DNA of 64,000 nt from Ensifer sp. IC3342. Lineage in GTDB: Bacteria; Pseudomonadota; Alphaproteobacteria; Rhizobiales; Rhizobiaceae. The position numbers and the translations under genes are program-made. The stretch's first letter is position 1, and each line of letters starts with the position of its first letter. Under the pieces are notes generated by a model. The model searched no databases. It had not been told where the DNA came from and worked only from the letters and a program-made list of their open reading frames with translations. Below, in pieces: positions 1-64,000 of the stretch. The stretch spans positions 62,001-126,000 of the forward strand of contig NZ_JADYVE010000010.1 in the NCBI RefSeq assembly GCF_020193655.1. Direction: 5' to 3'.

Positions 1-1
1 C

Positions 2-109
2 GGCTTGCAGAAGCGTTCGAACGCGGAATTGAAGCCGTTGCTGCTGTTGCTTTTCGTTCTCGTGGGCTTCGTCGCCGGCGCTGCCCTCGCGCTTTTCACG
101 GGCGCGTAA
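2..109 (+). CDS. C-terminal end of a membrane-anchored protein (partial)
   Basis: Only the last 35 codons lie in the window. They read in one frame to a TAA and encode a short basic stretch followed by a hydrophobic segment of about 22 residues (LLLLLFVLVGFVAG and on) that ends at the C-terminus. A basic-then-hydrophobic C-terminal anchor next to glycosyltransferase genes is what polysaccharide chain-length or export proteins of the Wzz type show, but too little is present to assign a family. It ends 10 bases before the next gene, so it is probably in the same operon. Confidence 0.5.
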   Translation, partial: GLQKRSNAELKPLLLLLFVLVGFVAGAALALFTGA

Positions 110-119
110 GGGGCTCGAC

Positions 120-2330
120 ATGGTCGCTGTGGAACAAGCACTTCGTTCGGCCTCGCAGCTTGCCGCCAGGATCATGAGGGGTGGACGAGTCCTCGCCTGC
201 CCCGTCGACGAGGGACTTCTGCTCGTCATCGGTACGGGTGAACCAATGGCCGGGACACTGGTGGCTGAGATCAACGACGACGTCGCCACCCGGGTGACTG
301 CCTCCATCGGTGGCTGGCGCTTGGCCTTGTCTTCGACATCGGCCACGCATGGGTTCGCGGCGTTGCTGCAGATGAAAGACACTGATCGCCCCCTCACGAC
401 GCTTCGCCTCGGCGAGGAGGAGGCGGGCAAGCGATACATCTTCGCTCCGCGGTCAATCCCGGTGAGCGATGCCGCCGCGCTCCTGGCGGAGCTCGCCGGG
501 GAGCAACTCGGCGGCGTGCTGGATTCGCTGGTCGATGGGCTGATGCAGGGCGCCATCGGGCCGCGAAGGCTCGCCGCGATAACCGCTCTGTTGCAGTCCA
601 GAAAGGGGAGCGACGGTTTCATCGAACTCCTTGGCGAAACCCACGACGAAGTAGTTTTCGTCAAGGGATGGGGCCGCGTCATCGAACCCGGCAGCTGCCG
701 CGTCGTTGTGAATAGCAGCAAGCCCGTCGTTTGCGATTGTGGGATTGCCACCTTTCTTCGTCAGGACGTTCCGGCGGGAGGCTCGGGTTTCGTCGGACTG
801 CTTTCGACAAAAGAACCATTCCGGGTCCGTGACATCGAGGGGCTCGTCTATCGCGGGCGTGGAGGCTGGCGGTACGCGCCGGTTCATGAGCACCGCCAGA
901 TCGCCGGGCCCTCGGAGACACCCGGGCATATTCGCTCCGTGCTGCTTCAAACCCGCAGTTCGCCGCAGGTTCTCTTGCAATTGCGCTCAGCCGCAAACAG
1001 CTTCGAGGGCCGCGAGACGGTCTCCACCCTCCCTCTTCCCGTGCGGATGGGAATCGACATCGCCTTTGAGGCAATCGGGGGCGCTTTCCTGATCTCCGGC
1101 TGGCTGCTTGACCCCGAAACCCACGTCCAAAGCGTCAAGCTCTGTGGTCAGCGGGTGGAAGCGCGGCTCGACGATCGTTGGACCCGGCTCGAGCGCTCCG
1201 ACGTGACGGACGCCTTCGCCGAAGAGCCGGCGTTCCGGAGCGCATTCGGCCATGGAATCCACTCCCACGGTTTCATCGTCTTTGCGAGCGGCCTCGGTGG
1301 GGATTCGGCGGCACCCTTCCATCTGGAGCTGACGCTCAAGGATTCCCGTCGCGCCTTCTTGCCGCTGTCACCGATCCGCGCTCCGGCCCGCTTGGCCGCA
1401 CTTCGTCAGATTAGTTCCATCGATCCGGCAAGCTGGGGGCTCGCGGAAATCGTCGATCGCCAGGTCGTTCCCTTTCTCTGTGCCTCGGAGGCTCCCGCGC
1501 CGCGCGTTGGCACCATCCTTGAGGCCGGTGCGTTCGAGCAAGCCGGAGGCCCGCCGATCGTCATAGCCGCTGAGGACTCTGAAGAAGGAGACATGGCCTC
1601 CTTCCTCGGACTCCTGGCGCTCGATCCCGAGACCCGGCGCGCACCCATCGCCCTCGTCCTGCCCGCGGAACGCTTTCGCCGGCACGCCGGCCGCATCAAG
1701 GACCTGGCGCAATTCTACCGGCTGCCGCTCAGGCTGATCTCGGCCGAGGAGGGCGGCGATCTCTACGACCTTCTGGAAACAGGAATTCGGGCGATCTCCC
1801 ATGAGACGGTGGTTCTGCTTGCCGGCTCGCTGTTGCCAAACCGAGCCGGCTGGTACGGCAAGCTCGTCGCTGCCCACGAGGCGAACGGGGGCATCATTTC
1901 TCCTACGCTTGCCTATGAGGACCATTCTGTTCGCTGGGCCGGAACCTGGTCGGCCGGCCCATCCGAATATCCGGCCGCGGGGCGCTATGCGGGCTACCCG
2001 CTGAGCGCCATCACGGGCCTCAAGTTGACGCAGGTCGCCGCAGCCTCGTTCGAATGCTGCATCATGCCGCGCGAAGCCTTCCTCCTCGCCGGAGGCTTTT
2101 CTGGCGGCTATCTCGGCTCGCAGAAAAAGGGACTGGACCTTGGCCTGAGGCTCGGCCACGCCGGAATGCATTCCTACTGGCTGCCGTCGGTGCAGATGCT
2201 GGGGGCCGATGAGACGCCCGGCGCAGCGGCGGCTCCCCTCGTCGAGCGGATCAACCAAAGAATATTCGCTGCCCGTTGGGCTCCCGGCCCGGAAGGCGAA
2301 AGCAATTGGCTCGAAGAGGTCCCCGCATGA
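120..2330 (+). CDS. Large protein with C-terminal GT2-like glycosyltransferase domain
   Basis: 736 residues. No signal peptide or membrane helix is evident, so it is probably cytoplasmic. The last 250 residues or so look like a divergent GT-A (family 2) glycosyltransferase. They run from an alternating beta/alpha stretch (PPIVIAAED) to a typical acceptor-side element (LLAGGFSGGYLG, then KGLDLGLRLGHAGMHSYWLP) that matches the GGF...DLclRl..aGy pattern of GT2 enzymes. A clear DxD is not obvious, so activity is uncertain. The N-terminal 450 residues are not recognised. AAGGGG lies just upstream of the ATG. The stop overlaps the next glycosyltransferase start by four bases (ATGA), implying translational coupling in a surface-polysaccharide operon. 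The substrate cannot be read from the sequence. Confidence 0.6.
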   Translation: MVAVEQALRSASQLAARIMRGGRVLACPVDEGLLLVIGTGEPMAGTLVAEINDDVATRVTASIGGWRLALSSTSATHGFAALLQMKDTDRPLTTLRLGEEEAGKRYIFAPRSIPVSDAAALLAELAGEQLGGVLDSLVDGLMQGAIGPRRLAAITALLQSRKGSDGFIELLGETHDEVVFVKGWGRVIEPGSCRVVVNSSKPVVCDCGIATFLRQDVPAGGSGFVGLLSTKEPFRVRDIEGLVYRGRGGWRYAPVHEHRQIAGPSETPGHIRSVLLQTRSSPQVLLQLRSAANSFEGRETVSTLPLPVRMGIDIAFEAIGGAFLISGWLLDPETHVQSVKLCGQRVEARLDDRWTRLERSDVTDAFAEEPAFRSAFGHGIHSHGFIVFASGLGGDSAAPFHLELTLKDSRRAFLPLSPIRAPARLAALRQISSIDPASWGLAEIVDRQVVPFLCASEAPAPRVGTILEAGAFEQAGGPPIVIAAEDSEEGDMASFLGLLALDPETRRAPIALVLPAERFRRHAGRIKDLAQFYRLPLRLISAEEGGDLYDLLETGIRAISHETVVLLAGSLLPNRAGWYGKLVAAHEANGGIISPTLAYEDHSVRWAGTWSAGPSEYPAAGRYAGYPLSAITGLKLTQVAAASFECCIMPREAFLLAGGFSGGYLGSQKKGLDLGLRLGHAGMHSYWLPSVQMLGADETPGAAAAPLVERINQRIFAARWAPGPEGESNWLEEVPA

Positions 2331-3646
2331 GCGATCGTCTCCGCGTTCTCGTTGTTTCACATGGACATCCGGCGATGTCGCTGGGCGGGGCGGAGATAGC
2401 GTCCCACAGCCTTCATAAGGGCCTGAACACGTTGCCGGGGGTTGAATCGATCTATCTGGCGCGCGTCGGTCATCCGGTTCCGCGCCACGGTGCGTCAGCG
2501 CTCATGAGCCATCGGCTCGCGCCGGATGAAGTGCTCTTCCACGCCGACGATTACGACCACTTCTTCCTCTCCAACGGCGATACGGAAGCAATCCGGCGCG
2601 ACCTCTTGCGCTTTGTCGGCGATCTCACACCCCACGTGGTTCACTTCCATCACCTGATCGGCATGGGAGCGGAGGCCCTCTACGCCCTTCGCGAGGCATT
2701 GCCGGAAGCGATTATCGTGGTGACCTTCCACGAATATCTGTCGATCTGCCACAATCACGGGCAAATGGTGAAGCGGCCGTCAGGCCAACTGTGCAGCAAG
2801 GCTTCTCCGATCAGCTGCCACGGCTGCTTTCCCGAAATCCCCGTCTCCCGTTTCCTGAAGCGCGAGCAGTTCCTGCGCGGCATGCTCAGCCTCGCCGACG
2901 CCTACGTCTCCCCGAGCATGTTCCTCGCCACACGGTATGTCGAATGGGGCATCGACGCGGAGAAGCTCTCTGTAATCGACAATGGGATAGTGTCTGGCGA
3001 GCGCGCGCCCGTGCGAGACCTACCGGCTCAGACCGCCCGCCGAAACCGCTTCGCCTATTTCGGGCAGATGACGCCTTTCAAGGGCATCGACGTTCTGATC
3101 GATGCGGTTTCGCGCGTGCCGCAGGAGATCTGGGGCGAGGATTCCTGCCTGATGATCTTCGGCGGCAACCTTGAACGCCAACCGATCGAATTTCAGGACC
3201 GGGTCAAGAAGCTCATTGACGATGCCGGTCGCAGGGTGCGCTTCTACGGTGCCTATCAGAACGCGGACATGCCGCGGCTCATGCGTTCGGCCGACTGGGT
3301 AGTGCTGCCGTCCATTTGGTGGGAGAACTCGCCGGTGGTTATCCAGGAGGCCTTGCATCACCGTCGGCCAATCATCTGCTCCGACATCGGCGGCATGGCC
3401 GAGAAGGTTCAAGACGGCAGGGACGGGCTGCATTTCCGCGCGGGCAGCGCACAGGATCTGGCCGACCGCCTTATCGAAGTGCTGGCCCAGCCCCAGGTTT
3501 GGGATCGACTGCATGCGACGCTGCGGCCGCCGACCAGTCATGTCGACGCGGCTCGCGCCCATGCAGACCTCTATCGCCGGCTACTCAGAGAAAGGCGGAG
3601 CGCGATGGACAACGGGCACTACGATCCGGTCCCGCTGACCGGCTGA
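2327..3646 (+). CDS. GT4 family glycosyltransferase
   Basis: 439 residues, GT-B fold. The N-terminal half has the glycine-rich acceptor loop (SHGHPAMSLGGAEIAS) of GT4 enzymes. The C-terminal Rossmann half begins near FAYFGQMTPFKGIDVLIDAV and contains the donor-binding block EALHHRRPIICSDIGGMAEKV, where the conserved Glu binds the nucleotide-sugar ribose/phosphate. The start is the ATG overlapping the upstream stop (ATGA), which gives the expected GT4 N-terminus; an upstream in-frame ATG would only add residues inside the previous gene. A Cys-rich middle segment (HNHGQMV...CSKASPISCHGCF) is often seen in GT4 proteins of polysaccharide clusters. It probably adds a sugar from a nucleotide-sugar donor during exopolysaccharide or capsule assembly. 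Confidence 0.85.
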   Translation: MSDRLRVLVVSHGHPAMSLGGAEIASHSLHKGLNTLPGVESIYLARVGHPVPRHGASALMSHRLAPDEVLFHADDYDHFFLSNGDTEAIRRDLLRFVGDLTPHVVHFHHLIGMGAEALYALREALPEAIIVVTFHEYLSICHNHGQMVKRPSGQLCSKASPISCHGCFPEIPVSRFLKREQFLRGMLSLADAYVSPSMFLATRYVEWGIDAEKLSVIDNGIVSGERAPVRDLPAQTARRNRFAYFGQMTPFKGIDVLIDAVSRVPQEIWGEDSCLMIFGGNLERQPIEFQDRVKKLIDDAGRRVRFYGAYQNADMPRLMRSADWVVLPSIWWENSPVVIQEALHHRRPIICSDIGGMAEKVQDGRDGLHFRAGSAQDLADRLIEVLAQPQVWDRLHATLRPPTSHVDAARAHADLYRRLLRERRSAMDNGHYDPVPLTG

Positions 3647-3733
3647 AGCTTTTGGGAAGAAGTGCGCCATGTCCCCGAAGAGTGAAGCGATATCGAGTTC
3701 GCAGCCTCGTCCAAATCGTCCTGGAGTCTCCAC

Positions 3734-4681
3734 ATGCTCATCTATTCCGACGAAAACCTCGAGGTAATACATCGCCCCGGATCGTCGGCGTATCTTCTCG
3801 TCACCTTCAATGAAATGGAAATGCAGGCGAACGGCAGTCGCTTCTGGGGTCAGCGGCTCTGCGAAAAAGCGGACATTGCCGCGCTCGGTTTCATCAGCAG
3901 GCGGCCGAACTGGTTTCCGGCGGCAAGCGTCGTGAAGGCGGTGGGCGCGGCGGCGCCGATACTTCGCGCAGCGTCGGAGCGCATCCTCTACGGCCATTCG
4001 CAAGGCGGCTACGCGGCGCTGCGCTATCGTCGACGCTTTGACGCCACCGTCGCCATCGCCTTTTGTCCGCAACTCTCGATAGACCCCAAGGCCGTGCCTT
4101 TCGACGGTCGCTTCGCGCGTCATTTCGTGCCCGACCTCCATGCCAATATGGGGATTGCAGCCGACCACGCTGCCGGCCGGGCCTATATTTTCTACGACCC
4201 CTTCCATGCCGTCGATCGCCGCCACGCCGAGAGGATTGCGACGCTCCAAACGGATACGCGCCTCATCGCCGTGCACATGACGGGACATGGCACCGTACGG
4301 GCCTTCACCGGATCGGCGCGCGCCCTTTCGCTTATCGAGGCCTGCCGTTCAGACGATGATCCTGGCCTGCGCGCCCTCGCTCGCTCGGCCCGGGTCGACG
4401 CTCCCATGCGACCCTATCAAATCGCAGTCGCGGCGATCGCCCGCCATCCCGCTTGGGCCGACTGGTTTCAGCAGCGCTTTGAAAGTGGCTTTTCCCCCGT
4501 CGAGCGGGTCAACTTCCTCTATCATCGCGCCAACCGCCATATCCGCGATGGCGAACTCGCGGTTGCACGCGACAAGCTAGCCGAGGTCGTGGCACTGCGA
4601 CCGGGCGATCCAGGCTTCGCGCGCCGGCTACAAGAGCTTGATAGCCGCATGGCTTCGCACACTCTAGGCACGGGGCCCTGA
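3734..4681 (+). CDS. Alpha/beta hydrolase of the polysaccharide cluster
   Basis: 315 residues. A clear nucleophile elbow (GHSQGGYAAL, Ser near residue 90) follows a beta strand, and a late GHGT may supply the catalytic His; an Asp in YFYDPFH-like context precedes it. The last 90 residues are helical and TPR-like (FLYHRANRHIRDGELAVARDKLAEVVALRPGDPGFARRLQEL). No signal peptide. It lies 87 bases downstream of two glycosyltransferase genes on the same strand, so it could be a polysaccharide esterase or deacylase, or an accessory processing enzyme. The elbow is seen directly; the role is inferred from position only. Confidence 0.65.
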   Translation: MLIYSDENLEVIHRPGSSAYLLVTFNEMEMQANGSRFWGQRLCEKADIAALGFISRRPNWFPAASVVKAVGAAAPILRAASERILYGHSQGGYAALRYRRRFDATVAIAFCPQLSIDPKAVPFDGRFARHFVPDLHANMGIAADHAAGRAYIFYDPFHAVDRRHAERIATLQTDTRLIAVHMTGHGTVRAFTGSARALSLIEACRSDDDPGLRALARSARVDAPMRPYQIAVAAIARHPAWADWFQQRFESGFSPVERVNFLYHRANRHIRDGELAVARDKLAEVVALRPGDPGFARRLQELDSRMASHTLGTGP

Positions 4682-4859
4682 AGTCACCTTGGGGGAGCTC
4701 CGTAGCGGCGAAAAAGAACTTCATGTCCTGCGGACTGCCGCCCCCTCCACTATCCGACGTCCTTCGAACAACTCGCGCTTGCAGGCATACAACGCTCCAG
4801 CCGCGGCGCAGCGCGGCGCCGCCATGGTGGCCAGAGCGCGGTAGCCGTGTGGCGATCCT

Positions 4860-6644
4860 TTATGGCAGCGTGCTTTGCGCCACATCGTTGCGATTATGCG
4901 AAGAGGCGACGTGAGCAATCTCGCCTGTCGCCGGCGAAGCCGGGAGCCCTGCGGCACGCGTTCGATCAACCAGGCTCCCTGTTATCGCTGCATCCTCGAA
5001 AAGCTCCTGCATGCGCAAATACTCGACGGAGAGCGTCGGGTCGAGCGCAAGGGCCTGCGAGACGAGCTGCCTGGCGCGGTCGAGGTCGGAACAGGCCATG
5101 CGCGCTGCGATCCGATAAATGTAAGTGCGTCGCGTCTGGAATGGCAGTTTGTGCGAGACATCGAACATCTCCTGGTAACGTCCGAGCGTGTACAGCGACG
5201 CGACGCGCTCCTCTGTTATCCAAACCGGTAGAAACGGATCGAGCGTTTCCGCGCGATCGAGAAGTTGGAGCGCTCGTTCGGGCTCGCCTGCAAAGAGATA
5301 GAATGCGGCGCATCGCCCGATCGTGTAAGCGTCGTTGGGCGCCATCTCGATGGCCTTCTCATGATGGAAGCGCGAGGCGGCGAAATCGCCCCTTTTCATC
5401 TTGAGCGAGCCCATGACACGGTGCGCCTCCGGGTCTGTCGGGTCGAGTTCCAGCGCATGCGCCGTCTGTAACTCGCCGAGACGGAGATCGAAACTTGGCA
5501 GCGAGCTCCAGGAGCAGACATGCATGGCGAAGGGCCGGCCGAAGCTCGGATCTGCCTTCATCGCCTTCTCGAACCAGTGCATCGCCTCGTGAAGGTGAAA
5601 GTCGGCGACTCCCGCCAGCCGATGATGGTCAAGGCCGCGGAGATAATGCTCATAGGCGGACATGCTTTCTGGCCGCTTCAGGCGCGCAGCGGCGAGTTCG
5701 GACTGTTCGATCCGACCGGAAACGGTTGCCGCGACGCGGGCGGTGATCTCGTCCATAATGTCGAGAATTTCCTCGAAGGGACGTTGGATGCGATCCGACC
5801 ACACCAGATGTCCCTGCTCCGTCTCTGCGAGCGAGATGTTCAGCCGGACATAGCTGCCGGCCTTGCGGATGGAGCCTGCCACGACATAGTGCACGCCGAG
5901 CGATCTACCGATCTCAACCGGATCGGTCGTTCGCAACACCATCGAGGCTGAGCGCGAGGTGACGAAAAGGCTCTTCAGGCGGCTGAGTTCCAGCGTCAGG
6001 TCGTCGGTCATCCCCTCTGCAAGAAACGTCTGGTCCTGATCCGCGACCGACGTCGTCGTGAACGGAGCGACAGCCACCGAGTTCGGCCTGATCGATGAAG
6101 GCGGTGGCGCCCGCGTCGGCGCGACCTGGAAGCGGTGGCGGTCCATGGCGGCGCCGACGCGGTAGATTTTGACCGGCTCCGACACGCCCTTCAGGTGCCG
6201 TTCGCCGATCGCTTCAAAGGCGCAGGGCGATACGCGCCGGACCTGATCGTAGAGCGCCTCCGAGACCTCGATCTCGCCCGGTTCGGCGGAGGCTTCGATA
6301 CGTGAGGCAATGTTCACGCCGTCGCCGCGCAAGTCGTCGCCGACGACCGCGACATCGGCGAGATGCAGGCCGAAGCGCATGTCATGCGTGCAGGTGCTAG
6401 GCATGGATCCGATGGCCAGCCGCGCCTCCATCGCCGCCCTCAGCGCATTCACCGGGCTCGAGAATTCGGCAAGGATCGCGTCTCCTGCCGTGTTGAACAC
6501 CCTGCCGCCAAAACTCGCCACGACCTCGCCGATCAGGCTCATACAGTCGACGACGCGCGCGATCGTCTGCTCCTCGTCGAGCTCCATCGCCGACGTGGAG
6601 GCCACGAAGTCTCCAACCAGAATTGCAGCCAGCTTCCGATGCAT
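4860..6644 (-). CDS. Class III adenylate/guanylate cyclase with TolB-like and TPR domains
   Basis: 594 residues in the three-part arrangement common in rhizobia. Residues 1-165 are a class III cyclase catalytic domain starting MHRKLAAILVGDF, with the two metal-binding Asp at D12 and D55 (GGRVFNTAGDAILAEF) and the later GDGVNIASRIEA block. Residues of about 190-310 are TolB-like (SVAVAPFTTTSVADQDQTFLAEGMTDDL...). About 330-580 is a TPR array (AHALELDPTDPEAHRVMGSLKMKRGDFAASRFHHEKAIEMAPND). The protein should make cAMP (or cGMP) from the nucleoside triphosphate, with the C-terminal parts acting as sensor or scaffold. No membrane segment is evident. It stands alone, convergent with the polysaccharide cluster. 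Which nucleotide is used cannot be read with confidence. Confidence 0.85.
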   Translation of the reverse strand: MHRKLAAILVGDFVASTSAMELDEEQTIARVVDCMSLIGEVVASFGGRVFNTAGDAILAEFSSPVNALRAAMEARLAIGSMPSTCTHDMRFGLHLADVAVVGDDLRGDGVNIASRIEASAEPGEIEVSEALYDQVRRVSPCAFEAIGERHLKGVSEPVKIYRVGAAMDRHRFQVAPTRAPPPSSIRPNSVAVAPFTTTSVADQDQTFLAEGMTDDLTLELSRLKSLFVTSRSASMVLRTTDPVEIGRSLGVHYVVAGSIRKAGSYVRLNISLAETEQGHLVWSDRIQRPFEEILDIMDEITARVAATVSGRIEQSELAAARLKRPESMSAYEHYLRGLDHHRLAGVADFHLHEAMHWFEKAMKADPSFGRPFAMHVCSWSSLPSFDLRLGELQTAHALELDPTDPEAHRVMGSLKMKRGDFAASRFHHEKAIEMAPNDAYTIGRCAAFYLFAGEPERALQLLDRAETLDPFLPVWITEERVASLYTLGRYQEMFDVSHKLPFQTRRTYIYRIAARMACSDLDRARQLVSQALALDPTLSVEYLRMQELFEDAAITGSLVDRTRAAGLPASPATGEIAHVASSHNRNDVAQSTLP

Positions 6645-6809
6645 ACGCCGCCCGGCTTGATGAACCGCCGAATGGTATCACACGGTTTCGCAGAAGGCAT
6701 TACCAGCCTCAATGCGTGGTGCGCAGTTGAACAAGGCGGTGCCAAGCGCGTATAAATATCATGGACTTCGGTTGGACGAGCGCCTCGTGTCCCGAACGCC
6801 TGTGTTTCG

Positions 6810-6834
6810 GGAACGTCCATGCGCCCGGAACGTT
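6810..6834 (+). promoter_or_regulatory. RpoE2/EcfG-type promoter
   Basis: GGAAC at 6810-6814, 16 bases, then CGTT at 6831-6834. This is an exact match to the general-stress sigma factor consensus of alpha-proteobacteria (GGAAC-N16/17-CGTT). It lies 66 bases upstream of the 70-residue ORF at 6901. The GGAAC box overlaps the right arm of a small inverted repeat (TCCCGAA at 6790-6796, TTCGGGA at 6806-6812), which could be an operator. Confidence 0.65.
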
Positions 6835-6900
6835 TCGGATAGGCAGTATCCGGCGAGGCGCCGCCGAGCCGAGCACCCGGGAACAACCTGGAGTGAGGCC

Positions 6901-7113
6901 ATGGAACGAACAAACGCTTGCAAGTTGGCAGAGGAATATCTGCGCCTCGGCGGTCATCGCCGCGTGGTCATCGACGATAACCAGACCTCGGTCAGAACCT
7001 GGGAGCCTGAGCCGGCGGCGGCCGAGGCGTTCTGGAGGAACAACGTCGAAATACTCGGGCCGGAGAGACAGCGCGAGGTGCAACTGCTGCTGCCTACGAT
7101 TAATCGCGCATGA
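6901..7113 (+). CDS. Small conserved-type protein, 70 residues, unknown function
   Basis: The 70-codon ORF opens with ATG preceded by GGAG at a good distance (CTGGAGTGAGGCC), and a general-stress type promoter lies 66 bases upstream. The protein is soluble and charged, with no signal peptide or membrane segment and a single Cys (residue 7). The tail LLLPTINRA is hydrophobic to neutral. A longer in-frame ORF exists from 6712, but the promoter and ribosome site favour 6901. It stands 146 bases before a N-formylglutamate amidohydrolase/QEGLA/ATP-grasp operon. It may be a stress protein cotranscribed with that operon, or a peptide substrate of it; the latter is only a guess. Confidence 0.6.
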   Translation: MERTNACKLAEEYLRLGGHRRVVIDDNQTSVRTWEPEPAAAEAFWRNNVEILGPERQREVQLLLPTINRA

Positions 7114-7259
7114 GGCAGGAGCCCGGCTGATTTCGAGCGAGTGCCGGCGCGTGACGCGCAAGCGGGGCGATTTTTGCGTCCGTGCGCGGAACAGAAATGT
7201 TCGATTCTGAATTGTAGCCGTATCACCGATACGCGGAATGCGGCTGCGAAAGCGTTGAG

Positions 7260-8090
7260 ATGAATGGACCGGATTGCCCGAGCAAGGTGTTGTCGGTGTC
7301 TCTCGACAACGAATGGTGGACTCAGCATCGCGGTGACTCTCCCATAGTTGCCACGGCCATCCATAACGGCCATGCGGTGCGCAACGCAGTCGAACGTCTC
7401 CTTGCTCTTTCGCCCGCGGAACGGCTACGCGAGGAGGATCCTTTCACCGAGTTCATCATCCGCGATTTCCCGAACCGGATTGTCGTTCATCGGTCGCGTT
7501 TTGAGGTCGATATAAATCGCCCCCGCGGCGGTGCGATATACGTGCGGCCGGAACAAGCCTGGGGTCTCAAAGTTTGGACCCGCGAGCCTCCACACGATCT
7601 GGTCGAAGCGTCGTTGGCGATGCATGACGAATATTACGCTATGCTCGAGGCAATGCTCACCGGCATTGAGCGGCGCCATGGACGCTTCGTCGTTCTCGAC
7701 GTCCACAGTTACAACCACCGGCGCGACGGCCCCGAAGCGGAAGCAATGCGGGCGGAAGCGGCGCCGGAGGTCAACATCGGCACATTTTCGATGGATCGTG
7801 TGAAATGGGCCCTGGTGGTGGATGCCTTCGTCGAGACCTTGCGCTCCGTTGACTGGCAAGGACGACGGCTCGACGTACGCGAAAACATCGCGTTTCAGGG
7901 CAGAGGTGAACAAACGCGATTCATCCATGAGCGCTTCCCCGACACGGGCTGTGCGATTGCGGTCGAATTCAAGAAGTTCTTCATGGACGAGTGGACGGGC
8001 GAACCCAACATGGAGGCGCTTGCGGCACTCAGGAAGCTTGTCTCGTCAACGCTGCCGCTGCTTGTGAGCGCGCTGGGAGCGAACCGATGA
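7260..8090 (+). CDS. N-formylglutamate amidohydrolase family protein
   Basis: 276 residues. Family motifs are in order: HNG at 35-37, FEVDINR at 81-87 and DVHSYNHRR at 147-155, which supply the metal ligands and substrate arginines of N-formylglutamate amidohydrolases (FGase, HutG-like). These enzymes hydrolyse N-acyl glutamates. The usual histidine-degradation neighbours (hutU, hutH, hutI) are absent. Instead the gene overlaps by four bases (ATGA) a QEGLA-motif gene and is followed by an ATP-grasp ligase, so the substrate is probably a different acyl- or peptidyl-glutamate. No signal peptide; cytoplasmic. The ATG at 7260 has only a weak ribosome site, and the start is less sure than the family. 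Confidence 0.85.
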   Translation: MNGPDCPSKVLSVSLDNEWWTQHRGDSPIVATAIHNGHAVRNAVERLLALSPAERLREEDPFTEFIIRDFPNRIVVHRSRFEVDINRPRGGAIYVRPEQAWGLKVWTREPPHDLVEASLAMHDEYYAMLEAMLTGIERRHGRFVVLDVHSYNHRRDGPEAEAMRAEAAPEVNIGTFSMDRVKWALVVDAFVETLRSVDWQGRRLDVRENIAFQGRGEQTRFIHERFPDTGCAIAVEFKKFFMDEWTGEPNMEALAALRKLVSSTLPLLVSALGANR

Positions 8091-9961
8091 AACGTGCCGC
8101 CGCACCCGCCCCCAGGGATACGGCAGATGCGCCCGACTGGCTCGCCGAGGCCCTGGTTGCCATCAAGGACGGCAAGGCCGTGCGAAAAGACCTTCCGGAC
8201 GGCGGGCGGCTGCATATCGACCGCGCGCTTCCTTTCGTTTGCCTGCACATTTCTGGCGACGAAGAAGGTCCGGTCGCGCGCGAGATCGCCCAGGCGAATG
8301 CCTCCTACCTCATTGCGCCGGATGCCAACGCCGCTGTCTCGGTCATCGGGGCCATCGGCGCGCTGCTCAAGCAGCGCCTCGGGGCATTCATGGTCCTGGA
8401 AATCGGCGAACTCGCGCGCGACGAACTGTTGACCGACGACGCGCCATATCTTCCGCCATTCAAGATCGAGGTTGCGGCAAGCCCGGAGGGGCCTGCACGG
8501 ATTGCCGCCACGGCGTTCGCCAAAGCCGCCGAGGCGACCGAAGCAAAGTTCCGCACGCCGCGCGTGGAACTGCGTGAAGCCGAAGGGCTGGACGTGCCGT
8601 TTCCCTGTCTTCGCGTGCGATTTGCACCGATCTATCGGCAACGTGAGTCCGGCAACATTTATCCGCAGCTTCGCGAACGGCTGATCGCCAGTATCTTCGA
8701 TGCCGGCCTGCAAGCCTTCGCGGCGTTCGTCAGGGCCACCAAATGCATGAACATCTCGACGCATCGGGCACTCGGCAGAAAGGCCTTCATAGACGCCGTG
8801 GTCCGCACTGACCGCAGTATCGACGAGGTAGCTTCGACCTTCGACTTCCTGCTCGCGGTGACCCCGATCAATGCCGACGCCGCATGGAGCGATTTTGCCG
8901 CGAGCGAGTACCGGCGAGCTCCGCGTTTTCTCTATCGACCGTTGACGCTGCAGGTCGAGAAAGCGAAGAGAAAGCTCTTCTCGATCGCCTTCGACCACCT
9001 CGAAGACCCGGTGCTTTACCAGCTCTACCGCGAAAAGCAGCAAGAGCTCGACCTTCAGCTTTCGTTGCTTTCGGCCCGGGAAACCGCAAAATTCATTGAA
9101 TTCGGCCGCGCCCTCTATGGTCCCGTCGAACCGGAACTCTTGCGGGCAGCGCGCGACATTCTCGTCCGGGCGGGCGACGAGACGGCCAATGCCGGGCCTC
9201 AGGCTGTCGCGGAGCGCCACGCCGATTGCTATTTCGTCGAGCAACAGGCACGCGCGATGATTGCCGAATACCGGCGGCGTTATGCCGGCTTCGACGCCAC
9301 CGTTGAAGTGCGTGACGACCTTCCCTCCGGCCTCATGGTTTCGGGTGACCGGTTGCTAGTTGCACGCAGCACAGCCATGGAAGTCGAACGCGTCGAACCA
9401 ATCTTGAGCCATGAGATCGGCGTCCATCTGCTGACCTATTTCAACGGTTCGGCGCAGGGTCTGCGTCTTTTCCGGTCCGGCCTCGCCGGATACGAAGGCA
9501 TGCAGGAGGGATTGGCAGTCTTTGCGGAGTACCTGACCGGCGGCATGAGCAGCGAGCGGCTGCGCCTCATCGCTGCCCGCGTCGTTGCCTGCGCCGCAAT
9601 GCTTGATGGCGCATCGCTGCCGGAAGCTTATCAGCAGCTTGTCAAGGATCATGGGTTCTTGAAGGCCGATGCCTTCAATGTCGTCTTGCGCGTTTATCGC
9701 AGTGGGGGTCTCGCCAAGGATGCCATATATCTGCGCGGCCTTCTGCAACTCCTCTCCCATTTAGCCGCTGACGGCGCCTTGGAGCCCTTCTGGATGGGAA
9801 AGATCGCCGCTTCGCATTTTGGCGTTATGCAGGAACTGAGTGCCCGCGGGCTGCTTGGTGTGCCGGCAGTGCACCCTATATTTCTTGACAATCCGGAAGC
9901 GCCCTCGCGCCTTGCCAAGGCACGCACGGGAATGTCGCCACTCGATATGGTCGAACGTTAG
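8087..9961 (+). CDS. QEGLA-motif (DUF1704) metallopeptidase-like protein
   Basis: 624 residues. Contains HEIGVH at 442-447, an HExxxH zinc motif, followed by QEGLA at 473-477 whose Glu474 is a likely third ligand. This is the signature of DUF1704, annotated in bacteria as flavohemoglobin expression-modulating QEGLA protein. Its eukaryotic relatives (MATCAP/KIAA0895L) are tyrosine carboxypeptidases that trim tubulin, so a carboxypeptidase role is plausible. The rest is mainly helical, with no signal peptide. The start is the ATG in the ATGA overlap with the amidohydrolase gene; the ATP-grasp gene follows after 9 bases. The three are very probably one operon. The substrate is unknown. Confidence 0.85.
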   Translation: MKRAAAPAPRDTADAPDWLAEALVAIKDGKAVRKDLPDGGRLHIDRALPFVCLHISGDEEGPVAREIAQANASYLIAPDANAAVSVIGAIGALLKQRLGAFMVLEIGELARDELLTDDAPYLPPFKIEVAASPEGPARIAATAFAKAAEATEAKFRTPRVELREAEGLDVPFPCLRVRFAPIYRQRESGNIYPQLRERLIASIFDAGLQAFAAFVRATKCMNISTHRALGRKAFIDAVVRTDRSIDEVASTFDFLLAVTPINADAAWSDFAASEYRRAPRFLYRPLTLQVEKAKRKLFSIAFDHLEDPVLYQLYREKQQELDLQLSLLSARETAKFIEFGRALYGPVEPELLRAARDILVRAGDETANAGPQAVAERHADCYFVEQQARAMIAEYRRRYAGFDATVEVRDDLPSGLMVSGDRLLVARSTAMEVERVEPILSHEIGVHLLTYFNGSAQGLRLFRSGLAGYEGMQEGLAVFAEYLTGGMSSERLRLIAARVVACAAMLDGASLPEAYQQLVKDHGFLKADAFNVVLRVYRSGGLAKDAIYLRGLLQLLSHLAADGALEPFWMGKIAASHFGVMQELSARGLLGVPAVHPIFLDNPEAPSRLAKARTGMSPLDMVER

Positions 9962-9970
9962 GAGCCGGAC

Positions 9971-11017
9971 ATGCGCATCGCCTTTTTCGTCAATTCCATC
10001 GAGGGCGAGGCTACCTATTACGCGACGACGTGGCTTGCGCTCGCGGCGCTCGCCCGTGGTCATGACGTTTGCTACGTGATGCCCGGGGATTTCGTGCTGC
10101 GTTCCGACGACAGCCTGATGGTCCGGGTCACGACCTTGCATGGTCCGAAACCGAAGAAGCCGGAGACGTTGCTGAATGCGCTCAAGGACGAGCGAGCAAA
10201 GGTCAGTACGATCGACATCACGGAAGTCGACGTGCTTTTTCTGCGCAACGATCCTTCGGAAGACGCCGAAAAGCGTTCCTGGGCAGCCTATGCCGGCGTG
10301 AATTTCGGCCATCTTGCGGTCGATCGCGGCGTGATCGTCGTAAACGATCCGACCGGCTTGGCAAGTGCGCAGAACAAGCTCTATTTGCAAGGCTTTCCGG
10401 AACTTGTCCGCCCCACCTCACTGATCTCCCGGAGCATCGAGGAAATCCGGGACTTCATCGATGCGCATCCTGATGGCGTGATCCTGAAGCCGTTGCAGGG
10501 ATCCGGCGGCAAGAACGTCTTCAAGATCAGTTCCAGAGAAGAAGCCAACCTCAACCAGATATTCGAAGTTGCCAGCGGCGAAGGGTACCTGATCGCCCAG
10601 ACCTACCTGCCCGATGCGACCGCTGGCGACATCCGCCTTTTTCTCATGAACGGACGGCCGCTGGAGCGCGACGGTGTACATGCAGCTCTCCGCCGGGTGC
10701 CAGCCAAGGGTGATGTGCGCTCCAACATACACGCCAGCGGTACGCCCGAAGCGGCAACGATCACGCCGGAGATTCTCGCCCTTGCGGAGAAGCTTCGACC
10801 GAAACTGGTGGAAGACGGCATGTTCCTGGTAGGCCTTGACATCGTCGGCGACAAGATACTGGAGATCAATGTCTTCAGTCCCGGAACCCTCCCGGAGATC
10901 GCCGGGCTTTACGGCGTGGATTTCAGCGAGGACATCATCATCGCGCTGGAAAACAAGCTGAGCATCCGACAGCTCTATTCGGGAACATTGTCGAACCGCT
11001 CGCTGGCGACGCTTTAA
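9971..11017 (+). CDS. GshB-like ATP-grasp ligase
   Basis: 348 residues with the plan of prokaryotic glutathione synthetase. An N-terminal Rossmann-like domain (MRIAFFVNSIEGE) is followed by an ATP-grasp domain with the glycine-rich lid (ILKPLQGSGGKNVFKI, near residue 175) and the metal-binding end (MFLVGLDIVGDKILEINVFSPGTLPEI) with the ExN of the family. It should join a carboxylate to an amine with ATP. The genuine GshB of rhizobia is usually chromosomal and stands alone. Here the gene is third in a unit with an amidohydrolase and a metallopeptidase-like protein, so a ligase for a glutamyl or other peptide is more likely than glutathione synthesis. Confidence 0.8.
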   Translation: MRIAFFVNSIEGEATYYATTWLALAALARGHDVCYVMPGDFVLRSDDSLMVRVTTLHGPKPKKPETLLNALKDERAKVSTIDITEVDVLFLRNDPSEDAEKRSWAAYAGVNFGHLAVDRGVIVVNDPTGLASAQNKLYLQGFPELVRPTSLISRSIEEIRDFIDAHPDGVILKPLQGSGGKNVFKISSREEANLNQIFEVASGEGYLIAQTYLPDATAGDIRLFLMNGRPLERDGVHAALRRVPAKGDVRSNIHASGTPEAATITPEILALAEKLRPKLVEDGMFLVGLDIVGDKILEINVFSPGTLPEIAGLYGVDFSEDIIIALENKLSIRQLYSGTLSNRSLATL

Positions 11018-11151
11018 CGACGTCAAGCGCACGACGCATCGATAAATTGCGCGAAGACGCTCAATGATTTCAAACGTGAGTTTACAAAAGTATTATTATA
11101 TGATTTTTTCTCCACAGCTGCATGGAGAGCAGCTTTCTTTGGGAGGAAATC

Positions 11152-12114
11152 ATGAAATTTGCGAAGGCACTCGCGAGTGCAACGATTCTTGCTGCCTGCA
11201 CCTTCGGCAGCGCATCGGCTGCCGAGCTCGTCGTCGGCTTTTCCCAGATCGGATCGGAGTCCGGCTGGCGCGCCGCTGAAACGACGCTGACGAAGCAGCA
11301 GGCCGAGCAGCGCGGAATCGACCTCAAATTCGCCGATGCGCAGCAGAAGCAGGAAAACCAGATCAAGGCTATCCGCTCCTTCATCGCCCAAGGCGTGAAC
11401 GCGATCCTTGTCGCTCCCGTGGTCGCGACTGGCTGGGACGAAGTCCTGCAGGAGGCGAAGGATGCGGAAATTCCTGTCATCCTACTCGACCGCACCGTCG
11501 ATGCATCCGACGATCTCTATTTGACGGCTGTGACTTCCGACCTCGTCCACGAAGGCAATGTCGCCGGCAAGTGGCTTGTTGATACCGTTGCCGGCAAGCC
11601 CTGCAACGTCGTCGAGCTTCAGGGCACGACCGGTTCGTCGCCGGCGATCGACCGCAAGAAGGGCTTCGAACAGGCGCTCTCCGGTCACGACAACCTGAAG
11701 ATCGTCCGCAGCCAGACCGGAGACTTCACACGCACCAAGGGCAAGGAAGTGATGGAAAGCTTCCTGAAGGCGGAAGGCGGCGGCAAGAACATCTGCGCGC
11801 TCTACGCCCATAACGACGACATGGCCGTCGGCGCGATCCAGGCCATCAAGGAAGCCGGCCTGAAGCCGGGCACGGACATTCTCGTCGTCTCGATCGATGC
11901 CGTTCCGGATATCTTCCAGGCCATGGCCGCTGGCGAAGCCAATGCCACCGTCGAACTGACCCCGAACATGGCCGGTCCCGCCTTCGACGCCCTCGCCGCC
12001 TACCTCAAGGATGGAACGGCGCCGGCAAAATGGATCCAGACGGAATCGAAGCTTTATACCCAGGCTGACGATCCGATGAAGGTCTACGAGGAGAAGAAGG
12101 GCCTCGGCTACTGA
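11152..12114 (+). CDS. ytfQ: Galactofuranose-type ABC transporter, substrate-binding protein
   Basis: 320 residues. A cleavable signal peptide (about 24 residues ending SASA) is followed by a periplasmic-binding protein type I fold. The mature sequence is strongly like E. coli YtfQ along its length (VGFSQIGSESGWRAAETT, APVVATGWDEVLQEAKDAEIP, VELQGTTGSSPAIDRKKGF, AHNDDMAVGAIQAIKEAGLKPG). YtfQ binds galactofuranose in the periplasm. The start at 11152 is set by GGGAGGAAATC directly upstream; an earlier in-frame ATG lacks a ribosome site and spoils the signal peptide. First gene of a unit with ytfR, ytfT and yjfF. Confidence 0.92.
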   Translation: MKFAKALASATILAACTFGSASAAELVVGFSQIGSESGWRAAETTLTKQQAEQRGIDLKFADAQQKQENQIKAIRSFIAQGVNAILVAPVVATGWDEVLQEAKDAEIPVILLDRTVDASDDLYLTAVTSDLVHEGNVAGKWLVDTVAGKPCNVVELQGTTGSSPAIDRKKGFEQALSGHDNLKIVRSQTGDFTRTKGKEVMESFLKAEGGGKNICALYAHNDDMAVGAIQAIKEAGLKPGTDILVVSIDAVPDIFQAMAAGEANATVELTPNMAGPAFDALAAYLKDGTAPAKWIQTESKLYTQADDPMKVYEEKKGLGY

Positions 12115-12122
12115 TCTCGCTT

Positions 12123-12154
12123 GCGGCCCGCCCGGCAAAACCGGTGCGGGTCGC
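12123..12154 (+). other. Intergenic hairpin after ytfQ
   Basis: GCGGCCCGCCCGG (12123-12135), loop CAAAA, then CCGGTGCGGGTCGC (12141-12154). The arms pair over about 13 positions with one G-U and a one-base bulge. There is no U run after it, so it is less likely to terminate than to stabilise the 3' end of the binding-protein mRNA, as with malE-malF in enteric bacteria, raising YtfQ above the membrane parts. Confidence 0.55.
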
Positions 12155-12259
12155 TTCTGCTCTTCTGCAAAGAAGGCTCGCGATCGAACACGAGAGCAGA
12201 TGCCGCCGAGGCGGCACTGGCGTCTCCGCCCCGGTCTCGGCCTTCCTGAGACGGTATCC

Positions 12260-13780
12260 ATGCAAACCAGCAGCGACAACATTCTTTCGGCAGTCCGGAT
12301 CGACAAGGGCTTTCCCGGAACCAAGGCCTTGGACAAGGTCGACTTCCATCTGCAGCGAGGCGAGGTTCACGCGCTTCTCGGAGAGAACGGCGCCGGCAAA
12401 TCGACGCTCATCAAATGCCTGACCGGCGCCTATCGCCGGGATGGCGGGAACATCCTGCTCGACGGGGTTGAAGTCGACCCGCGCGACACCTTCGACGCCC
12501 AGCGGCTGGGGATCGGGACCGTCTATCAGGAAGTGAACCTGTTGCCGAACCTCAGCGTGGCCGAGAACCTGTTTCTCGGCCGGCAACCGCGCCGTTTCGG
12601 CATGGTCGATATCCGCGCAATGAACCGCAAGGCACGTGAACTTCTGTCGGAATACGAACTCAAGCTCGACGTCACCCGGGCGCTCGCAAGCTATTCGGTC
12701 GCCATTCAGCAGGTCGTGGCCATCGCCCGCGCCGTCGACCTTTCGGGTAAGGTGTTGATCCTCGACGAGCCGACGGCGAGCCTCGATGCGCATGAGGTCG
12801 CGATGCTCTTTCGCATCGTCCGGCGGCTCAAGGCACGCGGCCTCGGCATCATCTTCATCACCCACTTCCTCGAGCAGGTCTACGAGATCTCGGACCGCAT
12901 CACGGTGCTCAGGAACGGGCGACTCGTCGGAACCCGCAACACGGCCGAACTCGACCGCCGCGATCTGATCGCGATGATGATCGGCCGAGAACTTGCGGCA
13001 GAGATTCACGCAGCCGAGGCTCACGCTGCGGAAGGCGGCGAGCCGCGCTACCGGTTCAGGAACTACGGCCGGCGAGGACGCATCGATCCTTTCGATCTCG
13101 ACGTCAGGGCAGGTGAGGTCGTCGGCATCGCCGGCCTGCTCGGTTCGGGCCGTACGGAGACGGCAGAGGTACTCTTCGGTGCACATCGCGCCGACAGCGG
13201 CACGGCGGAAATCGACGGCCGCCGTGTCGACCTGTCGTCGCCTCGTGCCGCCATCCGCGAGAAATTCGGCTTTTGCCCGGAGGACCGCAAGACCGACGGC
13301 ATCGTCGGCGATCTCTCGGTGCGCGAGAACATCGTTCTTGCTCTGCAGGCGAGACGGGGCTGGACGCGGCCGATCTCGCGCGCGGAGCAGAACCGGCTGG
13401 CGGACCTCTATATCCGGGCATTGGACATCCGAACGGCCGACAGGGAAAAGCCGATCAAGCTGCTTTCCGGCGGCAACCAGCAGAAAGCCATCCTCGCCCG
13501 CTGGCTGGCCACGGAACCCGAATTCCTGATCCTCGATGAACCGACGCGGGGTATCGATGTCGGCGCACATGCCGAGATCGTCAGGCTGATCGAATCACTG
13601 CGTGAGAAGGGCATGTCACTGATCGTCATTTCATCGGAACTCGAAGAGCTGGTCGCCTACAGCACACGGATCATTGTTCTTCGCGACCGCGCCCACGTCG
13701 CCGAACTTGGCGGAGAGCGCATTACTGCCCATCAGATCGTCGAGGCGATTGCCGCGGCCAACGAGCGGAGGGCATCGTGA
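12260..13780 (+). CDS. ytfR: Galactofuranose-type ABC transporter, double ATPase
   Basis: 506 residues with two ABC domains in tandem, as in RbsA/XylG/YtfR. The first has Walker A GENGAGKST, an atypical signature region (SYSVAIQQVVAIARA) and Walker B VLILDEPTA. The second has a degenerate P-loop (GLLGSGRTE), the signature LLSGGNQQKAILARW and Walker B FLILDEPTRGID. The second P-loop is normally degenerate in this family. ATG at 12260 is chosen because the family N-terminus (two dozen residues before the first Walker A) starts there; the ribosome site is weak. The stop overlaps ytfT (GTGA). Confidence 0.9.
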   Translation: MQTSSDNILSAVRIDKGFPGTKALDKVDFHLQRGEVHALLGENGAGKSTLIKCLTGAYRRDGGNILLDGVEVDPRDTFDAQRLGIGTVYQEVNLLPNLSVAENLFLGRQPRRFGMVDIRAMNRKARELLSEYELKLDVTRALASYSVAIQQVVAIARAVDLSGKVLILDEPTASLDAHEVAMLFRIVRRLKARGLGIIFITHFLEQVYEISDRITVLRNGRLVGTRNTAELDRRDLIAMMIGRELAAEIHAAEAHAAEGGEPRYRFRNYGRRGRIDPFDLDVRAGEVVGIAGLLGSGRTETAEVLFGAHRADSGTAEIDGRRVDLSSPRAAIREKFGFCPEDRKTDGIVGDLSVRENIVLALQARRGWTRPISRAEQNRLADLYIRALDIRTADREKPIKLLSGGNQQKAILARWLATEPEFLILDEPTRGIDVGAHAEIVRLIESLREKGMSLIVISSELEELVAYSTRIIVLRDRAHVAELGGERITAHQIVEAIAAANERRAS

Positions 13781-14802
13781 CATCGATCTTCCGCACCTAT
13801 CTCGCCCGTTTGCTCCCGCAGCTGATCGCACTTTCGGCCATTATCATCGCGATTTCAATGACTTTCCCGGGGTTCTTAAATCTGGAAATTCAGAATGGTC
13901 GCCTCTACGGCAGCCTGATCGACATCCTTAATCGCGGCGCTCCGGTCGTGCTGCTGGCGATCGGCATGACCGTCGTCATCGCAACCAAAGGCATCGATCT
14001 TTCCGTTGGCGCGGTCATGGCGATTTGCGGTGCCGTTGCAGCATCATTCATCACTTCCGGCCACTCGCTGTTCGAGACGATCCTGATCACGCTTGCGGTC
14101 GGCATCCTTTGCGGCGTGTGGAACGGCATTCTCGTCGCCGTCCTCGACATTCAGCCTATCATTGCGACGCTCGTGCTGATGGTTGCCGGGCGAGGAATCG
14201 CCCAGCTCGTAACCGAGGGCGCGATTCTCACCTTCAATGATCCCGGCCTCATCTTCATCGGTAGCGGTTCCTTCGCCGGTCTACCAATGCCAGTCGTCGT
14301 CTGGCTCGTCTTCGGAGTTCTCGTCGCCCTGCTCGTCAGGCAGAGCGCACTCGGCATGCTGATCGAGGCGATCGGCGTCAACCGGCAGGCAAGCACGCTG
14401 TCGGGGGTTCTCACTCCTGTCCTTTTGATTGCCGCCTATATGCTTTCCGGCCTGTGCGCCGCGATTGGCGGCATCATCGCTGCGGCCGACATCAGGGGCG
14501 CCGACGCCAACAATGCCGGGCTCTGGCTTGAGCTCGACGCCATTCTGGCGGTGGTGGTCGGCGGCACCTCCCTGCTAGGCGGCCGCTTCAGCATCGCCGC
14601 GTCGGTGCTCGGGGCGATCATCATCCAGGCGATCAATACCGGCATCCTGCTTTCCGGTTTCCCGCCGGAGTTCAACCTCATCATCAAGGCGGCAATCATC
14701 GTCTTCATTCTGGTGCTTCAGTCGCCGCGCTTCCGCACCTCCTTTGCCTTCCTCGCCTTCCCCCGGCGAGCAGCCAAAACGACCGAGCAGGAGGCGAAAT
14801 GA
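13777..14802 (+). CDS. ytfT: Galactofuranose-type ABC transporter, permease
   Basis: 341 residues, hydrophobic with 8-10 membrane helices, BPD_transp_2 family. The diagnostic loop VLLAIGMTVVIATKGIDLSVGAVMAICG is present. The start is the GTG inside the GTGA overlap with ytfR, and the gene overlaps yjfF by ATGA. The C-terminal tail is short and basic. It forms the inner-membrane channel with YjfF. Confidence 0.9.
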   Translation: MTSIFRTYLARLLPQLIALSAIIIAISMTFPGFLNLEIQNGRLYGSLIDILNRGAPVVLLAIGMTVVIATKGIDLSVGAVMAICGAVAASFITSGHSLFETILITLAVGILCGVWNGILVAVLDIQPIIATLVLMVAGRGIAQLVTEGAILTFNDPGLIFIGSGSFAGLPMPVVVWLVFGVLVALLVRQSALGMLIEAIGVNRQASTLSGVLTPVLLIAAYMLSGLCAAIGGIIAAADIRGADANNAGLWLELDAILAVVVGGTSLLGGRFSIAASVLGAIIIQAINTGILLSGFPPEFNLIIKAAIIVFILVLQSPRFRTSFAFLAFPRRAAKTTEQEAK

Positions 14803-15767
14803 AGCAGAAATATCTGCCGCTTACGGCAACGATCTTAATCTTCGTCTTAAGCTATGCGCTCTGCGCCGCCCAATATCCGAACATTCTCTCCACCCGGGTC
14901 ATCGGCAATCTTCTGACCGATAACGCCTTCCTCGGCATCGCCGCCGTAGGCATGACCTTCGTCATTCTCTCGGGAGGCATCGACCTCTCGGTGGGGTCGG
15001 TCATCGCCTTCACCGGGGTGTTCCTAGCGGTGGTGCTGGAACACACTAGCATGCACCCGATCATGGCCTTTGCGCTGGTCCTCGGCATCACCACGCTTTT
15101 TGGCGCGCTCATGGGGATGATCATCCATTATCTCGAGATGCCGGCCTTCATCGTGACGCTGGCTGGAATGTTCCTTGCCCGCGGCATGGCCTTCGTGCTG
15201 TCGATCGATTCCATTCCGATCAAGCATCCCTTCTACGCGACGTTGAAAGGCTTCTACTACAAGCTGCCAGGCGGAGGACGGATCACTCTCATCGGCGGCC
15301 TGATGCTGCTCGTCTTCGCCGCCGGCATCCTCATCGCTCATCGGACCCGTTTCGGCACGAACGTCTATGCGCTCGGCGGCGGCACGGCGACAGCGAAGCT
15401 CATGGGCGTTCCGGTCGCCAGCACAACGGTCAAGATCTACGCTCTCTCGGGACTGCTCGCGGGCCTTTCCGGCATTGTATTCTCGCTTTACACGTCGGCC
15501 GGCTATTCGCTTGCCGCGGTCGGCGTCGAGCTTGATGCAATCACCGCCGTCGTCATCGGTGGCACGCTCTTGACCGGCGGATCGGGCTTTGTTGCCGGAA
15601 CGCTTGTCGGCATCTTCATCCAGGGCCTCATCCAGACCTACATAACCTTCGACGGATCGCTCTCCAGCTGGTGGACGAAGATCCTGATCGGCGCGCTTCT
15701 CTTTGCCTTTATCCTTCTGCAGAAGGGGATCATCCATCTATCGCGCGATGCCCGACAACGCGCCTGA
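14799..15767 (+). CDS. yjfF: Galactofuranose-type ABC transporter, second permease
   Basis: 322 residues, BPD_transp_2 permease with the GMTFVILSGGIDLSVGSVIAFTG block and about nine membrane helices. Two separate permeases in tandem are the mark of the ytfQRT-yjfF system rather than the one-permease ribose type. The start overlaps the ytfT stop (ATGA). Followed after 20 bases by a FadR-type regulator on the same strand. Confidence 0.9.
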   Translation: MKQKYLPLTATILIFVLSYALCAAQYPNILSTRVIGNLLTDNAFLGIAAVGMTFVILSGGIDLSVGSVIAFTGVFLAVVLEHTSMHPIMAFALVLGITTLFGALMGMIIHYLEMPAFIVTLAGMFLARGMAFVLSIDSIPIKHPFYATLKGFYYKLPGGGRITLIGGLMLLVFAAGILIAHRTRFGTNVYALGGGTATAKLMGVPVASTTVKIYALSGLLAGLSGIVFSLYTSAGYSLAAVGVELDAITAVVIGGTLLTGGSGFVAGTLVGIFIQGLIQTYITFDGSLSSWWTKILIGALLFAFILLQKGIIHLSRDARQRA

Positions 15768-15787
15768 GTGAGCGGAGAACCGTGTGA

Positions 15788-16543
15788 ATGCCGCCGGAAA
15801 CCTTCGCCAAACGACCGGGGAAGCGCACAAGTCACCAGCTCGTCGTCGATGAGCTGGGCCAGGCCGTGGTCGGCGGCGAATTTGCCGTTGGCGACATACT
15901 GCCAGGCGACGCGGAGCTTGCGGCGCGTTTCAACGTCTCGCGTACGGTCCTGCGCGAAGCGATGAAGACGCTCGCGGCCAAGGGGCTCGTTTTCCCCCGT
16001 GCGCGCATCGGAACGCGCGTCATGCCGCGGACGCATTGGAACCTGTTCGACGGCGATGTCCTCTCCTGGCATTTCAATGTCGGCGTGGACCAGGATTTCC
16101 TGCATCACCTAAGCGACGTGAGACTGGCCCTCGAACCCTATGCCGCCGGTCTCGCCGCGCGACGGGCCTCCGACGCCGACATCAGCCAGATGATGCGGCT
16201 TGCCGTTGCCATGGGCGATGCCGGGCACAGCGCCCAGACGCTGGCGCATGCCGACCTCGAATTTCATCTCCATTTGCTCGAAGCCTCCCTCAATCCCTTC
16301 ATGCGGACGGTGGGGAGTCTCATCGAAGCAGCGCTGATCGGCGTTTTCAAGCTCACGAGCCCAAGCCCCGAGGAGGCGGAAATCGATCGTGTCGCGATGG
16401 CGCACATCCGCATCGTCGAGGAGATCCAGCGCCGTGACGAGGACGGCGCCCGAAGCGCGATGGAGAACGTGATCCGTGCGGGCCAGGAGCGACTCATGCT
16501 CGACCTAACGGAACGCAAGCCCGCTCTACAGAGCGGATCCTGA
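15788..16543 (+). CDS. FadR-subfamily GntR transcriptional regulator
   Basis: 251 residues. An N-terminal winged helix-turn-helix (GEFAVGDILPGDAELAARFNVSRTVLREAMKTLAAKGLV, residues 30-70) precedes an all-helical FCD ligand domain with metal-binding-type residues (DVRLALEPYAAGLAARRA; HADLEFHLHLLEASLN; later VAMAHIRIVEEI). The resemblance is to DgoR/GalR-like sugar-acid regulators. It is downstream of yjfF and probably cotranscribed, so it is the likely local repressor of the galactofuranose importer, with a sugar or sugar phosphate as ligand. Its last codons form a small hairpin (CCGCTCT/AGAGCGG). Confidence 0.82.
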   Translation: MPPETFAKRPGKRTSHQLVVDELGQAVVGGEFAVGDILPGDAELAARFNVSRTVLREAMKTLAAKGLVFPRARIGTRVMPRTHWNLFDGDVLSWHFNVGVDQDFLHHLSDVRLALEPYAAGLAARRASDADISQMMRLAVAMGDAGHSAQTLAHADLEFHLHLLEASLNPFMRTVGSLIEAALIGVFKLTSPSPEEAEIDRVAMAHIRIVEEIQRRDEDGARSAMENVIRAGQERLMLDLTERKPALQSGS

Positions 16544-16582
16544 AAGTGCCGAAGGCTTGGGCGCCCAAAAGAACAAGGCGTT

Positions 16583-16614
16583 AGGGCAGTTTTCTCAGAT
16601 GAGACGGCCGCCCT
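16583..16614. terminator. Possible hairpin between convergent operons
   Basis: Outer arms AGGGC (16583-16587) and GCCCT (16610-16614) and inner arms TCTCA/TGAGA (16593-16597, 16600-16604) can stack into an interrupted stem between the FadR gene (+) and the ATPase gene (-). No strong U run is present on either strand. Confidence 0.3.
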
Positions 16615-16629
16615 GACTTTGAGGATTAC

Positions 16630-17766
16630 CTAGCTCGCGTGACCCGCAACGTGGAGGTGCCGCGGGGGCTCGATACCGACGCGGCCATTTTCCGGTTCGA
16701 TCCGCCGGCCCGTCGTGGTGTCGAAGAGATGCAACTGCGCCAGGTCTATCGCAAGGCCGATGATCTCGCCGCTCCTTGCCCCGCCGCGCCCAGTCTCGAC
16801 GATTGTCAGTTCCGGCTGAGTGGCCGACGTGATGAAAGTGGCCGAGCCGGTCGACTCGACTATACCGACCGAGACGTCGAAAGCACCCCGTCCTTCAGCA
16901 ACGATCTTGATGTGCTCCGGCCGGATCCCCGCGGTAAGGGACATGCCCGGTGAAAGGCGGCTGCCAATCGCGAGTTTCGCCTGCGTCTTGCCGAAGTCGA
17001 GAACAATGTGCGCACCGTCTTCTCCGACGATCGCTGGTATGAAGTTCATCGCGGGCGAGCCTATGAAGCCCGCAACGAATTTGTTGGCGGGTCGGTCATA
17101 GAGATCGAGCGGTCGACCCTGCTGCTCGATGATGCCGTCGCGCATGACGACGACATAGTCGGCCATGGTCATCGCCTCGATCTGGTCGTGCGTCACATAG
17201 ACGGATGTTGCCTTGAGCCGGTCATGCAGGGCGCGAATTTCCTTGCGCATATGCACGCGAAGGGCGGCATCGAGATTGGAAAGCGGCTCGTCGAACAGGA
17301 ATGCCTTGGGGTGGCGGATGATCGCTCGGCTCATCGCCACGCGCTGGCGCTGGCCGCCCGAGAGTTCGCGCGGATAGCGCTTCATCAGATGCGAGAGGCC
17401 GGTGGTTGCCGCCACCTCCTCCGCCGCCTTGCGCGCTTCGGCCTTTTTCACGCCGCGGATGCGCAGGCTGTAGGTCAGGTTTTCCTCGACGGTCATATGC
17501 GGATAGAGCGCGTAGGACTGGAAGACCATCGCCACATCGCGCTTGCGGGGCGGAACGCCATTCATGAGCGCGCCAGCGATCTTCATCTCGCCGGTCGAGA
17601 TCTTCTCGAGACCCGCGAGCGAACGCAGCAAAGTCGACTTGCCGCAGCCGGACGGGCCGACGAGGGCGACGAAGGTCCCCTCCTCTATCGCGAGATTGAT
17701 GTCCTTCAGCGCATGAAAGGCACCGTAGAACTTGTTGACGCCGTTGAGTTCGATCTGAAGGGTCAT
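16630..17766 (-). CDS. Sugar ABC transporter ATP-binding protein (UgpC/MalK type)
   Basis: 378 residues. ABC domain: Walker A GPSGCGKST, Q-loop FQSYALYPHMTVEEN, signature LSGGQRQRVAMSRA, Walker B AFLFDEPLSNLD, H-loop YVTHDQIEAMTMAD. This is followed by the C-terminal regulatory OB-fold (TOBE) domain of the MalK class (residues 240-375; GIRPEHIKIV). It energises the two permeases encoded just upstream. The ATG at 17766 overlaps the permease stop (ATGA) and places the P-loop about 35 residues in, as expected; a longer reading frame upstream is inside the permease gene. Last gene of a six-gene catabolic/uptake operon. Confidence 0.9.
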   Translation of the reverse strand: MTLQIELNGVNKFYGAFHALKDINLAIEEGTFVALVGPSGCGKSTLLRSLAGLEKISTGEMKIAGALMNGVPPRKRDVAMVFQSYALYPHMTVEENLTYSLRIRGVKKAEARKAAEEVAATTGLSHLMKRYPRELSGGQRQRVAMSRAIIRHPKAFLFDEPLSNLDAALRVHMRKEIRALHDRLKATSVYVTHDQIEAMTMADYVVVMRDGIIEQQGRPLDLYDRPANKFVAGFIGSPAMNFIPAIVGEDGAHIVLDFGKTQAKLAIGSRLSPGMSLTAGIRPEHIKIVAEGRGAFDVSVGIVESTGSATFITSATQPELTIVETGRGGARSGEIIGLAIDLAQLHLFDTTTGRRIEPENGRVGIEPPRHLHVAGHAS

Positions 17767-18590
17767 TTGAGGGCTCCCGAAGTGAGGCCGGAAACGATGC
17801 GGCGCTGCAAGAGAATGAAGGCTGCCAGAATGGGCGTCACATAGATCGTGGCGTAAGCCATGATGTTGTTCCACTCATTGGTGTTGGGCCCCATGAAGGA
17901 ATTCAGGCCTACGCTGGCGGGCTGCAGTTCGATGTCCTGGATCATCGACTTCGAATAGACGAACTCGCCGAAGGCCTGCATGAAGATCAGGATCGCGCTT
18001 ACCAGAATGCCGTTGCGCGCCAGCGGCAGGACGATGTTGAAGAAGGCGCCGATGCGCGAATTGCCGTCGACGAGCGCCGCCTCTTCCAGTTCCATCGGCA
18101 CGCTCATGAAAGTCGCCCGGACGAGGACCACGAAAAACGGCATGCTCTTGGCCGCGATCGCCAGGATAACTGCAAAGCGCGGCGTGTCGAGCAGCCCGAA
18201 CTGCGAGAAGCCGACGAAGATGGGCGTGATCATCAGCGAGGCCGGCAGCACCTGCAGCATGAGGATCAGGAACAGGCCGATATCGACCCAGACGTTGCGA
18301 TAGCGCGCAAGAACGTAGGCGCAGCCGACGCCGAGCACCGAGATCAGCGCCACGGAGCCAAAGGCGATGACCAGCGAGTTCCAGAGGTAGCGCCCCATGT
18401 TCCGGCTTTGCCAGACATCTGCGTAGATCCTCCATTGCGGCTCGCTCGGCCAGAACTTCGGCGGCGTCGCGAACATGGCCGAACCGGTCTTCAACGCGGT
18501 GATGTACATCCAGTAGAGCGGAAACAGATAGATGGCGGCGAGCACGAGTGCGACGGCCAGCATCAGGCGGTTGCGGAACTGTTCGCTCAT
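17763..18590 (-). CDS. Sugar ABC transporter permease (MalG type)
   Basis: 275 residues, about six membrane helices, BPD_transp_1 family. The conserved cytoplasmic EAA loop is present (MSVPMELEEAALVDGNSRIGAFFNIVLPLARNGI), which contacts the ATPase. The start overlaps the upstream permease stop (ATGA), and its own stop overlaps the ATPase start. It pairs with the 300-residue permease to form the channel of a CUT1-type importer. Confidence 0.9.
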   Translation of the reverse strand: MSEQFRNRLMLAVALVLAAIYLFPLYWMYITALKTGSAMFATPPKFWPSEPQWRIYADVWQSRNMGRYLWNSLVIAFGSVALISVLGVGCAYVLARYRNVWVDIGLFLILMLQVLPASLMITPIFVGFSQFGLLDTPRFAVILAIAAKSMPFFVVLVRATFMSVPMELEEAALVDGNSRIGAFFNIVLPLARNGILVSAILIFMQAFGEFVYSKSMIQDIELQPASVGLNSFMGPNTNEWNNIMAYATIYVTPILAAFILLQRRIVSGLTSGALK

Positions 18591-19489
18591 CCTCTGACCT
18601 CATGACGGGTGGAGCGCACATAGACGACCGAGGCGAACATCACGAAGACGATCATGATCACCGAAATCGTCGCGCCTTTGGCAAAATCGTACTGGCGGAA
18701 GGAGAGATCCCAGGCCCAATACTGCGTGACGTTCGAGGTGTTGTTCGGCCCTCCGGACGTGATCGCGGCGAAGAGGTCGAACTGCTGTAGCGTGAAGATC
18801 AGTCCGAGCGCGATGATCGCGCCGATCGTCGAGCGCATCATCGGCAGCGTGATCGTCCAGAAGCGCTGGAGCGCATTGGCGCCGTCGAGTTCGGCCGCCT
18901 CGTAGAGGTCCTTCGGAATGCCCGAGAGCCCGACGGAAAGCAGGATCATGTTGAAGGACGTGCCGAGCCAGATGTTGGCGATGATGACGGCCCAGAGCGA
19001 ATAATTGGGATCGGAGCGCCAGAAGATATTGCCGTCGATGACGCCCGTTTCCCTCAGGAGGAAATTGAGGACACCGAAGTCGCCCGAAAGAATCCAGTTC
19101 CAGATGGCGCCGACGACGAGACCAGGCATCACCCAGGAGACGAGGAAGAGGCCGCGCAGCCACGAGGCGCCTGGAAAATTGGTCCAGAAGAACAGCGCCA
19201 GGCCGAAGCCGATCGCGAATTGTCCGGCGATCGAAGCCACCACGAACAAAGCCGTATTGAAGAGGATCGGCCGGGTTTCATGCTGGGAAAACAGGTCGAC
19301 ATAGTTGCGGAAGCCGACGAAAGGCCGCGCGAAGCTACCGAGGCTGAACATGTCGACCTCCTGGAAACTCATCACGACATTGTAGACGAGCGGCAGGCCG
19401 GACATGACGAACAGGAAGCCGAGCGGCAGCACGACGAGGCCGATGTCGAAGCCTTTGCCGTCCGTGACACTGGATAGAATTCTCTTCAT
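18587..19489 (-). CDS. Sugar ABC transporter permease (MalF/UgpA type)
   Basis: 300 residues, six membrane helices, with the EAA loop (GIPKDLYEAAELDGANALQRFWTITLPMMRSTIGA). The ATG at 19489 gives a normal short cytoplasmic N-terminus (MKRILSSVTDGKGFDIGLVVLP) and is preceded by GAGGGGATCGCC; the longer frame upstream would read through a hairpin region and is rejected. Four-base overlap with the following permease. Confidence 0.9.
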   Translation of the reverse strand: MKRILSSVTDGKGFDIGLVVLPLGFLFVMSGLPLVYNVVMSFQEVDMFSLGSFARPFVGFRNYVDLFSQHETRPILFNTALFVVASIAGQFAIGFGLALFFWTNFPGASWLRGLFLVSWVMPGLVVGAIWNWILSGDFGVLNFLLRETGVIDGNIFWRSDPNYSLWAVIIANIWLGTSFNMILLSVGLSGIPKDLYEAAELDGANALQRFWTITLPMMRSTIGAIIALGLIFTLQQFDLFAAITSGGPNNTSNVTQYWAWDLSFRQYDFAKGATISVIMIVFVMFASVVYVRSTRHEVRG

Positions 19490-19584
19490 GGCGATCCCCT
19501 CTCCCGCCGGCGACCCCGGCCGAAGCCGGAGATCGCCACTCGGGAGGAAACTCGGGCGGACATGACAATCCGCCGGTGAATGCC

Positions 19585-19615
19585 TGTCGCCGCTCCGCAA
19601 GTCGGAGCGGCGGCA
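19585..19615 (-). other. Strong hairpin between binding-protein and permease genes
   Basis: Arms CGCCGCTCCG (19588-19597) and CGGAGCGGCG (19603-19612) pair perfectly around a five-base loop and extend by three more pairs (one G-U). It begins only a few bases after the binding-protein stop. No U run follows. It is likely an mRNA-stabilising or attenuating hairpin that lets the binding protein be made in excess of the permeases. Confidence 0.65.
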
Positions 19616-19620
19616 TCGTC

Positions 19621-20850
19621 TCAACCGAGAACTGCCTTGATCTTCTCCGCCGCCTGATCAAGCGCCTGCTTGGAGCTCATCTGACCGGTCAACGCCGCCT
19701 GGATAGCATCCTGGATCGCCTTCGAGATCTTCGGCCATGCCGGATGCGGACCACGAGGCTTGGCATATTTCAGCTGCTCCACGAAGACCTTCAGTGCCGC
19801 GTCCTTCTGAGGCTCGCCGGTCTCCGGGATGGAGATGTCGGAGCGCGCCGGCAATTGTCCGAAGTCCTTGAACATCCGGTCGTCCTGCGAGACGAAATAT
19901 TCCAGAACCTTGAACGCTTCCGCCGGATGCTCGGTGTTGGCAAAGATCGCCCAGTTGAAGTCGCCCATCGCCGAGGAACGTTCGGCACCCGGCTCCGGCA
20001 CGGGCAGGAGCGCGACACCCCAGTCGAATTTGGCTTCCTTGACCATCCGGTCCAGCTCCCACGGCCCCGAGATCGCCATCGCCGCATTGCCTGAATTGAA
20101 GGTGCCGGTCGAATCCCATTGGCCTCGCGTCAGCGTATCCGGAGACGCCAACTTCTCGTCGATGATCTTCTTCCAGACATCGAGCGCCTTGACCGCGCCG
20201 TCCGAATTGATCGCATCATAGCTGCCGCCGGCCATCTGCGCCCAGGGCAAAAACTGGAACGTCCCCTCTTCGTTCGCCTTGGCTGAGAAGGTGAGGCCGT
20301 ACACATTCGCCGCCGGGTCCGTCAGCTTGCGCGCCATCTCCACCAGTTCGTCCCAGGTTTGCGGCGGCTTGTTCGGGTCGAGGCCTTTGGCTTTGAACAT
20401 GTCCTTGTTGTAATAAAGCGCGATCGTATTCGTCGCCTTGGGAATACCGTAGTATTTTCCCTCCCAGGTGACGGACGCGAGCGGCCCCGGGAAATAGTTC
20501 TCCGCTTTGACGACCGACGATTTTGCAATCATGTCGGTGAGGTCGAGGAACGCGCCGCGCGACGAAAAGAGCACATGCTCCGGATTGTCGACCGCAATGA
20601 TGTCGGGTGCCTGTCCCGTCGAATAGGCACGCATGGCCTCACTGACGACGTCGTCAAACTGGATCTGGCGATATTCGACTTTAATTCCGGTGTTCAGCTT
20701 GTTGAAATCGTTGATCAAGTTTGGCGCCGGCTGAATGTCTCGATCCAGCGACCAAACACTGATCGTCACATCTTCTGCGCTGGCGGCGAATGCCGCCAAC
20801 GAAGCGCCGAGGGCGACGGTGCCCAGGATTGCAAATCTGCGAATACCCAT
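19621..20850 (-). CDS. Sugar ABC transporter substrate-binding protein (extracellular family 1)
   Basis: 409 residues. A signal peptide of about 25 residues ([25 protein letters not shown]) precedes a family 1 solute-binding fold: an N-lobe strand ([24 protein letters not shown]), the hinge-region block [21 protein letters not shown] and [14 protein letters not shown], then [14 protein letters not shown]. This family takes up oligosaccharides, polyols or disaccharides. A GGAGGAGGAG purine run precedes the ATG. The gene follows an isomerase-like and a dehydrogenase gene and precedes two permeases and an ATPase, so the imported sugar is probably oxidised or isomerised by those enzymes. The exact sugar is unknown. 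Confidence 0.9.
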
Positions 20851-20875
20851 AGTCTCCTCCTCCGTGGTTGTCCCG

Positions 20876-20900
20876 CGACCGGCATCCTCCGCGCCGGTCG
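20876..20900 (-). other. Hairpin upstream of the binding-protein gene
   Basis: CGACCGGC (20876-20883) and GCCGGTCG (20893-20900) form a perfect 8-bp stem with a 9-base loop between the isomerase stop and the binding-protein start. Possibly a processing or attenuation site separating the enzyme genes from the transporter genes. Confidence 0.45.
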
Positions 20901-20912
20901 TCGGGCATGGTC

Positions 20913-21815
20913 TCAGGCCGGATCGACGACGAAATCGCCGCCTCGGCAGGTTTTCAGGTAGTTGAGCGCGCGAACCTGGCCGGTCATTTCAAGGGCGTCG
21001 CGATAGACGGGATCGTGCCAGCCTTCAATGTCGATCGAACCGGACCAGCCGGCAAGCCTGAGTTCCGAGATGATGTCGGTCCAGTTGCTGTCGCCGAAGC
21101 CGGGCGTGCGCATGAAGACGAATTTCTCCTTGCCGAAGATGCCATGCTCGCGGATGACGTCCCACCGGATCGTCGCGTCCTTGCCATGCACATGGAAAAT
21201 CTTGTGCGCCCATTTGCGGATCTGCGGCAGAGGGTCGATCAGATAGACCATCTGGTGGCAGGGCTCCCATTCGATGCCGATATGGTCGTCCGGCGTCTCG
21301 TTGAACATCAGTTCCCAGGCATCGGGATTGTGGGCGATGTTCCAGTCACCCGTCGCCCAATTCCCGTCCATGGCGCAATTTTCAAAGGCGATCTTCACGC
21401 CCTTGTCTGCGGCGCGCTCACCGAGTTCGCGCCAAATCTTCCTGTAGCGCGGCAGGCTGTCGGTCAATGGACGATTGCGGATGCGGCCGGTGAACCCCGC
21501 GACGCAGGTCGCGCCGAAGTGATGCGCGTTGTCGATGCATTCCTTCCAGCCCTGCAGCGTCTGCAGGTCTATGTCGGTCTCCTCCAACGGATTGCCGAAC
21601 ATGCCGAGCGTCGAGATGGTGATGTCGCGATCACCGATCGCCTCCCTGCAGCGCTTACCAAGCTCGGCGAGGTCCTGCCCGTTGGTCGTTTGCCAGAAGA
21701 AAGGTTCGAAGCTCTCGAACCCCAACTCGGCAATCTGGCCGATGCGTTTGGCGGCCTCGCCTTTCGTGGCGCTGACCATGGTGCCGATGCGTATGGATTT
21801 GGCTGGATTGCTCAT
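20913..21815 (-). CDS. Sugar phosphate isomerase/epimerase family protein (TIM barrel)
   Basis: 300 residues, xylose-isomerase-like AP endonuclease-2 TIM barrel. Alternating strands carry the usual metal ligands, including Glu in [11 protein letters not shown] and in [11 protein letters not shown], the His in IFHVHGKDA and Glu in [11 protein letters not shown]. It should isomerise or epimerise a keto or aldo sugar or dehydratase product. ATG at 21815, with GAGG seven bases upstream, is preferred to an in-frame TTG at 21827. It lies 8 bases after the Gfo/Idh/MocA gene and is co-transcribed with the downstream importer. Substrate unknown. Confidence 0.82.
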
Positions 21816-21823
21816 CAGATACC

Positions 21824-22852
21824 TCAAATTGTCACGCGCTGCCGGGTGCGGGCGCTTTCGATCGCCGCAAAAACCATGGCAAGGCTGTTGATGTTGTCAT
21901 CGCTCGCCGTTTCCGGCTTCTTGCCGGAGCGGATGGCCGCAACGAAATCTGCGATGACGCTGGCGTGGCCATGCGTCTCTGCTGGATCGGCCGGTTCCGG
22001 GACGTCGATCGGGAGCAGTTCGCGCAGAAAGCCTTCGCTGCCGGCGACCTTGTTGGCCTGGAAGCTCTCGGCTCCATCCCAGAGCAATGTGCCCTCGGTG
22101 CCGATGATCCGCCACTGGCTCTCCCAGCTCGTATTCGCGCCCTCGGCGCACCACGAGCCGCGATAGGTGAAGGTGACGTCATCCGAGAGCTCGAAGATGG
22201 CGTTCGCGGCCGCACCGTGCGCATACCAGGAGCCGCGCGGATTGCTTTCGTGGCAATAGACCGCGAGCGGCGTCTTGCCGGCGATGAAGCGCGCCGCATC
22301 GAAGGTATGGATCGCCATGTCCAGGAGCAGCACGTTGTCCATCTCTTCCCGGAAGCCGCCGAAATGTGCGCCGATGAAGAAATCGCAATGAAGACCGGTC
22401 AGTGTGCCGATCGCGCCGCTTTCGACGAAACGGCGGATGCGGCGCACGCCGGAGATGAAGCGGCGGTTCTGGACGACGGCGTGGATCTTGCCGGCCCCGC
22501 TCGCAAGACGGATCAATTCCCTACCGGCGGCGAGCGAGGTCGCCATCGGTTTCTCGCTCAGCACGTGGCACCCATGCCCGAACCCTGTAGCAACCACATC
22601 ATGACGGGCGGAAGGTACGACGATGTCGAAGAGCAGATCCGGTTTGGCTTCGCTCAAGACGGCATCGAGATCGGAGCCGATGATCGCATCCGCAATATCG
22701 AATTCCGCCGCAAGGTTCCGCGCGGCGTCGGCATTGAGGTCGACAAGCCCAACGATGCGGATCGATGATTGAAGTTCGCGGTTTGCGGCGATCGCCTTGA
22801 GCCAACCTTTGGCCATAGCTCCGCACCCGCACAGAACTGCGCGCAAAATCAC
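21824..22852 (-). CDS. Gfo/Idh/MocA family oxidoreductase
   Basis: 342 residues. An N-terminal Rossmann domain (MILRAVLCGCGAMAKGWLKAI, glycine-rich; then IVGLVDLNADAA) is followed by the family EKP motif (VLSEKPMATS, Lys near 100) and the C-terminal alpha/beta substrate domain with LLLDMAIHTFDAARF, in which the conserved Asp/His pair acts in catalysis. It should oxidise a hydroxyl of a sugar or inositol-like compound using NAD(P). First gene of the six-gene minus-strand operon, directly behind the LacI operator region. Confidence 0.87.
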   Translation of the reverse strand: MILRAVLCGCGAMAKGWLKAIAANRELQSSIRIVGLVDLNADAARNLAAEFDIADAIIGSDLDAVLSEAKPDLLFDIVVPSARHDVVATGFGHGCHVLSEKPMATSLAAGRELIRLASGAGKIHAVVQNRRFISGVRRIRRFVESGAIGTLTGLHCDFFIGAHFGGFREEMDNVLLLDMAIHTFDAARFIAGKTPLAVYCHESNPRGSWYAHGAAANAIFELSDDVTFTYRGSWCAEGANTSWESQWRIIGTEGTLLWDGAESFQANKVAGSEGFLRELLPIDVPEPADPAETHGHASVIADFVAAIRSGKKPETASDDNINSLAMVFAAIESARTRQRVTI

Positions 22853-22895
22853 GTTTCTCCTCCCGTAAGTCTACGAAATCGCCTTGTTTTGGCAA

Positions 22896-22911
22896 CCGTA
22901 AACGTTTACGG
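22896..22911. promoter_or_regulatory. LacI-family operator, perfect 16-bp palindrome
   Basis: CCGTAAACGTTTACGG is a perfect palindrome with the central CG that LacI/GalR regulators recognise. It lies 44 bases upstream of the dehydrogenase ATG (minus strand) and 76 bases upstream of the LacI-family gene (plus strand), so it can repress both transcripts. Confidence 0.82.
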
Positions 22912-22987
22912 AACTATGCGGAGTTTCCGAAACATGTCAATAGGGATTCGGAGACGGGCGGACGAATGACGGAGGATGACAGTCGGG

Positions 22988-24025
22988 ATGAAGGGAATTC
23001 GGCGTCTTGCGCAACATCTCGATATTTCCATCGGGACGGTCTCGCGGGCACTCAACGGCAAGCCTGACGTCAACGAAGAGACCCGCAGGCGCGTGCTCCA
23101 GGCAGCGACGGAACTCGGTTATGTTCCGAACCAGTCTGGCCGCAGCCTCCGGCAGGGCACGACCAATATCATCGGCTTCATGATTCAGACCGGCACGGAG
23201 ATCACCGGCCAGGGCGACATATTCTTCATGAGCGTTTTCGACGGTGTGCAGGCCGTCTTCGCCAGACACAAGCTCGATCTCGTCGCCCTGCTCTGCTCGT
23301 CGCAGGAGGATCCGAACGACTATCTGCGCCGCGTCGTGGCGCGCGGCTTTGCCGATGGGCTGATCCTGTCGGCAACCCAGCGCAACGATCCCCGTATCGA
23401 ATTCCTGGCCGAACGCAACATCCCCTTCGTCACACTCGGCCGAAGCCTGACTGATGCCGGCCAGCCCTGGCTCGATCTCGATTTCGAAGGCATGGCGCAG
23501 GCATCGATCGACCGGCTGGTGGCACGCGGGCATCGACGCATCGCTATCACGCGGCCGCACGACGATGTCAACCTCGGCTACATCTTCGTCGACCGCTGCC
23601 GCCAGGCGCTGGCGGCGCACGGCCTGCCCCTCGAGGAGGATCTGATCTTCCGCTCGACGCCGAACGAAGCGGGCGGCTACCAGATCGCACGTGACCTTCT
23701 CGCGCTCAAAGAACCGCCAACGGCAATCGTGCTGATCAACGAGACGATCGCGATCGGTTTCTACCAGGCACTCTCGGAAGCCGGCGTTAAGCCAGGGCGC
23801 GACATCGCCGTGATCGGGCGCTATAGCCCGCACGCGCATTTCCTTTCGCCGCCGCTCACCTGCTTCCGCCTGTCGCTTCGCGATCTCGGCATCGCACTGG
23901 CGGAGACCCTGCTTTCCGCTATGCCGGCCTTCAAAGATCATTATCCGGACGCGCCTGCAAACAAGGTTTGGCCCATGGAACTTGTCGAGGGCGAGAGCGA
24001 TGCATTCCTCGTCCCGCAGCGCTGA
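22988..24025 (+). CDS. LacI-family transcriptional regulator
   Basis: 345 residues. The N-terminal LacI helix-turn-helix and hinge (MKGIRRLAQHLDISIGTVSRALNGKPDVNEETRRRVLQAATELGYVPNQ) leads to a periplasmic-binding-protein-like ligand domain (IIGFMIQTG..., RGHRRIAITRPHDD, PTAIVLINETIAIGFYQALSEAGVKPG). Divergent from the sugar catabolic/uptake operon with a perfect LacI palindrome between, so it almost certainly represses that operon until the sugar or a metabolite binds. An ATG at 22976 abuts the GGAGG and is too close to use; ATG 22988 gives the normal family N-terminus. Confidence 0.9.
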   Translation: MKGIRRLAQHLDISIGTVSRALNGKPDVNEETRRRVLQAATELGYVPNQSGRSLRQGTTNIIGFMIQTGTEITGQGDIFFMSVFDGVQAVFARHKLDLVALLCSSQEDPNDYLRRVVARGFADGLILSATQRNDPRIEFLAERNIPFVTLGRSLTDAGQPWLDLDFEGMAQASIDRLVARGHRRIAITRPHDDVNLGYIFVDRCRQALAAHGLPLEEDLIFRSTPNEAGGYQIARDLLALKEPPTAIVLINETIAIGFYQALSEAGVKPGRDIAVIGRYSPHAHFLSPPLTCFRLSLRDLGIALAETLLSAMPAFKDHYPDAPANKVWPMELVEGESDAFLVPQR

Positions 24026-24186
24026 GTAACCGCAGACACTCCTTCGGTTGGCGTGATTATCGCCCGAATCTGAACCGGTCGACGGCCGCAAACGGATCAT
24101 TTCCGCAATTTCGGCGTTTGAAGACTTAGGTCAATTGTCGGCTTCGGCCCATCTCCCCGTCGGAGCCGTCCTGAAAGGAGATCGCG

Positions 24187-24489
24187 ATGCGCGGTATTTT
24201 CCTCGTCCCTGCCCTTCTCTGCTTGTCAACGACCGCCTTTGCCCATGACGCCCCTAGCGGATGGAAATATCCAAACTCCTGCTGTTCAAATCTGGACTGC
24301 CGGCAGGTCACCCAGACGGCAATAAGCGAACGTCCGCAAGGCTATATCATCGAGGCGACCGGCGAAGTGCTTCCCTACACCGATGGGAGGGTGCGCATCT
24401 CACCTGACGGGTTTTACCATTGGTGCTCCGCAGCGGGCGAGGAACACAGCAAGACAATTTGTCTGTTCGTGCCACCGCGGGCCTATTGA
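24187..24489 (+). CDS. Small secreted cysteine-containing protein, unknown function
   Basis: 100 residues. A clear signal peptide (MRGIFLVPALLCLSTTAFA) is followed by about 80 mature residues with Cys at CCSNLDC and HWCSAAGEEHSKTIC, likely disulfides in the periplasm. AAGGAG precedes the ATG at good distance. Proteins of this pattern recur in rhizobia without assigned function. It stands alone between the LacI gene and the protease gene. Confidence 0.7.
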   Translation: MRGIFLVPALLCLSTTAFAHDAPSGWKYPNSCCSNLDCRQVTQTAISERPQGYIIEATGEVLPYTDGRVRISPDGFYHWCSAAGEEHSKTICLFVPPRAY

Positions 24490-24646
24490 GCATTTTTTAA
24501 AGAGCCCGACTGTCGCAGTTCGTATCTTCGCCATGGCGAAGCCGAGGTGATCGACTATCATAGCGTTGTCGGCACCTCGGACGACGGCTGAGGTCATTGA
24601 AGAGGAAAGGCTGCCTGCCGGCAACAGGACGCAGGAGCGGACGCAC

Positions 24647-25777
24647 ATGGGTTGGTCTCTCAGGATTGGAACGATTGGCGGCACGGCGATACGGCTGCAT
24701 GTCACCTTCGCGCTCCTGCTTATCTGGATATGGCTGATGCATTACCGGATAGGCGGCGCGCCCGCGGCGTGGGAAGGCATCGTTTTCATCATCGCCGTCT
24801 TCGTCTGCGTCGTGTTGCATGAGTTCGGGCACATCGCCGCCGCGCGCTATTTCGGAATCAAGACTCCGGATATCACACTGCTACCGATCGGCGGCGTGGC
24901 TCGTCTCGAACGCATGCCCGAGGAACCTCGCGAGGAGTTTGTGATCGCCATTGCCGGTCCCCTCGTCAATGTCGTGATCGCTGGGCTCATCTTTCTCGCG
25001 CTCGGCGGATCGGTGGGCATGGAGCAGATGGCCGGTGTCGAAGATCCCGGAAGAAGCTTTCTCGCAAGGCTTGCCGGGGTCAACGTCTTCCTAGTCCTTT
25101 TCAATATGATTCCGGCCTTTCCTATGGATGGGGGCCGCGTGCTGCGCGCAGCCCTCGCCTCGCGCCTCACTTGGGCACGAGCAACCGAGATTGCCGCAGC
25201 AATCGGCCAGGGTCTTGCCTTCGTTTTTGGTTTCATCGGCCTGTTCTATAATCCGCTGCTGATCTTCATCGCCATTTTCGTCTATCTGGCCGCAACGGCC
25301 GAAGCCCAGAACGCGCACATCCGCGCCGTTTCCGGCAGCGTCCTCATCGCCGACGTCATGGTCACCGAATTCGCAAGACTTGACCGCTCGGCGACCATCG
25401 ACGAGGCGATCGAAATGCTGCTCGCAACGACGCAACGCGAGTTCCCCGTGGTCGACGCCACCGGCCGTTTCGAGGGACTGCTGACACGCGACGATATGAT
25501 CCGCACTCTGAAGGAAAGAGGAGCCGCAACGCCGGTCGTCAGCGCGATGCGCAACGACATACCGCGGATCCACTATCGCAAGCGCCTCGAAGAGAGCCTG
25601 AAACTGATGCAGCAGGCGAGTTCTCCCGCCGTTGCTGTGGTCGATGGTTCGGACCATCTCGTCGGGCTCATGACCCATGAGACGATCGGCGAAATGATGA
25701 TGGTGCGCGCGGCCGCATCAGGGAGCTTCCGTTTCGGCCACCTGCGCCGGGACAAGGGTGATCACACCCACTTTTGA
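24647..25777 (+). CDS. Site-2-type membrane metalloprotease with CBS domains (M50)
   Basis: 376 residues. HEFGH at 58-62 in the second membrane segment and the MDGGR motif (D161, within FNMIPAFPMDGGRVL) supply the zinc site of S2P proteases, and there are five or six membrane helices. The C-terminal 140 residues are a CBS pair (VLIADVMVTEFARLDRSATIDEAIEMLL...; ...RKRLEESLKLMQQASSPAVAVVDGSDHLVGLMTHE), which usually sense adenosyl ligands. It should cleave membrane proteins within the bilayer, for example anti-sigma factors. The ATG at 24647 gives a short N-terminus before the first helix; earlier frame residues come from the leader. A lone gene. Confidence 0.87.
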   Translation: MGWSLRIGTIGGTAIRLHVTFALLLIWIWLMHYRIGGAPAAWEGIVFIIAVFVCVVLHEFGHIAAARYFGIKTPDITLLPIGGVARLERMPEEPREEFVIAIAGPLVNVVIAGLIFLALGGSVGMEQMAGVEDPGRSFLARLAGVNVFLVLFNMIPAFPMDGGRVLRAALASRLTWARATEIAAAIGQGLAFVFGFIGLFYNPLLIFIAIFVYLAATAEAQNAHIRAVSGSVLIADVMVTEFARLDRSATIDEAIEMLLATTQREFPVVDATGRFEGLLTRDDMIRTLKERGAATPVVSAMRNDIPRIHYRKRLEESLKLMQQASSPAVAVVDGSDHLVGLMTHETIGEMMMVRAAASGSFRFGHLRRDKGDHTHF

Positions 25778-25800
25778 GGCTTTCAGAGGCAAATGGCACG

Positions 25801-25825
25801 GGAACCGAACATGGGCTGAAGCGTT
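25801..25825 (+). promoter_or_regulatory. RpoE2/EcfG-type promoter
   Basis: GGAAC at 25801-25805, a 16-base spacer, CGTT at 25822-25825. An exact match to the general-stress consensus, placed 29 bases before the ATG of the DUF1772-like gene at 25855. Confidence 0.7.
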
Positions 25826-25854
25826 CGACCCCTGAAGCGGAATCGGGTTCGACC

Positions 25855-26355
25855 ATGTTCTTTGCCTTTCAAGTTGTGACGATCACCATTATGGCTATCG
25901 CCATGGCGCTGGCACTCGCGCACGCGCTCGAATTGCCGGGCAAGCTCAGATTGGCCAAGGAACAGTATTTCGCTATTCAACCGATCTATTATCCCGGCTT
26001 TACCATCGGAGGTGCGGCCGAACCTCTCGGCCTGCTGTTCACCGCCATTCTCCTGTTCTTGACGCCACCCGGCACGCTGGCTTTCTGGCTGATAGCCTCC
26101 GCCTTCATCGGATTGTTGGCCATGCAGGCGACCTACTGGATTCTGACGCATCCGGTGAACAATTTTTGGCTCAGGGATGTCGAGCTAAAGGGCGTGAGCG
26201 CCGGCTTCTTCTCGCTGGCCGCTTGGCGTGACCCTGCTCAATCCGGCGATCTGGATTGGACCTATCTGCGTGATCGGTGGGAGTTCTCCCATGTCGCACG
26301 GGCGGCGTTTGCCATCATCAGCCTAATCCTCCTTGTAACGGCTGTCGCACTCTAG
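25855..26355 (+). CDS. DUF1772-like membrane protein
   Basis: 166 residues, four membrane helices. An early polar block (ALAHALELPGKLRLAKEQYFAIQPIYYPGF) recalls the HxxE/P pattern of DUF1772 (anthrone oxygenase-like) proteins, with a middle NNFW motif after ILTHPV. The ATG at 25855 is chosen because the general-stress type promoter at 25801-25825 lies inside the longer frame. The convergent gene at 26428-26904 has the same plan and a similar promoter, so the two are paralogs under common stress control. Function unknown. Confidence 0.72.
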   Translation: MFFAFQVVTITIMAIAMALALAHALELPGKLRLAKEQYFAIQPIYYPGFTIGGAAEPLGLLFTAILLFLTPPGTLAFWLIASAFIGLLAMQATYWILTHPVNNFWLRDVELKGVSAGFFSLAAWRDPAQSGDLDWTYLRDRWEFSHVARAAFAIISLILLVTAVAL

Positions 26356-26427
26356 CTTCTGCGACGGCTGAGTGGCGCTTGCTCCTCGAGATCACGGCCA
26401 TTTACAAACGAACGCAGATCGGGCGTT

Positions 26428-26904
26428 TCAAGCAGGCAGCCGCGGCGCCAGCACTGCCATGCTTATCGATGCGAAGGCTAAGATTTTTGCTGCCGCAACA
26501 ACCATATGTCCTGTTTCCCATTGCAGTCGGACCAATGCGAAATCGGTCGGGATAGGACCGGGGGGCCAGGAAGCCAATACGGCATTGGCTGGTGACACGA
26601 GTGTAAACCAGGCCCCGAGAGCGACTACCAACAGGCAGGTGCCCGCGAAGGCAAACCAGAAGGCGGGCCGCTCTCCCGCAAGGAAATAAGTCAGCAAACC
26701 CGCCACCAATATTGCCGCGACATCGAGCGGACCACCGATTTTGGCAAAGAGTTCGAATTGGCCGTTGAAGACTGTCGCCTCTCGCCAGAGTTCAGGCGAC
26801 CACACGCTCAGCCGTGGCGGAGCCTCCAGCACATGGGCAAATGACGGACCGAGGCTGAGCGCCGTCAGCAAAAGCGAAACAAGAGCAGTCAGATACAGCG
26901 TCAT
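26428..26904 (-). CDS. DUF1772-like membrane protein (paralog)
   Basis: 158 residues, four membrane helices (MTLYLTALVSLLLTALSLGPSFAHVLEAPPRLSVWS...). The FAHVLEAPPRL block parallels AHALELPGKL of the convergent gene at 25855, and KIGGPLD parallels GGAAEPLG. ATG at 26904 has AAGGA seven bases upstream (GGAAGGACGAACG). The longer open frame above it contains the promoter and is not used. General-stress control is likely from the promoter 28 bases upstream. Function unknown. Confidence 0.7.
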   Translation of the reverse strand: MTLYLTALVSLLLTALSLGPSFAHVLEAPPRLSVWSPELWREATVFNGQFELFAKIGGPLDVAAILVAGLLTYFLAGERPAFWFAFAGTCLLVVALGAWFTLVSPANAVLASWPPGPIPTDFALVRLQWETGHMVVAAAKILAFASISMAVLAPRLPA

Positions 26905-26931
26905 CGTTCGTCCTTCCGCGACAAACCACCG

Positions 26932-26957
26932 AACATCGCTCGCCTGGTCGTTGTTCC
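26932..26957 (-). promoter_or_regulatory. RpoE2/EcfG-like promoter
   Basis: On the minus strand GGAAC (26957-26953), 17 bases, TGTT (26935-26932). The spacing and -35 fit the general-stress consensus and the -10 has one difference (T for C). It lies 28 bases before the ATG of the DUF1772-like paralog at 26904. Confidence 0.55.
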
Positions 26958-27107
26958 CGGCTGCGCTCGCCAACCAGCGAAAACGCCGCGGCGCACTCAC
27001 GGAATGTTGTTTGCCGACGTCGCAATCCAGCCGCGGTTTCGCCGATACTACAGCGCCGCGCGTGTTATCAGACGCGCAAAGGACGCTGTAGCACTTTGAA
27101 TTGCTGC

Positions 27108-27154
27108 ATGTCTTTATCCTTAAATCGGCTACGATTTAACGAAGCATGCAGTAG
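27108..27154. repeat. Small palindromic intergenic element, copy 1
   Basis: The outer arms CTGCATG (27104-27110) and CATGCAG (27145-27151) and the inner arms TTAAATCG (27120-27127) and CGATTTAA (27132-27139) make a double hairpin. About 35 of 47 positions match a second copy at 40367-40413. It lies between the divergent DUF1772-like and S41 peptidase genes. Confidence 0.6.
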
Positions 27155-27179
27155 CCGAAACAGAAACGGAAATCGGCCC

Positions 27180-28424
27180 ATGCGCACAAGGACGGTCGGC
27201 TCCCTCCCCCTCATACTTTTGCTTTTTCTCACATCCTCGCAAGCCTTCGCCCTCGAACCGCCTCGATCGGGGCATCCGGTCTTCGACCGGGCCGTCACGC
27301 TCGTGGTGGATAATTTTCATGACGCGTCGGCGCTTGAGCGGTTCGCCGCGACGGTGCGCCGCCAGATTGAAGATGTGCCGCTAACCGCCAAGAGTTCGCA
27401 GGCGCAGGTCGACGAAGCGATCGAGACGATCCTCGCAAGCCTCGGTGCGTCGCATACCGCCCGCTTCAAACGCGATACGATCGACTATTTCGAAATCATC
27501 GATATATTCCGCTTTGCCGTCCGCAACGACATGCGGCGATTGTTTCCGCCGGATGGGGACGTGAACTATGCGGGCATCGGCATGGTCACGCAAAGCGATG
27601 GCCCGCGGTTCGTCACCGATGTCTATGACGGCTCGCCCGCCGACCGCGCGGGAATTCTCGTCGGCGATGAGATCCTTTCGGTGGATGGCGCCCCCTATCG
27701 CGAAATAGAATCCTTTCGTAGCAAGATCGGGCAGAGCGTCGAGGTGCGGTTGCGGCGTCAGCCGGGCGCCGAGCCGATCGCCGTCAAAGTTGCGGTCGAG
27801 CGGCTGAGGCCGCTGCGGACATTCGAGAGGGCGATCGCGAACAGCGTGAAAGTAACGGAGCATGACGGGCGGCGGATCGGTTATCTTCGACTGTGGACGC
27901 TCTCGACGGCAGACGGGCTAGACATCGTCGCCCGCGAGCTCACAACCGGGCGCCTGAAGGATGCCGACGGCGTGATCGTCGATCTGCGCGGCCGGTGGGG
28001 TGGCGGGCCGGCCGACGCGGCGGAGCTTTTCGTCGGCGACACGCCGACGTTCCGACTGATCAACCGGAATGGCAAGGAGACGCTCGCCAACGTGCGCTGG
28101 CGCCGACCTGTGGTCGCGATCATCGACGAAGGTGCCAGGAGCGGGTTGGAACTCTTCGCCTATGCCTTGAAGGTGAACGGAATCCCGCTTGTCGGATCGC
28201 GAACGGCCGGCGCGCTGCTCGCCGGACGCGCCTACCTGCTGCCTGACGACAGCCTGCTGGAACTAGCAGTGTCCGACGCCGTCATCGACGAGGGACTGCG
28301 GCTCGAAGGACGAGGCATCGATCCCGACATTCCGGTGCCATTCAGCCTGCCTTATGCGGCAGGAAAGGACCCGCAGTTCGACGCCGCCATCGAAGAGATG
28401 CGGCGTATTCTGGTCAAGGGCTGA
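27180..28424 (+). CDS. S41-family peptidase-like protein with PDZ domain
   Basis: 414 residues. A signal peptide (MRTRTVGSLPLILLLFLTSSQAFA) leads to a PDZ domain (residues 135-200; GSPADRAGILVGDEILSVDG) and an S41 protease core (VIVDLRGRWGGGPADAAELFVG; IIDEGARSGLELFAYALK). The nucleophile is at Ser321. In CtpA/Tsp the general-base Lys lies 25 residues later in a GKG context; here that place is Leu346 (GSRTAGALLAG). The protein may therefore be an inactive or altered protease that still binds peptides. It is periplasmic. ATG at 27180 is chosen for the signal peptide. No operon partner. Confidence 0.8.
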   Translation: MRTRTVGSLPLILLLFLTSSQAFALEPPRSGHPVFDRAVTLVVDNFHDASALERFAATVRRQIEDVPLTAKSSQAQVDEAIETILASLGASHTARFKRDTIDYFEIIDIFRFAVRNDMRRLFPPDGDVNYAGIGMVTQSDGPRFVTDVYDGSPADRAGILVGDEILSVDGAPYREIESFRSKIGQSVEVRLRRQPGAEPIAVKVAVERLRPLRTFERAIANSVKVTEHDGRRIGYLRLWTLSTADGLDIVARELTTGRLKDADGVIVDLRGRWGGGPADAAELFVGDTPTFRLINRNGKETLANVRWRRPVVAIIDEGARSGLELFAYALKVNGIPLVGSRTAGALLAGRAYLLPDDSLLELAVSDAVIDEGLRLEGRGIDPDIPVPFSLPYAAGKDPQFDAAIEEMRRILVKG

Positions 28425-28436
28425 GGTGGCAGCTCC

Positions 28437-29435
28437 TCATTCGCTCTGCCGGAAGTTGCGGACCCGGTCGAACAGGACGGCCAGTACCGTGGCACCGCCG
28501 ATGAAGGTGCCCTGCCAAAAGGCATTGATGCCGAGCAGACCAAGACTGTTGCGGATCACTTCGATGAGTGCCGCACCGATCAGCGCTCCGGAGGCCGTGC
28601 CGACGCCACCGGCGAGATTGGCGCCGCCGATCACCGCGGCGGCGATGACCTGAAGTTCCATTCCCGCGCCGATATTGGTCGTGACGGCGCCGAGCCAGCC
28701 GGTCTGGATGATACCGGCGACCCCGGCCGCGAGCGCGGAGATCATGTAAACAGCGACCTTGATCCTTCTGACCGGAACGCCCGTGAGTGTGGCCGCGTGC
28801 TCGTTGCCGCCGATGGCAAATACGTAGCGGCCGAACTTGGTCCAGCGCAGCACGAAACCAGTGAGGAGCGCCAGCGCGATCATGTAGAGGACGGGATTGG
28901 CGATGCCGAAGAACCATGCGCCGCCACCGAGCGCCAGCAACTTGTCATGATCCGGTCCGAACTGAAAGACGACGGTGTTGTTCGACGCCACCATTGCGAG
29001 GCTGCGTGCGATCGACAGCATGCCGAGTGTGATCACGAAGGGCGGAAACCCGAGATAGGCGATCATCACCCCGTTGAAGGCGCCGATCAGAAGCGCGGTG
29101 CCGATCGAGGCGGCGATGCCGACCTCGATGCTGTAGCCGGCGTGCATGACGACCGCAAGAATCATGCTGCACAGGCAGAGCACGGATCCCACAGACAGAT
29201 CGATGCCACCGGTAATGATAACCAGGGTCATGCCGAGAGCGATGATCGCAACGAAGGTCACGTTGCGGGTGATGTTGTAGAGATTCTTCGCCGTGGCGAA
29301 GGAGTCGGTAGCGAAAGACAAGAATATGCAGGCGAGGATCACCGCGACCAGCACCCAGAACGTCTGGCTCGCGAGCAACGCCGCCGGCCAGGTTTGCTGC
29401 CTGTGTTCTATGGTCCGTTCCAACGTTGTTGCCAT
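28437..29435 (-). CDS. Sugar ABC transporter permease (ribose/fructose type)
   Basis: 332 residues, about nine membrane helices, BPD_transp_2 family. The diagnostic loop ALGMTLVIITGGIDLSVGSVLCLCS is present, and a later AVIGGANLAGGVGTASGALIG. Downstream of the single-domain ATPase gene and transcribed with it; the binding-protein gene is encoded divergently after the epimerase. The set resembles the FrcBCA fructose importer of Sinorhizobium in having a one-domain ATPase. Substrate unknown. Confidence 0.88.
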   Translation of the reverse strand: MATTLERTIEHRQQTWPAALLASQTFWVLVAVILACIFLSFATDSFATAKNLYNITRNVTFVAIIALGMTLVIITGGIDLSVGSVLCLCSMILAVVMHAGYSIEVGIAASIGTALLIGAFNGVMIAYLGFPPFVITLGMLSIARSLAMVASNNTVVFQFGPDHDKLLALGGGAWFFGIANPVLYMIALALLTGFVLRWTKFGRYVFAIGGNEHAATLTGVPVRRIKVAVYMISALAAGVAGIIQTGWLGAVTTNIGAGMELQVIAAAVIGGANLAGGVGTASGALIGAALIEVIRNSLGLLGINAFWQGTFIGGATVLAVLFDRVRNFRQSE

Positions 29436-29469
29436 CGTCGACCTTCGTCTCTCTTCGAAGCCGGTCCGA

Positions 29470-30210
29470 TCATACTTGCTCGATCGCGCCGGTAATTAGT
29501 CCGGTAACCTCTTCCGGTGAGCTCAAGGCAATCGGCTTGTCTGCAACCTTTCGGCCGCGCCGCATCACGATGACACGGTCGGCGACGTCAAAGACGTCGG
29601 GCATGCGGTGGCTGATCAGGATGACCGCAATGCCCCGGTCGCTCAGTTCCCGGATCAGGTTCAAGACTTCCGCCACCTGACGCACCGAGATCGCCGCGGT
29701 GGGCTCGTCCATGAGCACTATCTTTGCCTCGGAGAGCATCGTTCGGGCAATCGCCACCGCTTGCCGCTGACCACCCGACATCTGCTTGACGAGATCACGC
29801 GGCCGCGTTTCCGATTTCAGTTCCCTGAAAATCTCGCCGGCACGCTTGTACATCCTCTTGTGGTCGAGAATACGCAATGGGCCGAAACCGCGCCGCAGTT
29901 CGCGTCCGAGGAACACATTTGCCGCGGCCGTCAGGTTGTTGCAGAGCGCCAGGTCCTGGTAGACGATCTCGATCCCGTATTGGCGCGCCTCCACGGGTTT
30001 GTGAAGCACGAGTTCCGCGCCGTCGAGGCGCATCGTACCGTGGCTTGGCCGAAAATTGCCGGCGATCATCTTGACCAATGTGGACTTGCCGGCACCGTTG
30101 TCGCCCATCAGGCCCACCACCTGCCCCGCTTCCAGCGAAAGCGAAACGTCGCTGACCGCCTGGATGGCGCCGAAATGTTTGGAAATGTTGGCGAGTTCGA
30201 GAACCGCCAC
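29470..30210 (-). CDS. Sugar ABC transporter ATP-binding protein, single domain
   Basis: 246 residues with one ABC domain: Walker A GDNGAGKST, signature QMSGGQRQAVAIARTML, Walker B IVLMDEPTAAI, H-loop LISHRMPDV. Ribose-type importers usually have a double-length ATPase; a half-size one, as in FrcA, must work as a homodimer. The gene precedes the permease by 34 bases. Confidence 0.9.
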   Translation of the reverse strand: MAVLELANISKHFGAIQAVSDVSLSLEAGQVVGLMGDNGAGKSTLVKMIAGNFRPSHGTMRLDGAELVLHKPVEARQYGIEIVYQDLALCNNLTAAANVFLGRELRRGFGPLRILDHKRMYKRAGEIFRELKSETRPRDLVKQMSGGQRQAVAIARTMLSEAKIVLMDEPTAAISVRQVAEVLNLIRELSDRGIAVILISHRMPDVFDVADRVIVMRRGRKVADKPIALSSPEEVTGLITGAIEQV

Positions 30211-30412
30211 GGCCGTCTATCCTCCCGATAGCTTTAGGCTCGCGGCCGCCCCAAACCCTCCACCTTGGATACGGAGCCGTCGCGATTTCGCTTTTCCGAT
30301 TTCCTCCCCGAAAGAGCGATTAGGCGAATTTACGCAAAACCGTGGGACAGCGTCAATCGATTGTCCTGCGATTTAAGCCGCTCCACGCCGGCAATAATCC
30401 ATTTTGTATTAC

Positions 30413-30425
30413 AAATACTCGTTGA
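30413..30425. promoter_or_regulatory. GntR/FadR-type operator
   Basis: TTTGTATTACAAA is a perfect 6-1-6 inverted repeat of the form bound by FadR-subfamily GntR regulators (TTGTA-N-TACAA). It is 45 bases before the epimerase ATG, in the 260-bp divergent promoter region of the importer. No GntR gene is adjacent. Confidence 0.6.
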
Positions 30426-30470
30426 CGAGCGAAGCTGGCGGATATTAGCTTTGAAAAGGGGAGCAAGAGC

Positions 30471-31451
30471 ATGCTGATCCTTGTCACCGGTGCAACGGGC
30501 AAGGTCGGGCGGCACTTCATCGCTGGGCTGCTTGACGATCCGCGATTTTCCGAGGCGCGCATCCGTGCGCTTTGTCACAATCGCTTGTGCCCGCAAATGG
30601 ATCGGGTCGAAGTGGCGCGCGGATCGATCGCCGACCGGCACCTTGTGTCCGAAGCGCTTGCCGGCGTCACCCACGTGGTGCACCTCGCCACCTGCAAGGA
30701 GACTCCCGACGACGTCATCGACGTTACGGTCAAGGGACTTTTCTGGCTGCTGGAGGAGTTCCGCGCAAGCCCGACCGCCTCCCAGTTCATCCTCATTGGC
30801 GGCGACGCCGGCATCGGTCATTTCTACTACCGTCATGACAGGCCGATTACCGAGCAGGTACCGCATCAGGCGTATCCCGGGTGCTACGCGCTGTCGAAGG
30901 TGCTCGAAGAGGTGATGCTGGAACAGTTCGGCATCCAGTACGGCCTCAACGGCTGCTGCTTGCGCGCGCCGTGGATCATGGAGAAGGACGACTTCAGGTA
31001 CACGCTATCTTTCGGTGATGACGTCTTCGGCGGCCCGGTGTGGAAGGACCTCGTTCCGGAGGCCGACGCGAAGCGCTACGCCAGAGATGGCACGGTGCCG
31101 CTGCTACGCGATGCCGACGGGCGGCCGCTGAAACGCAATTTCGTGCATGTCGATGATCTGGTCTCCGCCATACTGGCGGCGATCGACAATCCACGCGCGA
31201 CGCGGCAGCTCTTCAACATCTCAATGGACAGGCCGGTCGACTATGGCGAAGTTGCCACCTATCTCGCCCGCACCCGCGGCCTCGGTTCAGTCGATATAGC
31301 AAGCCAGTTTCACTCGAACTGGATGGACAACAGCAAGGCGAAGTACCTGCTGAACTGGCGACCTGACTACGACATGGAAAAGCTTATCGACTCGGCTTGG
31401 CAGTACGAGCGTTCGCAGGATGATCCGCGCATCGTCTGGTATCCGGGTTGA
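30471..31451 (+). CDS. NAD-dependent epimerase/dehydratase (extended SDR)
   Basis: 326 residues. The cofactor motif GATGKVG near the N-terminus (MLILVTGATGKVGRHFIAG), YALSK (YxxxK) at about 142-146, and a C-terminal sugar-binding lobe mark an extended SDR. It probably oxidises, reduces or epimerises a sugar, or an aldose as in the hydroxy-sugar dehydrogenases. It is the first plus-strand gene of the divergent cluster and is followed by a binding-protein gene, so it likely acts on the imported sugar. AAAAGGGGAGC precedes the ATG. Confidence 0.85.
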   Translation: MLILVTGATGKVGRHFIAGLLDDPRFSEARIRALCHNRLCPQMDRVEVARGSIADRHLVSEALAGVTHVVHLATCKETPDDVIDVTVKGLFWLLEEFRASPTASQFILIGGDAGIGHFYYRHDRPITEQVPHQAYPGCYALSKVLEEVMLEQFGIQYGLNGCCLRAPWIMEKDDFRYTLSFGDDVFGGPVWKDLVPEADAKRYARDGTVPLLRDADGRPLKRNFVHVDDLVSAILAAIDNPRATRQLFNISMDRPVDYGEVATYLARTRGLGSVDIASQFHSNWMDNSKAKYLLNWRPDYDMEKLIDSAWQYERSQDDPRIVWYPG

Positions 31452-31460
31452 TTTGTGGGG

Positions 31461-31486
31461 CGGGCACATGGGTGCCCGTTTGTTTT
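31461..31486 (+). terminator. Terminator-like hairpin between epimerase and binding-protein genes
   Basis: CGGGCAC (31461-31467), loop ATGG, GTGCCCG (31472-31478), then TTTGTTTT (31479-31486). A 7-bp GC-rich stem with a U-rich tail is a weak intrinsic terminator or attenuator. It is only 9 bases after the epimerase stop and ends just before the GGGAGGAAG ribosome site of the next gene, so it may limit read-through or stabilise the mRNA. Confidence 0.6.
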
Positions 31487-31499
31487 AAGGGAGGAAGAA

Positions 31500-32489
31500 A
31501 TGAGGAAGGCACTATTGCTTGCCGTTGCCGTCTTGGCACTCAGCGCCGGAACGGCCATGGCCCAGAAGAAACAGCTTGTAATCGTCGTGAAGGGCCTCGA
31601 CAACCCGTTCTTCGAAGCGATCAACCAGGGTTGCCAGAAGTGGAACAAGGAAAACCCGGATTCGGAATATGAGTGCTTCTACACCGGTCCGGCATCCACG
31701 TCGGACGAGGCTGGCGAGGCGCAAATCGTCCAGGATATGCTGGGCAAGGCGGAAACGGCCGCTATCGCAATCTCGCCATCAAACGCAAAACTCATCGCCC
31801 AGACGCTGAAAACGGCCAATCCGTCGATTCCGGTTATGACGCTGGATGCGGATCTTGCCGCCGAGGATTCGGCACTGCGCAAAACCTATCTTGGCACCGA
31901 CAACTACCTGATGGGCGCGCGGATCGCCGAATACATCAAGAAGGCCAAGCCCAATGGCGGCAAGATCTGCACGATCGAAGGTAACCCGGGTGCGGACAAT
32001 ATCCTGCGCCGTGCCCAGGGGATGCGGGACACGCTGACCGGGCAAAAGGGTCTCGCAGAGCTCAAGGGCGAAGGCGGCTGGACCGAAGTCGCCGGCTGCC
32101 CGGTCTTCACCAATGACGACGGCGCCAAGGGCGTCCAGGCTATGACCGATATCCTTGCCGCCAACCCGGATCTCGATGCCTTCGGCATCATGGGCGGCTG
32201 GCCGTTGTTCGGTGCGCCGCAACCCTATCGCGACCTGTTCAAGCCGATGGCCGACAAGATCGCCAAGAACGAGTTCGTCATCGGCGCTGCCGACACCATC
32301 GGCGAGGAAGTCGCGATCGCGCGCGAGGGCCTCGTAACAGCGCTCGTCGGCCAGCGGCCGTTCGAGATGGGTTACAAGGCACCGGCGGTGATGCTGGACC
32401 TGATCGCCGGCAAGCCAGTCGAAGACCCGGTATTTACCGGTCTCGACGAATGCACCAAGGATACCGTCGACACCTGCATTCAGAAGTAA
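31500..32489 (+). CDS. Sugar ABC transporter substrate-binding protein
   Basis: 329 residues. Signal peptide MRKALLLAVAVLALSAGTAMA, then a periplasmic-binding protein type I fold with KQLVIVVKGLDNPFFEAINQGCQKW and LDAFGIMGGWPLF. Cys pairs (ECFY; GCPVF; DECTKDTVDTC) are unusual and may form disulfides. The start is fixed by GGGAGGAAG upstream. It partners the divergent permease and ATPase of the FrcBCA-like importer. Substrate unknown. Confidence 0.9.
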   Translation: MRKALLLAVAVLALSAGTAMAQKKQLVIVVKGLDNPFFEAINQGCQKWNKENPDSEYECFYTGPASTSDEAGEAQIVQDMLGKAETAAIAISPSNAKLIAQTLKTANPSIPVMTLDADLAAEDSALRKTYLGTDNYLMGARIAEYIKKAKPNGGKICTIEGNPGADNILRRAQGMRDTLTGQKGLAELKGEGGWTEVAGCPVFTNDDGAKGVQAMTDILAANPDLDAFGIMGGWPLFGAPQPYRDLFKPMADKIAKNEFVIGAADTIGEEVAIAREGLVTALVGQRPFEMGYKAPAVMLDLIAGKPVEDPVFTGLDECTKDTVDTCIQK

Positions 32490-32500
32490 CGCCATATGGT

Positions 32501-32530
32501 GGAGGCCGGCAGCTTGTCATGCCGGTCTCC
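32501..32530. other. Hairpin between convergent genes
   Basis: GGAGGCCGGCA (32501-32511) and TGCCGGTCTCC (32520-32530) pair over 11 bp with one wobble around an 8-base loop. It lies between the binding-protein gene (+) and exsH (-). There is no U run on either side, so it may protect the 3' ends. Confidence 0.5.
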
Positions 32531-32546
32531 CCGAAGACTACATCGC

Positions 32547-33944
32547 TTAAATGTGCCAATCGGCGTCGAGCGAATAGGCCTTAATGTAGTCGATTTTCAT
32601 TTCAGCCCCGTCGACAAGACCATCCGCAGGCGTGCCCGCGATACCTCCGACGGCGAGATTCACGAGCATATACATGGGCTCGTGCATGTCCGAAGGCGTG
32701 TCGGCGTGTGCGACCGCGACGTCGTCGAAATACCAAACGATCTCGTCTTCCGTCCAAAGCACCCCGTATTTGTGGAAACCGCTGGTGTCGGCGACTTTAA
32801 CGGCGCTTGCGATGCTGGTCTGCGAGCCGGTTTCGTTGGAGTGGACGGTGGCGATGACGGTGTTCGGGTCCTGACCGCGCATTTCCACGACGTCCAGTTC
32901 GGGCGGCCAGGAGCCGTCGGCCGGCAGCAGCCAGAAGGCTGGCCAGGCACCTTGGTCGTTCGGCATGTCGGCGCGAATCTCGAAATAGCCGTAGGTCTGG
33001 GCAAAGGAGGAATGGGTCGTGAGCAGGCCCGACGTGTAGTCGTAACCGTTGATCTGAGCCTGAATGGCGTCGGACGCTGGCGCCGCGGTGATCGTCAGGA
33101 CACCGTTGTTGATGGAAAACGGATTGGCGGAAGCCGTCGGCTGATAAGCCGGGTTTATATACCATTGCAGTTCGCCGTTGCCCGTGAGCGTGCTTCCCTT
33201 TTCGGGTGCCCACCAGAATTTGGCATCCCAGATACCACTCGCGCCGTCACGAAGCTGCAGGGTATTGAAATCGTCCGAAAAAGTCTGCGTCAGAACAGAC
33301 CGGTCGAGGCTCAACTGGAACTGGCTCGCCTGCAGTTCGTCGACCGTCGTATCGGCGAAGACCAGGCTCTCGCCGTTGGCGAAGCTAAGCCGGAGATTAC
33401 CGCCTTCCTGCGCCACATTGTCAAGGAGTTGGTCGAACGAAGTCAGGCCATAGCCGTTCAGCCGCACGATATCATTCGAGCTGAAATCGGTGATCAGGTC
33501 GCTGCCATTGCCCTTCGAGAAGACAAAGGTGTCGGCGCCGCCCGCCCCGATCAGGACGTCATTACCGCCATCGCCGTCGATGGTCTGGCTACCGGAGCCA
33601 CCGGTGATGATGTTATCGCCGTCATTACCGAAGGCGAAACGACCGTTGCCGGTGACGGTCAGGTTCTCGAAATTGTCCGGCAGTGTGTAGCTCATCCAGG
33701 TGTTGATCGTATCGACACCCTCGCCTGGCGCCTCGTATGCTCGATTGATCCCGGAATAGAGATAATAGATGTCATCGCCCTTGCCGCCGATCATGGTGAC
33801 ATTGACGGAACTGTCGCCCCAGATGGAATCGTTACCGGACGTCCCGTAGAGTGTCGGGCCTGATCCCGTGGCGGAAAACCATGCCGTCGAATTTCCGCTG
33901 TAGTACAGCGTTTTGCCAACGGCGTTCAGCACAGTTCTGCTCAT
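32547..33944 (-). CDS. exsH: ExsH-like glycoside hydrolase family 16 with RTX repeats
   Basis: 465 residues. The GH16 catalytic motif ExDxxE is E349-x-D351-xx-E354 (ELDVVE). The N-terminal half has two RTX-type calcium-binding clusters (residues 33-60 and 105-141; GGSGSQTIDGDGGNDVLIGAGGADTF). There is no N-terminal signal peptide, as expected for a type I (PrsDE) secreted protein. The length and domain order match Sinorhizobium ExsH, an endoglycanase that cleaves succinoglycan to the low-molecular-weight form needed for nodule invasion. GGAG is nine bases before the ATG. The adjacent kinase and receiver (exsG/exsF-like) support the name. The succinoglycan substrate is inferred from homology. 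Confidence 0.87.
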   Translation of the reverse strand: MSRTVLNAVGKTLYYSGNSTAWFSATGSGPTLYGTSGNDSIWGDSSVNVTMIGGKGDDIYYLYSGINRAYEAPGEGVDTINTWMSYTLPDNFENLTVTGNGRFAFGNDGDNIITGGSGSQTIDGDGGNDVLIGAGGADTFVFSKGNGSDLITDFSSNDIVRLNGYGLTSFDQLLDNVAQEGGNLRLSFANGESLVFADTTVDELQASQFQLSLDRSVLTQTFSDDFNTLQLRDGASGIWDAKFWWAPEKGSTLTGNGELQWYINPAYQPTASANPFSINNGVLTITAAPASDAIQAQINGYDYTSGLLTTHSSFAQTYGYFEIRADMPNDQGAWPAFWLLPADGSWPPELDVVEMRGQDPNTVIATVHSNETGSQTSIASAVKVADTSGFHKYGVLWTEDEIVWYFDDVAVAHADTPSDMHEPMYMLVNLAVGGIAGTPADGLVDGAEMKIDYIKAYSLDADWHI

Positions 33945-34091
33945 AAAAACATCTCCGATTTAACTACTCGGTCTCCTCCGCGGATCCTGCCGGTCTCCAC
34001 TCCACCGGCGAGGGAAGCTAACATCAGGTTTGCCGAGGATCTACCCATGTGACCTTGGGGGTTCGCAGGCAGGCGGCCTCCGTGCCTATCC

Positions 34092-34116
34092 GGAACAAAC
34101 CAGCCCGTGCGGCGTT
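34092..34116 (+). promoter_or_regulatory. RpoE2/EcfG-type promoter of the HWE kinase operon
   Basis: GGAAC at 34092-34096, a 16-base spacer, CGTT at 34113-34116. An exact match to the general-stress consensus, 33 bases before the ATG at 34150. Because it lies inside the longer open frame, it supports the later start. Confidence 0.7.
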
Positions 34117-34149
34117 TCCCGGGGTCAGCGAGCGCTTGCGGAGGGACCT

Positions 34150-37014
34150 ATGTGCAGCGCGGAGGCTCTGCCGAAAAATTTGAGCAGCAAGATCGGAACT
34201 TTGGATTCGCCGGATCTTCGGGCGGTGTTGGACGCATTGCCCATGGCGGTCTACGCCACGGACCCAGAGGGGATCATAACCTACTTCAATCAGGCGGCCG
34301 CGGATCTCGCCGGCAGGGAACCATGGCTGGGCAAGGATCGTTGGTGCATCAGTTGGGAATTGCGTCGTGCGGACGGATCAATTCTGCCCCATGACGAGTG
34401 TCCCATGGTCCAGACGCTCAAGGAAGGACGAGCCATAAGGGGGCATGGGATTGTGTCTGTGCGCCCGGATGGAACGATGGTTCCTATCCTTCCCTGCTCG
34501 ACACCGATCTTTGACAAGTCGGGGATGATGACGGGGGCGATCAATCTCCTTGTCGACATCAGCGAACGAAACGGCTCGGAAACTATTCTGGATGCGGAGG
34601 CCGAGCGAACAGCGGTCCTGGACCCGGTCGTTTCCCGCTCCGGCGAAGTACACGCAGCAACAGCGATCGACGACGCAGATTCGCCACTCGCCAGCCAGCA
34701 TGAGGCTGAACGCCGCCTAAGGGCCGAACGGGATTCCCAATATCTCGCCGCGATCGTCGAGTCTTCCGACGATGCCATCATCAGCAAGGACTTGAACGGC
34801 ATCATCAGCAGTTGGAACAACGGAGCCGAACGTCTTTTTGGCTACGCCGCCGATGAGGTGATCGGGAAGCCGGTTACCATTCTCATACCGCCCGGCCATG
34901 AGGATGAGGAGCCCCATATCCTCGATCGCATCCGCAATGGAGTGCGCATCGATCACTACGAAACGAAGCGCCGACGCAAGGACGGAAGCCTTGTGGATAT
35001 CTCGCTCACGGTTTCGCCCGTTCGTGACGCCACGGGCCGCATAATCGGCGCCTCGAAAATTGCCCGCAACATCACTGAACAGAAGCAAGCCGAACAGACA
35101 ATGCAAGCGCGTCTCCGCGAGCAGGCTTCACTTTACCACCTCACCGAAAAGCTTCACCGTGCCAATGGCACTGAAGAGATCTACGACGCGGCGTTGGACG
35201 CCATTAGAGCGGCGCTCAACTGCAGCCGCGCGTCGATTCTGTTATTCGACCAGTCCAATACAATGCGTTTCGTCGCCTGGCGTGGATTATCGGAACGTTA
35301 CCGCCATGCCGTCGACGGCCATTCTCCATGGACTCCGGACGCCCGCGATCCGGATCCGATCTTCGTTGAGGACGTGACTAGGGCCGACTTTTCCGACGAG
35401 CTCAGAGCGACAATCGCATCGGAAGGCATTGCCGCACTCGGGTTCATTCCCTTGATTACCGGAGGACGGCTGATCGGCAAGTTCATGGCGTATTACGACA
35501 GGCCGCATGCGTTTAGCGAGACGGAGATCAGCCTCGCGCTGACAATCGCACGACAGCTCGGCTTCAGCATCCAACGCATCCGAGCCGAACGGGCAAGGCA
35601 ACTCGCGGAGGAGCAACTGCGACGCAACGAGGCCAACGAACGGGCACGCGCGGCGGAACTGCAGGCCATTATGGAGGCTGTTCCGACCCCCATCTGGATC
35701 ACGCGAACGCCCGACTGCCGTGTCATCGACGGTAACCGAAGCGCTTACGAACTGCTCCACCTGCCGCCAGGTTCGAACCTTTCATTTTCGGCGCCCCCTG
35801 ATGAGCGGCCGTCCGGGTTTCAGATCTTCTCGGCGGGCAGGACGTTGTCGGCCGATGAACTGCCCGTGCAGCGCGCCGCAGGCGGAGAAGAGGTCGAAAA
35901 CTTCGAGGAGGAGATCCGGTTCGATGATGGTAGATCGCGCCATCTCCTCGGCAACGCGACCCCGTTGCGAAACGCTCTTGGAGAGCTAACGGGCGCGGTG
36001 GCCGCCTTCATTGACATCACGGAGCGCAAGCAGACAGAAGAAGCCCTTCGAGAAAGCGAGCGCCGGCTGAAAATGGCTCTGGATGCCGGGCGGATGGGCG
36101 CTTGGGAGTGGAACCTGCAGAGCGGCCGGGTGATCTGGTCACCCGGGCTTGCGGTGCTTCATCATCTCGAGCCAGGAGCATGCGAGGGAACACTTGCCGA
36201 TTTCGAGCGTGATATTCATCCGGCCGACCTTCCGGCCGTCGAACAGGCGATCGAGAGGGCCCTTGCGAGCCGCGAGGACTATCATGTCGCCTACCGCATG
36301 CGTCTTCCCGACGGGACGATACGCTGGATGGAAGCCATTGGCCGGTTCTCGCCCTCAGACGGCCCGGCGGGTGCACGCCTGGCCGGCATTTGCATGGACA
36401 TCACCGAGCGAAAGGAGGCTGAAGCGCAGAGGGACCTGCTGGTCGCTGAACTCAGCCATCGTGTGAAGAACACGCTGGCCACCGTCAACTCCATCGCACG
36501 GCAGTCTTTTTCGACGAACCCGGACGCGCGCGATGCGCAGCGATCGTTCGATGCCCGCATCCGGGCGTTGGCACAAGCGCATACCCGTCTTGCGGAGGCC
36601 AGGTGGTCGGGAGTCTCTCTTGAGACCATATTCTCCGATGAGCTGGCCCCCTATCGAAGCGAGAACAACATCTCTCTCGACGGCCCACCAACGACTCTGC
36701 CACCCAAACATGCCCTGACCCTCGGCATGGCCGCGCATGAGCTTGCCACCAATGCCGCCAAGCATGGCGCGCTTTCCGTAAAGGCTGGTCGCGTAAGTGT
36801 CGATTGGGCTGTCGACCCAAGTGAGAACCGGCTTTGCATCCGCTGGTGCGAGACGGGGGGCCCTCCCGTCTCACCGCCAAGCCGCAACGGTTTCGGCCGC
36901 TTGCTCCTCGAACGGGTCCTCGCTTCCGACCTCGGCGGTGATGTCCGCCTGGAGTTTGCGTCGCAAGGGCTGAGCTGCACGATCGACGTGCCCTATCTCA
37001 GGGGTGCCCAATGA
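34150..37014 (+). CDS. exsG: Multi-PAS HWE-family sensor histidine kinase (ExsG-like)
   Basis: 954 residues. Several PAS domains are visible, with a GAF domain between them: PAS at about 20-130 and 200-320 (YLAAIVESSDDAIISKDLNGI...), GAF at 330-480, then PAS at 500-620 and 635-760. The kinase starts at H770 (ELSHRVKNTL, the H-box of HWE kinases), with the N-box HELATNAAKHGALS and ending VRLEFASQGLSCTIDVPY. No membrane helix, so a cytosolic sensor. ATG 34150 has GGAGGG five bases upstream and a general-stress promoter just before; the longer frame is rejected. HWE kinases often signal to PhyR-type stress regulators. It overlaps exsF (ATGA). The symbol is by likeness to the pSymB genes and is probable, not proven. 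Confidence 0.87.
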   Translation: MCSAEALPKNLSSKIGTLDSPDLRAVLDALPMAVYATDPEGIITYFNQAAADLAGREPWLGKDRWCISWELRRADGSILPHDECPMVQTLKEGRAIRGHGIVSVRPDGTMVPILPCSTPIFDKSGMMTGAINLLVDISERNGSETILDAEAERTAVLDPVVSRSGEVHAATAIDDADSPLASQHEAERRLRAERDSQYLAAIVESSDDAIISKDLNGIISSWNNGAERLFGYAADEVIGKPVTILIPPGHEDEEPHILDRIRNGVRIDHYETKRRRKDGSLVDISLTVSPVRDATGRIIGASKIARNITEQKQAEQTMQARLREQASLYHLTEKLHRANGTEEIYDAALDAIRAALNCSRASILLFDQSNTMRFVAWRGLSERYRHAVDGHSPWTPDARDPDPIFVEDVTRADFSDELRATIASEGIAALGFIPLITGGRLIGKFMAYYDRPHAFSETEISLALTIARQLGFSIQRIRAERARQLAEEQLRRNEANERARAAELQAIMEAVPTPIWITRTPDCRVIDGNRSAYELLHLPPGSNLSFSAPPDERPSGFQIFSAGRTLSADELPVQRAAGGEEVENFEEEIRFDDGRSRHLLGNATPLRNALGELTGAVAAFIDITERKQTEEALRESERRLKMALDAGRMGAWEWNLQSGRVIWSPGLAVLHHLEPGACEGTLADFERDIHPADLPAVEQAIERALASREDYHVAYRMRLPDGTIRWMEAIGRFSPSDGPAGARLAGICMDITERKEAEAQRDLLVAELSHRVKNTLATVNSIARQSFSTNPDARDAQRSFDARIRALAQAHTRLAEARWSGVSLETIFSDELAPYRSENNISLDGPPTTLPPKHALTLGMAAHELATNAAKHGALSVKAGRVSVDWAVDPSENRLCIRWCETGGPPVSPPSRNGFGRLLLERVLASDLGGDVRLEFASQGLSCTIDVPYLRGAQ

Positions 37015-37376
37015 CCGAATCCGAAGGCTGCCGGGTTTTCGTAGTCGAAGATGAATTCCTGGTTGCATTGCAGATTGAAGACGACCTTATTGCAGCCGGC
37101 TACGTCGTCGTGGGTCCTTACACGACGTTGCAGGGATCGATCATCGCGTCCCGCCAACAGAAATTCGAAGTCGCTACTCTCGACCTGAATCTGCGCGGCG
37201 AGTTTGTCTATCCACTTGTCGATGAACTGATCGAGCGTGGCGTGCCCGTCCTGCTGCTGACGGGCTATACAGCGGCAGATTTACCGGAGCGGTTTCGTGC
37301 ACTGCCTCGCCTGGCCAAACCGTTCGACGGTCCCGAACTGATCAGGCAGGTCGAAAGCCTTCTGGCCGCGAGGTGA
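37011..37376 (+). CDS. exsF: Single-domain response regulator (ExsF-like)
   Basis: 121 residues, a receiver domain only. The acidic pocket E13-D14, phospho-acceptor D58 (ATLDLNLRGE), T84 and K103 are all in place. There is no output domain, so it probably relays phosphate or acts by protein contact. The start overlaps the kinase stop (ATGA); this is its likely partner. A strong terminator follows at 37486-37520. Confidence 0.88.
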   Translation: MTESEGCRVFVVEDEFLVALQIEDDLIAAGYVVVGPYTTLQGSIIASRQQKFEVATLDLNLRGEFVYPLVDELIERGVPVLLLTGYTAADLPERFRALPRLAKPFDGPELIRQVESLLAAR

Positions 37377-37485
37377 CGACGGCTCTATGCGCAGGGCAGC
37401 GCAACACTCTCGACGGCGCGTCCTGGCGAAAGCTCGCCCATCTCCATCTCGTCTTCGGCCAGTACTCGTAGAGAGAAACGGAGAG

Positions 37486-37520
37486 AGCATGTCGCGCTGC
37501 CAAAGCGCGACATGCTTTTT
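37486..37520 (+). terminator. Intrinsic terminator after exsGF
   Basis: AGCATGTCGCGCT (37486-37498), loop GCCAA, AGCGCGACATGCT (37504-37516), then TTTT. A perfect 13-bp stem with a U tail, oriented for the plus strand and 110 bases past the receiver stop. It ends the kinase operon before the convergent MFS gene. Confidence 0.85.
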
Positions 37521-37557
37521 CTACAATGACACCGCAATCGGTGAGTTGGCCTCCTTC

Positions 37558-38781
37558 TTATTCTGCGGGTTGGGGCAGCGTCCCCGCCGCAGCTTCCATT
37601 CGGCCTCCGGCCAGAATGCCCTGACCCAAAGCGATGGTCGCCACGGTCGTCACTCCGGCGGCTACAGATACGAAGAAGCCGTTTTGCGCGCCGAAATTAT
37701 CGACTACCCAGCCCGCGACGAAGGCCCCGAACGCCATGCCAATTCCAATGCCTGTCATCACCCATGTAACGCCCTCGGTCAGCATTGATTCCGGAACCCG
37801 CCGCTCGATCAAGCCAAAGGCCGTGATGAAGGTCGGCGAGATGGCGATGCCGCTAACAAAGACGGCGACAGCCAGAAGCGGTACCGTATCGGCAGCCAGC
37901 AGCGGCAGGGCTGTCACCGCAAGGATGGTGACCGCGATCAGCAACTGCCTCTGCAGTGGCATGCTGGGATTCAGGGCCCCGATGACTAGCCCTACGAGGA
38001 ACGAACCGATCGCGTAGACGCCGATGACAAGGCTTGCGGCATTGGGCTGACCGAGCTCCTTCGTGATTGCAACGGCACTGACTTCCGCCGTAGCGAACAT
38101 CGAGCCGACGAATACCAGTGCGAGCGTTATGATCTGCACCGGTCGCAGCCGAATCGCGGAGCCCTGGGAAACACCTCGCTCCAGGTGACGCACTTTCGGT
38201 TCAGTCGAACGCTGCAGGACGAAAGCCGTCGTTCCGATCGCAAGGAAAATGGTGCTGACCAGCATCCCCGCTTCCGGAAACAGCGCGACCGCCAACCCGA
38301 CCGAGAGCGACGCGCCGGCGATGTAAACCAGTTCGTCCGCTGCCGACTCGAAGGCAAAGGCCGTGTTCAACTCGGGACGGTCGCGGAAAATCTCAGTCCA
38401 GCGCGCCCGCAACATCGCCGGAATGCTTGGCATCGCCGCCGCGAAAAAGGCCGACATGAACAACGCCCAAGCTGGCCAATCCTGGTTCGCTCCCACCATG
38501 AGTGCAATAAACGCCAGGACCGAGACCACCGTCGTCGGCACTATGACCGTCGATTGGCCGAGCCGATCGACCAGTCGCGAAATTTGAGGAGAGGCGAGCG
38601 CATTTGTAAGGGCGAACGTTGCTGAAACCGCGCCCGCGATCCAATACTCCCCGCGTGTCTGCGACAGCATCGCGACAATGCCGATCGGTGCCATGGCAAT
38701 AGGCAAGCGAGCGAAGAAGCCCGCGGCGGAGAAGCCTTTCGTGCCCCGCACACTGAATATTTCTCTGTAAGGATTGGACAT
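37558..38781 (-). CDS. MFS transporter
   Basis: 407 residues, twelve membrane helices of the major facilitator superfamily (DHA-like), with the helix 2-3 loop near SRLVDRLGQSTVIVPTTVV and a duplicated half plan. Probably a drug or metabolite exporter. ATG 38781 has GAAGGA seven bases upstream; an ATG at 38799 has none. Divergent from a TetR-family gene, with three TetR-like palindromes between them, so expression is probably released by the effector that is exported. Confidence 0.82.
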   Translation of the reverse strand: MSNPYREIFSVRGTKGFSAAGFFARLPIAMAPIGIVAMLSQTRGEYWIAGAVSATFALTNALASPQISRLVDRLGQSTVIVPTTVVSVLAFIALMVGANQDWPAWALFMSAFFAAAMPSIPAMLRARWTEIFRDRPELNTAFAFESAADELVYIAGASLSVGLAVALFPEAGMLVSTIFLAIGTTAFVLQRSTEPKVRHLERGVSQGSAIRLRPVQIITLALVFVGSMFATAEVSAVAITKELGQPNAASLVIGVYAIGSFLVGLVIGALNPSMPLQRQLLIAVTILAVTALPLLAADTVPLLAVAVFVSGIAISPTFITAFGLIERRVPESMLTEGVTWVMTGIGIGMAFGAFVAGWVVDNFGAQNGFFVSVAAGVTTVATIALGQGILAGGRMEAAAGTLPQPAE

Positions 38782-38815
38782 GAGGTGTTCCTTCGTCATC
38801 AGGACGCCCTAATTA

Positions 38816-38830
38816 CATACGTGGCGTATG
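38816..38830. promoter_or_regulatory. TetR-type operator, copy 1
   Basis: CATACG-TGG-CGTATG is a perfect 6-3-6 inverted repeat in the promoter region between the MFS exporter and TetR genes. It is the copy nearest the exporter. Confidence 0.7.
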
Positions 38831-38844
38831 CGCGAAGGTAGTTG

Positions 38845-38859
38845 CATACGCCGCGTATG
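38845..38859. promoter_or_regulatory. TetR-type operator, copy 2
   Basis: CATACG-CCG-CGTATG is a perfect 6-3-6 inverted repeat 29 bases (about three DNA turns) from copy 1, midway between the divergent genes. Confidence 0.72.
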
Positions 38860-38867
38860 TCAAATAA

Positions 38868-38882
38868 AATACGCGTCGTATG
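38868..38882. promoter_or_regulatory. TetR-type operator, copy 3
   Basis: AATACG-CGT-CGTATG differs from the other two by one base in the left arm. It is 16 bases before the TetR ATG and would block its own transcription. Confidence 0.6.
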
Positions 38883-38898
38883 CGAAGAAGGAGAATCC

Positions 38899-39534
38899 AT
38901 GAGTAAGCCGCGCCCGGTGATGATTGCCGAAACACGCGCGAAGTTGCTTGCGGCGGCCCGGCACGCCTTCGGGACAGTAGGCTATGCGCAATCCTCGATG
39001 GATGATTTCACCGCAGGCGCGGGATTGACGCGTGGCGCGCTCTATCACCACTTCGGAGACAAAAAGGGGCTGCTGCAGGCAGTGATTCAAAAGATGGATG
39101 CCGAGATGACGGCGCGGTTGCACAACGTCTCGTCACGAGCGCCGACGCGCTGGCAGGGATTCGTCGACGAGTGCGTGGCCTATATTCAGATGGCGCTCGA
39201 GCCCGAAATTCAACGAATCATGTTTCGCGACGGCCCCGCCGTCCTCGGCGACATATCTCAATGGCCAAGCACCAACGGCTGTATCGCAGCCCTTAGTCGG
39301 AGCCTGAGGGAACTCAAGGCGGACGGCGCGATTGTCGACGTCGATGAAGAAGCGACTGCGCGCCTGATCAACGGTGCCAGCAGCCACGCTGCCTTGTGGA
39401 TCGCCAACTCGGAGAACCCGCAGGAAACATCGAAAAGGGCGGTGGAGGCCTTCCGTGCATTGCTCGAGCGGCTCAAGAAGCCTGACGGAGAGACAGCCAA
39501 AGCTCGCGCGACGATTTCAGTGACAGGATCTTGA
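38899..39534 (+). CDS. TetR-family transcriptional regulator
   Basis: 211 residues. The N-terminal TetR helix-turn-helix is clear (ETRAKLLAAARHAFGTVGYAQSSMDDFTAGAGLTRGALYHHFGDKKGLLQAV), followed by an all-helical ligand domain. AAGGAGAATCC precedes ATG 38899; the longer frame begins inside the operator region and is rejected. Three palindromes upstream are its likely sites, controlling itself and the divergent MFS exporter. Confidence 0.88.
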   Translation: MSKPRPVMIAETRAKLLAAARHAFGTVGYAQSSMDDFTAGAGLTRGALYHHFGDKKGLLQAVIQKMDAEMTARLHNVSSRAPTRWQGFVDECVAYIQMALEPEIQRIMFRDGPAVLGDISQWPSTNGCIAALSRSLRELKADGAIVDVDEEATARLINGASSHAALWIANSENPQETSKRAVEAFRALLERLKKPDGETAKARATISVTGS

Positions 39535-39575
39535 CCGAGCACCTTCACCTGTATGGCGGTGCGTCTTCTCGCCAC

Positions 39576-40266
39576 TTATTGAGCCCAGCGACCATGGAGC
39601 CAGCGCGTCAGGATCGCCGCGAGTTCTTCGGGCGCCTCCATGGGGATCATATGCCCGGCCTCCACCAACACCATGACTGAGCCAGGAATGCCATCGCGCA
39701 GTTCTTCGGCCTCCTCGATGCTGCGGAGGCGGTCCTGTGTTCCTGCCACGATCAGCGTGGCGCAGCGGATCTCGCCCAGGCGTTCAAGATCGCCATCACG
39801 ACGAAACATTGTCTGCTGCTGAAAGACCCTACCGCCGAGGCGAACGCCCATCGTATGGATCCGATCAATCAATTCAACATCGTGCTCCCGATCCGGGTGA
39901 ACAGAAGTGCGAAGGGAAGCAGGGCTAAGCCCCCCGGAATGAGGCAGGATCGAACGTGGAGGCTGCCGACCTGCGCCGCGCTTGAATTTCGCCGTCTCCT
40001 CGCGCAGAGGTAGCGATCAGCACGAGCGACGATACCCGCCGTGGTGCAAGCCGTACCATCTCCCGCGCGACGTAACCTCCCATGGAGAAACCGACGAGCG
40101 TGAACTGCTCCGGCGCATCAATCAGTGCCTGTCCCGCCATTTCCTCAATCGAGTGCGCCTGCGTCGAATCGACATGGACGATTTGGCCGCCGGTCGGCAG
40201 GCGACGGAGCATGTCCGACCACAGTTCGCGGTCAGTCATGAACCCCGGGACAAGGACAATGTTCAT
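39576..40266 (-). pseudogene. Alpha/beta hydrolase split by a frameshift
   Basis: Two reading frames join into one alpha/beta hydrolase. The N-terminal piece (40266 to 39925) has the start MNIVLVPGFMTDRELW and the nucleophile elbow GFSMGGY, and ends after STFDPASFRGA. The C-terminal piece (to 39576) carries the Asp (GTQDRL) and His (GHMIP) of the triad. The break is at a run of six G on the coding strand (plus-strand CCCCCC at 39930-39935). Removing one base restores the frame through LSPASLRTSVHPD into the second piece. So it is a decaying gene, a phase-variable gene or a sequencing error. The C-terminal piece alone would lack the nucleophile. Confidence 0.82.
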
Positions 40267-40366
40267 CCGTTCGGTTCTTTCACGTGGTATGACCGCTCGA
40301 CCTGCAAGACCTCCGGACGTTTAAGAAGAACGTCGAACAGGGCACTGAGCCGAGCAATTCGCCGCA

Positions 40367-40413
40367 ATGTTTTTATCCTTAAGCCCGCTACGATTCAGAC
40401 AAACATGTTGTAA
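40367..40413. repeat. Small palindromic intergenic element, copy 2
   Basis: ATGTTTTTATCCTTAAGCCC and the following GCTACGATTCAGAC...ACATGTTGTAAG match the element at 27108-27154 at about 35 of 47 positions. The arms are less perfect here, indicating decay. It lies in the 314-base gap between the frameshifted hydrolase and the XRE gene, both on the minus strand; nothing else was recognised there. Confidence 0.55.
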
Positions 40414-40580
40414 GTGGATACGCGTCGGAAAAAGCCCGGGAAAGAGCATCGGTGCCTAAACGACCCGCCGCGCCGCTCGGGCTCAACAAGGACCGGAATT
40501 ACCTGAATAAAGTCAATGGCATGCAGAGAACCGCGAGATCTTCCGACCGGTCCGCGCGGCGGGACCGGTCGGCTTGTCCG

Positions 40581-40832
40581 TCAAATTTCCACGGTCAAGA
40601 AGTCCGATAGCGGCAGTTGCAACGCGGATGCAATGCGCTTCAGCTTTGCCGGATTGCTATCCAGACCACTTTCAATCTCACTGATTTCGACGTTGGCGAG
40701 GCCACAGGTAACAGCAAGGTCTTCGATGCTGTAGCCGACAGCCTCGCGAGCGGCTCGGACGCGGGCAGCCACGTCGTTGCTGACGACGGGAGCGGCTTGC
40801 TTGTTGCTAAAACTTTCGAGTGAAATGGACAT
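40581..40832 (-). CDS. Small XRE-family helix-turn-helix protein
   Basis: 83 residues. An HTH of the XRE/Cro type spans residues 22-76 (VAARVRAAREAVGYSIEDLAVTCGLANVEISEIESGLDSNPAKLKRIASALQLPLSDFL). There is no other domain, so it is probably a small DNA-binding regulator. A purine-rich GAAGGAGAC precedes the ATG. The 600 bases upstream hold no gene that I can support. Confidence 0.8.
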   Translation of the reverse strand: MSISLESFSNKQAAPVVSNDVAARVRAAREAVGYSIEDLAVTCGLANVEISEIESGLDSNPAKLKRIASALQLPLSDFLTVEI

Positions 40833-41447
40833 AAATGTCTCCTTCTCTGGGCATTGAATTTTTATAAATTCGATGTTGAGGGGGGCGACACGCGCCTTGG
40901 CGACGGCGGTAACGTTTTATGTCATCGATGTAACATAGACAAGCCACCATACCGCGAAACGCACGGCAACCGCCTCGCCTTGCATCATCAAAACCGAATG
41001 CAACCGCGCTTTGGACCAAGTTGTGCGCGCCCACGGAGTTTCCAACGTCCGGGGGCGAGAACCTGCCCCCTATCCTTAAAACCAGTTTCCAGCGGGCGCC
41101 GTTGGCCATAGACTGAGACTCATGAGGGTTTTCAGTTTCACTGCATTTCAGCACCTCCAGATCTTCAGTGGCATATTTGCTTTGCACAGGCTGCTGCTCG
41201 ACAAGGAAACGCGACGTCGCGACGGCAGCAATGAGGCCGGATATCTCGGTTCTCCATTGAACAGACAGTTGCCGTCGATCCCTGTAACCGGCTCGGCCGG
41301 TTGGACACGGCATCCGGCGGAATTGTTTCCGCCGCCGAGCCAAGCGCGGCCGCAAGATCCCCCAATCCGATGGTTGTGCCTCGCTTTGGACGATAGCCCC
41401 ACCTGAGCACCCGAACGACTGCCCCTTCTGAAGGCAAGGAACCGAAG
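40833..41447. other. Intergenic region, no supported gene
   Basis: 615 bases between the XRE gene and the SbmA-like transporter. Short open frames exist on both strands (41122-41406 plus; 41165-41437 minus), but none has a ribosome site with a protein-like composition. The part near 40860-40940 is AT-richer and may hold the promoter of the XRE gene. The region may be the long leader of the transporter gene or a decayed gene. Confidence 0.5.
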
Positions 41448-43259
41448 ATGACGAATCAAGCCGGAGCGAACGCAGCCCCCAGACCCCCGGGCGCGGAGAG
41501 CACGACCCTCCGAGACCAGTTCGACATGATGCGCCGCGCCTTCATGGCGTCCCCGCTGCTGAAGACAATTCTATGGCTCACGGCCGGCAGCTTCGCGATC
41601 ATCATCGCGACAGCGATCGGACAGATCATTCTCAACCGCTGGAACCGCCCTTTTTTTGACGCGATCGAGCGGCGCGATCTCGACGCCTTTTTCTATCAGC
41701 TCTTGGTGTTTGTCGGCATCGCCGGTGGCCTGTTGGTGCTCAATGTCACGCAGCAATGGCTCAACCAGATGGTACGATTGAAGCTGCGTGAGGGGCTGAC
41801 GCTCGATCTGATCAACGAATGGATGCGGCCGCTGCGCGCCTTCCGGCTTGCCAACTCCGGCGCAATGGGCATCAATCCGGATCAAAGAATGCAGGAAGAC
41901 GCCGGCCATCTTGCCGACCTCACCACGGACCTCGGTTTCGGCCTTCTGCAGTCGTCCATCCTGCTCGCATCTTTCGTGAGCGTTCTGTGGGCGCTGTCGG
42001 CAGGCTTTGTTTTCCACATCGGCGGCTACTCGCTTGAGATTCCGGGCTATATGGTCTGGGCAGCGATCCTTTATGCCGGCTCGGCATCCTGGCTGAGTTG
42101 GCTTGTCGGGCGACCGCTGATCGCCTTGAACGGCGAACGCTACGCACGCGAAGCTGAATTGCGTTTCTCGCTGATGCACGTCAGCGAACACATCGACGCC
42201 ATATCGCTTGCTGGGGGCGAGACCGGCGAGCGGCGGCGCCTGGAGCTCGATCTCGCGACCGTGCTCGGCGCCATGCGCAACATCTACCGTGCCCAGATCA
42301 ATCTTGGCTGGGTCCAGGACGGTTATGGCTGGGTCACGGTCGTCGCGCCAATCCTGGTCGCCGCGCCCGTCTATTTTTCCGGCGAGATCAGCTTCGGCGG
42401 CCTAATGATGGCCGTCGGCGCCTTCAACCAGGTTCATACGTCGCTCAAATGGTTCGTCGCCAATATTAGCGCCATCGCCGACTGGCGGGCGACGCTTCTG
42501 CGCGTCGCGGCCTTCCGCCGTGCGCTGATCATGACTGACGTCCTGCACGACGCGGAAAAACGGATCGAGTTCGTCGAGAATGACACAAACAAGCTGACCT
42601 TCGACAAGCTCGAGGTCGCATCGTCGAGCGGACGCACCAGGCTTTCCGAGCCGCACATCGAGATCGGCGCGGGTCAGCGCGTAGTGATCAGCGGCGACCC
42701 CCGCGCGGGAAAGACGCTGCTCTTCCGGGCGCTCGCACGGCTTTGGCCCTGGGGAAGCGGGCGCGTCGGGTTGCCGGCTGGCGAGATGATCGCGTTCATC
42801 CCGCGCTCCCCCTATTTCCCGAGGGGCAAACTGCGCGACGCGCTTTCCTATCCGCGTGCCGGTGACTTCTCGGATGCGAGCCTTGTTGCTGCACTTTCGA
42901 AAGTCGGGCTTGATCAATTGACCACCCTGCTCGATCGCGAAGCGCGTTGGGAGCGCGAGCTCAGCGATGACGAACAACGTTCACTCGCCTTCGCACGGCT
43001 TGTTCTCCATCGGCCGCGCTGGGTGATCATCGATGAGGCGCTCGAGACGATGGATGGGGAAGCGATGAAGCGAGCCCTGTCCATCTTCGAGAACGACCTC
43101 CGCGATACCGCCGTCGTCAAAATTGGCCGGACGCCGAGGAATGGACCGCTGTTCTCCCGCGTTATCCATCTCGTGAAGGACGCCGAAGGGCCCGTCCTGA
43201 AACCCATTCACCTTGGCGGTGGTATGCACGAGAAGGAACTCGCGGCCAGCGCGCCTTGA
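41448..43259 (+). CDS. SbmA/BacA-type ABC transporter with fused ATPase
   Basis: 603 residues. The N-terminal half is an SbmA/BacA-like membrane domain with about six helices (LNRWNRPFFDAIERRDLDAFFYQLLVF; LREGLTLDLINEWM). The C-terminal half is an ABC ATPase: Walker A GDPRAGKTLLF, signature LSDDEQRSLAFARLVL (LSGGE changed to LSDDE), Walker B WVIIDEAL. This is the YddA/BclA-like class. In rhizobia BacA and BclA import nodule-specific cysteine-rich peptides and protect bacteroids, so peptide or cobalamin-type uptake is plausible here. It stands alone on the plus strand. The substrate is unproven. Confidence 0.85.
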   Translation: MTNQAGANAAPRPPGAESTTLRDQFDMMRRAFMASPLLKTILWLTAGSFAIIIATAIGQIILNRWNRPFFDAIERRDLDAFFYQLLVFVGIAGGLLVLNVTQQWLNQMVRLKLREGLTLDLINEWMRPLRAFRLANSGAMGINPDQRMQEDAGHLADLTTDLGFGLLQSSILLASFVSVLWALSAGFVFHIGGYSLEIPGYMVWAAILYAGSASWLSWLVGRPLIALNGERYAREAELRFSLMHVSEHIDAISLAGGETGERRRLELDLATVLGAMRNIYRAQINLGWVQDGYGWVTVVAPILVAAPVYFSGEISFGGLMMAVGAFNQVHTSLKWFVANISAIADWRATLLRVAAFRRALIMTDVLHDAEKRIEFVENDTNKLTFDKLEVASSSGRTRLSEPHIEIGAGQRVVISGDPRAGKTLLFRALARLWPWGSGRVGLPAGEMIAFIPRSPYFPRGKLRDALSYPRAGDFSDASLVAALSKVGLDQLTTLLDREARWERELSDDEQRSLAFARLVLHRPRWVIIDEALETMDGEAMKRALSIFENDLRDTAVVKIGRTPRNGPLFSRVIHLVKDAEGPVLKPIHLGGGMHEKELAASAP

Positions 43260-43421
43260 CGGCGGTGCGGCTTCGGCCGGTGCAGGCGCTGCAGTCGCCG
43301 CAAAAGATGCCACGCAGGGTCTGGATCATGTCATTAATTTGCTGGGATAGCAAAACGATATAACTCTTTGAACATAACTCAATTCCGGACGGAGAACCGC
43401 GTACACTTTTCTCATGGCGCT

Positions 43422-44159
43422 CTAGACACCGCGCTTGTTGCCCCAGAGCAGGACATGCAGTTGCGGCAGGACGCGCGCCTCGAACCAGCGGTCCTCGGTA
43501 ACCTTGGCGACCAGCCAGAGCATGCGCTCCATTATGCCGTCGACGTCGATCGCCGCATCGTCTTCGTCGGGGGGCGGCGGTGTGTGGTTGCCGGGTTGCA
43601 GATAGACCGGCAATTGCGGATAACGCGCAGCCGCGGCCCGGGCATAAGCATAATCCGCCTCGTCGAAGACGACGATCTTCAGCACAGTTTGCGGCCTGCC
43701 TTCAGACACCCGCAGACACGCGTCGAATGCCTGCCAATCCGTTTCCATCGAGCTCGACGGCGGCTTCGGGCTCAGCACCAACACGTCGAGATTGGCAAAC
43801 CAGTCCCTGGCAACGGACCCCTGCGTTTCGAGGGCAAATCGATAGCCTTGGCGATGGCCGCGGTCGATGAGTTCGCCAAGCGGCTGGATCGCCGGATTGC
43901 CGCCGGACAGCGAAACCATAAGCGGCTTTCCGTCTGAGAGCCGCACGACCTCCTGCCAGACATCTTCCGTGGACATCGCCTTCCATTCGTCGCGATAGCG
44001 GCTGTCGACCGCGTGCAGACTGTCGCACCAGGAGCAGCGATAATCACACCCACCGGTCCTGACAAAGACCGTTGGCAGGCCGATCAGCACGCCCTCACCT
44101 TGTATGGTCGGCCCGAAAATCTCGCTGACGCGGATCTCGGCAGATCTGTCGGAGGTCAT
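43422..44159 (-). CDS. queE: 7-carboxy-7-deazaguanine synthase
   Basis: 245 residues, radical SAM enzyme. C38-x3-C42-x2-C45 ([12 protein letters not shown]) binds the 4Fe-4S cluster, and GEG near residue 21 is the typical QueE start. It converts 6-carboxytetrahydropterin to 7-carboxy-7-deazaguanine, a step toward preQ0 and queuosine in tRNA. ATG 44159 overlaps the queD stop (ATGA), third gene of queCDE. Confidence 0.93.
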
Positions 44160-44512
44160 GGCCGGTATTCCGCCCAGGTCTTCGCCGTTTCGCTGACGCG
44201 CACCGCGGTCGTCTCCGGAAGACGCGCCTTGCACCAGTCATAGAAGTGCTGTGCCAGACATTCCGCCGTCACCCGGTCATGGCCGAGAACGTCGTTGAGA
44301 TGCCGGTGATCGAAGGTCTCGTCGATGTAGCGCTTCAACGGCGCGAGCTCATGATAGTCGCGGACGAAACCGTGTTCATTCAATGTCTCGGACGAAAGCT
44401 CGACCTCGACGACATAGTTATGCCCGTGCAGTCGGGCGCACTGATGCTCAGACGGCAGGCTCGTCAGTTGATGCGAGGCGGAGAAATGGAATTCCTTGGT
44501 GATGCGGAACAT
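44156..44512 (-). CDS. queD: 6-carboxy-5,6,7,8-tetrahydropterin synthase
   Basis: 118 residues, PTPS/QueD fold. Zinc His are in [10 protein letters not shown] and HGHNY, and the catalytic Cys is in [12 protein letters not shown]. It makes carboxytetrahydropterin from dihydroneopterin triphosphate. ATG 44512 shares one base with the queC stop (TAATG), showing tight coupling. A longer frame upstream runs inside queC and is rejected. Confidence 0.93.
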
Positions 44513-45222
44513 TATTTCACCTCCTCGGCGGAGAAGGCGCCTGTAGCCACAGCCCAGAAATCCGGATCCTCGTATTCCGTCGGATCCGGAACACCCGCCA
44601 GATGAAAAGCTTCGCGTCGTTCGACGCAGGTGCCGCAACGGCCACAATGGCGCGCGCCGCCCTTGTAGCAGGACCAGGTTTCGGCGAAAGGCGTTCCGTT
44701 TCTCGCCCCCTCCGCAACGATCTCAGCCTTTGAGATATTGACGTACGGAGCACAGAGCGTGACGTCGGCATAACCTTCCAACGCGTGGCTCTGCATCGTC
44801 CGGAACGCGTCGATGAATCCCGGCCGACAGTCGGGATAGATGAAGTGGTCGCCGCCATGTACGGCGGTCGCCACCGCATCGGCCTTGCGGGCCGCGGCAA
44901 CGCCGAAGGCGATCGCGAGCATGATGGCGTTGCGGTTTGGCACGACCGTTATCTTCATGGTTTCCTCGGCGTAATGTCCGTCCGGCACGTCGACATCGTC
45001 GGTCAATGCCGAACCGCTCAGGTGGCGGCCGATCTCGCGGATATCGACAATCTGGTGAGGGACGCCGAGACGTTCGGCACAGGCGGCGGCGAAATCCAGT
45101 TCCTTGCGGTGCCGTTGGCCGTAGTCGAACGATAGCAGGCCGACGAGCTCGTGTTCCGCCGCGATCTTGTGCGCGAGCGAAACGGAATCCAATCCGCCGG
45201 AGCAGATCACAATGGTTTTCAT
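44512..45222 (-). CDS. queC: 7-cyano-7-deazaguanine synthase
   Basis: 236 residues. The N-terminal PP-loop ATP site SGGLDS is at 8-13, and the C-terminal zinc Cys cluster is ETWSCYKGGARHCGRCGTC. It converts 7-carboxy-7-deazaguanine to preQ0 with ATP and ammonia. ATG 45222 has AAGGA eight bases upstream, which is the tail of the preQ1 riboswitch, so translation of queCDE is probably shut off when preQ1 is plentiful. Confidence 0.93.
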   Translation of the reverse strand: MKTIVICSGGLDSVSLAHKIAAEHELVGLLSFDYGQRHRKELDFAAACAERLGVPHQIVDIREIGRHLSGSALTDDVDVPDGHYAEETMKITVVPNRNAIMLAIAFGVAAARKADAVATAVHGGDHFIYPDCRPGFIDAFRTMQSHALEGYADVTLCAPYVNISKAEIVAEGARNGTPFAETWSCYKGGARHCGRCGTCVERREAFHLAGVPDPTEYEDPDFWAVATGAFSAEEVK

Positions 45223-45230
45223 AACAGGTG

Positions 45231-45262
45231 TCCTTGTTTTGACCGGGTAGGCTGCGACCGGA
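45231..45262 (-). promoter_or_regulatory. preQ1-I riboswitch upstream of queCDE
   Basis: On the minus strand CCGGTCGCAGCCTACCCGG forms the P1 stem (CCGG/CCGG, 45258-45261 with 45243-45246) around the conserved loop TCGCAG, followed by TC and AAAACAAGGA. This matches the Thermoanaerobacter tengcongensis preQ1-I aptamer in its loop, its CCC and its A-rich tail (AACAAAACAAGG). The AAGGA at 45235-45231 is the Shine-Dalgarno site of queC, eight bases before the ATG. Ligand binding would fold the tail into a pseudoknot and hide the ribosome site, so excess preQ1 lowers queCDE translation. Confidence 0.8.
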
Positions 45263-45450
45263 GTTTTACCTGCCCGCTCTTTAGGCCAAACGGCACGCAT
45301 TGTGAAGACCCGGCGGCCACGGGGGCGACCCGGCGGTGGCATGAGCGGAACCCCGCGCTTTACTGCGGTCACAACTCGGCATTTATCGAGCCAGTCGATA
45401 GGGGCTATCGGCCGACGCCTACTAATCGCATGCATTCAGCGCACTATGTA

Positions 45451-45505
45451 AATTCAACGGACAGGCGGACCGTCCCCGCCAATTCCGCCGACAGGCGCAC
45501 CGTCC
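45451..45505. repeat. Two direct repeats upstream of paoA
   Basis: The 25-base units at 45451-45475 and 45481-45505 agree at 21 positions (both contain GACAGGCG and ACCGTCC) and are spaced exactly 30 bases start to start, about three DNA turns. They lie 35-90 bases upstream of paoA, in the 317-base gap shared with queC. They may be regulator-binding sites for the oxidoreductase operon; the regulator is not adjacent. Confidence 0.5.
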
Positions 45506-45539
45506 TTGACCTCTTCATCATCGAGAACTGGAGCTGGAT

Positions 45540-46175
45540 ATGCAAAGTCCTGGCGCACTTGAAATCTCGCGGCGCGACCTGCTGGTCGCCTCCGCTGCTA
45601 CCGTCACGGTGGCGAGCACAGCCTCGCTCAGCCACTCCCAGACAAATGCCCCCGCCGCATCGCAAAGCACGAAAGTCTCCTTCACGGTGAATGGCGAGCG
45701 CCGCGAGCTCCAGCTCGACAACCGAACAACGCTGCTCGACGCACTCCGGGAGCATCTGCATCTGACCGGGACAAAGAAGGGATGCGACCACGGACAGTGC
45801 GGCGCTTGCACGGTGCTCATTGACGGGCGCCGCGTCAACGCATGCCTGACGCTCGCCGCAATGCATGAGGGCGAAGGCATCACGACGATCGAGGGCTTGG
45901 GCCAGCCCGGCAGCCTCCATCCGATGCAGGCCGCCTTCGTCGAGCATGACGGTTTCCAGTGTGGCTACTGCACGCCCGGCCAGATCTGTTCCTCTGTCGC
46001 CATGCTTGAGGAGATGAAGGTCAATATTCCAAGCCATGCGACGGGCGATCTGCTCGCGCCCGCCGAGGTCACGCCCGCCGAGATCCGGGAGCGCATGAGC
46101 GGCAATATCTGTCGTTGCGGCGCCTATTCGAACATCGTCCAAGCCATTACCGAAGTCGCGGGGAGGAAGGCATGA
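45540..46175 (+). CDS. paoA: Aldehyde oxidoreductase, 2Fe-2S subunit
   Basis: 211 residues. A twin-arginine signal ([25 protein letters not shown]) exports the folded complex. The plant-type 2Fe-2S site is [22 protein letters not shown] and the second cluster is CGYCTPGQI with CRCGAY. This is the xanthine-oxidase family small subunit, like PaoA/YagT. The complex oxidises aldehydes in the periplasm to acids. GGAG is nine bases before ATG. Overlaps paoB by ATGA. The usual paoD (molybdenum cofactor insertion) is not in the window. Confidence 0.9.
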
Positions 46176-47122
46176 GAGCTTTCAGCTATGAGCGCGCCTC
46201 CACGATCGAGGCGGCTGCAAAGGCCGCCGCCGGCACAGACGGTGCGAAATTTATCGCCGGCGGCACCAATCTCCTGGATCTGATGAAGCTCGAGGTCGAG
46301 ACGCCTACGCATCTGATCGATGTCAACAGACTGGGTCTGGACAGGATCGAACCAGCGCCGGAAGGCGGTCTCAGGGTCGGCGCCCTCGTCCGCAACACAG
46401 ATCTTGCCGCCGACGAGCGGATCCGCCGAGACTACGCGGTCCTGGCACGGGCCTTGCTCGCTGGAGCATCGGGACAGTTGCGCAACAGGGCGACAACGGC
46501 CGGCAACCTGCTGCAACGCACGCGCTGTCCCTATTTCTATGACACCAACCAGCCCTGCAACAAAAGGCAGCCCGGCAGCGGCTGTGCTGCTCTTGGCGGC
46601 TTCAGCCGCCAGCTTGCGGTCGTTGGCGTCAGCGATGCCTGTATCGCCAGCCACCCGAGCGATATGGCTGTCGCCATGCGCGCCCTCGACGCTGTTGTCG
46701 AGACGGTCCGGCCCGACGGCACCACACGCAGCATCCCGATTGCCGATCTCCATCGCCTGCCGGGTGACACGCCGCACGTCGAGCACGTCCTCGAACGGGG
46801 CGAACTGATCACGGCGGTCGTCCTGCCGAAGCCTGTAGGCGGCAAGCACATCTACCGGAAGGTTCGTGATCGCGCCTCCTACGCCTTCGCACTGGTCTCC
46901 ATCGCTGCGGTGGTGCTGCCGAACGGGACCGGCCGCGTCGCGGTCGGCGGCGTCGCGCCCAAGCCCTGGCGCGACGAGGCTGCCGAGCGAGAGCTTCCGA
47001 ACGGAGCAAAGGCGGTCACCGCCAAGCTTCTCGCGAATGCTCGCCCGACGGAACAGAACGCCTTCAAGGTCGCGCTCGTCGAACGCGCGCTGAGCGCGGT
47101 TCTTGCCGAAGCGAGGGGATGA
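46172..47122 (+). CDS. paoB: Aldehyde oxidoreductase, FAD subunit
   Basis: 316 residues, FAD-binding domain of the CO dehydrogenase/xanthine oxidase type, with [22 protein letters not shown] and [22 protein letters not shown]. The C-C...C pattern around [26 protein letters not shown] fits the extra 4Fe-4S cluster known in PaoB. The start overlaps paoA (ATGA). Middle subunit of the periplasmic complex. Confidence 0.9.
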
Positions 47123-47126
47123 GAAA

Positions 47127-49328
47127 ATGAGATTCGACACACCTGCAACGACGAACCCGATCGACCAAGGCAAGGTCGTCGGCCAGCGCATCCATCGCAT
47201 TGACGGCCCGCTCAAGACAACGGGCCGCGCGGTCTACGCCTACGAATGGCATGATCCGAACACGCGCTATGCCTACGGCTATGTCGTCGGCTCGGCAATC
47301 GCCAAGGGCCGGATCGGGTCCATGGACGTCTCCGCCGCAAAACAGGCGCCTGGCGTTATCGCGGTCGTCACCTCCGACGGCATAGGGGAACTGAAGAAGG
47401 GCAAATACAACACCGCCAAGCTCTTCGGCGGCACCGAGATCCAGCACTACCACCAGGCGATCGCGGTTGTGGTCGCGGAAACGTTCGAGGAGGCCCGTGC
47501 TGCCGCCGCGCTCGTCAAGGTCGACTATGCCGAGCAGAAAGGCGTCTTCGATCTGGCGGCGGCGAAGGACACCGCCGTCACGCCGAAGGAAGGTGAACCG
47601 GACTCCGCCGCCGGCGACTTCGATGCCGCCTTCGAGACCGCAGCCGTCAAGTTCGACCAGAGCTACACCACGCCGGATCAATCGCATGCGATGATGGAGC
47701 CTCACGCCTCCATCGCCGCCTGGAATGGCGATGACCTTACGGTCTGGACATCGAGCCAAATGATCGACTGGTGGCGGACCGATCTCGCGACGACCCTCGG
47801 GATCGACAAGGAAAAAGTCCACATCATGTCGCCCTTCATCGGCGGCGGTTTCGGCTGCAAGCTGTTTTTGCGCGCAGACGCGGTGCTCGCGGCGCTTGCC
47901 GCGCGCGAAGCCAAGCGTCCGGTGAAAGTCGCCCTCCCCCGCCCCTTCCTGATGAACAACACGACACACCGTCCAGCGACGATCCAGAGGATCCGCATCG
48001 GCGCGGAGCGCAATGGAAGGATCACGGCGATTGCGCATGAGAGCTGGTCGGGCGATCTCCCTGGCGGAGGCCCCGAAGTGGCCGTTCAGCAGACGCGGCT
48101 GCTTTATGCCGGCGCGAACCGGATGACTGCCACGCGGCTTGCTACCCTTGACCTGCCGGAAGGAAACGCCATGCGCGCTCCGGGCGAAGCGCCGGGCATG
48201 ATGGCCCTGGAAATCGCCATCGACGAGGTGGCGGAAAGGCTCGGCCTTGACCCGGTCGAGTTCCGGATCGTCAACGACACTCAGGTCGATCCTGAGAATC
48301 GGGAGAGACCATTCTCGCACCGCAATCTCGTCGGCTGCCTTCGCACCGGCGCGGAGCGCTTCGGCTGGCAGGACCGGAACAAGCAGCCCGGCACTCGGCG
48401 CGAGGGAAACTGGCTGGTCGGCATGGGGGTAGCCTCGGCCTTCCGCAACAATCTTGTGCTTCCCTCTGGAGCCCGCGTCCGCCTCGACCGCGAGGGCATC
48501 GTCACGGTGGAGACCGACATGACCGATATCGGCACGGGCAGCTACACGATCATCGCCCAGACGGCTGCCGAAATGCTCGGTGTCCCGGTTGACAAGGTTG
48601 CCGTCAGCCTCGGCGACTCCCGCTTCCCTGTTTCATCGGGCTCAGGCGGACAATTCGGGGGAAACTGCTCCACGGCAGGGGTCTACGCCGCCTGTGTCAA
48701 GCTGCGGGAGGCGGTGGCGCAGAAGCTCGGCTTCAACAGCTCCGATGAACTGACCTTCGCCGAGGGCGAAGTCGGCGCCGGCGACCGCCGCGTGCCACTT
48801 GCGCAAGCAGCAAGCGATGAATCGCTCGTGGTAGAGGACCGCATCGAGTTCGGCGATCTCGACAAAACCCATCAACAGTCCACCTTCGGTGCCCATTTTG
48901 TCGAGGTCGGAGTTGATGTTGCGACTGGTGAGACGCGAATCCGGCGAATGCTGGCGGTCTGCGGCGCCGGCCGCATCCTCAATCCGATCACCGCACGCAG
49001 TCAGGTAATCGGAGCTATGACTATGGGCGTTGGCGGGGCCCTATCGGAAGAGCTCGTCGTCGACAAGGAGCGCGGATTTTTCGTCAACCACGACCTCGCC
49101 GCGTACGAGGTGCCGGTGCATGCCGACATCCCGCACCAGGAGGTCATCTTCCTCGACGAGACCGATCCGATGTCGTCGCCGATGAAGGCCAAGGGGATCG
49201 CCGAACTCGGCCTGTGCGGTGTTGCCGCGGCGGTCGCGAACGGCATTTATAACGCGACCGGCATAAGGGTCCGGGAATATCCGATCACGCTCGACAAGCT
49301 GATCAACGAGCTTCCGGAAGTCAGCTAG
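47127..49328 (+). CDS. paoC: Aldehyde oxidoreductase, molybdopterin subunit
   Basis: 733 residues, xanthine-oxidase family large subunit. Cofactor-contact blocks include MMEPHASIAAWNGDDLTVWTS, GGGFGCKLFLR, APGEAPGMMALEIAIDE and GSGGQFGGNCSTAG. The catalytic Glu is near the C-terminus in KAKGIAELGLCGV. It binds molybdopterin cytosine dinucleotide and oxidises aldehydes. ATG 47127 follows GAGGGGATGAGAAA four bases after the paoB stop. It has no signal of its own and leaves the cell with PaoA. Confidence 0.92.
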   Translation: MRFDTPATTNPIDQGKVVGQRIHRIDGPLKTTGRAVYAYEWHDPNTRYAYGYVVGSAIAKGRIGSMDVSAAKQAPGVIAVVTSDGIGELKKGKYNTAKLFGGTEIQHYHQAIAVVVAETFEEARAAAALVKVDYAEQKGVFDLAAAKDTAVTPKEGEPDSAAGDFDAAFETAAVKFDQSYTTPDQSHAMMEPHASIAAWNGDDLTVWTSSQMIDWWRTDLATTLGIDKEKVHIMSPFIGGGFGCKLFLRADAVLAALAAREAKRPVKVALPRPFLMNNTTHRPATIQRIRIGAERNGRITAIAHESWSGDLPGGGPEVAVQQTRLLYAGANRMTATRLATLDLPEGNAMRAPGEAPGMMALEIAIDEVAERLGLDPVEFRIVNDTQVDPENRERPFSHRNLVGCLRTGAERFGWQDRNKQPGTRREGNWLVGMGVASAFRNNLVLPSGARVRLDREGIVTVETDMTDIGTGSYTIIAQTAAEMLGVPVDKVAVSLGDSRFPVSSGSGGQFGGNCSTAGVYAACVKLREAVAQKLGFNSSDELTFAEGEVGAGDRRVPLAQAASDESLVVEDRIEFGDLDKTHQQSTFGAHFVEVGVDVATGETRIRRMLAVCGAGRILNPITARSQVIGAMTMGVGGALSEELVVDKERGFFVNHDLAAYEVPVHADIPHQEVIFLDETDPMSSPMKAKGIAELGLCGVAAAVANGIYNATGIRVREYPITLDKLINELPEVS

Positions 49329-49569
49329 CCCACGGCGCATGACCACGCCGTGCCTCGCTGCGGTGGTGAGCAGCGGGGGCATCTTGAGAATAGTTGTCGC
49401 CTTATTCTGAGGCCCCGCAACAGTGTGACAGGCGTAACACTCTCAACCGAACGGGTGTGCTAGCGTTGAGCAATGCGTGAGATGAGCCCAATTTTGGCGT
49501 TCCGGCTGGGGTGCCATTCATCGACGCTTTCATTAGCATTTGCGTAACTGCATCCAAGAGGGGGATATC

Positions 49570-49779
49570 ATGGGGCTGGTAACGCTTGTGATGACTGTGT
49601 GCCTCGTGTCGGCGCCCGAAAAGTGCCGCGAAGAGATCTTGCAACTTCAGGAGCTCAGCTCGGTAAACCAATGCATGTTTCAGTCCGTCGCGTACGTCGC
49701 CCAATGGTCGCAGCAGCATCCGGCTCTGCTTGTCAAGAAATGGCGATGCAAGCTTCCGGACATTGACCAGCTCATCTGA
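49570..49779 (+). CDS. Small protein with hydrophobic N-terminus, unknown function
   Basis: 69 residues. Starts MGLVTLVMTVCLVS, a signal-like hydrophobic stretch, then a soluble part with Cys in EKCREEILQLQE, NQCMFQS and WRCKLP. GAGGGGGATATC precedes the ATG. It lies between paoC and pqqE, convergent with the latter. Proteins of this pattern are common in rhizobia; function is unknown. Confidence 0.65.
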   Translation: MGLVTLVMTVCLVSAPEKCREEILQLQELSSVNQCMFQSVAYVAQWSQQHPALLVKKWRCKLPDIDQLI

Positions 49780-49813
49780 GTGGTCGCAATTAAGTCCCAG
49801 ACCTCGATGCGCG

Positions 49814-50938
49814 CTACCGTCCGCGGTAGCGCAAGGTGGCCGATGACATCGCCGTAAGCTGGTCCGTGTCCCGCGTCAGGCGTTCGCGCAGCGGCGAGCG
49901 GATGCAAACCGGATCGGTTGTGCTCGCGTCGCCGGCAAGCGCCATTGCCTGGCAGCGGCAGCCGCCGAAGTCGACGTGCTTGCGCTCGCAGCTGCGGCAG
50001 AGTTCCGGCATCCAGGCCTCGCCGCGATAGGCGTTGAAGGCGTCGCTCGCATACCAGATCTCGGAAAGCGCGCCGTCGCGCACGGTCTTGAAGGTGAGGC
50101 GCGGGATCGTTTCCGCGGCGTGGCACGGCAGCACCCGACCGGACGGCGTGACGTTGAGGCCGACGCGGCCCCAGCCGCCCATGCAGGCCTTCGGGTATTG
50201 GGAATAATAATCGGCCGGCACATAGTCGATCACCAGAGTACCCTGATATTTTTCCCGGGCCGCGGCGACGGTGCGCGTCGCGGCTTCGACCTGTTCGCGC
50301 GTCGGCAGCAGCGCCGCCTTGTTGCGCTCGGCCCAGCCGTGAAACTGCACGGTGGCGATCTCCACCCGGCGCGCCCCAAGCCGGATCGCCAGCGCGATCA
50401 TGGCGTCGATCTCGCCCATGTTCTGCCGGTGGCAGACCGCATTGACCGTCAGCGGGATGCCGGCGCCCACCACCCAGTTTGCGACGGCCATCTTTCGTTG
50501 ATAGCCACCCTTGTAGCCACCGATCCGGTCGGCGCTTTCGGCGGAAACACCCTGGATCGACAGCTGAACGTGGTCGAGACCGGCCGCGGTCAGGTCGTTG
50601 ATCCTGGCCTCCGTCAAACCGACGCCCGAGGTGATCAGATTGGTGTAAAGCCCCAGCGCAACTGCCGCTCGCGTCAGTTCGACGAGATCGCGTCGCGCCG
50701 CCGGCTCGCCGCCGGACAGGTGCAGATGCAGCACGCCGAGAGCGGCCGCCTGGCGGAAGACGTCGATCCATTCCTCGGTCGACAACTCTTCCTCCCCCGG
50801 CGTCAAGGCGATCGGGTTGGAGCAATAGGGACAGGCCAACGGACAGCGATGCGTCAGCTCCGCCAGCATCGCCATCGGCGGCGGCACGCGCGCAACAGCG
50901 GCGGCGGCACGCTTTGTGGCGGCGACGGCGCTGCTCAT
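49814..50938 (-). CDS. pqqE: PqqA peptide cyclase (radical SAM)
   Basis: 374 residues. The radical SAM cluster is CPLACPYCSN (C-x3-C-x2-C) and the C-terminal SPASM Cys region is PELCRSCERKHVDFGGCRCQ. PqqE joins Glu and Tyr of PqqA, the first step of PQQ synthesis. ATG 50938 overlaps pqqD (ATGA). Last gene of the pqqABCDE unit. Confidence 0.93.
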   Translation of the reverse strand: MSSAVAATKRAAAAVARVPPPMAMLAELTHRCPLACPYCSNPIALTPGEEELSTEEWIDVFRQAAALGVLHLHLSGGEPAARRDLVELTRAAVALGLYTNLITSGVGLTEARINDLTAAGLDHVQLSIQGVSAESADRIGGYKGGYQRKMAVANWVVGAGIPLTVNAVCHRQNMGEIDAMIALAIRLGARRVEIATVQFHGWAERNKAALLPTREQVEAATRTVAAAREKYQGTLVIDYVPADYYSQYPKACMGGWGRVGLNVTPSGRVLPCHAAETIPRLTFKTVRDGALSEIWYASDAFNAYRGEAWMPELCRSCERKHVDFGGCRCQAMALAGDASTTDPVCIRSPLRERLTRDTDQLTAMSSATLRYRGR

Positions 50939-51246
50939 GCGACGATCTCCAGCAGGCGGCGATTGGCGAGTTCCTCGACGAAGGCCCTGACATCGCCGGC
51001 GATCTCGGCGGCGGGGGCGTCGAACTTTTGGGCAAAATCGTCGGCGATCCGGTCGAGGCTGCGCTGGCCGTCAAGCGCCTCGACGATGGCGACGGCGATA
51101 TCGTCGAGCGCCATCGCCCGCTCCGGTGCCAACAGCACCGTCTGGCCGCGAACCGGGTCCTCGTGCAGCCGCACGCCGCGGGCCAGTCTGACGACGCTCG
51201 CCCCTGAGATCCTCACCCCTGAAGTCATCGACGCATCGGCGCTCAT
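50935..51246 (-). CDS. pqqD: PqqD peptide chaperone
   Basis: 103 residues, PqqD fold (winged helix-like recognition element): RLARGVRLHEDPVRGQTVLLAPERAMALDDIAVAIVEALDGQRSLDRIADDFAQKF. It holds PqqA and brings it to PqqE. Slightly longer than the usual 90-residue PqqD, with the extra residues at the N-terminus. The start overlaps pqqC (ATGA). Confidence 0.9.
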   Translation of the reverse strand: MSADASMTSGVRISGASVVRLARGVRLHEDPVRGQTVLLAPERAMALDDIAVAIVEALDGQRSLDRIADDFAQKFDAPAAEIAGDVRAFVEELANRRLLEIVA

Positions 51247-52028
51247 TCCGCCGCCTCCCGCGCCGCCGCCTCCCGCGCCGTCGGCCTGACGACGACACCT
51301 TGCTCGCCGTCCCAGACGCCCGGCGGGATCAGCCCGGGCGTCACATAGGCGCAATAAAGCGCGTCGAGCTGCGACCACAAAACGTCGGTCTTGAAGGTGA
51401 GCGCCGCGGCGGCGGCATCCTGTTTTTCCGCCGTGTCGGCGTGATCGAGCACATAGGCAAGACCGAACTCGACGTCGCGCGGCGCCTCGGTCAGTCTCTG
51501 GCGGAAGTAAGCGAGCGCCGCGTCGTCCGCGAAGGCATAGTGCGCCAGCAGCCCGGCAATGCGCTCCGAATGGATTTTGGGCGCAAAAAGCTCGGTCAGC
51601 GACGAGGCCACCGCCTCGATCAGCGGCTTCTCGCGCACGAACGCCACATAGGCGTCGACGGCAAACCGGGTCGCCGGCAGCACGCCGCGCGTCGAAGCGA
51701 CATAGGCGGGGTCGAGGCCGACCGCTTGCGCCAGACGCAGCCAACGGCGGATGCCGCCGCCCTCGTCAAGGCCGCCGTCGTGGTCTTCGATCCGCGAGCG
51801 CCAGGCCCGGCGCAGGTCCGGGTCGTCGCAGCGCGACAGCAAGGCCGCGTCCTTCATCGGAATGCGGCTCTGGTAATAATAGCGGTTGATCACCCAGGCG
51901 CGCACCTGCGTCATCGTTGCGCGGCCACCGTGGAGCAGCGTGTGGAAGGGATGCTTGTCGTGATAGCGTTCCTGACCGATCGCCAGAAGGCGCGCGTGAA
52001 ACGCTTCTCTGTCCGCTGCCGTCGTCAC
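51243..52028 (-). CDS. pqqC: Pyrroloquinoline-quinone synthase
   Basis: 261 residues, all-helical heme-oxygenase-like fold. Typical PqqC blocks: HPFHTLLHGGRATMTQVRAWVINRYYYQSRIPMKDAALLSRCDDPDLRRAWRSRIEDHDG. It performs the last ring closure and eight-electron oxidation with O2. The start overlaps the pqqB stop (ATGA). The length is slightly over the usual 250 residues. Confidence 0.93.
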   Translation of the reverse strand: MTTAADREAFHARLLAIGQERYHDKHPFHTLLHGGRATMTQVRAWVINRYYYQSRIPMKDAALLSRCDDPDLRRAWRSRIEDHDGGLDEGGGIRRWLRLAQAVGLDPAYVASTRGVLPATRFAVDAYVAFVREKPLIEAVASSLTELFAPKIHSERIAGLLAHYAFADDAALAYFRQRLTEAPRDVEFGLAYVLDHADTAEKQDAAAAALTFKTDVLWSQLDALYCAYVTPGLIPPGVWDGEQGVVVRPTAREAAAREAAE

Positions 52029-52936
52029 AGGCTGACCTCCATGCCGTCGAACCCGACTTCGAAGCCGCGGCTTTCCACCGCGGCGCGCTCGGGACCAGCC
52101 CGCCAGATCGGGTTCGTGTTGTTGATGTGAATATAGACCTTTCGGCGAATGTTCAGGCCGTCGAGCGCGTCGAGGCTGCCGCCCTCGCCGGCGATCGGCA
52201 TGTGGCCCATGCGCCGGCCCGTCTTGCGCCCGGTGCCGGTGGCGATCATCTCGCGGTCGCTAAAGAGCGTGCCGTCGAAGAACAGCGCGTCGGCCTCCGC
52301 AAGGCGCGCGCCGAGGCCGGCAGTGATCACGCCGCAGCCGGGAATATAATAAACGCGCTTGCTGCCAGCTTTGAGTTCGATTCCAACCGTGTTGTCGCCC
52401 TCGACGTTGAGATCCGGTTCGTCCCCTTCGAGGAACAGCGGCACCTTGCCGGGAACGGAAAAGAGCCGCGCCTCGAGGTCGGGAAGTGGAAAGAAGACTT
52501 CCTCGATCGCGACGCTCCGCCTTAAAACCAGGTCCGGATCGAGCACGCCGAAGACCGGATTTTCGGCGATGATCGCGCCGACCGAAGCGGTGGAAAACAG
52601 CGTGAACGGCTGCTTTTCCCTGAGCACAAGCAGTCCCGCCAGATGGTCGATGTCGCCGTTGGTCAGCACCACGCTCTTGATCGGGCTGTGGCGCAGCCGG
52701 CGCGGCTGCAGCAGACGATTGTGCTCAATCTGCTGGCGGATGTCGGGCGAGGCATTGAACACGGCCCAGGCCTCGCCATCGCGGCTGACGGCCAGCGATG
52801 ATTGGCTCTGTGGCTTGAGGCCGGAGCCCGGATCGCGCGCCAGCGTGCAGTTCAGGCAGCCGCAATTCCACTGCGGAAGGCCGCCGCCGGCGGCGGCCCC
52901 CAGAACGATGATGCGAAGATCGGACGATTTGTTCAC
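52025..52936 (-). CDS. pqqB: PQQ biosynthesis protein B (metallo-beta-lactamase fold)
   Basis: About 303 residues, PqqB family: LRIIVLGAAAGGGLPQWNCGCLNCTLARD and NGDIDHLAGLLVLRE, an MBL-type metal site. PqqB hydroxylates the Tyr part of the processed PqqA crosslink. The start is uncertain: GTG at 52936 or in-frame TTG at 52948; GTG is preferred. It overlaps pqqC (ATGA). A RIME-like element separates it from pqqA. Confidence 0.9.
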   Translation of the reverse strand: MNKSSDLRIIVLGAAAGGGLPQWNCGCLNCTLARDPGSGLKPQSQSSLAVSRDGEAWAVFNASPDIRQQIEHNRLLQPRRLRHSPIKSVVLTNGDIDHLAGLLVLREKQPFTLFSTASVGAIIAENPVFGVLDPDLVLRRSVAIEEVFFPLPDLEARLFSVPGKVPLFLEGDEPDLNVEGDNTVGIELKAGSKRVYYIPGCGVITAGLGARLAEADALFFDGTLFSDREMIATGTGRKTGRRMGHMPIAGEGGSLDALDGLNIRRKVYIHINNTNPIWRAGPERAAVESRGFEVGFDGMEVSL

Positions 52937-53029
52937 AGGAATACCCAAAGAGTTGCGGGCCGATCCTCGTAAGGCCGCGCCTCACAGCGCCGCGTGTCTT
53001 TTGAGATGCGCAAAGGTCGCCTCAAACCG

Positions 53030-53162
53030 ATTCCAGTTTGAGGCATCACGCAGTAGAGCGGGATGAGAAAACGTGTCGCGCTTTCCGGGGGCATCCCGCT
53101 CTGACTTCTTGGAATGGATCACGGTCGCGATTTTGCGTCGATCCGACCGGAATCATCGCGAT
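53030..53162. repeat. RIME1-like intergenic element between pqqA and pqqB
   Basis: Two palindromes occur in order. The first is perfect: AGAGCGGGATG (53055-53065) and CATCCCGCTCT (53092-53102). The second is looser, around CACGGTCG...CGACCGGAA near 53122-53155. The two-palindrome layout and the AGCGGGATG/CATCCCGCT core resemble the Rhizobium-specific intergenic mosaic element RIME1. It sits between pqqA and pqqB, so it may terminate, process or stabilise the pqq mRNA. Confidence 0.65.
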
Positions 53163-53258
53163 CTAGAACAGGATCGGCTCATCCCCGTCCGCAGGTGCGT
53201 AGCGGGTGATTTCCATCGCGCAGCTGACTTCAATGAATTTCGGTTTATGCCAGGACAT
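53163..53258 (-). CDS. pqqA: PQQ precursor peptide PqqA
   Basis: 31 residues beginning MSWHKPKFIEV and containing E16-x3-Y20 (MEITRY), the Glu and Tyr that are crosslinked to make pyrroloquinoline quinone. GGAGGAGAC is just upstream of the ATG. First gene of pqqABCDE; a RIME-like element follows before pqqB. Too short for an automatic ORF call, but the motif makes it clear. Confidence 0.93.
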   Translation of the reverse strand: MSWHKPKFIEVSCAMEITRYAPADGDEPILF

Positions 53259-53625
53259 GTCTCCTCCATTCGTCCAGATCTGTGTGCCGCCCTGCATTGC
53301 CGGCGCCTCGCAACCGGGCCGAACACGAAACAAGCTTTGCCCTCAAGAGCGCCGCTTGGGTGAAGAGCCGGAACGACCTGCCGCCGCACCGACATGCCCG
53401 GCGTCGCCTTCGCCGGGTTTTGAAACCGCTATCGCAGGTCGGACCTGACCGCGGCGGTCTTGAGGTGATCCGTGCGAGGGTCCTCCGCCCTCTATGTTGA
53501 ATGGTATCAACCGTTCAGTGGCCTCACAATTAAGACCAAGGTGTCGGTCGACACCGCGTTTCCTGCTGTGGGACCGGGAGCTTTGCGCTTTCCATCGGCT
53601 GAGGCCCGCCCGCGGGCACCCCGGC
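53259..53625. other. Intergenic region between pqqA and cbbR
   Basis: 367 bases between the pqqA start (minus) and the end of cbbR (minus). No convincing reading frame was seen. It should hold the pqqA promoter and the end of the cbbR mRNA. Confidence 0.5.
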
Positions 53626-54567
53626 CTAACGGAACGCGTCGGCGGGATAGGGCTTGCTGACCACCGGCAGATATCGCGCGCCCTGCGCCAGCAGGAACCG
53701 CTCGAAAGCCTGCATCGCCGGGGCGGTGGCGCGGTCTGATCGCGATACGCTGAACCACTGCCGGCGGATCGGAGTCTCGACCACGTCGAGTATGACCAAT
53801 CGGCCGAGCTTCACCTCCTGCTCGATAGTATGGGCCGAGATGAAGGCAATCCCAAGACCAGCGATGACGGCCTGCTTGATCGTTTCGTTGGAGGCGATCT
53901 CAGTGCCGAGTTCCTCCAGCTTATGCGGCGTGCCGCTCAGGAAGATCTCAAGCGAGATGCGGGTCCCCGAACCCTTCTCGCGTACCAGGAACTGCTCCTG
54001 GGCAATCCGCTCCCGCGAAATTTCCAAGACGCCTGCGAGCGCATGACCGGCGGAGGCGATGAATACCAGCGGATGGTCGCCGAACACCTGCGCGCGCACC
54101 TCGACGTCGCGCGGCGGCCGCCCCATAAGGGCGATGTCGATTTCGTGATCCCTCAGTTTGGTGATGATCTCGGCGCGATTGCCGATGAAGAGATTGATCT
54201 CGATGCCCGGAGTCTGATCGCGGAAGGCGGCAATCAGCTGCGGCGCGAAGTACTTTCCGGTCGAGACGACACCGAGGCGCAATCGCCCGGTTCTGAGCCC
54301 CTTGATGGCACTGATCGAATCCTCGAGCCCGACGAGGCTGTCTTCAACCGCCCGCGCAGCCTCCAGGAAAGCAAGACCGTAAGCTGTCGGAACCATGCCG
54401 TTGCGCGTTCTGTCGAACAACGGGACGCCGGCGTCCCGTTCCAGTTGCTGGATCTGCAAGGTGAGCGCTGGTCCGGTCACGCGCAAGGCCTCGGCGGCGA
54501 GGTTGATCTTCCCCAGCCTGCAAATGGCCTCGACGGTGCGGAGTTGGCGAAGGGTCACGTTGCGCAT
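53626..54567 (-). CDS. cbbR: LysR-type regulator of the cbb operon
   Basis: 313 residues. The N-terminal LysR winged helix (TLRQLRTVEAICRLGKINLAAEALRVTGPALTLQIQQLERDAGVPLFDRTRNGM) is followed by the two-lobe effector domain (LRLGVVSTGKYFAPQLIAAF). CbbR senses Calvin-cycle metabolites such as RuBP and NADPH and activates the cbb operon. Divergent from cbbF with an AT-rich promoter between, the classic arrangement. Confidence 0.93.
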   Translation of the reverse strand: MRNVTLRQLRTVEAICRLGKINLAAEALRVTGPALTLQIQQLERDAGVPLFDRTRNGMVPTAYGLAFLEAARAVEDSLVGLEDSISAIKGLRTGRLRLGVVSTGKYFAPQLIAAFRDQTPGIEINLFIGNRAEIITKLRDHEIDIALMGRPPRDVEVRAQVFGDHPLVFIASAGHALAGVLEISRERIAQEQFLVREKGSGTRISLEIFLSGTPHKLEELGTEIASNETIKQAVIAGLGIAFISAHTIEQEVKLGRLVILDVVETPIRRQWFSVSRSDRATAPAMQAFERFLLAQGARYLPVVSKPYPADAFR

Positions 54568-54579
54568 GGGATAGCAGAG

Positions 54580-54592
54580 TAAGTAAATCTAA
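54580..54592. promoter_or_regulatory. CbbR-type binding motif in the cbb promoter
   Basis: TAA-N7-TAA matches the TNA-N7/8-TNA pattern of CbbR sites. It lies in the 103-base cbbR/cbbF intergenic region, 12 bases before the cbbR ATG. A second AT-rich stretch (near 54605-54620, ATAAATTTTAC) may be the other half-site. Confidence 0.5.
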
Positions 54593-54670
54593 CTTCTACA
54601 GTCAATCGAATAAATTTTACAAACCATCCCTTTGCGTCATCCTTCCCCTGGACATCTGGGAGGAGACATC

Positions 54671-55720
54671 ATGTCAGGCGCAACTCTCGAGGCATATCTC
54701 GCCTCACGTACGGCCAATGGCGACGATCTGGCGCCGGACGTGGCTGCAGTGATCCAGAGGCTGACAACGGCCGCCCTCGTGGTCCGTAAAATCATCAATC
54801 AGGGGGCGCTCGACACCGCTTTCAACAGCACCCGCGGCGGCAGCAACGCCGACGGCGACCTGCAGAAGAATCTGGACGTCCTGTGCAACGAGCTCTTCCT
54901 CTCGTGCCTGCAAGGGGCACCGGTCGCCTACTACGCCTCGGAAGAACTGGAAAAGCCTGTCCCGCTCGATCCGACGGCGCACCTTGCGGTTGCCATCGAT
55001 CCGCTCGACGGCTCGTCGAACATCGACAACAACGTCTCCATCGGAACGGTCTTCTCGGTTCTGCCCGCTGTCAAGGGACCTGATCTGGACCCCACACAGT
55101 CCTTTCTGCAGCCCGGAAACCAGCAACTGGCGGCCGGCTTCTTCGTCTACGGAGCACAAACCACGCTCGTACTGTCGCTTGGTAAGGGCACGGAAATTTT
55201 CATCTTCTCCAACCGGCTCGGATGCTTCGTGGAGGCCTACAAGTCGGTCAGCATCCCAGAGCGCACCAGCGAATTCGCCATCAACATGGCGAACTATCGA
55301 CACTGGGAAGAAGCGATCCGGCTCTATGTCGACGATTGCCTGGCAGGCTCGGAGGGGCCGCGCGAGCGGGACTTCAACATGCGGTGGATCGCCTCGCTGG
55401 TCGCCGAGACCTATCGGATCCTGGTCCGTGGTGGGATTTTCCTGTATCCCGCCGACGGCCGAAAAGGCTATCACCAGGGTCGGCTGCGGCTGGTCTACGA
55501 GGCCAATCCGATCGCGTTCATCATCGAGAACGCCGGCGGCGCGGCCACAAACTCCATCACGCGCATTCTCGATCTCGTTCCGGAAAACCTGCACCAGCGC
55601 GTTCCGCTGGCTTTCGGCTCGCGCCGCGAGGTGGCGCGCGTCGCCCGCTATCACGTCGACCCGAACATGATTGGCGAACGCGCTCCGCTTTTCGGCAAGC
55701 GCGGTCTGTTTCGCGCCTGA
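54671..55720 (+). CDS. cbbF: Fructose-1,6-bisphosphatase (class I)
   Basis: 349 residues. The metal-binding DPLDGSSNIDNN motif is present, with YYASEELEKPVP upstream. It hydrolyses fructose- or sedoheptulose-1,7-bisphosphate in RuBP regeneration. ATG 54671 follows GGGAGGAGACATC. First gene of the cbb operon. cbbP follows after 10 bases. Confidence 0.94.
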   Translation: MSGATLEAYLASRTANGDDLAPDVAAVIQRLTTAALVVRKIINQGALDTAFNSTRGGSNADGDLQKNLDVLCNELFLSCLQGAPVAYYASEELEKPVPLDPTAHLAVAIDPLDGSSNIDNNVSIGTVFSVLPAVKGPDLDPTQSFLQPGNQQLAAGFFVYGAQTTLVLSLGKGTEIFIFSNRLGCFVEAYKSVSIPERTSEFAINMANYRHWEEAIRLYVDDCLAGSEGPRERDFNMRWIASLVAETYRILVRGGIFLYPADGRKGYHQGRLRLVYEANPIAFIIENAGGAATNSITRILDLVPENLHQRVPLAFGSRREVARVARYHVDPNMIGERAPLFGKRGLFRA

Positions 55721-55730
55721 GGAGAGCAGC

Positions 55731-56600
55731 ATGTCAGCCAGATATCCAATCATATCGATCACGGGCTCCTCCGGCGCCGGCACCACGACCGTGAAGGACA
55801 CCTTCGAGAAGATCTTCAAGCGCGAGAACGTCTCGGCGTCCTTCATCGAAGGTGATGCTTTCCACCGCTACGACCGGGAAACGATGCGCCGCAAGATAGC
55901 GGAAGAGAAAGCGCGAGGTGTCGATTTCACCCATTTCTCCGCCGAGGCGAATGAACTGGAAATCCTGGAGAGCGTCTTTGCCGAATATGGCAGGCGCGGC
56001 GTCGGGCGCACCCGCCACTACGTGCATGACGACGCCGAGGCTGCGAAATACGGGGCGGAACCCGGTACATTCACGAACTGGGAAGAGTTTGGCGACAGCG
56101 ATCTCCTGTTCTACGAAGGATTGCATGGCTGTGCGGTCACGGACACCGTCAATCTCGCCCAGCATTGCGACCTGAAGATCGGCGTCGTTCCGGTGATCAA
56201 CCTCGAATGGATTCAGAAGATCCATCGCGACAAGGCGACGCGCGGGTACTCCACCGAGGCCGTGACCGACACGATCCTGCGGCGCATGCCCGACTATGTG
56301 CACTATATCTGCCCGCAGTTTTCGCTCACCGATATCAATTTCCAGCGTGTGCCGATCGTCGACACGTCCAACCCCTTCATCGCCCGCTGGATACCGACGC
56401 ACGCCGAATCCATCCTGGTCATCCGCTTCGCCAAACCGCAGAGCATCGATTTCCCCTACCTGCTCTCGATGCTCCACAACAGCTTCATGTCACGCGCCAA
56501 TTCCATTGTGGTGCCGGGCGACAAGCTCGACCTCGCCATGCAGCTGATTTTCACGCCGCTCATCCACAAACTGCTCGAGCGCAAACACCGCATGTCGTGA
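55731..56600 (+). CDS. cbbP: Phosphoribulokinase
   Basis: 289 residues, class I proteobacterial phosphoribulokinase. P-loop [10 protein letters not shown] near the N-terminus, then [12 protein letters not shown]. It phosphorylates ribulose-5-phosphate to RuBP, the RuBisCO substrate. ATG 55731 follows GAGGAGAGCAGC. cbbT starts 10 bases downstream. Confidence 0.94.
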
Positions 56601-56610
56601 GGAGGACATC

Positions 56611-58698
56611 ATGAATGTTTCGCAGCAGATCGAAACCCGAGCCGCCGCATCGGAGCGCAACATGGCCGATGCCATCCGGTTTCTTGCCATGGATGCCGTG
56701 CAAAAGGCCAATTCCGGCCATCCCGGGATGCCGATGGGCATGGCCGACGTGGTGACCGTCCTCTTCAACCGTTTCATCAAGATTGACCCCTCCCTGCCCG
56801 ACTGGCCGGATCGCGATCGTTTCGTGCTTTCGGCCGGTCATGGGTCGATGTTGCTCTATGCCATCCATCACCTCATCGGCTTTGCCGACATGCCGATGGC
56901 CGAACTCTCAGCCTTCCGCCAGCTCGGCTCGAAAACGGCCGGCCATCCCGAATACGGCCATGCCCTCGGGATCGAAACCACCACCGGCCCGCTCGGCCAG
57001 GGAATTGCCACGGCCGTCGGCATGGCGATTGCCGAACAGATGATGGCCGCTCGCTTCTCGAGTTCGCTCTGCAACCACTTCACCTATGTGGTTGCCGGCG
57101 ACGGCTGCCTGCAGGAGGGTATCAGCCACGAGGCGATCGACCTTGCCGGACACCTGAAGCTGCGCAAGCTCATCGTGCTCTGGGACGACAACCGGATATC
57201 GATCGACGGTTCGACGGAGCTCTCCACCTCCATGAACCAGCTTGCGCGCTTCCGCGCGGCCGGCTGGGATGCGCAACGCGTCGACGGCCACGACCACGAG
57301 GCCGTGGCGAAGGCGATCCAGCGGGCGCACCGGACCCGCAAGCCGTCGCTGATTGCCTGCCGCACCCGGATTGGCAAGGGCGCAGCAAGCATGGAAGGCT
57401 CGCACAAGACCCATGGGGCGGCACTCGGCGACAAGGAAATCTCCGCGACACGCGAGAAACTCGCCTGGCCACACCCACCCTTCTTCGTGCCACCAGAGAT
57501 CAAGTCCGCCTGGCAAAGGGTGGCGGTCAGAGGTCGGGTGTCCCGCGAGGCATGGGAAATCCGACTGGACACTTCCCGCTCGAAAAAGCGTTACGAAAAG
57601 ACCGTCGCCCGAGAATTGGACGCGGGTGTCACGGATCTACTGGCAAAATTCCGAGCCACGCATCGCAAGAGGGACTCCAAGGTCGCCACACGCCAGGCCT
57701 CGCAGATGACGCTGGAGATCATCAATGGCGCGACGGCCTTGACGGTCGGCGGCTCCGCCGATCTCACCGGGTCGAACCTGACGATGACCTCGCAGACTCA
57801 ACCCATTGTTCCTGGCAATTTCAAGGGCCGCTACCTGCACTACGGTATCCGTGAGCACGGCATGGCGGCCGCCATGAACGGCATCGCCCTGCATGGCGGT
57901 TTCATCCCCTATGGCGGCACGTTCCTCGCGTTTTCCGACTATGCGCGCGGCGCGATCCGTCTCTCGGCACTGATGGGTCTCCCCGTCATCTATGTGCTGA
58001 CTCATGACTCCATCGGGCTCGGCGAAGACGGGCCGACCCACCAGCCGGTCGAGCATCTGGCGATGCTGCGCGCCACGCCTAACCTCAATGTCTTCCGCCC
58101 CGCTGACATCATCGAGACCGCCGAATGCTGGGAGATCGCGCTGGGCGAGAAGAAGACCCCAAGCGCCCTCGCCCTTTCGCGGCAGGCTCTGCCAATGCTG
58201 CGTCAGACGGACGCGGACGAGAATTTGTCAGCGCGCGGGGCCTATGTCCTCAAGGAAGCGCGCGGGCCGCGCGACATCACGCTGCTTGCCACCGGGTCCG
58301 AGGTCGAGATCGCCATGGCCGCCGCGGAACGCTTGCAGGCCGAGGAGGGTATCGAAGCGGCGGTGGTCTCCATGCCGTGCTGGGAGAAATTCGAAGTCCA
58401 GGATGCATCCTATCAAAGGCAGGTGCTCGGAGATGCCCCGCGCATTGCCATCGAAGCGGCGGGCCGGCTCGGCTGGGATCGCTGGATGGGGCCGGACGGT
58501 GCCTTCGTCGGCATGCTCGGCTTCGGTGCCTCCGCGCCCGCTGGAGACCTCTATCGCCATTTCGGCATCACCGCCGACCACATCATCGCCGACGCTTTGA
58601 GGCTTGTTCGCAAGGACTTCCGGGAGGCGCCCCCCATGGGCGCCCGAACGGACTCGCGGGCCGGCAAAGACGTCATCACATCTTCCAGGGAGGTCTGA
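56611..58698 (+). CDS. cbbT: Transketolase
   Basis: 695 residues. The thiamine diphosphate site is [13 protein letters not shown]...[10 protein letters not shown], and the N-terminal block is [12 protein letters not shown] middle PYR domain has [13 protein letters not shown] and [19 protein letters not shown]. It moves two-carbon units among sugar phosphates to regenerate ribulose-5-phosphate. GAGGAGGACATC precedes the ATG. cbbA follows after two bases. Confidence 0.93.
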
Positions 58699-58700
58699 CC

Positions 58701-61270
<2,570 letters not shown>

Positions 61271-61294
61271 CGGCATAAGAGAAGGAGAAACGAC

Positions 61295-61684
61295 ATGCGT
61301 ATCACCCAAGGATGCTTCTCGTTCCTGCCGGACCTGACGGACGAACAGATAACGGCACAGGTGGAGTATTGTCTCCGTAAGGAATGGGCGATCGGCGTCG
61401 AGCACACCGACGACCCGCATCCCCGCAACACCTATTGGGAAATGTGGGGCAACCCGATGTTCGACCTCAGGGATGCCAAGGGCGTCATGATGGAGTTGGA
61501 GGATTGCCGCAAGGCCCATCCGCAGGATTACATCCGCCTGAATGCCTTCGATTCCAGCCGCGGCCTCGAGACGGTGACGATGTCCTTCATCGTCAACCGG
61601 CCCGACAACGAGCCTAAACTGCAGATGAGCCGGACGGAAAGCCGCGGTCGCAACCAGCGCTATGCTTGGGAAACGCAGCGGTAG
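61295..61684 (+). CDS. cbbS: Ribulose-bisphosphate carboxylase, small subunit (red type)
   Basis: 129 residues. The N-terminal [19 protein letters not shown] and [12 protein letters not shown] are standard, and a C-terminal extension (about residues 100-129) forms the hairpin that fills the central channel in red-type enzymes. Completes the L8S8 holoenzyme. GAAGGAGAAACGAC precedes the ATG. Confidence 0.95.
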
Positions 61685-61698
61685 GAGGAGCAGACAAG

Positions 61699-62634
61699 AT
61701 GGCGATGCCGGAAGCCCAATTAAGCCCCGAAAGCCTGCCGACGTTGGTCGATCTCGCCGCGGAATACAGGGCCTCCGGCGTCGCCGAGGTGCTCGATGAA
61801 CTGGACAGAGAGCTCGTCGGCCTGAAGCCCGTGAAGCGGCGGATCCGTGAGACAGCCGCCCTGCTGCTCGTTGAACGGGCCCGCCGTGCCATGGGCCTCT
61901 CCCACGAAGCGCCGTCGCTGCACATGAGCTTCACCGGCAATCCCGGTACCGGCAAGACGACGGTGGCCTTGCGCATGGCCAATCTGCTGCACAGGCTCGG
62001 CTATATCCGCAAGGGGCATCTGGTGTCGGTGACGCGCGACGATCTGGTCGGGCAATATATCGGTCACACCGCGCCCAAGACCAAGGAGATCCTGAAGAAG
62101 GCAATGGGCGGCGTGCTGTTCATCGACGAGGCCTATTACCTCTACCGGCCGGACAACGAGCGCGATTACGGCCAGGAAGCGATCGAGATTTTGCTGCAGG
62201 TGATGGAGAACAACCGCGACGACCTGGTGGTCATTCTCGCCGGATACGCCGACCGCATGGACCGGTTTTTCGAGAGCAACCCGGGCTTCCGCTCGCGCAT
62301 TGCCCACCATATCGATTTTCCCGACTACGACGACGGGGAGCTCCTGTCGATCGCCGAAGGGATGCTGAGCCGTCAGGGCTATCGCTTTGACGCCAAGGCA
62401 ACTGCTATGATGAGCAATTACATCGCGCGGCGCCGGCGCCAGCCGCATTTCGCCAATGCGCGCTCGATCCGCAACGCGCTCGACCGGGCCCGGCTGCGGC
62501 AGGCGAACCGCCTGTTCGAGGAAAGCGCCGGGCCCGTCGACGCCGAACAACTGTCGACCATCACGGATCGGGACATTTCCGCAAGCCGCGTGTTCAGCAT
62601 GGGTGAACCCAATCATCCGGAGATATCGTCATGA
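61699..62634 (+). CDS. cbbX: Red-type RuBisCO activase CbbX
   Basis: 311 residues, AAA+ ATPase. Walker A GNPGTGKT at 80-87, Walker B FIDE at 141-144, then pore and sensor segments. CbbX pulls on the C-terminal tail of the large subunit to release inhibitory sugar phosphates and is activated by RuBP. ATG 61699 follows GGAGGAGCAGACAAG. Overlaps cbbE (ATGA). Confidence 0.95.
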
Positions 62635-63314
62635 GCGAGAAGACCATCATAGCCCCCTCTGTTCTGTCGGCCGATTTCTCGAGGCTCGGCGAAGAGGTCG
62701 AGACCGTCTGCCGGGCGGGTGCCGACTGGATCCACCTTGATGTAATGGACGGCCATTTCGTGCCAAACATCACCTTCGGGCCACCAGTTATCAAAGCGAT
62801 CCGGAACCGAACGGAAAAAGTGTTCGACTGTCACTTGATGATCGCACCGGTCGACTCGTTTCTCGGTGCCTTCGCCGATGCCGGCTGCGACATTATCACC
62901 GTGCATGCCGAAGCAACCACTCACCTCGACAGGTCATTGCAGGCGATCCGCGACCTCGGCTGCAAGGCCGGCGTGTCGCTCAATCCCTCGACGCGGGAGA
63001 ACGTCATCGAATATGTACTGGATCGGCTGGACCTCATACTGCTGATGACGGTCAATCCGGGCTTCGGCGGCCAGGCCTTTATTCCATCCGTCGTCGAAAA
63101 GGTGCGGCGCGTGAAGTCCATGATCGGCAGCCGTCCGATCCACATCGAGATCGACGGCGGCGTGACGCCGGAAACGGCGCCGCTCGTGGCCGCGGCCGGT
63201 GCGGACGTGCTCGTCGCCGGCTCCGCCGTGTTCAAGGGCGGCAGCGAGGCCTACGCGAAAAGCATCGCGGCCATCCGCGCGGCTTCCGATGGCGCCATGA
63301 AAAAAGCGGCGTGA
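62631..63314 (+). CDS. cbbE: Ribulose-phosphate 3-epimerase
   Basis: 227 residues, TIM barrel. Starts [17 protein letters not shown], with the metal and catalytic blocks [29 protein letters not shown] and IHIEIDGGV. It interconverts xylulose-5-phosphate and ribulose-5-phosphate. The start overlaps cbbX. Also called ppe or rpe. Confidence 0.94.
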
Positions 63315-63317
63315 ACC

Positions 63318-63884
63318 ATGGCCGCTACCCCTCCCGTCTGTGAATTCGGCTGGCCGGCGGTCGACGCCAGGCTTCCCGGCGTCGATGGCGCCACCCACTC
63401 GATATTCGATCAGGCCGGCCCGAAGGGGCTGGTCGTTGCCTTCATCTGCAATCACTGCCCCTATGTGAAAGCGGTCATCGCGCGGATCGTTCGGGACGCG
63501 GTCGGCCTCAGGACTCACGGTGTCGGCTTCGTGGCGATCAGCGCCAATGACGCCGATACTTATCCGGAGGACTCGTTCGACAACATGAAGCGCTTCGCTT
63601 CGCAAAACGCCCTGCCCTTCCCCTATCTCTACGACGAGGACCAATCCGTCGCCAAAGCCTACGGCGCCTTCTGCACGCCGGACTTCTTCGGCTTCAACAA
63701 GGATATGAAGCTGCAATATCGCGGCCGACTGGACGCTTCGCGCAAGGAGATCGGCCCCGCCGATCTGAGGCGCGATCTTTACGAGGCAATGGTCATGGTC
63801 GCGCTGTTCGGCAAAGGACCGGCGGAACAGCAGCCCTCGATCGGCTGCTCCATCAAATGGAAAGTTTCGCCGTATCAGGTCTGA
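63318..63884 (+). CDS. Thioredoxin-fold protein (AhpC/TSA-like)
   Basis: 188 residues with a thioredoxin-like fold. CNHC at 44-47 is a CxxC pair in the thioredoxin-like position (VVAFICNHCPYVKAV), and VAISANDADTYPEDSFDNMKRFA is typical of this alkyl hydroperoxide reductase-like family. No signal peptide. It starts three bases after cbbE and is probably the last gene of the cbb operon, hinting at redox support of carbon fixation. The function is unproven. Confidence 0.8.
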   Translation: MAATPPVCEFGWPAVDARLPGVDGATHSIFDQAGPKGLVVAFICNHCPYVKAVIARIVRDAVGLRTHGVGFVAISANDADTYPEDSFDNMKRFASQNALPFPYLYDEDQSVAKAYGAFCTPDFFGFNKDMKLQYRGRLDASRKEIGPADLRRDLYEAMVMVALFGKGPAEQQPSIGCSIKWKVSPYQV

Positions 63885-64000
63885 ATAGCTGTTCCATTGG
63901 TTCCTCTGGGCGGGGTACCCCGACAACGAGCGCTTTCCCGATCTTCGCCGCGCATCGACTCCGAAGGCACAAAACGCCTCAGACCCCACCCGTGGGAGAG

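Follow-up and report, generated by a model that had tools for sequence, protein, structure and literature searches.

What would a bacterium do with an ATP-grasp ligase whose gene directly follows those of two zinc hydrolases? The question is raised by a locus in Ensifer sp. IC3342, within a stretch of 64,000 nucleotides that was analysed as a whole and is termed the window. The locus encodes an amidohydrolase of the FGase family (NFGAH), a zinc peptidase of the MATCAP/DUF1704 family and a GshB-like ligase. Comparison across genomes suggests an uncharacterised, reversible, possibly stress-linked tagging or peptide cycle.

Layout of the locus

The features of the locus, in window coordinates, are as follows.

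6810-6834, + strand: EcfG/RpoE2-type promoter sequence, an exact match to GGAAC-N16-CGTT (GGAAC 6810-6814, CGTT 6831-6834)
6901-7113, + strand: ORF70, a small conserved protein loosely linked to the operon (pN/pS; genus-wide presence)
7260-8090, + strand: NFGAH, an FGase-family zinc amidohydrolase, not HutG (PF05013; invariant residue series)
8087-9961, + strand: MATCAP/DUF1704 zinc peptidase with an N-terminal extra domain (PF08014, TIGR02421)
8195-8740, + strand: decayed NFGAH domain, about MATCAP residues 37-218
8849-9949, + strand: MATCAP catalytic domain, about residues 255-621
9410-9427, + strand: HEIGVH, zinc and catalytic motif of MATCAP (H, E, H conservation)
9503-9517, + strand: QEGLA, motif of MATCAP with the third zinc ligand (E conservation)
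9971-11017, + strand: GshB-like ATP-grasp ligase of the NF009110 subfamily
10994-11014, + strand: NRSLATL, conserved C-terminal tail of the ligase (comparison with relatives and GshB)

The earlier note had described three genes joined by a 4-base overlap and a 9-base gap, and the sequence reads exactly so: the NFGAH and MATCAP genes share ATGA at 8087-8090, and positions 9962-9970 separate MATCAP from the ligase. Of the matches listed, the window is closest to Ensifer sp. MPMI2T and S. terangae.

Immediately upstream of the promoter lies a divergent gene for an adenylate/guanylate-cyclase-like protein with TPR repeats (4860-6644, − strand). Directly downstream of the module, at 11152-12114 (+ strand), is the galactofuranose-type ABC transporter binding protein YtfQ, scoring 600 against a cut-off of 510; the annotation of S. 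meliloti pSymB has the identical order, module then YtfQ-type transporter gene. An Rfam scan of the window gave no match at the gathering score.

Conservation of the three-gene module

The co-occurrence of the three families in other genomes, which the earlier note had proposed as a check, is confirmed, and the genes form a near-obligate module. All 80 named Rhizobiales loci carry them on one strand in the order NFGAH-MATCAP-ligase. In 78 of them at most 30 bases separate MATCAP from the ligase, the latter counted from where its alignment begins. The 80 loci are the best of 110 confirmed matches from a genome-collection scan with the window MATCAP protein and are therefore biased towards close relatives, a bias absent from the phylum sample. 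Among its 249 genomes across Pseudomonadota, 23 contain MATCAP. Their 28 matches comprise 16 proteins of a class without partners (class B), 10 of a long or fused class that includes the window (class A), and two fragments, one in a broken frame (G240) and one a piece on contig G113:C132. The ligase adjoins class A MATCAP in nine of ten cases, the tenth being locus L127.

Counted from the side of the ligase, 8 of the 249 genomes have an NF009110-type protein over the cut-off, at 10 loci that include the window's. Nine of these adjoin MATCAP, and the tenth begins 48 bases from a contig end. NFGAH is present in six of the seven ligase loci whose upstream side is covered, adjacent or fused in four and 1.4-2 kb from MATCAP in L128 and L132; it was not found nearby in L130, where the upstream side is covered. 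Contig ends truncate L131 and L133, which stand outside these seven.

The arrangement recurs in other forms. In the gammaproteobacterial order around genome G243 the ligase occurs in 13 of 197 genomes, and each of these 13 loci pairs it with an NFGAH-MATCAP fusion of 659-672 residues in a two-gene unit. Two distant alphaproteobacteria (L215, L216) have three-gene units with ligases of 404.3 and 377.2 bits, under the cut-off of 408. By eye, nearby ORFs at these two loci resemble CBS-domain proteins and a factor for ribosome hibernation, which would be in keeping with a stress neighbourhood.

The module is scattered in distribution. Within the window's genus MATCAP is present in 29 of 30 genomes, but the phylum sample has 10 other genomes of the family, and none of them contains it; a class sample has the ligase in 3 of 289 genomes, window included.

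The ligase and the two hydrolases

The ligase scores 177.2 bits on PF02955 and belongs to the NF009110 (PRK12458) subfamily at 472.5 against a cut-off of 408. It falls under both GshB equivalog cut-offs (196.4 against 299.05 on TIGR01380) and under that of the RimK alpha-glutamate ligase family TIGR00768, rimK_fam (70.3 against 143.4). A separate, true gshB lies on another contig of the genome (388.3 bits on TIGR01380). Folds were read from two predicted models; that of the ligase is a GshB fold, with GshB and then RimK as the closest folds.

The ligase also has a conserved C-terminal tail. The last residue is Leu in all 87 proteins, and the tail ends in TL, usually ATL, in 75 of the 80 Rhizobiales loci and in 7/7 distant copies. 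Among 21 GshB proteins, 20 of them assigned as such only by scoring under the NF009110 cut-off, the C-terminus is variable and the ligase-type tail is absent.

NFGAH matches PF05013 (FGase) with 81.6 bits against a Pfam gathering score of 28.9, and reaches 24.5 against 278.75 on the HutG model TIGR02017. The genome has five PF05013 proteins, of which the window NFGAH scores lowest, the four others higher. Residues H35, E58, E59, R80, N86, R87, H149 and E236 are invariant in NFGAH and the 10 aligned relatives over which they were counted, a series (H..EE..R..NR..H..E) that we take to resemble the substrate residues of M14/aspartoacylase enzymes.

The peptidase scores 301.9 bits on PF08014 (gathering score 27) and 354.7 on TIGR02421 (cut-off 338.65). 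The H, E and H of HExxH and the third-ligand glutamate of QEGLA are kept in 86/86 class A proteins, as they are in the 13 fusions. The window QEGLA aligns with EGLA of human MATCAP, whose catalytic residues are kept in the window protein. In the long MATCAP proteins the N-terminal third is a decayed NFGAH domain that has lost its catalytic residues, while the fusions keep both the NFGAH and the MATCAP active-site sets (13/13).

Annotated relatives are named glutathione synthase (ligase), N-formylglutamate amidohydrolase (NFGAH) and, for the peptidase, after an effect on flavohemoglobin. The evidence says that the names of all three proteins mislead for this unit. The gene names of the earlier note agree with the family scans, but the HutG and GshB pathway labels fail their cut-offs. 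A histidine or glutathione pathway is not supported, given the same cut-offs and the separate true gshB. A role as an anti-phage defence system was rejected, PADLOC giving no match for any of the four proteins.

A proposed cycle of ligation and hydrolysis

The reading favoured here, with a confidence a little short of even, is a self-contained reversible module in which the ligase adds an amino acid and the two zinc hydrolases remove it. The ATP-grasp enzyme would activate a carboxylate and, in the manner of GshB and RimK, couple an amino acid to it. MATCAP, as a zinc carboxypeptidase, and NFGAH, as a zinc amidohydrolase of M14/aspartoacylase type, would cut the amide, the leaving amino acid having a free carboxylate. 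Both hydrolase folds cut amide bonds next to a free carboxylate; the two enzymes look built for such amides and would remove or trim what the ligase had added. The acceptor may be a small peptide or a protein C-terminus, and the added residue is probably acidic by analogy with the families. In the split form, the dead second NFGAH domain within MATCAP probably serves as a docking part. The earlier note had proposed a cycle that makes and trims a glutamyl-type peptide; this is supported in part, with the acidic residue a matter of analogy.

The case for the cycle is made by the near-obligate linkage, the NFGAH-MATCAP fusion beside a ligase, the GshB/RimK fold and the kept catalytic residues. 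Variant loci add to it. In L127 a class A MATCAP without a ligase (6158-9110 of that locus) overlaps an AstE/AspA-type gene by 20 bases; judged by its family, this hydrolase is of NFGAH's fold class and stands in NFGAH's place. In one genus (L129, L131, L133) the module is directly followed by an RloA-like peptidase (about 111-121 against 210) and an RloB-like protein (414-427 against 900), both under their cut-offs; the NCBI name of RloB refers to osmotic stress tolerance. A RimK-related glutamate ligase also follows in L129 and L133, at 447.1 and 451 against 314.2, and was not found in L131. Two predicted amidoligase systems thus stand side by side in L129 and L133. Together with the ligase and hydrolase folds, the Rlo/RimK neighbours argue for a reversible, stress-linked cycle of amino-acid ligation, and ECF-type promoter sites above chance are counted on the same side. 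Against the cycle are the missing ligase in L127, the missing NFGAH in L130, its distance in L128 and L132, and the class B proteins that stand alone.

The module might instead act on small molecules only, the ligase making a second glutathione-like or gamma-glutamyl stress peptide that the hydrolases turn over, with no protein modified. This is possible but rather unlikely: the ligase lies under both GshB equivalog cut-offs as a second copy beside a true gshB, and characterised MATCAP relatives act on protein tails.

A bolder form of the favoured cycle is a protein-tail code, in which the ligase writes a C-terminal amino acid and MATCAP and NFGAH erase it, the ATL end of the ligase being a docking ligand, a pseudosubstrate or a MATCAP target. 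A tail kept across distant bacteria, in a gene directly after that of a carboxypeptidase, is what a tail-editing system would need. The code itself is a doubtful proposal, and equally doubtful is that it would be a prokaryotic counterpart of tubulin tail editing.

Proteins of the DUF413 family (PF04219) would be a second candidate for such a code, weaker than the ligase tail. A DUF413 gene lies upstream of the ligase in 4 of the 13 fused loci (L126, L177, L185, L187), and L177 has a second copy after the fusion gene. At least 7 acidic residues occur in the last 15 of four of the five module-adjacent copies and of 13 of the 15 copies elsewhere in these genomes. Since most of the latter are acidic-tailed too, this feature does not set the module-adjacent copies apart, and DUF413 was rejected as a module-specific acidic-tailed substrate.

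A purely catabolic role, with N-acyl or gamma-glutamyl amino acids scavenged and the ligase salvaging products, is less probable still. Two of the three enzymes look hydrolytic, and in Sinorhizobium a sugar ABC transporter follows the module. However, its binding protein is of galactofuranose type, the transporter families are common to at most 20 of the 90 loci compared, and an ATP-spending ligase stands beside all 13 fused forms.

ORF70 and the stress-type promoter

The 70-residue ORF of the earlier note is a real gene. By its substitution pattern ORF70 is coding: pN/pS is 0.25 in its own frame, compared with 1.67 and 1.95 in the two others (91 pairs of 14 sequences, one of which, L051, has an unclear start codon). 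A 70-codon hypothetical protein is annotated at the corresponding position in S. meliloti. It gave no Pfam or NCBIfam match.

ORF70 is found in 29 of 30 genomes of the genus. Where both it and MATCAP occur (28 of the 30), at most 4 kb separates them in 22 genomes and they are unlinked in 6, and genome G259 keeps ORF70 with no MATCAP found. Upstream of the module it stands in 13 of the 80 named loci (the best 80 of 110). ORF70 was therefore rejected as an obligatory core part. The promoter sequence is in register before ORF70 in 10 of these 13 loci, and an exact site lies upstream of 3 of 7 unlinked copies examined. ORF70 and its promoter are thus partly independent of the operon: the exact GGAAC-N16-CGTT sequence reported earlier is there, but as a fixed part of the operon neither it nor ORF70 stands.

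It is very improbable that the three enzymes form a RiPP-like or tagging system with ORF70 as its precursor or substrate peptide and the ORF70 C-terminus LPTINRA as the site. ORF70 is coding and upstream, and LPTINRA is invariant, in 13/13 sequences other than L051 and in 7/7 unlinked copies; against this weigh the same scarcity near the module, the unlinked copies and the persistence in G259.

Stress control of the operon is plausible from its upstream sequences. Of the 80 loci, 15 have an exact ECF-type site in the 600 bp that precede NFGAH, against about 1.0 expected; 10 of the 15 carry ORF70, and in the other five (L015, L016, L017, L064, L073) the site is 81-116 bases before NFGAH. A relaxed pattern within 250 bp gives 10 of 80 against 0.88 expected. 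This excess is only indicative, because related loci are not independent. In several lineages, expression of the proposed cycle would then be linked with the general stress response.

The window as a whole has four exact GGAAC-N16/17-CGTT sites on the + strand, that at 6810 included, and none on the − strand. The further three are at 25801, 34092 and 34317; by eye, the last two fall where a long PAS sensor-kinase-like ORF (34030-37014) has its 5' end.

Short MATCAP proteins and the flavohemoglobin name

The short, class B proteins (L109-L124) have HE..VH or HE..IH and QEG[LM]A motifs in 16/16. None of the 16 gave a match to an N-terminal NFGAH-type domain, and neither ligase nor NFGAH was found within the stretches fetched. 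Such loci indicate that MATCAP can act without these partners. On TIGR02421, two tested class B proteins score 434.7 and 451.8, against 354.7, 346.7 and 406.3 for class A or fused proteins, so the flavohemoglobin name may come from the short class; its source is reportedly a Pseudomonas fhp study. That the unit regulates flavohemoglobin, as the NCBIfam name of TIGR02421 has it, is the least credible reading, as the model scores class B higher and the name is silent on the ligase.

Comparison with known systems

A near-obligate set of one ligase and two hydrolases points to one shared substrate. Identifying it would assign a function to an entire subfamily and reveal what role MATCAP-type enzymes play alongside a ligase dedicated to them, for which the fused two-gene form offers a compact laboratory handle.

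ATP-grasp ligases with partner peptidases are a known kind, and the 2009 amidoligase survey by Iyer and colleagues is said possibly to list this neighbourhood already. As far as can be told, what is new is this combination, together with the ligase tail and the forms in which NFGAH is fused to MATCAP or persists there as a pseudo-enzyme. The ligase is alike in fold to GshB (1gsa) but fails the equivalog cut-offs, is a second copy and has its own C-terminal tail. Compared with RimK/RimABK and the Rlo amidoligase-peptidase systems, it is of GshB rather than RimK type, and the peptidases are MATCAP and NFGAH rather than RimB-type. HutG, the N-formylglutamate deformylase, has the PF05013 family in common with NFGAH, which falls far below the HutG cut-off. 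Class B MATCAP is alike in family and in its HExxH and QEG[LM]A motifs but gave no match to an NFGAH-type domain and has no ligase or NFGAH in the stretches fetched. Finally, compared with human MATCAP, the tubulin tyrosine carboxypeptidase (7z5g/7z6s), the window protein adds a decayed NFGAH domain and operon partners, in a setting with no tubulin.
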